Virus record (IMG/VR): IMGVR_UViG_3300020221_000104
Location: 1-27,046 of that record
Source of the DNA: a virus
Length of the DNA stretch: 27,046 nt
Reading direction: 5' to 3' (one strand)
Within the stretch, counting starts at the first letter, position 1; each line of letters opens with the position of its first letter. A program made the position numbers and the translations under genes. Under the pieces are notes generated by a model. The model did not search any database. It was not told the origin of the DNA and saw only the letters and a list, made by a program, of their open reading frames with translations. Shown piece by piece: positions 1-27,046 of the stretch.

Positions 1-652
1 AACAGTATGTTCCACAAAACTTTGTCCCGCCCAACAGCATTTCCCATTTGGTTGTGTCCGTAGGAAGATTACCTGTAGTATTTGCCTTCGCTCTGTAGAT
101 ATTTGGGCCATAAGCAACAAAATCGCCCGGTACATACGCAGTAGCATCATTGTAAACACCCTGTGGACTGATACCTTCCACGAAACGATCCCAGAAAGTT
201 GTTTGTGTGGGGTCTTTTCCTGAGTTGTCTTGTTTTGCAATGTATACATTACAACCATAAGTAACAACGTCATTTTTTTGGTATGCAGCAGAGGCACTAT
301 AAGCGCCTTCATACTGAATACCGTCAGCAAACATACTCCAGTATGTTGTATTTGGAGGTGTTATGTTTACGCAGTCCAGAATACATACATAGACCTTACC
401 ACCGTGGGCAATACCATCACCTACTTTGTAGTCTATAGAGGTACTAAACACGCCTTTGAATTTAAAACCTTCTACCATCAACGCCCAGTGAGCTGTATCA
501 GTAGGCAAATTGCCAGAAGTTTTTAAAGCATGTGTATAAACGTAAACATTACCACCGTATTTCACGATGTCATTAGATTCATATACAGTAGACGATACCC
601 AGTCCCCTGCAAAATGAAATCTTAATTTACCAAGATCAATTAGTTGCGTCAT
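1..652 (-). CDS. Tail-fibre-like protein of tandem 49-residue carbohydrate-binding-like repeats (partial, C-terminus outside window)
   Basis: Reading leftward from an ATG at 652-650, the frame is open for 217 codons to the window edge, so the C-terminus is missing. An AGGTGA ribosome site precedes the ATG, which overlaps the stop of the gene before it (ATGA). The protein is built of repeats about 49 residues long. Trp lies at residues 56, 105, 154 and 203, each in the context (T/D)TxxW, and the G(x)Y/F start of each unit falls at 67, 116, 165 and 214. Each unit follows the pattern G-x-aromatic, then Y-x-x-x-D-x-V/I, then Y-G-x-N/K-x-Y, then P-T/x-D/x-T-x-x-W. That arrangement resembles the chitin-binding CBM5/12-like modules often strung together in phage fibres. 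Sugar or surface-polymer binding is inferred from this pattern. No enzymatic part is visible in the portion present. Confidence 0.72.
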   Translation of the reverse strand, partial: MTQLIDLGKLRFHFAGDWVSSTVYESNDIVKYGGNVYVYTHALKTSGNLPTDTAHWALMVEGFKFKGVFSTSIDYKVGDGIAHGGKVYVCILDCVNITPPNTTYWSMFADGIQYEGAYSASAAYQKNDVVTYGCNVYIAKQDNSGKDPTQTTFWDRFVEGISPQGVYNDATAYVPGDFVAYGPNIYRAKANTTGNLPTDTTKWEMLLGGTKFCGTYC

Positions 653-879
653 ATTATCTTCACCTGTAAATGACCGTTATCCCATTGGAATCGCAGTGTA
701 TTAGCTGACCAAACCCAGTGTTTATAATCATATTTATCAATAACACTTTCTTGGGGTAATACTACTGCTGTAACTCCATCATTAATTACTTCAACATTTA
801 AACCACCATCGTCAGGATTTAACCGAAATCCATAGAATGTTTTATCTGCTAGATCAGTTCCTTCATATAATCCACCCAT
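649..879 (-). CDS. Small hypothetical virion-cassette protein (76 aa)
   Basis: This 76-residue protein has no signal peptide or membrane segment. It is rich in Gly, Asp and aromatic residues (YGFRLNPDDGG near the start, WVWSANTLRFQWDNGHL near the end), which suggests a small beta-structured domain. The start is supported by an AGGAGT ribosome site and a one-base TAATG overlap with the preceding gene. Its stop overlaps the ATG of the repeat-rich fibre gene. The ending, with alternating hydrophobic residues after a GHL motif, resembles small proteins that sit beside fibre genes in aquatic phages, but I recognise no named family. A role as fibre adaptor or decoration is inferred only from position. 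Confidence 0.6.
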   Translation of the reverse strand: MGGLYEGTDLADKTFYGFRLNPDDGGLNVEVINDGVTAVVLPQESVIDKYDYKHWVWSANTLRFQWDNGHLQVKII

Positions 880-1196
880 TAGGTTACTCCTGTCAATAGA
901 GATAGTATAATGTCAATAGAATTATCTACATACCCTTTAGCAACAATTGACTCTCCCTGAGATAATACTATCTTGTTTCCTTTCATTATCTCTACACTCT
1001 CCCCGTTAGGGATACGCAATTGTTTCTTAATACAAGTATCTGTATTATCTTTTCTCAAAATAAGATCAACTGGAACTATAGAACCATAAATGTTCGAGAT
1101 ATTACAGCCGATTACAATGGATTTTGTAGTTGCTGTATATACTATAGCTTCTGTAGTACCTATTCCAGAGCTTGTGGCATTTTTAAAGTTTGCCAT
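879..1196 (-). CDS. Small beta-rich phage structural protein (105 aa)
   Basis: The protein begins with a short Ser/Thr-rich stretch, then alternates hydrophobic and polar residues in the manner of a beta sandwich: TEAIVYTATTKSIVIG, then an N-x-S segment, then IPNGESVEI, GNKIVLSQGESIVAKG and a C-terminal SIDIILSLL. The order vYTa..-N-ISN-..-IPnGeS-..-KIVLsqGeSI-..-iDiiLSLL matches my recollection of a roughly 100-residue protein found next to fibre genes in many environmental phages, where it is annotated only as virion or hypothetical protein. A TTAGGG ribosome site precedes the ATG. The stop overlaps the next start (TAATG), so the two are probably co-translated. No catalytic residues are evident. 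Confidence 0.62.
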   Translation of the reverse strand: MANFKNATSSGIGTTEAIVYTATTKSIVIGCNISNIYGSIVPVDLILRKDNTDTCIKKQLRIPNGESVEIMKGNKIVLSQGESIVAKGYVDNSIDIILSLLTGVT

Positions 1197-1202
1197 AATT
1201 AG

Positions 1203-1727
1203 CTACCCTAATGCTATTGAAGCAATAATTGCTGTGTCAAAATCTGCACCACTTCCTGTAGTTGGGGCTTGGATAGTGCTTATTTCTATGAATATTCTTC
1301 CAGAATTCACACTACTATTTAAAACAGTTCCAAGCAGAACCATAGAATCAGGTGGAGTAGGTTTAGTTACAGTGAATTTACCAGCAATAGTAGATAGCCA
1401 AATACTTTGCCCTGCTGTTGCTGTTGATGTATTTACTCCAGATAATGCGCCATGAGTTACCACTGTACCAATATCACCAGCAGCAATGTCAGAAAAAACT
1501 AAACCTACAGCTTCATTCGATAATGCGTCTGAAGAAGCTGATGCTAACGAAACTGTTGGAGTACCATTATTAGCACCAGTTATATAAACAACAGACCCTT
1601 TAGTTATAGTGACACCTGTTTGATTAAGCACACTTAAAAGAATAGAAGATGCCGCAGAAATAGCATCGCCAGATGGTAATTCCTGTAAATTTCCTTCAAT
1701 ATTAACTATAGGAAGTCTTGTTGTCAT
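1203..1727 (-). CDS. Beta-domain virion/fibre-associated protein (174 aa), member of a local paralogue trio
   Basis: After an N-terminal segment of about 33 residues, residues 34-150 form a recognisable phage domain: a TITKGSVVYITGA strand, an A-rich helix-like stretch, EAVGLVFSDIAAGDIGTVV, then GQSIWLSTIAGKFTVTKP and VLLGTVLN...GRIFIEI. The same pattern (kGdvVyi..a, GlV..diaaG, YLS..aGk.t..kP, lG.v..) occurs in many phage structural proteins of unknown role. The two upstream genes carry versions of it. There is no signal peptide, membrane helix or enzyme motif. The ribosome site is weak (TTAGGC), so translation may depend on the gene ending just before it at 1730. Receptor-binding or virion-decoration function is inferred from the cassette. 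Confidence 0.65.
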   Translation of the reverse strand: MTTRLPIVNIEGNLQELPSGDAISAASSILLSVLNQTGVTITKGSVVYITGANNGTPTVSLASASSDALSNEAVGLVFSDIAAGDIGTVVTHGALSGVNTSTATAGQSIWLSTIAGKFTVTKPTPPDSMVLLGTVLNSSVNSGRIFIEISTIQAPTTGSGADFDTAIIASIALG

Positions 1728-1729
1728 GC

Positions 1730-2326
1730 CTAAGCCAATGTAATAGCTGTACTAGACTGGAAGTTCATGGCAGTATCAGAAACAGCAAAACCAACTACTT
1801 GCACAACATTACCTGCTCCAGAAGGTGCAGTTGCTGCAGTTTTTCCAGCTACTGTTGATAGATACTGTTTACCCGGAGTCAAACCAGACATAGCGGTATT
1901 TGTTTTTTCAAAATATATAGTAGCTTGAACACCACTAGCATAAGTTGTAGTTACGAAGCCGTGAGCTTCTTTACCTGTTGTGGTTGCGTCAGCTTTTCTT
2001 GCTTTACCAGTACCAGCATCATTCCAGATATTAACTAAGTCACCAGATGACAAGGCTTCTGAAGTTACTACAGTTGCAGCGTCAAAACCAACACCCACAG
2101 GCATAACAGTCATATCCAGTCTACCAGCACCATCAAGAGCAGGTAGTTTACCAGCATCACCAGCACCGGCTGATATGACTTTACTATTCACAATTGTTGA
2201 ATCTAAAACACCAGCAGAATTTAATGCTACGATTTTACCTGCATCATTTGCTCCAACAGACGCTTGGTTAGCTACAATCTCTGTAAGAACACCAGCGTTA
2301 TTAGAGATATATTTATTACCAGCCAT
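1730..2326 (-). CDS. Beta-domain virion/fibre-associated protein with N-terminal duplicated motif (198 aa)
   Basis: The N-terminal part holds a short repeat: AGKIVALNSAGVLDST at about residues 29-44 and AGKLPALDGAGRLDMT at about 58-73, an offset of 29 residues. This 'AGK..ALd.aGrLD.t.mP' motif is common in phage fibre-associated proteins. From about residue 86 the beta domain shared with the neighbouring genes begins: ALSSGDLVNIWND, GKEAHGFV, GKQYLSTVAGKTAATAP, VVQVVGFAVS, with a hydrophobic C-terminus ITLA. Start choice is supported by a TAGGAG ribosome site. The product is acidic, lacks Cys and has no membrane segment. A structural role in the virion, perhaps oligomeric through the N-terminal repeats, is inferred. 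Confidence 0.66.
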   Translation of the reverse strand: MAGNKYISNNAGVLTEIVANQASVGANDAGKIVALNSAGVLDSTIVNSKVISAGAGDAGKLPALDGAGRLDMTVMPVGVGFDAATVVTSEALSSGDLVNIWNDAGTGKARKADATTTGKEAHGFVTTTYASGVQATIYFEKTNTAMSGLTPGKQYLSTVAGKTAATAPSGAGNVVQVVGFAVSDTAMNFQSSTAITLA

Positions 2327-2334
2327 GATAACTC

Positions 2335-2793
2335 CTAACTTAATTTAATAGAGGGATGGATTTGTATAGCTATTTTTGTAGAACTAATAGCTACACCTAC
2401 TTGTTGAATAAACCCAGTTGCAGGGAGTGTCTGGGTAAGAACACCAGTAGATCCTAGATAAACTGGCCCTGTAGTGAAATTCCATGTAGATTCTTCAATT
2501 TCACCGGAGGTATGTATTTTAGTTAAATTTCCCTGCTCAGTTGCACTAGATGTAATACCCAAGATTTTGCCTAAGTCACTAAGAACAGCTGAATCTGCAT
2601 ATGTACAGCCAGTTAATGTGGATTTAACTACTCTATGCCCACCTATATTGGTAGATGCGATTATATATAGAGAAGGATTCTCTCCCGGAGGGCCGGGTGG
2701 CCCCTGATCTGCTAAAGCTAGAACTCTAGTATCAGTAACCTCTTTAACAATGACAGTATCTATAACTTCCCTAACTACGGTAGTATCTGTCAT
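2335..2793 (-). CDS. Collagen-motif protein with C-terminal beta domain (152 aa), paralogue of the next two genes
   Basis: I place the start at the ATG at 2793. The TTG two codons upstream lies within four bases of the preceding stop and has no better ribosome site. The N-terminus has a twice-repeated V(R/K)EV-x-DT motif (residues 7-22), then a short collagen-like GPPGPPGE (31-38), which often marks trimeric fibre stalks. Residues 49-152 look like the beta domain of the two downstream genes: NIGGHRVVK, LGKILGIT, GPVYLGSTGVLTQTLP, IQQVGVAISSTKIAIQI, and a hydrophobic end near PSIKLS. A trimeric adaptor or fibre stub is a reasonable inference. No enzyme signature is present. Confidence 0.65.
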   Translation of the reverse strand: MTDTTVVREVIDTVIVKEVTDTRVLALADQGPPGPPGENPSLYIIASTNIGGHRVVKSTLTGCTYADSAVLSDLGKILGITSSATEQGNLTKIHTSGEIEESTWNFTTGPVYLGSTGVLTQTLPATGFIQQVGVAISSTKIAIQIHPSIKLS

Positions 2794-2795
2794 AA

Positions 2796-3158
2796 TCAAT
2801 TCCGCGTTACATTAGCCGAGATAGAGACTGTACCTTGAGCAAGTCTAGTAGTTTCACCACTAGGATGATAAATTTCTAAATCATATACAGCATTTTTTAT
2901 AGGAGCAAGTGTAGCAGTTATTTCATCTGAGACCTCAAAGTAAATTCTACCTGTGGAAGGTATTATACTGATACTCCCATTAACTGTACTTAGTTCTAAG
3001 ATAACTATAGCAGATTCCACAGTTGACCTGATTTGCATTTTAGCCGCACAGGCTGTTAAGTCTACAGGGGTAACTTCATCAGCTTGAAGCCAGTAGATGA
3101 CATGCTTGAATGTTGCACCTTGTTCTATAAGAGGGAACTTGATCTTAGCCGCTGCCAT
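2796..3158 (-). CDS. BppU-N-like small phage baseplate/fibre protein (120 aa)
   Basis: The arrangement is characteristic: an N-terminal strand, QGATFKHVIYW, then PVDLTACAAKMQIR, ILELSTVNGSISII, GRIYFEVSDEITATL, AVYDLEIYHPSGETTRLAQGTVSIS and VTRN at the end. The core 'PVDLTg..akMqIR...G.i.l.is...ta.l....avYDLei....G...rl..G.v.vs..VTR' is a widespread phage module that resembles the N-terminal attachment domain of BppU-type baseplate proteins. In that family it anchors distal parts to the tail. The ribosome site is AAGGT. Its TGA lies just before the next gene's start, fitting one operon. Whether it binds the baseplate here is inferred. Confidence 0.68.
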   Translation of the reverse strand: MAAAKIKFPLIEQGATFKHVIYWLQADEVTPVDLTACAAKMQIRSTVESAIVILELSTVNGSISIIPSTGRIYFEVSDEITATLAPIKNAVYDLEIYHPSGETTRLAQGTVSISANVTRN

Positions 3159-3167
3159 ATTAATACC

Positions 3168-3410
3168 TTATAACAGTTTGTTCATAACAACTGTAGCTAT
3201 AGACGCGACAGCCCCTACAATAAAAACAATACCGCCTATAAAACCTTTTTCTTTAGATCGAGCAAGTTCCATATCTTTAATACATGTTCGTATTTCTTTA
3301 AGCATCTCACTTACTTCTTCTCTATAGTTTTTGTCGTCCTCTATTTTTATGTCTATTTTTTGCTCTAATTTAGCTACTCTACATTCTAAATCTGGCATCG
3401 GCTTATCCAT
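3168..3410 (-). CDS. Small coiled-coil protein with one C-terminal membrane helix (80 aa, XhlA-like topology)
   Basis: Residues 8-55 are strongly charged with heptad-like spacing (RVAKLEQKIDIKI, EEVSEMLKEIRTCI), predicting a coiled coil. Residues 57-77 form a single hydrophobic segment (GFIGGIVFIVGAVASIATVV) ending in a short basic tail. This layout matches XhlA-like haemolysin/holin-accessory proteins and other small phage membrane proteins, but sequence alone does not settle the family. It is the first gene of the leftward operon, right after the candidate promoter. The ATG at 3410 has no clear Shine-Dalgarno sequence. The ATG at 3398 (Met5), preceded by GGATAAG, is an alternative start. 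A lysis accessory or membrane-anchoring role is possible and unproven. Confidence 0.62.
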   Translation of the reverse strand: MDKPMPDLECRVAKLEQKIDIKIEDDKNYREEVSEMLKEIRTCIKDMELARSKEKGFIGGIVFIVGAVASIATVVMNKLL

Positions 3411-3424
3411 AAATAATAGTCGAA

Positions 3425-3457
3425 ATTAGGCTGATGAATGACTTTGACCTGCCTAAT
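3425..3457. repeat. Inverted repeat ATTAGGC / GCCTAAT in the divergent control region
   Basis: ATTAGGC (3425-3431) and its exact complement GCCTAAT (3451-3457) are separated by 19 bases. The repeat lies between the leftward TATAAT box and the first leftward gene. It could be an operator for a dimeric regulator or a 5' leader hairpin. Confidence 0.4.
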
Positions 3458-3473
3458 GATTGATTTACACTTT

Positions 3474-3501
3474 ATTATATAGTAACATCAAGTTGTGTGT
3501 A
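3474..3501 (-). promoter_or_regulatory. Candidate promoter for the leftward fibre cassette
   Basis: On the minus strand there is a perfect TATAAT (plus-strand 3474-3479), with TACACA (3496-3501) 16 bases upstream matching four of six -35 positions. It points at the gene starting at 3410. The box is perfect but the region is AT-rich, so chance is possible. Confidence 0.45.
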
Positions 3502-3534
3502 AAACAAGCCGTACCTTGACAATATCCAAAAATT

Positions 3535-4224
3535 ATGACCAACCTTTCAAGCCTAAGCTCTATTGTTGATCTAGACGCTAAAGTATCTCCTTCAATCTTA
3601 GCCGAGATTTTAGGTGTGAACGTACAGATTCTTTATTCAGATGCCCGTAAAGGTAGACTGCCTTCTGTACTTATTGAAGCCTCTTATAGAGAATGTATTC
3701 AAATGTATGTGGCGCATTATAAGAAGAATGTTGATCTGAAGTTGGAACAGGAAAAGAATGAGAGAGAACTTCGAGAAAAGAAGTTACAGCTTGATATTGA
3801 GTTTAAAGAGAAGCAAATAGCATCGAAGAAAAAGGGATTTTCGGGAGATACAGGTGAAGCTGATCCATTACATCCACTTGTAGCTGCTAAGATGAAACAA
3901 GATATTCGTTTAGGTATTGCAAGGGAAGCACAACTATGGCTTAAAGTAGCTGTAGAACGTCAAGAATATATATCAGTTAGAGAACTCTATACACTTACTG
4001 AACCGTTTGTGCAAGCAATCAAGACTGTACTTGTGTCTTTATCAACAGAATACCCCGAAGCACAAGAAAGTATAGATGATTCAATGGAGAGTTTATATAA
4101 CCTCGGTATGAAGTTGTTAGAGCAAGCCAGTATGGATAAAGATGAATTTGTTAATAGGATGCTTGAAAAGGATATTGATATTGACACCATTGAACTGGAG
4201 TTCACAACCGGGGAATCTATTTAA
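3535..4224 (+). CDS. Terminase small subunit (Nu1-like DNA-recognition subunit)
   Basis: The 229-residue protein has an N-terminal helix-turn-helix-like segment (about residues 16-42: VSPSILAEILGVNVQILYSDARKGRLP), a long charged coiled-coil stretch (about 60-100, Lys/Glu rich) and an acidic C-terminus that would dock onto the large subunit. Small subunits of lambda-type terminases have this organisation, and the gene sits directly before the GpA-type large terminase with a one-base TAATG overlap. The subunit recognises the packaging site and loads the motor. The ATG at 3535 is the first start after an in-frame TGA at 3517-3519 and has no evident ribosome site. Direct sequence similarity to Nu1 is weak to the eye, so position carries much of the call. 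Confidence 0.78.
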   Translation: MTNLSSLSSIVDLDAKVSPSILAEILGVNVQILYSDARKGRLPSVLIEASYRECIQMYVAHYKKNVDLKLEQEKNERELREKKLQLDIEFKEKQIASKKKGFSGDTGEADPLHPLVAAKMKQDIRLGIAREAQLWLKVAVERQEYISVRELYTLTEPFVQAIKTVLVSLSTEYPEAQESIDDSMESLYNLGMKLLEQASMDKDEFVNRMLEKDIDIDTIELEFTTGESI

Positions 4225-6194
4225 TGGCACTTCGTAAAACTAAAAACATTAATGAAAGACGGTTCTTTGGTGAATTACTTCAGCTTTTCCAGAAACCTAT
4301 CCGTATTGGTTCTTTGGAATGGGCTGAGAAGTATAGAATTATGTCGGCATTAGAATCTTCTAAAATTGGACGATTCTCTAATGACTTAACTCCTTATATG
4401 GAATACATGTATGATTGTTTTGATAATCCAGACATACCTGTTATTGTAGCTAAAAAATCAGCACAAATAGGTTATTCTGAAGCTACAAATAACCTGATTG
4501 GTAAGTGGATTCACACTGACCCAACTAAGATGATTATGGCATTTCCCCGCCTAGCTTCTGCTCGTAACTACTCAAGAGAGAAACTGCGCCCATTCTTTAA
4601 AGGAACTAAAGTTTTATCGGATATTATTAATACCCGTGTTGCTAAGGAAAGTTTTAATTACTTTGAATTTCCAAATGGATTTCTGAAGCTTATCACAGCA
4701 GGTTCTGTGGGTGAAATGAAGTCATCATCTGTCCCGCGAATTATCATTGAAGAGCCTGACGATTTAAAAGCTGATGTAAATGGACAAGGGGATTCATTAG
4801 ATATTGTTATTGAACGCCAGAAGACAATACCTAAACGTAGAAAAAAACTTATCTATGGTGGCACACCAACTGACAAGGATTTCTCAAAGGTAGACGATGC
4901 TTATAATAAGTCGAATAGGCTTGTATTCAAGGCAGAATGTCATGAATGTAAAGGTCTTTCAGAATTGTCATTTGATAATATGAAAGAAGATGAATTCCAA
5001 GATAGATATATAGATGAAATTTACGGTAAGAAGAACCCTAAGACAGCTATGTATTATTGCCCTTGCTGTGATGCACCTTGGTCTTTTGAGCAAAAACGCT
5101 TAAACATAATTAACGGAAAGAAACATGGTTTTATTGACCAATGGGGAAACCACAGCAAAGGTTGGCATCAAAAACGACCTGAAGTAAGTAACATCTTTGG
5201 CTTTGCTTTTAACGAACTTCTTAGTTCATTCGATGCTTCTCGTTATGAAGAACTATCAGCTAAACGTATATTAGCTGAGATCGAATTATCTAAAGGTAAT
5301 GAAGGTAAAATGAAGTCCTTCACGAATAATAATAAAGGTGAAGCCTATGCTTCTGGTTTCTCTGCATTAGAAGCAGAAGATATGAAGTTACTTCGTAGAA
5401 ACTACCCAGAGCATATAGTACCTATGGAAGGTCTTGTTCTTACTATGGGTGTTGACGTACAGGACAATCGGTTTGCTTTTATTATTCGTGCTTGGGGTAG
5501 AAATAATAACAGTTATCTGGTAACATGGAAAGAAATTTTTGGTGATGTGAGAGTACAGGATTTTGACTACGATCAGAATAGATTCATAGGCGTTTGGGGC
5601 GAATTAGCAGATATTATTCTTGGTCAAGTGGTACATTCTTCAGGTAAACCTCTAAATATTTCCGCATGTTCTATTGATTCTGGTGACAATACTGAACTTG
5701 TGTATCGATTTGTTAAGTGGATGAATGAAAATCATCATCCACATATTTTCGCTACAAAAGGTGTTAGGGATTTACGATTTTCAGAAGATGAAGTTTATCA
5801 AGAACCTTCTATGATAGACGCAAATCAAGCCGAAAGACGATTACGTAAAACACTTGCTGAGACAATGGGTGTTACTGTATTTAATCTAGGAGCGCATAGA
5901 GCGCACACAGAAATTCTTAACCGTATTTTTCTTAATAGAAAAGAAGAAGCTAGGACAAATTTATACTTTTTCAATGAACAATCTTACGGCAACTACGAAG
6001 AACAAATGACTTCCTGTCGGAGAATTATTGATCTTAATGCACAGTATAACAAAGAAGTGTATAAACTTGTTCCCGGAAAACGTAAAGAAGCTATGGATGC
6101 CGAGAAAAATGCTCTCCACGCATCATATGCTATTGGTGTTAGATCACTAACACATGACTATTTCAAAGCTATTGAAGACTATCTTTATAACTAA
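4224..6194 (+). CDS. Terminase large subunit, GpA family (packaging ATPase and nuclease)
   Basis: At 656 residues this matches lambda gpA in size. The Walker-A-like loop is KKSAQIGYSEA (residues 77-87), compared with KSARVGYSK in lambda. The Walker B strand is IIIEEPDDL (173-181). Two Cys pairs, C239-x2-C242 and C279-x-C281/C282, form a probable zinc knuckle typical of this family. The C-terminal RNase-H-like nuclease shows GVDVQDNR (409-416) and SIDSGDNTE (483-491) as its acidic motifs. The enzyme cuts concatemeric DNA and pumps it into the procapsid through the portal. Start and stop are well fixed: TAATG overlap upstream and a gpW-like gene 15 bases downstream. All key motifs are present and the gene is intact. 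Confidence 0.95.
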   Translation: MALRKTKNINERRFFGELLQLFQKPIRIGSLEWAEKYRIMSALESSKIGRFSNDLTPYMEYMYDCFDNPDIPVIVAKKSAQIGYSEATNNLIGKWIHTDPTKMIMAFPRLASARNYSREKLRPFFKGTKVLSDIINTRVAKESFNYFEFPNGFLKLITAGSVGEMKSSSVPRIIIEEPDDLKADVNGQGDSLDIVIERQKTIPKRRKKLIYGGTPTDKDFSKVDDAYNKSNRLVFKAECHECKGLSELSFDNMKEDEFQDRYIDEIYGKKNPKTAMYYCPCCDAPWSFEQKRLNIINGKKHGFIDQWGNHSKGWHQKRPEVSNIFGFAFNELLSSFDASRYEELSAKRILAEIELSKGNEGKMKSFTNNNKGEAYASGFSALEAEDMKLLRRNYPEHIVPMEGLVLTMGVDVQDNRFAFIIRAWGRNNNSYLVTWKEIFGDVRVQDFDYDQNRFIGVWGELADIILGQVVHSSGKPLNISACSIDSGDNTELVYRFVKWMNENHHPHIFATKGVRDLRFSEDEVYQEPSMIDANQAERRLRKTLAETMGVTVFNLGAHRAHTEILNRIFLNRKEEARTNLYFFNEQSYGNYEEQMTSCRRIIDLNAQYNKEVYKLVPGKRKEAMDAEKNALHASYAIGVRSLTHDYFKAIEDYLYN

Positions 6195-6209
6195 TTTATC
6201 GGAGGATAT

Positions 6210-6509
6210 ATGTCATTACCACTAGAAGAAGCACAAAGACAACTCATGACTGTAAATGCAGCAATACAGCAGTTAGTCGATGGAAAACGGGTATCTGAAC
6301 TTCAAGTAGGTTCTGGACAGTTTGCTCGAAGATATAAATACCAAGATATTAATATTGATTCGCTAGTTATACTTCGTAATGAATTATTGGCTGCTATCAA
6401 TGAAATAAACCAAGCAGGTAAATTACCTGTGTTTGCTAGAAATATGCAAATACCTATGGTCGTTTCTAAAGAGTATTACAACGTATGGTCTAATGGCGGT
6501 ACTAAATAA
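6210..6509 (+). CDS. gpW-like head-tail connector protein
   Basis: The 99-residue protein begins with an amphipathic helix (LEEAQRQLMTVNAAIQQLVDGKRV), continues with a short beta stretch (QVGSGQFARRYKYQDI) and a second helix (IDSLVILRNELLAAINEI). This helix, beta hairpin, helix plan with GKRV at the turn is that of lambda gpW, which plugs the portal after packaging and builds the tail-binding site. It is longer than gpW (68 residues) through a C-terminal extension. A strong GGAGGAT ribosome site lies seven bases before the ATG. Location between terminase and portal matches lambda gene order exactly, and its TAA overlaps the portal ATG. Confidence 0.85.
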   Translation: MSLPLEEAQRQLMTVNAAIQQLVDGKRVSELQVGSGQFARRYKYQDINIDSLVILRNELLAAINEINQAGKLPVFARNMQIPMVVSKEYYNVWSNGGTK

Positions 6510-7960
6510 TGAATGAAAATTTTGATGACTATCTTACTTTTAGTCAAGTAAACCAACCAGCCTATGAAAGTGCAACTACATCTTATAAGAATGGTCTTAG
6601 AGGGTTAATCGCTGGTGAAGCTGATACTTTAGCAGCTAGAGAACTTGTCTATCTTCAGATGAGGTCAGCACATGCTTTACGTAACAATGGTATAGCTAAA
6701 GCTGCGCGTGATAAGTATGTAACTAAATTAGGTGATATTATAGTCAATTGGAAAACAGCCGATGGAAAATCTCATAAAGTTATGCAAAAACTATGGGATG
6801 AATTCATAGCTAACCCAAATTTAGATGGCTTTGGTAATTTCGCTACAACTCAAAATGTCTGGCATAATTCTATGTTCCAGTCGGGTAACTCTTACACAAG
6901 ACTACATATTCGTAGAAAAGGCAACACTAATGTAATTCCTCTAAAACTCGAACTTATAACTCCAGAATTTCATGATGTTATGTATTATGGTGACAAAAGT
7001 AATACAGAAGATGTCTATGTAAGAAATGGTATTAAATTTGTAGATTCTAAACCTGATACATATTATTTCAGAAAAGGTACTTGGCAAGCATACATGCCTA
7101 ATATGCCAACTAATCCCTATAAACATACTGAAGTACCCGCTAATGAACTTATCCACATGTTTATAAGAGATGTACCCGGTCAATGGATCGGTATTCCTAG
7201 TCTTGCTTCTGTTCTTATTCCTTTATATGAACTAGATGAACTTGCTGATGCGACTGTTGCTAAACAGAAAGCTGCTCAAGCTATTGCTTGGATTGTTACA
7301 AATACAAATCCTATCGCCATAACTCCAACAGGTACACCTACTGCTGTCAAGGGAAAAGATCAGGAAGATAAAGTTGTATTTAAATCAACCGGAGGTAATA
7401 CACAGTATCTTAACAAAGGTGAGGATATTCGTTTCTATCAAAGTACAGATATTGGAGCGAACCTACAGATTCTAATGAAGACAGAATTACAGAAAATAGC
7501 TTCTGCACTTAATATACCTTATCATACATTAACAGGAGATACTGATGGTCTTGACTTTTCGTCTATCAGAGCTGTTGCTATTGAGCTACGAACTAGAATC
7601 GAGTATATGCACCATTTCTATACTATTCCTCTTAGTCTGATCCCACTTACAACTTATTTTCAGCAATTAGCGATTTTGTATAAAAAAGGAGTAGGTAATG
7701 CTATACCTACATTCCAACTACCACGAGTTTATGGGGTAGATGAGTTAAAAGATGCACAGGCAGACCTATTAGAAGTACAATATGGAATGGCAACACTACA
7801 AAGTAAGTTAGATGAACGCCATACAACATATGAAGAAATTCTAGAAGATGCAAAGAAAAGACAAGAATTGAAACAATATGGTGTAGATTTCTCTCCAATA
7901 GCAAAAGCTACAGCTCAGACTAGGAATAATGAAGCAAACTCAAATAGCTCTTCAAATTGA
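6509..7960 (+). CDS. Portal protein (lambda gpB family)
   Basis: This 483-residue protein carries the lambda-type portal landmarks: ARELVYLQMRSAHALRNNGIAKAA near residues 43-66, LWDEFIANPNLDGFGNF, the G-N-S-Y wing segment, PLKLELITPEFHD, and VPANELIHMFIRDVPGQWIGIPSLASVLIPLYEL, which corresponds to the conserved V.a..iiH.F...RpgQ.RGvP stretch. DFSSIRAVAIE matches the later dFSS.R motif. The protein forms the dodecameric ring at the capsid vertex through which DNA passes. It starts with a one-base TAATG overlap to the gpW-like gene. The C-terminus is polar and Asn/Ser-rich, like other gpB relatives that end in a flexible tail. Confidence 0.93.
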   Translation: MNENFDDYLTFSQVNQPAYESATTSYKNGLRGLIAGEADTLAARELVYLQMRSAHALRNNGIAKAARDKYVTKLGDIIVNWKTADGKSHKVMQKLWDEFIANPNLDGFGNFATTQNVWHNSMFQSGNSYTRLHIRRKGNTNVIPLKLELITPEFHDVMYYGDKSNTEDVYVRNGIKFVDSKPDTYYFRKGTWQAYMPNMPTNPYKHTEVPANELIHMFIRDVPGQWIGIPSLASVLIPLYELDELADATVAKQKAAQAIAWIVTNTNPIAITPTGTPTAVKGKDQEDKVVFKSTGGNTQYLNKGEDIRFYQSTDIGANLQILMKTELQKIASALNIPYHTLTGDTDGLDFSSIRAVAIELRTRIEYMHHFYTIPLSLIPLTTYFQQLAILYKKGVGNAIPTFQLPRVYGVDELKDAQADLLEVQYGMATLQSKLDERHTTYEEILEDAKKRQELKQYGVDFSPIAKATAQTRNNEANSNSSSN

Positions 7961-7977
7961 TATTATTCATTTGACTC

Positions 7978-8006
7978 TTGACAAGTTTTGTTTGATAATA
8001 TAGATG
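7978..8006 (+). promoter_or_regulatory. Candidate sigma70-type promoter before the protease/scaffold gene
   Basis: A perfect TTGACA (7978-7983) lies in the only sizeable gap among the head genes. A -10-like TATAGA (7999-8004, 15-base spacer) or TAGATG (8001-8006, 17-base spacer) follows, and the next gene's AAGGA ribosome site is a few bases further on. The weak -10 limits confidence. Confidence 0.4.
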
Positions 8007-8028
8007 ACTACAAGAAAAAGGACGAATT

Positions 8029-9342
8029 ATGCGTTATGCACGAATTCTATCAAGACTTTATAACACTCCATTAGCTATTTCACAGGCTAAACTTGATGTG
8101 ATTACATCACAAGTAACGCTTAAATTACTTGCTGGTGAGGATGTTCTGTCAATCAAAGGAGAGAGCTACCATAGTCCAGTTACTTTAGCCTCTGCTAATG
8201 AAGACAGCATACCTACTGTAGCAATAATTGATGTATTTGACTCACTTGTATCTAAAAATGGCGCAGGTGATTCAGGTGTTACGAGTTATGACTATATCAA
8301 CCGTCAAATCGAATCAGCCGTATCTCATGGAGTCAGCAAGATTATCTTTTACATAGATAGTCCTGGTGGTGAAGTAGCTGGTTTATTCGGTCTAGCTTCG
8401 ACAATTAAGTCTTTATCTACTGACTTTGGTATTGAAACTATCGCAGTTTCAGATGGGATGATTACAAGTGCTGCCTATGTTATCGCGGCTGCTTGTGATA
8501 GGATTAAAGCTACCTCATCAACTATTGTTGGGTCTATTGGTGTTATTATGACACTGATTAATGTAGCTAAAGCTGATGAAAAGGCTGGTCTTGATTATAC
8601 TATAATTAGATCAAAAGACGAGAAAGCATTATTAAATCCTCATGAAGCGTTTAACGATAAAGGTTTAGAGGATGCTGTTAAGATGTTGGGTACACTAGAT
8701 ACGATTATGAATGAAACAGTTAATCGTTTCCGTCCTCAATTATCTATAAAAGAGATTATTACTTTGAACGGTAATACGGTATTAGGTGAAGAAGCTCTAC
8801 AATTAGGCTTAATTGACGAAGTTGTGACTTCTTATTCTTCTGTAGTTGCAGATGTTATGGCAACTTCAAAAACTAAAACACCTAAAGTTTCATCAACAAC
8901 AAGTGGGGCTAATATGTCTATAACTACTTTAGAAGAAGCTCTAGCTGAGAATATTAGACTCAGTTCAGAGTTAGATGCAACAAAACAAAAAGTAGCTCTA
9001 GGAATAGCTCAAGGTAAAGCTGACGAACAAGCTCGTATCTTGGGTATTCTTGAAGCTTCTGATACATTTAAATTGCCAGTGGCTACTGCCGTAAAACGTA
9101 TTAAAGCAGGTACATCTATTCAAGATACTGTTGAAATGTTTGAAGGCATTAAAGAAGCTATTCAAATGGCAAACCCAATCGGTTCAGAATCACTGTCTGG
9201 TACTGTTCAACATTCTTTGCAAGGACAAGCTCCTGTAAATGAATTAGATATGCTGGTAGGAAAATTTGAAAACTTGGGTAAAGATGGTGAAGCTCAGGAT
9301 GATTTCTCTGCTTCCTTAAACATGCTGAATTTGGTCAAATAA
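8029..9342 (+). CDS. S49-family capsid maturation protease fused to scaffold (lambda gpC-like)
   Basis: Residues 60-270 form a ClpP-fold S49 (SppA-like) serine protease: FYIDSPGGEVAGL (107-119) supplies the oxyanion strand, MITSAAYVIA (144-153) holds the nucleophile Ser147, and the general-base Lys lies in the RSKDEKALLNP segment (Lys196 or Lys199). GSIGVI follows the usual spacing. The C-terminal part from about residue 280 is charged and helical (LEEALAENIRLSSELDATKQKVALG) and corresponds to a scaffold domain. In lambda, gpC cleaves itself and portal/scaffold during procapsid assembly. A short RBS (AAGGA) and possible promoter lie upstream. Position between portal and decoration/capsid genes fits. 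An internal start for a free scaffold is listed separately. Confidence 0.92.
   Translation: MRYARILSRLYNTPLAISQAKLDVITSQVTLKLLAGEDVLSIKGESYHSPVTLASANEDSIPTVAIIDVFDSLVSKNGAGDSGVTSYDYINRQIESAVSHGVSKIIFYIDSPGGEVAGLFGLASTIKSLSTDFGIETIAVSDGMITSAAYVIAAACDRIKATSSTIVGSIGVIMTLINVAKADEKAGLDYTIIRSKDEKALLNPHEAFNDKGLEDAVKMLGTLDTIMNETVNRFRPQLSIKEIITLNGNTVLGEEALQLGLIDEVVTSYSSVVADVMATSKTKTPKVSSTTSGANMSITTLEEALAENIRLSSELDATKQKVALGIAQGKADEQARILGILEASDTFKLPVATAVKRIKAGTSIQDTVEMFEGIKEAIQMANPIGSESLSGTVQHSLQGQAPVNELDMLVGKFENLGKDGEAQDDFSASLNMLNLVK
8914..9342 (+). CDS. Predicted internal-start scaffold protein nested in the protease gene (Nu3-like)
   Basis: An in-frame ATG at 8914 (codon 296 of the protease gene) is preceded by a purine-rich AGTGGGG at a good ribosome-site distance (8902-8908). 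It stands exactly at the junction between the protease domain plus Ser/Thr linker and the helical C-terminal domain. Initiation here would give a 142-residue, highly charged, helix-rich protein ending with the same stop. Lambda makes its scaffold Nu3 this way from inside gene C, so the arrangement is a known strategy. The actual use of this start is inferred. Confidence 0.55.
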   Translation: MSITTLEEALAENIRLSSELDATKQKVALGIAQGKADEQARILGILEASDTFKLPVATAVKRIKAGTSIQDTVEMFEGIKEAIQMANPIGSESLSGTVQHSLQGQAPVNELDMLVGKFENLGKDGEAQDDFSASLNMLNLVK

Positions 9343-9355
9343 GGAGTAAGTTTAG

Positions 9356-9880
9356 ATGACTCAAGTATATCCTTCTGTAAACGGCGGGTTAATTAAATAT
9401 CCTGATCGTGTTACAACAAGAACTTTTTTTCGTGCTAGTGATAGACATACTAAGAATGTAACTGTTAAAGCTGGTCAAGTTTTAAAAGCACATTCTTTTG
9501 TTGAAAGTATCCAAGGTGGTGCTGATGCAGGTAAGGTTATTGCACATCAAGGCACTGCTGGTGATGGTGTATTTAATAAAATTGCCGGTGTTACTCTGTA
9601 TGATGTAGATGCTAGTGCTGCTGACCAAGTTGTACCCGTTTATGTAGAAGCTTCTTTCTGGGCTGATGCTTTAGTCTGGGCTGTTGATCCTGAAGTAGAT
9701 TCCATCTTAAACAGTTTTGGTAATACCGTAGCTGTAACAGCCTATAATACTGGTGTTATTAGTCCTAACGCTGCAACAACTAAACGCTTACAACAACAAT
9801 TTGTAGAACAATCAGGATTCGAACCTTTGGGTTTCCCGTCTGCTGGTGACGTTCTGGGAGGTACAGATTACAATGTCTAA
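9356..9880 (+). CDS. Capsid decoration protein (lambda gpD-like)
   Basis: The 174-residue protein lies between protease/scaffold and major capsid, where lambda encodes gpD. The core resembles head-decoration domains: VTVKAGQVLKAHSFVE, GKVIAHQG, FNKIAGVTLYDVDASAADQVVPVYVEASFWADALVW. The AG-x-V-L opening, the central iaGV..yd.da turn and the aromatic strand are the family's recurring elements. In lambda, trimers of this protein clamp the expanded shell. This version is longer than gpD (110 residues), with extra N- and C-terminal segments. A strong AAGGAG ribosome site is present. The C-terminus overlaps the first codons of the capsid frame beginning at 9873. Confidence 0.78.
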   Translation: MTQVYPSVNGGLIKYPDRVTTRTFFRASDRHTKNVTVKAGQVLKAHSFVESIQGGADAGKVIAHQGTAGDGVFNKIAGVTLYDVDASAADQVVPVYVEASFWADALVWAVDPEVDSILNSFGNTVAVTAYNTGVISPNAATTKRLQQQFVEQSGFEPLGFPSAGDVLGGTDYNV

Positions 9881-9914
9881 TACACCAACTAACGCAGCTT
9901 TTCTAACCCCATAA
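9873..9914 (+). CDS. 13-codon ORF in frame with the capsid gene, ended by TAA (probable true capsid N-terminus)
   Basis: ATG at 9873 is preceded by GGGAGG (9856-9861, somewhat long spacing of 11 bases) and overlaps the decoration gene's stop. It encodes MSNTPTNAAFLTP and then TAA (9912-9914). The reading frame then continues without interruption as the major capsid protein. The 13 residues look like a normal capsid N-terminus, so the TAA probably replaces a sense codon one base away (CAA, GAA or AAA). A short regulatory leader is the alternative. See the findings. Confidence 0.6.
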   Translation: MSNTPTNAAFLTP

Positions 9915-9917
9915 AAA

Positions 9918-11078
9918 TTGGGCAAAGTGTTATCAGGCGTTATTCCTGCGAATAAAGTTAAAAGACCTAACTGGTTACAATCTTTCTTCAGCAAGGTAGA
10001 AACATCTGTTTATCCTACAGTAAACTTTGACTACGAGTATATTAGCAAAAATATCATGGGTCAATTCGTAGAGGCTGAAGCAGATACAACTCCAGTTGTA
10101 TTACCTGACTTCGGTACTCGTGAAATGAGTTTTGCTTATTCTAAAGAAGGTTTGAACTCTTCTGACTATGAGGAATTGGTCAAACGTAGAATTGGTCAGC
10201 AATTCGGCACTGTAGATGTTTTGGGTAATGAAGCTTGGGCTTTGCAACAAAAGTTAATGTATGCAGAACAACGCTTTGAAAATCTGTTCGAGAAAACTGC
10301 TGCTGATATTCTTATCTATGGTGGTTACTCAGCTAAATCTGAACTGCATAGAGATTTGAAATATGATTTCTGCCGTACTGTAGTTTCAACTGCTGCTGAA
10401 TTAGCAGGTGATTTAGTTCCAGCTGCTAACTTGACATCAGCTGCTGTTTATAAACCTTGGGATTCTGCTAATGTTTATATGCCAGTTGTTAGTGATGTAG
10501 CTGGTGGTGCAGGTGCTAAAGCATGGACTAAAGCTAATATTGTTGCAGGTACAGCTACACCAGTTAAAGACTTGGTTAAAATGTACGAAACAGCTAAATT
10601 CCGTGTAGGTACTGATGCTGTTCTTATGTCTGCCGATGCTTATGAAGCTTTCAACATTGATGTTGAAACTAACTATAAAGAAGCGGCTAGTCAATTGACT
10701 GCATTGATCTTACGTGCTGAACGTGATGTATTGCCACGTACCAAAGACGTACAAGGCTTAACCTTGAAACGTAGTTGGCCTATTGGTAATGGTGAAATCT
10801 TAGATATTTATGTCTACGATGGTATCTATAGTGATCGTCTCACAGGTGTTAATACCAAATATGTTCCTAATGGTTGGGTAGTTCTCATCCCATCATCAGA
10901 TAATGGTATTAAAATTTATGGTCGTATCCAGCACCCTAGAGCGCAATATGCTCCAATGCCTAGATGGTTAAACTTCTGGGAAAACAGTAAAACAGGTAAA
11001 CGTGAATGGGAATATCATACATCATTCGTAATGGGTCATGTAGAAATTAACTCAGTAGTTGCTTGGAAAGTTGTCTAA
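9918..11078 (+). CDS. Major capsid protein (lambda gpE family), N-terminus uncertain
   Basis: The product carries the hallmarks of the E-type capsid family: NWLQSFFSKVETSVYPTVNFDYEYI near the start, aligning with the FF...YPF...V.L region of lambda E, and a C-terminal stretch with IKIYGRIQHPRAQ, PRWLNFWEN and a final HVEINSVVAWKVV, corresponding to the YG.Iq...aq...P...v..vq end of the family. It builds the icosahedral shell. The boundaries are odd: the frame is open only from just after a TAA at 9912-9914, and the first available start is a TTG at 9918 without a ribosome site. The next ATG (10056) would delete conserved residues. With the interrupted N-terminus restored, the protein would span codons from 9873. 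A hairpin follows the stop. Confidence 0.9.
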   Translation: MGKVLSGVIPANKVKRPNWLQSFFSKVETSVYPTVNFDYEYISKNIMGQFVEAEADTTPVVLPDFGTREMSFAYSKEGLNSSDYEELVKRRIGQQFGTVDVLGNEAWALQQKLMYAEQRFENLFEKTAADILIYGGYSAKSELHRDLKYDFCRTVVSTAAELAGDLVPAANLTSAAVYKPWDSANVYMPVVSDVAGGAGAKAWTKANIVAGTATPVKDLVKMYETAKFRVGTDAVLMSADAYEAFNIDVETNYKEAASQLTALILRAERDVLPRTKDVQGLTLKRSWPIGNGEILDIYVYDGIYSDRLTGVNTKYVPNGWVVLIPSSDNGIKIYGRIQHPRAQYAPMPRWLNFWENSKTGKREWEYHTSFVMGHVEINSVVAWKVV

Positions 11079-11087
11079 GTAAATAAG

Positions 11088-11117
11088 TAGGGGAGTCTTT
11101 GATTCCCCTATTCTTTC
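11088..11117 (+). terminator. Hairpin after the major capsid gene (terminator-like)
   Basis: TAGGGGA (11088-11094) pairs perfectly with TCCCCTA (11104-11110) across a 9-base loop, followed by TTCTTTC. The T-run is imperfect, so it may act as a partial terminator or an RNA-stabilising 3' end, lowering expression of the minor tail genes downstream. Confidence 0.6.
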
Positions 11118-11128
11118 AAGGGAAACCA

Positions 11129-11722
11129 ATGTCAGGGGCTTATTCTTTAAGAATAAACGGGCTAGATGAACTCAGAGATAAGTTCAACCGTATTCCTAAA
11201 GAACTAGCTGCTGGTGTTGGCTATGCTGCATTAAATATAGAACGATCATTGCGATTTGATATAGTGACTATGTATAACTTATCAGAAAGTAGATTTAATA
11301 ATGCACTAGAAGGAAGCCGTACTAGATCCATAGTAGCTAAAGGTAAAAATGTTATAGAAGCTGGCATAACATTCAAGCAAATACCTATAGACCTCGCTAA
11401 GTTTCCGTACACATGGTATAGGGGGAACATTCCACCATTACCTAAGAAAAGAAAGGGACGTGTTCATTCTGTATCTGTTAGACGTGGACAGGTCAAGATA
11501 GTATACGGTAAATACGGGCTTGGTGGTTTTACTATTAGAAATGGTTCTTATGGTACTCAAATGTTTGAAAGAGCTTCTGAGACTAAATATCCTTTAGAGC
11601 TTAGATTTGGTCCCTCTATAGTTAATATTGTAGATTGGGCGATAGTTCATAATAACCTACCTTCATTTAAGAAAGCTTTGGATGAAACGACAGAAATAAT
11701 AGCCAGTTATGTGAATTTATGA
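11129..11722 (+). CDS. Minor tail / tail-completion protein, gpZ-like
   Basis: The start is set at ATG 11129, preceded by AAGGGA. The longer open frame beginning at TTG 11099 would start inside the upstream hairpin. The 197-residue product opens with LRINGLDELRDKFNRIPKELAAGVGYAALNIERSLRFDI, an N-terminal helix pair typical of lambda Z and HK97 gp10-type proteins, and ends with FERASETKYPLELRFGPSIVNIV, matching the family's conserved R....yPielr.GPS.. motif. Such proteins act in the last steps of tail tube completion and head joining. The basic middle region (LPKKRKGRVHSVSVRRGQVK) is notable. The stop overlaps the next start (ATGA). Confidence 0.78.
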   Translation: MSGAYSLRINGLDELRDKFNRIPKELAAGVGYAALNIERSLRFDIVTMYNLSESRFNNALEGSRTRSIVAKGKNVIEAGITFKQIPIDLAKFPYTWYRGNIPPLPKKRKGRVHSVSVRRGQVKIVYGKYGLGGFTIRNGSYGTQMFERASETKYPLELRFGPSIVNIVDWAIVHNNLPSFKKALDETTEIIASYVNL

Positions 11723-12045
11723 TAGAATCTACATCAGATCGAATAGCAGCTTTAGAAGCTTTTGGGCATGACCTAGAATTTGATTCAGCAACTATTAAAG
11801 GTATTACTGAGATAGAATTATCTATTTTAACAGGTGAAAGTACAGTATATACAGTAGAAAGACAGAGTTTTCTATTCCAGTGTTCATTAACTGATATACT
11901 TGAGAATGATATTACAGACCATAATATTTTTGTAGTTACTGATGGTCTTTATAACTATACTTTTAAGCTTAATAGACCTCCTGTCAGTGATCTCCTTGGT
12001 TGGTGTACACTATATGCAGATTACTTATCTAAGGAAGTAGTATGA
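11719..12045 (+). CDS. Probable head-tail joining protein (FII-like by position)
   Basis: This 108-residue acidic protein has an N-terminal helix (SDRIAALEAFGHDLEF) followed by alternating strands (TEIELSILTGESTVYTVERQSFLFQC, NIFVVTDGLYNYTFKL). Size, predicted helix-then-beta plan and the position among the neck genes fit the gpFII type of head-tail joining protein that caps the connector and binds the tail. Sequence similarity to FII is not obvious to the eye. The start overlaps the upstream stop (ATGA) and the stop overlaps the next start, so the three neck genes are probably translationally coupled and made in similar amounts. Confidence 0.55.
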   Translation: MIESTSDRIAALEAFGHDLEFDSATIKGITEIELSILTGESTVYTVERQSFLFQCSLTDILENDITDHNIFVVTDGLYNYTFKLNRPPVSDLLGWCTLYADYLSKEVV

Positions 12046-12455
12046 TTAATATAAATACTATCATTGCAAGGATAAAATCACAAACTGGGTATATCGTTGA
12101 ACCAGCTCGATTTAGAGAACCCACATTAACTGATGCAGGGTCTGTTAAAATATATGTTGGTTATGGTACTTTACGGTCTAGTTTAGCTAATAATGACATA
12201 GCTTATAATGCGTATAATCTACACGGCACTGATATGCTTCAAACCATAGATGTACAAATCACATGCCAAGTATCTGAATTTTATTCTGTGTTTAAGCAAG
12301 TCTATAAAGCGTTAAATGCTTGGACACCCGATTCAACGGAATTAACCCAAACATCTTTAGCTTATGAGCAAGGTGGTGTTATGGGATTAGATAATGGAAA
12401 CATATGGCATCTTGATAGATACCGAGTAGGTTTCTCCACAACTTCACTATTATGA
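12042..12455 (+). CDS. Tail terminator-like protein
   Basis: The 137-residue protein has the compact alpha/beta layout of tail terminators: an N-terminal helix (INTIIARIKSQTG), a central strand (TIDVQITCQVSEF), a second helix (SVFKQVYKALNAWTP) and a C-terminal strand set (LAYEQGGVMGLDNGNIWHLDRYRVGFST). The aLnaWtP...l.y..g.....dng...w..d.y.v pattern is recurrent in such proteins. They form a ring on the head-proximal end of the tail tube and stop its growth. Lambda gpU sits at the same place, before the tail tube gene. ATGA overlaps tie it to the previous gene. The exact family (U-like or gp17-like) is not settled. Confidence 0.62.
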   Translation: MININTIIARIKSQTGYIVEPARFREPTLTDAGSVKIYVGYGTLRSSLANNDIAYNAYNLHGTDMLQTIDVQITCQVSEFYSVFKQVYKALNAWTPDSTELTQTSLAYEQGGVMGLDNGNIWHLDRYRVGFSTTSLL

Positions 12456-12465
12456 GGTAATTTTT

Positions 12466-12624
12466 ATGACTAGTATTGTTATTCTTGAAGATGGTTCAGT
12501 TATTCTTAATACTGTACCTGTTCAAGCCCCTACACCACCTTCTTTAGACAGTGTATGCGGTAGAGCAGAAGCCGCTGCTCAAGAAGCTGCTACTTCTAAA
12601 TCAACCCCTATTAAAGGAGATTAA
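12466..12624 (+). CDS. Small conserved-position protein between tail terminator and tail tube (52 aa)
   Basis: An ATG at 12466 follows a GAGG ribosome site embedded in the preceding stop (TGAGGTAA), and the frame runs 52 codons to TAA at 12622. The product starts with hydrophobic strands (SIVILEDGSVILNTVPVQAP), then has a Pro-rich turn and an Ala/Glu helix (GRAEAAAQEAATSKS). It fills the otherwise empty 170-base gap exactly and its end carries the tail-tube gene's AAAGGAG ribosome site, which is what supports it as a real gene. I recognise no family. It may be a minor tail or assembly factor. Confidence 0.6.
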   Translation: MTSIVILEDGSVILNTVPVQAPTPPSLDSVCGRAEAAAQEAATSKSTPIKGD

Positions 12625-12627
12625 TAA

Positions 12628-13884
12628 ATGCCTATAAAATTTCATGAAAAGAATCAAGTAGTTTACTTTGGTCTGCAAACTAACTATGGTTCTGCTAACA
12701 AAGTAACTACCGAAAACTTAGGCTCAACAACAGCTATTGCTTGCACGTCAATTACAGCTGACCCTACAAGAGACACAGGTTCTTTCCAATTTTTAGGTGA
12801 TTCACTTTCTCGTGATGAATACACTTATGAAAAAGATAAATACATTGACTTGCAAATTGAGACTTTTCAACAAGTTTTGACTGATATGTCTGTTGCTATC
12901 AACGCTGATACAGCATCTATCTGGAAAGTCTTCCAAGCTTGCGGTGGTGCTGCCATTGTTGATGCTACAACTAAAAACGTAGTAGTTACTAATATTCTCG
13001 AAAGTCCTGACTATGCTACAGCTGATGTTAGATTATCATCTCCAGATGATGCGTCTAACGATAAACTGTATAAATTCTGGGATTTGCGTGGTACTGTTGA
13101 CGTTAATGCTTCAGTTGGTGAAGTACCTACATTGAAATTCTCTTTAAAAGGCAATGCTGATGACCCTGTAACAGCAGCCAAACAAATTGCTGACTTTGGT
13201 TTCCAAACTACTCGTTGCGCTCCTTCTATTCTCCCTACAACCATCAAAACAATGCAATTAGCTTTGTTGAATGATACTTTTACTACAACTGTTGGTACTT
13301 ATGCTTCTGGTGCTTACTCAGCTAATAAAGTTACTTTAACTTTTGCAGCCAATCATGGTGTTAATACAGGTGAAATCGTAGCTATTCAAGTAAGTGGTGC
13401 AACCCCATCTCTAGCTAATGGTACTTTTGTAGCTCAAGCAGCTTCAGCAACTACTTTGGTTTACTATGCTAAAGGCTTGACTGGTACAGGCTCTCTGCCT
13501 GGCACTGTATATGCTAAAAAAGGCGCAACACCCGTAGCAACATTCTGTTTCTCTACATTAACGGCGGCTAACTTCTTTGGTTTCGATTATCAACGGTATC
13601 TAACTGGTTGTGATTCTGGTTTTGCTAAAGGTGCTACACCTACTGATGTTTCAGTAACTATGATGGAAGATCAAGTTGGTGGTTCGTCTTTTGACCCAGA
13701 TGTCAATGTGACTAAATTCTACGGTGCTTTGTTAACTTTTGGTAACACTACTGCTGGAACAAACGTCTCATACATGTGGGATAAATTGCAGTTGGCTAAT
13801 GTTAAACAAGGTAAAGTCGCTTCCTATTTAGGTCGTGATGTAACTTTCCGTAACACTGGTGCTTCTTTTATCATCTATTCATAA
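12628..13884 (+). CDS. Major tail tube protein
   Basis: The 418-residue protein sits directly before the tail chaperones, the position of gpV, and has a strong AAAGGAG ribosome site and a strong terminator right after it, both expected for an abundant structural protein. The N-terminal part (HEKNQVVYFGLQTNYGSAN, then FLGDSLSRDEYTYEKDKYIDLQIETFQQ) and the C-terminal part (DVNVTKFYGALLTFGNTTAG) follow the beta-rich pattern of tube proteins. Residues of about 220-300 (TTVGTYASGAYSANKVTLTFAANHG to GTVYAKKG) look like an inserted Gly/Thr/Ala-rich beta domain, possibly exposed on the tail surface as the Ig-like domain is in lambda V. It polymerises in hexameric rings around the tape measure. Confidence 0.82.
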   Translation: MPIKFHEKNQVVYFGLQTNYGSANKVTTENLGSTTAIACTSITADPTRDTGSFQFLGDSLSRDEYTYEKDKYIDLQIETFQQVLTDMSVAINADTASIWKVFQACGGAAIVDATTKNVVVTNILESPDYATADVRLSSPDDASNDKLYKFWDLRGTVDVNASVGEVPTLKFSLKGNADDPVTAAKQIADFGFQTTRCAPSILPTTIKTMQLALLNDTFTTTVGTYASGAYSANKVTLTFAANHGVNTGEIVAIQVSGATPSLANGTFVAQAASATTLVYYAKGLTGTGSLPGTVYAKKGATPVATFCFSTLTAANFFGFDYQRYLTGCDSGFAKGATPTDVSVTMMEDQVGGSSFDPDVNVTKFYGALLTFGNTTAGTNVSYMWDKLQLANVKQGKVASYLGRDVTFRNTGASFIIYS

Positions 13885-13899
13885 AATAGTACCAATACC

Positions 13900-13923
13900 A
13901 AGGGGAGGAAACTCCCCTTTTTT
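13900..13923 (+). terminator. Rho-independent terminator after the tail tube gene
   Basis: Stem AAGGGGAG (13900-13907), loop GAAA, stem CTCCCCTT (13912-13919) and a T-run ending at 13923. It is a perfect eight-pair stem with a stabilising GNRA loop and U-tract, the clearest terminator in the window. Readthrough or antitermination must supply the downstream tail genes. Confidence 0.88.
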
Positions 13924-13944
13924 CTAACTCTTTGAGGACAAACA

Positions 13945-14502
13945 ATGAGCATTAAATTAGTAGTTAAAAATCAAAAACCTTTTACAGAAGTTGTTGTTGA
14001 TGCGAAAGGTATTAAGAGTTCCATTACTGTTGGAATTAAAGTTTACTCACATTCAGATATTGCTAAAGTACGTAAAGAATTTAAGAAAGTCCTTACCAAT
14101 GCTGAATTAGAACTTAAAACAGCTGAACTTACTAAATGGGAAGCAGAAGGCGATAAGACTGATCCTAGCTTCTACGTCAAACGCGAAGAACTTCAAGATG
14201 CTATTGAAGAATCTGCGGAGGAACAAGCAGAAGCTCTAATGGCTTTCTACAAAAAACAGATTACACATATTAAAAACGCTTCACTAGAATACAGTAAGAA
14301 TGGTGAAACTGTTGATCTTAATGTGGCTGATAGTAGGAAAGCTATACCAGTTGAATCTCTGTGGGAAGACCCTAGTGAGTGTTTAACCGTCCTCCTAGAC
14401 ACTTATCTAAACTATCTTCCTTTCAGAGATTCTTTAACTAGCAAAGTTTCTTCAGTTGTATTCAATATAGACATTAAAGAACAGGCTTCTTTAAAAAACT
14501 AA
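13945..14502 (+). CDS. Tail assembly chaperone (gpG-like), zero-frame product
   Basis: The 185-residue protein lies between the tail tube and the tape measure, where lambda encodes gpG. It is charged and helical in the middle (ELELKTAELTKWEAEGD, ELQDAIEESAEEQAEALMAFYKKQI), with a beta-like start (LVVKNQKPFTEVVVDAKGIKSSITVGIKVY). In this class the protein coats the tape measure to keep it soluble and directs tube polymerisation. A GAGGA ribosome site precedes the ATG, just downstream of the terminator. Its last codons contain a slippery sequence and the stop is TAA at 14500-14502, giving the short form. The longer fusion form is listed next. Confidence 0.82.
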   Translation: MSIKLVVKNQKPFTEVVVDAKGIKSSITVGIKVYSHSDIAKVRKEFKKVLTNAELELKTAELTKWEAEGDKTDPSFYVKREELQDAIEESAEEQAEALMAFYKKQITHIKNASLEYSKNGETVDLNVADSRKAIPVESLWEDPSECLTVLLDTYLNYLPFRDSLTSKVSSVVFNIDIKEQASLKN

Positions 14503-14891
14503 TTGAGGCTGGAGAATTTCTAGGTAGAGGTGCAATACTAGCTAAACAGGAAAACAAGATAGCAGAAGCTAAGAAGAAGAAAGATGACTTAGCTTCTGCC
14601 TTTCCCGGTTTAGGCTTTTCAGAAAATACTATAGAAGAATTAGAAGAGCCAGAAGAAGTTTTTTATCTCTGGGATGACTTAGAAGAAATTTTTGAGTTAT
14701 ATAAGATTCTTAGATATTATTTGACGGAATATTACGGAATTGATTCAGCCATTCTTATGGCACTTATACGGGATAAAAGGTTACCTGTCACGAGTACACT
14801 TAACAAAATACCTTATATCCATTCCAGTTACGTTGGTGTAATTTCGGTAGAAAATAGTAATGACACAAAAGGATCTGAAACTCAGTATTAA
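13945..14891 (+). CDS. Tail assembly chaperone fusion gpG-T made by -1 ribosomal frameshift
   Basis: At 14490-14499 the zero frame reads TCT TTA AAA AAC, containing two overlapping -1 slippery heptamers, T TTA AAA and A AAA AAC. A slip on the last AAC resumes at CTA (14499) and then reads 130 sense codons to TAA at 14889-14891, giving a fusion of about 315 residues. The T part begins LIEAGEFLGRGAILAKQENK, continues with a Lys/Glu-rich helix and has an aromatic core (VFYLWDDLEEIFELYKILRY) reminiscent of the T/DUF1799-type domains that bind the tail tube. It has no ATG of its own near its beginning, which is why simple gene calling leaves 14503-14859 empty. It overlaps the tape measure start by 32 bases. 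Confidence 0.8.
14490..14499 (+). promoter_or_regulatory. -1 frameshift slippery site of the tail chaperone gene
   Basis: The ten bases TTTAAAAAAC contain T TTA AAA (14490-14496) and A AAA AAC (14493-14499) in the correct phase. A weak CAGG lies a few bases upstream as a possible stimulatory ribosome site. No strong downstream hairpin was obvious to the eye. The zero-frame stop follows immediately. Confidence 0.8.
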
Positions 14892-17800
14892 GATTTCCGT
14901 AGATGAATCTGGTTTAGTTAAATTAGATAAATCTGTCACTAACCAAGTAAATAAGACAAAAGAACTTGAAGCTGCTTCCGAAAGACTCAAAGCAGCTAAA
15001 CTTAAAGCAGCAGATGCTTTCATACATGCTCAAGATATTGCAGCCAGAGCGACAAAGCAGGTTAATGAAGGAGTTATTAGCCTAGGTTTAGCCTTACATA
15101 ATGTCGAACGTGCAACAAATAAGCAGAAAAAAGCTCTAAATGACCTTACAACTGCTGAGACAGCTTATCAATCTGAAGCAAAGAAGACAGTTAAAATCTT
15201 AAATGAGATAGCTAGATTACAAACAACTGCTTCAGAAAAAGCTCCTACCTACCATTTTGAGCCTAATGCAGATAAATCGATAGAACTAAGTCCAACAAAA
15301 GAACTTACTCCGAAAGAAGCTAAGATCCAAACCGCTTTACAAGCTATATATCGTAAACGAGCTGAAGAAACTAAACGTTATAACGAAGAACAAAAAGCAC
15401 TAGAAAAACAAAGACTAGCAGATTTTAATCTCGTAGAGACTAAGTTAAAAGAAGCTTCCGCACGTCGACTTAAAATCGAGCAAGATCGTGAAAAAGCTAT
15501 ACAAGCTAATTTACAAGCCTCTATTGCGAAACAACGTGAAATCAATGCAGCTCATGTAGCTCAAACTGTAAGATCTTTGACTTCAGCTAATGAACCTAGC
15601 AGAGCAGCAGAATTAGCTAGTTTGCGTTCGTCCATTCAGGCTAAATATGCTCGTTCAGCGGCAGAAGAACAAGTACAAGAAGATTTACATAAAAAAGCTA
15701 TAGCTGCCAATCTCGCTGCTTATAAGCAACAAACGGCTGATTCTCTTAAAGAATTAGATAACAAAGTTAAGCTTGAAACTTCCATTAGAAAATTTGGTGC
15801 AGATAGTCAACAAACTATTGCTCTAAAAGTAGCTATGGAAGAACAACGTATTAAGAAAGAACTTGCAACTACTCTAGCTAGAATTGAAAGAGAAATTACT
15901 TCTGGCAGTATTACCAGTTCCGAAGCACGTGGCAAAGTAAAAACTGCCACTAATTCGGCTACAGCAGCTCTTATTAATAACTCTAAAGCCCTAGAAGATA
16001 ATAATAAATCTCTTGAGCGTAATAGACAACATCATCAAAGTTTAGCGGTACACCTTAGCGGGGTCACGTCACACATTGGTAAACATATTGGTATCTACAG
16101 GCTTCTCAATGCAGCTATTAACTTAACAGAACAAGCTTTACTCTCTGTTCCACGCACACTTATTCAATTACAAAGTTCTACTGCTTCACTTTCAGCTACT
16201 TTTCAAAGTGCCGCTGGAGCAGCTAGAGAGTTAGCATTTATCAATGAGGAAGCACAACGTACAGGTATAGCTGTAAATCAGTTAAGGAAGTCTTATGCTG
16301 ATTTTGCTGCCTCTATGTTAATGGCTGGTGAGTCTGCTGAGACTTTACGTAGAGTATTTGCTGGTGTGAACACAATTGCTACTACTTTACACATGACAAC
16401 TGATGCGGTGGAAAGTACATTTCTTGCTTTATCCCAAGCGTTCAATAAAGGTAAAATACAAGCTGAAGAGATGGTTAAACAGCTTGCACAGAGATTACCG
16501 GGTATCTACAACCAAGCCGCAACTGCTTTAGGTATGACAACTAAAGAACTCGGCGAGCAAATGAAAAAAGGGCTTGTTGAAGCACATGGTAATATTGATA
16601 AAATCATACAACTACTTGCAACTGTTTATGGTGGTGACGCTTTTAAAAAAGCATCTACTGGTTTAAATGCTGAACTTGGTAGACTTTCTACTGCTTGGAC
16701 ACATTTTACTGAAACAATAGGTGTAGCGGCAGAAACTCCTATGAAGACCTTTGTTAAAAACGCCGCGTCTGTTTTAGAATACCTGACTAAAATGACATCT
16801 GATGCTGGTGCAACAGCAAAAGCTCTTAATGCTGTTGCTGCTGCACTAGCCGCAATAACAACAGCAACAGTTCTATCTGGTCTTGCTAGTCTTAGTGGAG
16901 CTGTAGTCAAAGTTGCAGGCGTACTCAAGACGTTATTTGAGTTAGTCAGAGGACATCCTCTGATAGCTCTAGGCTCTATTACAGCTGGTATTGCTACAGA
17001 CGTTTATCTTGATAACAAAGACCTAGAGGAACAGCAAAAGAAACTTAATATAATTATACAGAAACAACAAGAACTGAAGGATATACAGAATAAGGGTTTA
17101 CTTGCGAAAGCTAAAAAACCATCCGTTGATGAGAATCAGGAAGTTAAAGATATAAAAAAGCTAATAGACGCGTATGATAAAGAAACTGCTCGTCTCACAC
17201 AACAAACCGGTATGTTCTTCAGACCTATTGGTCTAGCCAAAAAAGACTACGAGAAGAGACTGAAGGACAGGAAGCTGCTTGTAGATATGCTAGAACATAC
17301 TATAAAGGAAGCCAAAAACGAACCAACCGAAAAGTTTAAAACATCCATTGACATTGGCATTGATAAAGGAGCTGCTAAAGGAGCTGCTAAAGAAGCCGCA
17401 AAACTTGCGAAAGAAACTTATAGAGCTGCCTTTGAGGAGATTAAGGCATCTTATAATGAAACTTTTGGGGATATAGCTGATGCTTCAGCGAGGGTCGATA
17501 GTTTATATGAACAAAATATCCTAAGTATCTCAACTTATTTTACTCAAAAGGAACAATTACAAAAGACTGATCTTTATGTACAACAGGCTATGATACAAGC
17601 TGAGATAGATCTAGCCAGCAGCAAACACGATAAAATTAAAATAGCTAAACTCGAAGGCGAACTTGTTAAAATAAACAATAAAGCAAGTCAAGATGCTATC
17701 AAGTTAAGTCAAGAGAAATACAATGCCGAGTTAAAATATAAGAATCTCCTTGAGTCTACTCAAATATCTTATCTAAACTCAGTAAACATGTCTGCGAAAG

Positions 17801-20800
17801 CAGCAAGAGTTAGTTTCGATACGCAAAATAGAGAAAGATTAAATTCTCTCCAAACTGCTTATGTTAAAGGAGAGCCGGGCGCTGCTACAGCTTTAGAACA
17901 ATTCGGTGCTGAAAGACATAATACACTGCTTAAGGCTAGTTTTGATGAAGCTCAGAGATATAGAGATGCTTTGCACTCTATTGACGATGGTTGGAAACAG
18001 ATAGGTGCTACGTCCTCAGATGTCTTATCAGCTTCACTAGGTGGATTCTCTCCTCTATTTAATTTATTTGACAACTTCGCAAGTAAGCAGAATGAATTAG
18101 TCCAAAAACTTGAAGATGTCCATGCAGAAGCAAGGAGACTTAAGGATGTACAGATTGCCCCCAATGACAAGGACGCTGAAAACAAACTATTTAAAGACAG
18201 AGAGATTAATCAAAAACAGATAAACCTACTTGAAGCTGAATCAGCAGCTAATAGAATTAAACTTGCTCGTGAATCGTTTGGTATCGTAACGAGCATGTTT
18301 AAAGAAGGCACGAAAGCAAGAAAAATTGCTCACGTAGCTGAAATGGCATTTAACGTAGCTGAGAAGTTTGGAATACTTGCAAAATTACCACTACTTGGTG
18401 CTGAAGCAATGCTTACACAGGGTAAAGGTGATCCGTATACTGCTTTTGCTCGTATAGCTGCTATGGGTGCTTTGGTTGCAGCTATTATTGCTGCTGTAGG
18501 TGGAAGTAAACCATCAGTCAAAGATACAACCATGCCAGAATCTACTGGTCAAGGTACAGTTTATGGTGATAAAACAACTGAAAGTACGTCTATCACAGAT
18601 AGTTTAGGTTATCTTGCAGATATTAACCTTAAGTCTTATGGCGAGTTAAAGCAAATCAATGCAAATTTAGTAGCAACAACACATTCTATTACTGCGTTAG
18701 TCTTGGCAAGTTCTAAAGGCCTAACACTTAATAAAGTAAATACTGCTCAGTTAACTGCTGTTAGTCCTGACAGAAATAAGATTATATCTAACATACTAAC
18801 AGCCGCCAACTTTATTACATATGGTACTGTACCGGGGTTAATCATGCTGGCATTGACATTTATCCCTGGTGTAGGTAAAGCTATATCAGCCGTTGTTAAC
18901 TTCTTTATTAATGGTCTATTGGGTAAAGTTACTAAAACGATAACAGCTCAAGGTCTCATAGCTTCATCGATGGCAGCCGCTAGAATTGAACAAGGAGAGA
19001 AAGCTATTATCTCTCAATACACCACTATTAAAAAGAAAACAGAGGGCTGGTTTTTTACAAGCATCAAGATATATGATGTCATGTCTAAAGCAACTGAAGC
19101 AAGTATAAGCACTTTCACTAATATATTTCAGTACATGATTAATATTATGAAAGGTTTTGCTGGTAACTTAACTTCAACTGAGTATGACAAAGTTTTATTA
19201 TATACCTTCAGTAAGATTAAAATTAATCTTTATAAACAAGATCCAGCCAAAATTACTGAGAAGTTAAAACAAGTTCTATCTGCTGAGTTAGATAAGTACG
19301 CTCAATATGTATTTGGTGATATTTATGGTATTTACCAAGACTTAAAAGAGGGTATGTTTACAACACTTACCCGTGTGACTAAACAAGCTGCATTTACTAA
19401 ATTTTCTTTTGATAAACTTGGTATCACAGTACCAACTGTTCAAACTGAGTTAGTAGCCGTAGCCGAAGCACTCATTGGTGCAGGCTCAAGTGCTGAAGCA
19501 GCAGCAGATAGATTTAAAGATTTCCAAAAAACTGTAGATACTTTCTATAACAACTTTAGCACAGAAGCTAAGAAAAATCTGGATTCTTTAGATAACTTTA
19601 CACAATCTTTACTGACTATTTTTGCTGAGGATGTAAAAGGAGCAATTACAAAAGCTGAAGGTCCCTTTAAGTCACTTAATGAAGCCTTCTTCACTACACT
19701 CCGAACTACAGGTGACGTATATGCCGCTGTAGAAGCAATGAATAAAGCTATAGATATAACGAGAGCGGGCGCACAAAATGCTGTAGCAGCTATTCTGTCT
19801 CTTGACCCTGCTATAGCTAAACTTGTATCAACTATTACGCATCCTATAACTGAGCAGATAACACTTTTACAGGATACAGTTAATAACTTTACTACTGTTG
19901 AACTGATTGAAAAACTCAAAGGTGAGAAGGATATAAACATCCAAAAGACACTTGTAGCTAAGTCTACCAAACTGATTATGGAGAAGTATAATATAGAACT
20001 TAATGCTATCAAGTCTACAAAATCTGCTCTCAAAGATCTAGGTAATATGGTTAAGAATCTGCTACTTGGTGATTTATCTACTCTTGATCCTACTGAGAAA
20101 TACCAAGAAGCTGAGAAGCAGTATTTCAACTTATTAGCTCAACTAAAGAGCGAGGATGCTGTAAAAGCAAGTGAAGCTGCTAGTAAAATAGGTTCTGCTG
20201 CTCAAACTTACTTACAAGAAGCTAAATCATATTTTAGTGCTACTACCGAGTATGCAGCTATTTTCAAATCCGTCACGGATACTTTATCTAAACTATCTGA
20301 TATAAACACAACTGGTGAAGCAGCGATAATTGCCGCTACAGAAAATTTAGCTACTGCGGCTATTGACCAATTAAAGGGGCTGGCTACAATAGCAGCAAAG
20401 TCTTTGGAAGATATTATTGTAGTCGCTATGCAGAAATTTAATGACCAAGCTGCATCAATAGTACCTGCAAGAGAATCAGAAATTATGACAAGTATCCTTA
20501 ACAAAATTACTGCTGCTCTGGCGACAACTGATACTAAGGATGATACTTTAGCTGACCGGTTACTACAAGCTTTCAAGGCGGATAAAGCTAATAGCGTTTC
20601 GGGTAACCTTTACCGTACTGATGCAGACATTGAAACTGGACTAGCAACTGCTGCTAAAACAAAACCGACAACAGATGATTTTGTTTGGGATCTTGTAAAG
20701 AGGGCTTACAAAACAGACCCTAACCTAGCTAACTACTTATTAGAACTAGACAGACAGAAACTAGAAGCAGATAAGGCTGAAGTAGATGCACAACTTGTTA

Positions 20801-21153
20801 TTGCAAAAAAGACTACAAATAGGACTCTTATAGAAAATCTTAAAAAACAGAGTAAGGAGATTGACGGCAGAATTAAGTTATTAACGAAACAGATCGACCC
20901 CCAATTCAAACCTAAAGCTAAAGCTTCCGGGGGTTCTGCTTCGGGCTTGACTTTAGTTGGTGAACAAGGCCCAGAATTATTGCAACTCCCTTTCGGTTCG
21001 TCTATAATGAGTAATCCTTCTACAAATAGATACATAAATGCGAACTCAAAAGCATCTACGGATCTATTACAAGAGATTAAAGTCGAATTAGTTACTCTAA
21101 ATGGTAGAATGGAAACTATCGAAAGAAAAACTAGACTTGGGGCTAAGGCATGA
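14860..21153 (+). CDS. Tail tape measure protein
   Basis: At 2097 residues this is by far the largest gene. Residues to about 390 are coiled-coil rich in Lys, Glu and Ala. Residues from about 430 to 616 match the tape-measure N-terminal domain of lambda-family phages (FINEEAQRTGIAVNQLRKSYADFAASM, VFAGVNTIATTLHMTTDAVESTFLALSQAFNKGKIQAEEM, QLAQRLPG). Hydrophobic segments that could insert into the host membrane lie near 656-690, 1197-1214 and 1317-1354. The C-terminus has ASGGSASGLTLVGEQGPELLQLPFGS (2021-2047), the signature end of such proteins. It sets tail length and is ejected ahead of DNA. By the usual per-residue rule the tail would be very long, around 300 nm. The ribosome site is weak. 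The start overlaps the end of the T frame and the stop overlaps the next ATG. Confidence 0.95.
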   Translation: MTQKDLKLSIKISVDESGLVKLDKSVTNQVNKTKELEAASERLKAAKLKAADAFIHAQDIAARATKQVNEGVISLGLALHNVERATNKQKKALNDLTTAETAYQSEAKKTVKILNEIARLQTTASEKAPTYHFEPNADKSIELSPTKELTPKEAKIQTALQAIYRKRAEETKRYNEEQKALEKQRLADFNLVETKLKEASARRLKIEQDREKAIQANLQASIAKQREINAAHVAQTVRSLTSANEPSRAAELASLRSSIQAKYARSAAEEQVQEDLHKKAIAANLAAYKQQTADSLKELDNKVKLETSIRKFGADSQQTIALKVAMEEQRIKKELATTLARIEREITSGSITSSEARGKVKTATNSATAALINNSKALEDNNKSLERNRQHHQSLAVHLSGVTSHIGKHIGIYRLLNAAINLTEQALLSVPRTLIQLQSSTASLSATFQSAAGAARELAFINEEAQRTGIAVNQLRKSYADFAASMLMAGESAETLRRVFAGVNTIATTLHMTTDAVESTFLALSQAFNKGKIQAEEMVKQLAQRLPGIYNQAATALGMTTKELGEQMKKGLVEAHGNIDKIIQLLATVYGGDAFKKASTGLNAELGRLSTAWTHFTETIGVAAETPMKTFVKNAASVLEYLTKMTSDAGATAKALNAVAAALAAITTATVLSGLASLSGAVVKVAGVLKTLFELVRGHPLIALGSITAGIATDVYLDNKDLEEQQKKLNIIIQKQQELKDIQNKGLLAKAKKPSVDENQEVKDIKKLIDAYDKETARLTQQTGMFFRPIGLAKKDYEKRLKDRKLLVDMLEHTIKEAKNEPTEKFKTSIDIGIDKGAAKGAAKEAAKLAKETYRAAFEEIKASYNETFGDIADASARVDSLYEQNILSISTYFTQKEQLQKTDLYVQQAMIQAEIDLASSKHDKIKIAKLEGELVKINNKASQDAIKLSQEKYNAELKYKNLLESTQISYLNSVNMSAKAARVSFDTQNRERLNSLQTAYVKGEPGAATALEQFGAERHNTLLKASFDEAQRYRDALHSIDDGWKQIGATSSDVLSASLGGFSPLFNLFDNFASKQNELVQKLEDVHAEARRLKDVQIAPNDKDAENKLFKDREINQKQINLLEAESAANRIKLARESFGIVTSMFKEGTKARKIAHVAEMAFNVAEKFGILAKLPLLGAEAMLTQGKGDPYTAFARIAAMGALVAAIIAAVGGSKPSVKDTTMPESTGQGTVYGDKTTESTSITDSLGYLADINLKSYGELKQINANLVATTHSITALVLASSKGLTLNKVNTAQLTAVSPDRNKIISNILTAANFITYGTVPGLIMLALTFIPGVGKAISAVVNFFINGLLGKVTKTITAQGLIASSMAAARIEQGEKAIISQYTTIKKKTEGWFFTSIKIYDVMSKATEASISTFTNIFQYMINIMKGFAGNLTSTEYDKVLLYTFSKIKINLYKQDPAKITEKLKQVLSAELDKYAQYVFGDIYGIYQDLKEGMFTTLTRVTKQAAFTKFSFDKLGITVPTVQTELVAVAEALIGAGSSAEAAADRFKDFQKTVDTFYNNFSTEAKKNLDSLDNFTQSLLTIFAEDVKGAITKAEGPFKSLNEAFFTTLRTTGDVYAAVEAMNKAIDITRAGAQNAVAAILSLDPAIAKLVSTITHPITEQITLLQDTVNNFTTVELIEKLKGEKDINIQKTLVAKSTKLIMEKYNIELNAIKSTKSALKDLGNMVKNLLLGDLSTLDPTEKYQEAEKQYFNLLAQLKSEDAVKASEAASKIGSAAQTYLQEAKSYFSATTEYAAIFKSVTDTLSKLSDINTTGEAAIIAATENLATAAIDQLKGLATIAAKSLEDIIVVAMQKFNDQAASIVPARESEIMTSILNKITAALATTDTKDDTLADRLLQAFKADKANSVSGNLYRTDADIETGLATAAKTKPTTDDFVWDLVKRAYKTDPNLANYLLELDRQKLEADKAEVDAQLVIAKKTTNRTLIENLKKQSKEIDGRIKLLTKQIDPQFKPKAKASGGSASGLTLVGEQGPELLQLPFGSSIMSNPSTNRYINANSKASTDLLQEIKVELVTLNGRMETIERKTRLGAKA

Positions 21154-22691
21154 GTTTGATCTATATAGTAGATATTGATAGTTATAGACTGTCACCTACG
21201 ACAGGTAATGAGACGTTAAGATTCTCTAGGAAATTAAAGGTTACAATAGGAACTGTAACCTATCTTCCTTTTATCCAACAACCTTCCTTAGTTGGACAAG
21301 GTTTTTCATTAGAAAGTACATTAGGTGGATCATTCTCATCTTCAGTAGGGGAGCTTGTTCTTGCGAATGTAGAAAGACAATTGGATTATCTCAAGAACTA
21401 TATTCTTGAAGGTAAAATCTTAACCCTTAAATTATATGATACAGTACAGCTATCTAGCACAACTATACTTGTCCAACGTATAGATCAAGTCGTGTTTGAA
21501 TGGGATAAAATATCTATCCGCCTTACAAATGACACAGAGCTTCTAGATAAACCACTACAGACAAAGAAATACCTTGGTACAGGAACAACTACAGGAGCTA
21601 CAACTAGTTTTGAAGGCTCTATACAGTCAAAAAATAAACTAAAACCATTATTATTCGGTAGAGTATCAAATCTAAGTCCTTACTTAGTAGATTCTGTAAA
21701 TCTCGTCTATCAAGTAAGTAGTGAAACTGTAGGACAGATTGTCAGTGTGGCTAGTAATGGAGCTTTCCTAACAGCAGCTTCGTCACAACCATCAACTTTT
21801 TCTGCCTTTAGTTCGACCAATGTTGATGCTGGTTATTATGTACATTACTCAGGGACAGAGGGAACGTACTTAAAACTAGGTATGGAATCTGGACAAATAA
21901 CCTGTACAGTATGGGAGAAAATATCACCTATAGAAAACTCTGCTGGTGCAGTTATCAAGCGTATACTTGCCTTAACTGGTTATAGCTACAATACATCTGA
22001 TTTTACTTATCTTGATAGTGTTCAGGGTGATAGTATTGGTATTGTTATCAGTGGAGAAGACTCTGTAGCTACTGTTCTAACAACGATCTGCTCTAGTATA
22101 GGTGCTTGGTGGGGATTTGACAGTACTAACACATTTAGGTTATTTTATTTTGGTAATTTAACCGCTACCTCATTAGCATCAATCTACCAAAGATCAAATA
22201 TAGACGAGTACGGTATTGTATCTTTTGAGTTAGAAAATGCTTCATTTAATAGTAAATATTCTCCTACAAAAGAGATTAAGTTATCTTATGATAAGAACTG
22301 GACTGTCATTGACAAAGCCAATTTAGCGGGATATGTACTTACACATCACCAAGAAAGATCGACTTGGTTGTCTGAAGAATACAGGTACGCCGTTGCTTCT
22401 ACTACATCCGATTATCCCGCAAGTCACACCATTACATATGACACATTGTTTATAAGTGAATTTGCTGCAAAAGCTGAAGCTGCTAGAATCTTGGCACTAA
22501 CATCAGTTAAACGTTATATCTCTAATTGTTCTGTAAGACTACCTACAGCTACTCTCAAAAACCTAGTTCCTTGTGGCATTGTCACAATTTACCTTCCTCG
22601 ATATGACTTTACGAATGGAAAAGTTTTTGTTATACTTTCTGTAGAGATTGACTACGAATTATCTACAGCTAATTTAGTTCTTTGGGGATAA
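21150..22691 (+). CDS. Baseplate/tail-hub-like tail protein
   Basis: The 513-residue protein follows the tape measure through an ATGA overlap, in the slot of distal-tail and hub proteins. Residues of about 40-110 (LPFIQQPSLVGQGFSLESTLGGSFSSSVGELVLANVERQLDYLKNYILEGKILTLKLYD) match the 'gG.s.ss.GelvL.N.dg.LD.L..y..eGr.l.lr' module common in tail-tip proteins of Gram-negative phages. The middle part (ENSAGAVIKRILALTGY, DSVATVLTTICSSIGAWWGFD) resembles the hub region that forms a ring at the tail tip, and the end (PCGIVTIYLPRYDFTNGKVFVILSVEIDYE) a further beta domain. It presumably joins the tube to the fibre encoded next. No enzymatic motif was seen. Confidence 0.7.
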   Translation: MSLIYIVDIDSYRLSPTTGNETLRFSRKLKVTIGTVTYLPFIQQPSLVGQGFSLESTLGGSFSSSVGELVLANVERQLDYLKNYILEGKILTLKLYDTVQLSSTTILVQRIDQVVFEWDKISIRLTNDTELLDKPLQTKKYLGTGTTTGATTSFEGSIQSKNKLKPLLFGRVSNLSPYLVDSVNLVYQVSSETVGQIVSVASNGAFLTAASSQPSTFSAFSSTNVDAGYYVHYSGTEGTYLKLGMESGQITCTVWEKISPIENSAGAVIKRILALTGYSYNTSDFTYLDSVQGDSIGIVISGEDSVATVLTTICSSIGAWWGFDSTNTFRLFYFGNLTATSLASIYQRSNIDEYGIVSFELENASFNSKYSPTKEIKLSYDKNWTVIDKANLAGYVLTHHQERSTWLSEEYRYAVASTTSDYPASHTITYDTLFISEFAAKAEAARILALTSVKRYISNCSVRLPTATLKNLVPCGIVTIYLPRYDFTNGKVFVILSVEIDYELSTANLVLWG

Positions 22692-22693
22692 TA

Positions 22694-25555
22694 ATGGCGA
22701 ATCTATATAAGAGAGCAGATAAGAGTTTAGTTATAGCAGATACTCAACCATCCGGGACAACTCTGGTTAGTTTTAATATCAATGCGGGTCTACCTGTTAA
22801 TGCTCCTGCTTACAGAACATTAGATAGTAGTGATACTTCATTATATCACCCTGCTACTTACTTTTCTAGTTTCCCAGAAGCTGGTACAGCTTATCCATTC
22901 ATCGTTTTAAGAGTATATAAAAGAACAAGCATAACTCCAACAGTCCCACCAAGTACAAATATTTTCAATACATCACTAGGTGAATTTACATCTGCATTGG
23001 ATAATGGTTGGTCTTTTTCTATTCCAGCATCATCAGCTATCACTGATAAAATCTACTCGACTGATGTAAGTTTTGCTGCTACAAGTAGTCTTGTAACTGT
23101 CAATTCCACCGATTGGTCACCTATTGTAGTTATAGGTGAGAATGGTACTACTCCTGTAACCATAGACCTTACCAATGATAATACCAATGTCGCTACTTTA
23201 GCTGATGGCACTGGTGGTGTATATACCACAGCAAATACAGACGTAAAACTTACTTGGGAAGGTACGGATGTACTGGTTAATGCCAGTGCAATAAGTATTA
23301 CTCCTAGTACAGGTGTCACATATAGCTACACTAGAAATGGTGGTGTAACATCAAATGTAACAACGACCACAAATCTAACAGCAGGAACCGCTACTTTAAA
23401 CGTTAATATTACAGCTTTAGCTAGTGTAGATAATGGTACTCTCACTATAGCAGTTACTTATCAGGGTGGGGTCTACTCAGCTATATTTACGGTATCGAAA
23501 GCCAAGGCCGGTATTGACGGCACACCCGCTATTGTTTACGAGTTAATCCCTAATGGCGCTTTCAGCACTAATGTTAATACAAGTACAATTACACCAACAT
23601 CCATCACATATTCTGCCTACTCATCGACAGGAAGTTCTGCACCTGTAGCATACAGTACAGGTAGTATCTTTACCGAGAAAAGTGATGATGGTAGTACATG
23701 GACTGCGATTGCCACCACAAACACATCTACTGCTACGGTAAATAGTTCAGCATTAACGACATCAAGTAGATTCATCCGAGCTACTCTTTACACAGGACCG
23801 AATAAAAGCGGTACTTTAGTAGACCAAGAAACAACACCTATAGCTATAAGTGGTGTAAATGGTGCAGCTGGTATTACTCCAGCGATCATAGACCTTACTA
23901 ATGATAATGCTACAGTTTCTACTCTTTCAAACGGTACAGGTGGTGTATATACAAGTGCTAATACGGATGTGAAACTCACCAAAGGCGCTACAGATGTCTT
24001 GTCCAGTGCCAGTGCGATAAGCATTACACCAAGTGCTGGTGTTACTTACACTTATACTAGAAATGGTGTTGTAACAACAGGTGTGACCAATGCGACCAAT
24101 TTAACAACTGGTACTACAAGCCTTAATATTAATATTACTGCTTTATCGAGTGTAGATAGTGGTACTCTTACTGTAGTGGTTACGTATGACGGTACTAATT
24201 ATTCTGCGATATTCACTGTTGCTAAAGCCAAAGCAGGGTCGGATGGTACACCTGCTACTGTCTATGAAGTAGAATCGAATGGGGCTTTTAGTATTAATCT
24301 TAATACTAATGCAATTACACCTTCATCTATCACATATTCTGCATATTCTACAACAGGAAGTTCGCCCAGACCAGCTTATAGTACGGGTAGTATCCGTACA
24401 GAGAGAAGTGATGATGGTAGCACTTGGTCAGAGATTACTACTGCAAATGCAGCTACAGTATCAATCGTTAATCTTTCATTAGCAGCATCAACCAGATTCG
24501 TTAGAGCTACGCTTTATACAGGTATAAATAAAACAGGTACTCTTGTAGATCAGGAAACAACACCTTTAGCTGTTATGGGTAAAGATGGTACTAATGGAAC
24601 AAACGGAACAAACGGAACAAACGGTACTAATGGCGCTAGTGGCGCAAGCGGTTCTGGATCTGTTAGAGTATTTAAAGCTATGGCAAACTCTAACTGGGAT
24701 TCAACAAGCCCTACCGATACTACTTATGGAGCTGGTAAAGTAACCTACGGCAATAGCTGGAATCTTGCAACACCAACCTTGACCACAGGACAAACACTAT
24801 GGCAATGTGATGGTTCCTACTCTAGCGGCAGTACAACTATCTCTTGGGGAACTCCTTATCTGTCTACCTTAAAAGTAGGAAGCTTATCAGCTCTAACTGT
24901 AAATACAGGCGCATTGACGGTTGATGATAAATTAACTATTGGGACTGGTGGTAAGATTGCATCAGGCCAAACCGCATATGACACAGGAACAGGCTATTGG
25001 CTTGAATATAATGCAGGAACACCTAGACTTTCAATAGGAAATTCCAGTAAAGGTATTGCTTGGGATGGTACTAATTTAAATGTGCGCGGTAGTGTCATTT
25101 CGACGGGGAACGTCAACTCATCAGCTATTACAGAAAATATTTACTATTCAATTCCTTTCGTTTCTTTAACCCAACCATCAAATACAGATTATTCAACTGC
25201 AACTACAACACTACAGTCTAGTTTCAGTATTCCTGCGGTAGATATAGCCACAACACGAATTGTCTTTGTTACCTTAAATTTATGGCATTACGACAGCACA
25301 CCCGGATACGTCATAGTATCGTTAGAGAATTCTACTGAATATAGCTATCACTTTGATGTGGGAGCCAGATTAGTAGCGAATAGTGTAGCAGATACTATTA
25401 CTATGCAGTTTTCAGTCCCCATAGGGCAATATACTACATCTATCGGCGCCCTGAAAATTACCTTAGTTAATGGAGTTAGTACATCTCAACGCTGGAATGC
25501 TACAACAGCACCAGAGGCATCCGTAAACGTAACCATCATGACAAGTAAACGCTAA
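22694..25555 (+). CDS. Tail-tip fibre with duplicated 242-residue repeats and a collagen-like stalk
   Basis: The likely start is ATG 22694 (GGGG ribosome site at 22684-22687), giving 953 residues. The TTG four codons earlier lies inside the upstream gene. After a unique N-terminus, two homologous units begin at residues 153 and 395 with T/I-P..IDLTNDN, each running through AISITPS.GVTY.YTRNG, an Ig-like strand series, a G.DGTPA.VYE segment and ETTP(I/L)A. A collagen-like GTN repeat (about 632-645) follows, then a C-terminal part with LKVGSLSALTVNTGALTVDDKLTIGTGGKI, which resembles the end of central tail-tip fibres such as lambda J. The C-terminal region of about 150 residues is probably the receptor-binding tip. 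Function is by context. The stop overlaps the next ATG. Confidence 0.8.
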   Translation: MANLYKRADKSLVIADTQPSGTTLVSFNINAGLPVNAPAYRTLDSSDTSLYHPATYFSSFPEAGTAYPFIVLRVYKRTSITPTVPPSTNIFNTSLGEFTSALDNGWSFSIPASSAITDKIYSTDVSFAATSSLVTVNSTDWSPIVVIGENGTTPVTIDLTNDNTNVATLADGTGGVYTTANTDVKLTWEGTDVLVNASAISITPSTGVTYSYTRNGGVTSNVTTTTNLTAGTATLNVNITALASVDNGTLTIAVTYQGGVYSAIFTVSKAKAGIDGTPAIVYELIPNGAFSTNVNTSTITPTSITYSAYSSTGSSAPVAYSTGSIFTEKSDDGSTWTAIATTNTSTATVNSSALTTSSRFIRATLYTGPNKSGTLVDQETTPIAISGVNGAAGITPAIIDLTNDNATVSTLSNGTGGVYTSANTDVKLTKGATDVLSSASAISITPSAGVTYTYTRNGVVTTGVTNATNLTTGTTSLNINITALSSVDSGTLTVVVTYDGTNYSAIFTVAKAKAGSDGTPATVYEVESNGAFSINLNTNAITPSSITYSAYSTTGSSPRPAYSTGSIRTERSDDGSTWSEITTANAATVSIVNLSLAASTRFVRATLYTGINKTGTLVDQETTPLAVMGKDGTNGTNGTNGTNGTNGASGASGSGSVRVFKAMANSNWDSTSPTDTTYGAGKVTYGNSWNLATPTLTTGQTLWQCDGSYSSGSTTISWGTPYLSTLKVGSLSALTVNTGALTVDDKLTIGTGGKIASGQTAYDTGTGYWLEYNAGTPRLSIGNSSKGIAWDGTNLNVRGSVISTGNVNSSAITENIYYSIPFVSLTQPSNTDYSTATTTLQSSFSIPAVDIATTRIVFVTLNLWHYDSTPGYVIVSLENSTEYSYHFDVGARLVANSVADTITMQFSVPIGQYTTSIGALKITLVNGVSTSQRWNATTAPEASVNVTIMTSKR
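23150..24575 (+). repeat. Tandem duplication of a 726-base unit within the tail-tip fibre gene
   Basis: The unit starting at 23150 recurs in frame at 23876, exactly 726 bases (242 codons) later, as judged by the matching ATAGACCTTAC segments at 23162 and 23888 and the parallel protein motifs. The two copies have diverged in DNA but keep the same order of motifs, so the duplication is not recent. Confidence 0.75.
24587..24631 (+). repeat. 9-base tandem repeat encoding Gly-Thr-Asn collagen-like triplets
   Basis: Five 9-base units in a row, GGTACTAAT once, GGAACAAAC three times and GGTACTAAT again, are followed by GASGASGSGS codons. Slipped-strand copying could lengthen or shorten the stalk in frame without breaking the gene. 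Confidence 0.8.
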
Positions 25556-26091
25556 TGACTCATGTGATATTTTATGACAGCACTGGAAGAATTTGTCTGC
25601 AAATGCAAGGCACTTCCGAAGTTATAGATCAAACTGTAGAACTGCATCCTGAATGGTCATTTATCTTTGGAATGACGGATGCAGATACCCATTATATTGT
25701 AGAAGGACAACTTGTCCCGATGCCAAAACGTCCATCAAGATACCATCAATTTGGCTGGCAAAGTAAACAATGGACATTATCTGCTGAAGCGTTAGAACAA
25801 GCTAGAGGAGAGACTATCACTGCAATTAATACTCAGGCAGGGAGTATCATATTAGAGACAGTCCCTCTTTGGAAGCAGAATAACTTGACTGCCCAAGCTA
25901 TAGAACTTCAAGCAATTGGGCGAGATAACTGGACAGAATTAGAGCAAGAAGAATGGATAACAAGTCAGAAAACTTGGAAATGGATTAAATCTATTCGCAT
26001 TGCTTCAAATCAAGCAACAGCAGCAATTCTTCAAGCTGAGACAATTGAAGTTATGTTTGAAGTTAGAGATACTTGGTCTCGCTCACTTTAA
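25555..26091 (+). CDS. Tail fibre assembly-like protein
   Basis: The 178-residue protein directly follows the fibre gene with a one-base TAATG overlap, the usual place of a fibre chaperone. The C-terminal half has the pattern of such proteins and of related fibre-associated domains: a helix (AEALEQARGETITAINTQAGSIILE), then PLWKQNNLTAQAIELQ, then EQEEWITSQKTWKWIKSIRIASNQA, that is W/P..kQ.N...a.el followed by E...w...w.WI..iR. The N-terminal half (MTHVIFYDSTGRI, THYIVEGQLVPMPKRPSRYHQFGWQSKQW) is beta-like and Trp/Pro-rich. In the family these proteins help fibres fold and may stay on the tail. No signal peptide or membrane segment is seen. Confidence 0.65.
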   Translation: MTHVIFYDSTGRICLQMQGTSEVIDQTVELHPEWSFIFGMTDADTHYIVEGQLVPMPKRPSRYHQFGWQSKQWTLSAEALEQARGETITAINTQAGSIILETVPLWKQNNLTAQAIELQAIGRDNWTELEQEEWITSQKTWKWIKSIRIASNQATAAILQAETIEVMFEVRDTWSRSL

Positions 26092-26141
26092 AATCCATAT
26101 GGGACCAAAACAATCACAAATATAAAACAAAGGAGATATAG

Positions 26142-26552
26142 ATGTCACTCGATCCCATAAGTGCAGGACTTGATTTAGGTAGAACTATCTTAGATAAGTT
26201 TTTCCCTGATGCAAATACTGAACTAAAAAGTAAATTAGAGCAAGCTGCAAAAGAAATAGATAATGAATTTCAGTTACAGCTTGCACAGATAAAAGTAAAT
26301 GAAATTGAGGCTGGTTCGACTAATTGGTTTACGTCTAACTGGCGACCTGCTGTTGGTTGGATCGGTGCTATTGCTCTTGGATACTCGGCTATCTTAGAAC
26401 CTCTAGCACGGTTTGTAGCAGTAGTTTTATTCAGTTATACTGGTCTATTTCCTGTAATTGATACTAATATCACCATGCAAATCTTATTTGGTATGCTTGG
26501 CATGGGTGCTTATAGAAGTTTCGACAAATTCCAAGGAACTGCTAAAAAATGA
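26142..26552 (+). CDS. Holin (3TM superfamily, GTA-holin-like)
   Basis: The 136-residue protein has a charged amphipathic N-terminal helix (residues 25-58), then NWFTSNWRPAVGWIGA (61-76), which is the family's F..nWRP.iGW motif, and three hydrophobic segments near 69-88, 89-106 and 110-124. The last ends in the conserved GMLGMGAYRSFDK (117-129). This is the three-helix holin family of proteobacterial phages and gene transfer agents. It accumulates in the inner membrane and opens holes at a set time, letting the endolysin reach the peptidoglycan. A strong AAAGGAG ribosome site precedes the ATG. The stop overlaps the endolysin ATG (ATGA), so the two are coupled. Confidence 0.9.
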   Translation: MSLDPISAGLDLGRTILDKFFPDANTELKSKLEQAAKEIDNEFQLQLAQIKVNEIEAGSTNWFTSNWRPAVGWIGAIALGYSAILEPLARFVAVVLFSYTGLFPVIDTNITMQILFGMLGMGAYRSFDKFQGTAKK

Positions 26553-27001
26553 AAATATCACCCAAGGGTCTTAAACTAATTACTAAGTTCGAAGGTTTTA
26601 GTGCAACACCTTATAAATGTCCAGCTAAAGTTCCTACTATTGGTTTTGGTTTTACCATCTATCCTGATGGTACACAGGTTACATTAAGTGATCCAGCTAT
26701 ATCCATGAGCGAAGCTTATGAAATTTTAGCTAAACTTGTGGTGAATTATGAGAATACTGTTAATAAAGTGATAAAAGTTGAATTAACTCAAGGACAATTC
26801 GATGCACTTGTATCACTTTGTTATAATATCGGACGAAAAAACTTCTCTAATTCTACTTTGGTGAAGGAACTTAATGCTGGTAAACCTATTAAAGAAGTAG
26901 CTGAACATTTCATGTCATGGGTTAAAGCTAGAGGTAAAACACTTCCAGGACTTATTACACGCAGATCATTCGAGAAACACTATTTTCTTGGTACGTTGTA
27001 G
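26549..27001 (+). CDS. Endolysin, GH24 lysozyme (T4/P22-lysozyme type)
   Basis: The 150-residue enzyme shows the GH24 catalytic triad in its standard spacing: Glu15 (KFEGF), Cys24 (eight residues between) and Thr30 (five between, VPTIGFG). Other family features are LTQGQFDALVSLCYNIG near residues 78-93 and GLITRRSFEKHYF at the C-terminus. It cleaves the beta-1,4 bond between N-acetylmuramic acid and N-acetylglucosamine. The middle position of the triad is often Asp but Cys is also known. There is no signal peptide or signal-arrest N-terminal anchor, so it depends on the adjacent holin for release. No spanin gene is visible before the window ends. The start is fixed by the ATGA overlap. Confidence 0.95.
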   Translation: MKISPKGLKLITKFEGFSATPYKCPAKVPTIGFGFTIYPDGTQVTLSDPAISMSEAYEILAKLVVNYENTVNKVIKVELTQGQFDALVSLCYNIGRKNFSNSTLVKELNAGKPIKEVAEHFMSWVKARGKTLPGLITRRSFEKHYFLGTL

Positions 27002-27008
27002 GTAAAGA

Positions 27009-27026
27009 TTCCCCAGAAATGGGGAA
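27009..27026. terminator. Hairpin after the endolysin gene (possible terminator)
   Basis: TTCCCC (27009-27014) and GGGGAA (27021-27026) form a perfect six-pair stem with a 6-base loop, eight bases after the stop. No U-tract follows on the plus strand, so simple intrinsic termination is uncertain. It shares its GGGGA/TCCCC core with the other two hairpins. Confidence 0.45.
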
Positions 27027-27046
27027 CTCCCTTAAGCGACCGCCCC

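Follow-up and report, generated by a model that had tools for sequence, protein, structure and literature searches.

To our knowledge, the capsid gene of phage lambda contains no internal stop codon. In crAss-like and Lak phages, a stop codon is reported to be reassigned genome-wide and in many genes (PMC9523058, PMC8346664).

The stretch of DNA analysed here (the window) is a 27,046-base IMG/VR virus record, probably a fragment. Its head genes resemble lambda-like head modules: an S49-type protease gene is followed by a homologue of head decoration protein D, which lies directly upstream of the capsid gene. The capsid frame matches a phage major head protein family (phrog_29, E=1.5e-16). Compared with the PDB, the profile of its family matches the capsid of phage YSD1 (YSD1_17, PDB 6xgp; E=1e-10) and lambda gpE (PDB 7vi9; E=0.0055), while no Pfam match was found for the protein at E≤0.001. 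By profile match to these known capsids, and by the gene order protease, decoration protein D, capsid, the protein is a lambda gpE-like major capsid protein. It belongs to the same family as gpE and YSD1_17 but is remote from them in sequence. This agrees with the preliminary description of the window, which had placed the protein in the E family. An AlphaFold model of the capsid has a pLDDT of about 30 at the N-terminus, too poor to inform on the arm.

Elsewhere in the window, a 953-aa protein encoded after the tail genes (22694–25555) contains two similar internal stretches (IDLTNDN...NGTGGVYT) and looks like a repeat-bearing tail fibre; it has no NCBIfam match. A block of seven small genes (649–3410) lies on the minus strand, opposite to the head genes. 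One of them carries a short collagen-like GPPGPPGE stretch, and an NCBIfam scan of three genes from the block returned no match.

From its ATG, which is preceded by a ribosome-site-like GGGAGG, the capsid frame runs for 13 codons (MSNTPTNAAFLTP) to an in-frame TAA (Table 1). An AAA codon (9915–9917) and a TTG come next, and then 386 open codons up to the TAA that ends at 11078. The preliminary description had reported the same ATG, GGGAGG, stop and open frame, and the sequence bears it out, except that the TTG, said to lie four bases past the stop, lies three bases past it.

Table 1 Features of the head module and of the interrupted capsid gene.
Feature	Position	Strand	Basis or remark
S49-type head protease	8029–9342		Upstream of the D homologue and capsid
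Head decoration protein D homologue	9356–9880	+	PF02924 (E=2.1e-8), phrog_49; stop overlaps the first capsid codons
Likely ribosome-binding site (GGGAGG) of the capsid gene	9856–9861	+	GGAG/GGGGAG-type sites precede the homologous ATG in relatives
Major capsid gene, lambda gpE-like, interrupted in the window contig (ATG 9873–9875)	9873–11078	+	Profile matches; copy with the same ATG intact in near-identical contig
In-frame TAA	9912–9914	+	Contig comparison; TAT (Tyr) in near-identical contig
Two-base difference cluster (AA in window, TC in near-identical contig)	9914–9915	+	Contig comparison
TTG, mechanically listed start	9918–9920	+	Start codon in no relative
Second cluster (GGG in window, AAT in near-identical contig)	11136–11138	+	Codons 3–4 of the next gene (11129–11722)

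A profile search of viral contigs yielded 15 capsid loci, including that of the near-identical contig described below; one pair among them (L014 and L024) has an identical capsid N-terminus. All 15 start at the homologous ATG, preceded in most by a GGAG-type site, and all have a sense codon where the window has its stop. The 14 aligned capsid proteins are 41–63% identical to the intact copy of the near-identical contig. Phe10 and Tyr14, which form part of an F[L/M]x[P/A]Y motif, are invariant across them; the codon that the window reads as TAA is precisely that of Tyr14. In a weak match, the lambda capsid aligns to the family profile from its residue 3, with Tyr4 at the profile position of Tyr14. 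No relative has a stop at the homologous site (15 loci, 14 aligned capsids).

As the capsid starts of the relatives show, the stop does lie within the 5' end of the capsid frame, which agrees with the earlier claim. Alignment with relatives was among the checks proposed in the preliminary description. Judged from this alignment, the invariant tyrosine and the homologous starts indicate that the ancestral codon is Tyr, that the thirteen preceding codons encode protein, and that the TTG at 9918 appears not to be a natural start, being unsupported as such because no relative starts there; TAA does not recur.

The near-identical contig surfaced when viral contigs were searched with the capsid, to which it is 100% identical over the part after the stop. 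It is a 19,173-bp IMG/VR contig (IMGVR_UViG_3300020198_000138, our loci L002/L008; the twin contig). Across 17,509 bp, twin and window are collinear and gap-free and mismatch at 13 positions (99.93% identity), but where the window reads TAA AAA the twin reads TAT CAA (Tyr-Gln), and it encodes an intact 401-aa capsid from the same ATG. An exact DNA pattern search of viral contigs for the stop returned the intact twin and nothing else. Reads with a sense codon at the site had been named beforehand as evidence against the stop; a sense codon is indeed present by proxy, in the twin and in every relative. The twin record extends about 1.6 kb past the left end of the window. Five of the eight isolated differences lie within the window's first 80 bases (20–80), as might result from a mixture of strains at the end of the contig.

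The 13 mismatches fall into these eight isolated positions, all transitions, and two tight clusters of two and three bases, 1.2 kb apart, in which three of five changes are transversions. From twin to window, the first cluster changes TC to AA at the stop; the second changes AAT to GGG and replaces two residues right at the beginning of the gene that follows the capsid gene. When 13 positions were drawn at random, at least two adjacent clusters arose in 3.5e-5 of trials. In both clusters every window base is a repeat of the one that precedes the cluster (AA following A, GGG following G), a pattern noticed post hoc whose chance under random substitution is about (1/3)^5=0.4% by hand calculation. 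No copy of the altered stretches of at least 11 bases, as a source of misassembly, was found elsewhere in the window. A search for relatives of the gene at 11129–11722 returned the twin contig alone, with either allele at 11136–11138 a candidate for the older state. The two-cluster, run-making pattern resembles run-type miscalls rather than ordinary divergence, a likeness that is suggestive and not proof.

Because the twin is intact, Tyr14 is invariant and the mismatch clusters are improbable under random placement and run-making, we consider that the TAA at 9912–9914 is probably a sequence error, either a read error in thin coverage or an assembly or consensus error. The real capsid gene of this phage would then read Tyr-Gln at the site and be translated uninterrupted from the ATG at 9873, the TC-to-AA change having been introduced during sequencing or assembly rather than carried by the phage itself. 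On the contigs compared here, the stop appears to be private to one contig and not a biological feature of the phage lineage. What weighs against an error is that tandem multi-base mutations are also natural, so that the clusters are suggestive only.

The main rival is that the phage or prophage copy sampled carries a genuine nonsense mutation of its own (tandem TC to AA), which we regard as unlikely but worth serious consideration. Such a mutation likewise accounts for a stop common to no relative, and error-prone polymerases are known to generate tandem double substitutions. A copy so mutated would have impaired capsid production unless rescued by complementation or suppression; yet the remaining structural genes of the window are all full length (terminase, 656 aa; portal, 483; protease, 437; tape measure, 2097), and the second odd cluster 1.2 kb away argues for a common artefact. 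The bacterial genomes searched gave no relative and therefore pointed to neither a host nor a prophage copy, and the phage records searched gave no capsid match. Sequencing error and nonsense mutation are the two options of the preliminary description that the evidence leaves.

It had also offered efficient readthrough or suppression, or stop-and-restart translation, as a control of capsid dosage. Were the stop real and expressed, control of dosage by stop suppression would be its meaning, with support limited to a single contig. We consider programmed readthrough, a suppressor tRNA or restart at the TTG very improbable. The frame is open past the stop and the TTG lies close downstream, but in a lineage regulating capsid dosage through a stop, the stop should recur from contig to contig, and this one is missing in the 99.93% identical contig and in all relatives, which leaves readings of translational control without support. 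The TTG has no ribosome site, as had been noted, and starting there would lose both invariant residues, F10 and Y14. A tRNA search of the window, itself a 27-kb fragment, found no gene, and hence no suppressor reading UAA. There is similarly little chance that a real variant carries the ochre codon yet produces capsid, either by suppression in the host or by restarting translation at the TTG at 9918. That the capsid naturally starts past the stop, the 13 upstream codons being non-coding or a leader, is scarcely credible and is contradicted by the alignment. A TTG start is formally available, but in all 14 relatives the gene opens with the homologous ATG behind a ribosome site and the F[L/M]x[P/A]Y motif is encoded, and the weak match of the family profile to lambda gpE begins at residue 3 of gpE.

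The observation of an in-frame stop is thus correct and the biology ordinary. When a single metagenome contig shows an essential gene cut short by a stop codon, caution is called for and comparison with a second assembly should come first; here that comparison removes the stop. Stop-codon reassignment has no support in the window, in keeping with the earlier judgement that general TAA recoding was unlikely: TAA is the commonest terminator in the window, ending 13 of the 25 plausible genes, and the capsid gene is the only listed gene with an internal TAA or any other internal stop. The window shares with the stop-recoding crAss-like and Lak phages the presence of an in-frame stop inside a phage gene. 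In those phages the recoding is reported to be genome-wide, whereas the window has one private TAA, in one contig, in which TAA is an ordinary stop (PMC9523058, PMC8346664).
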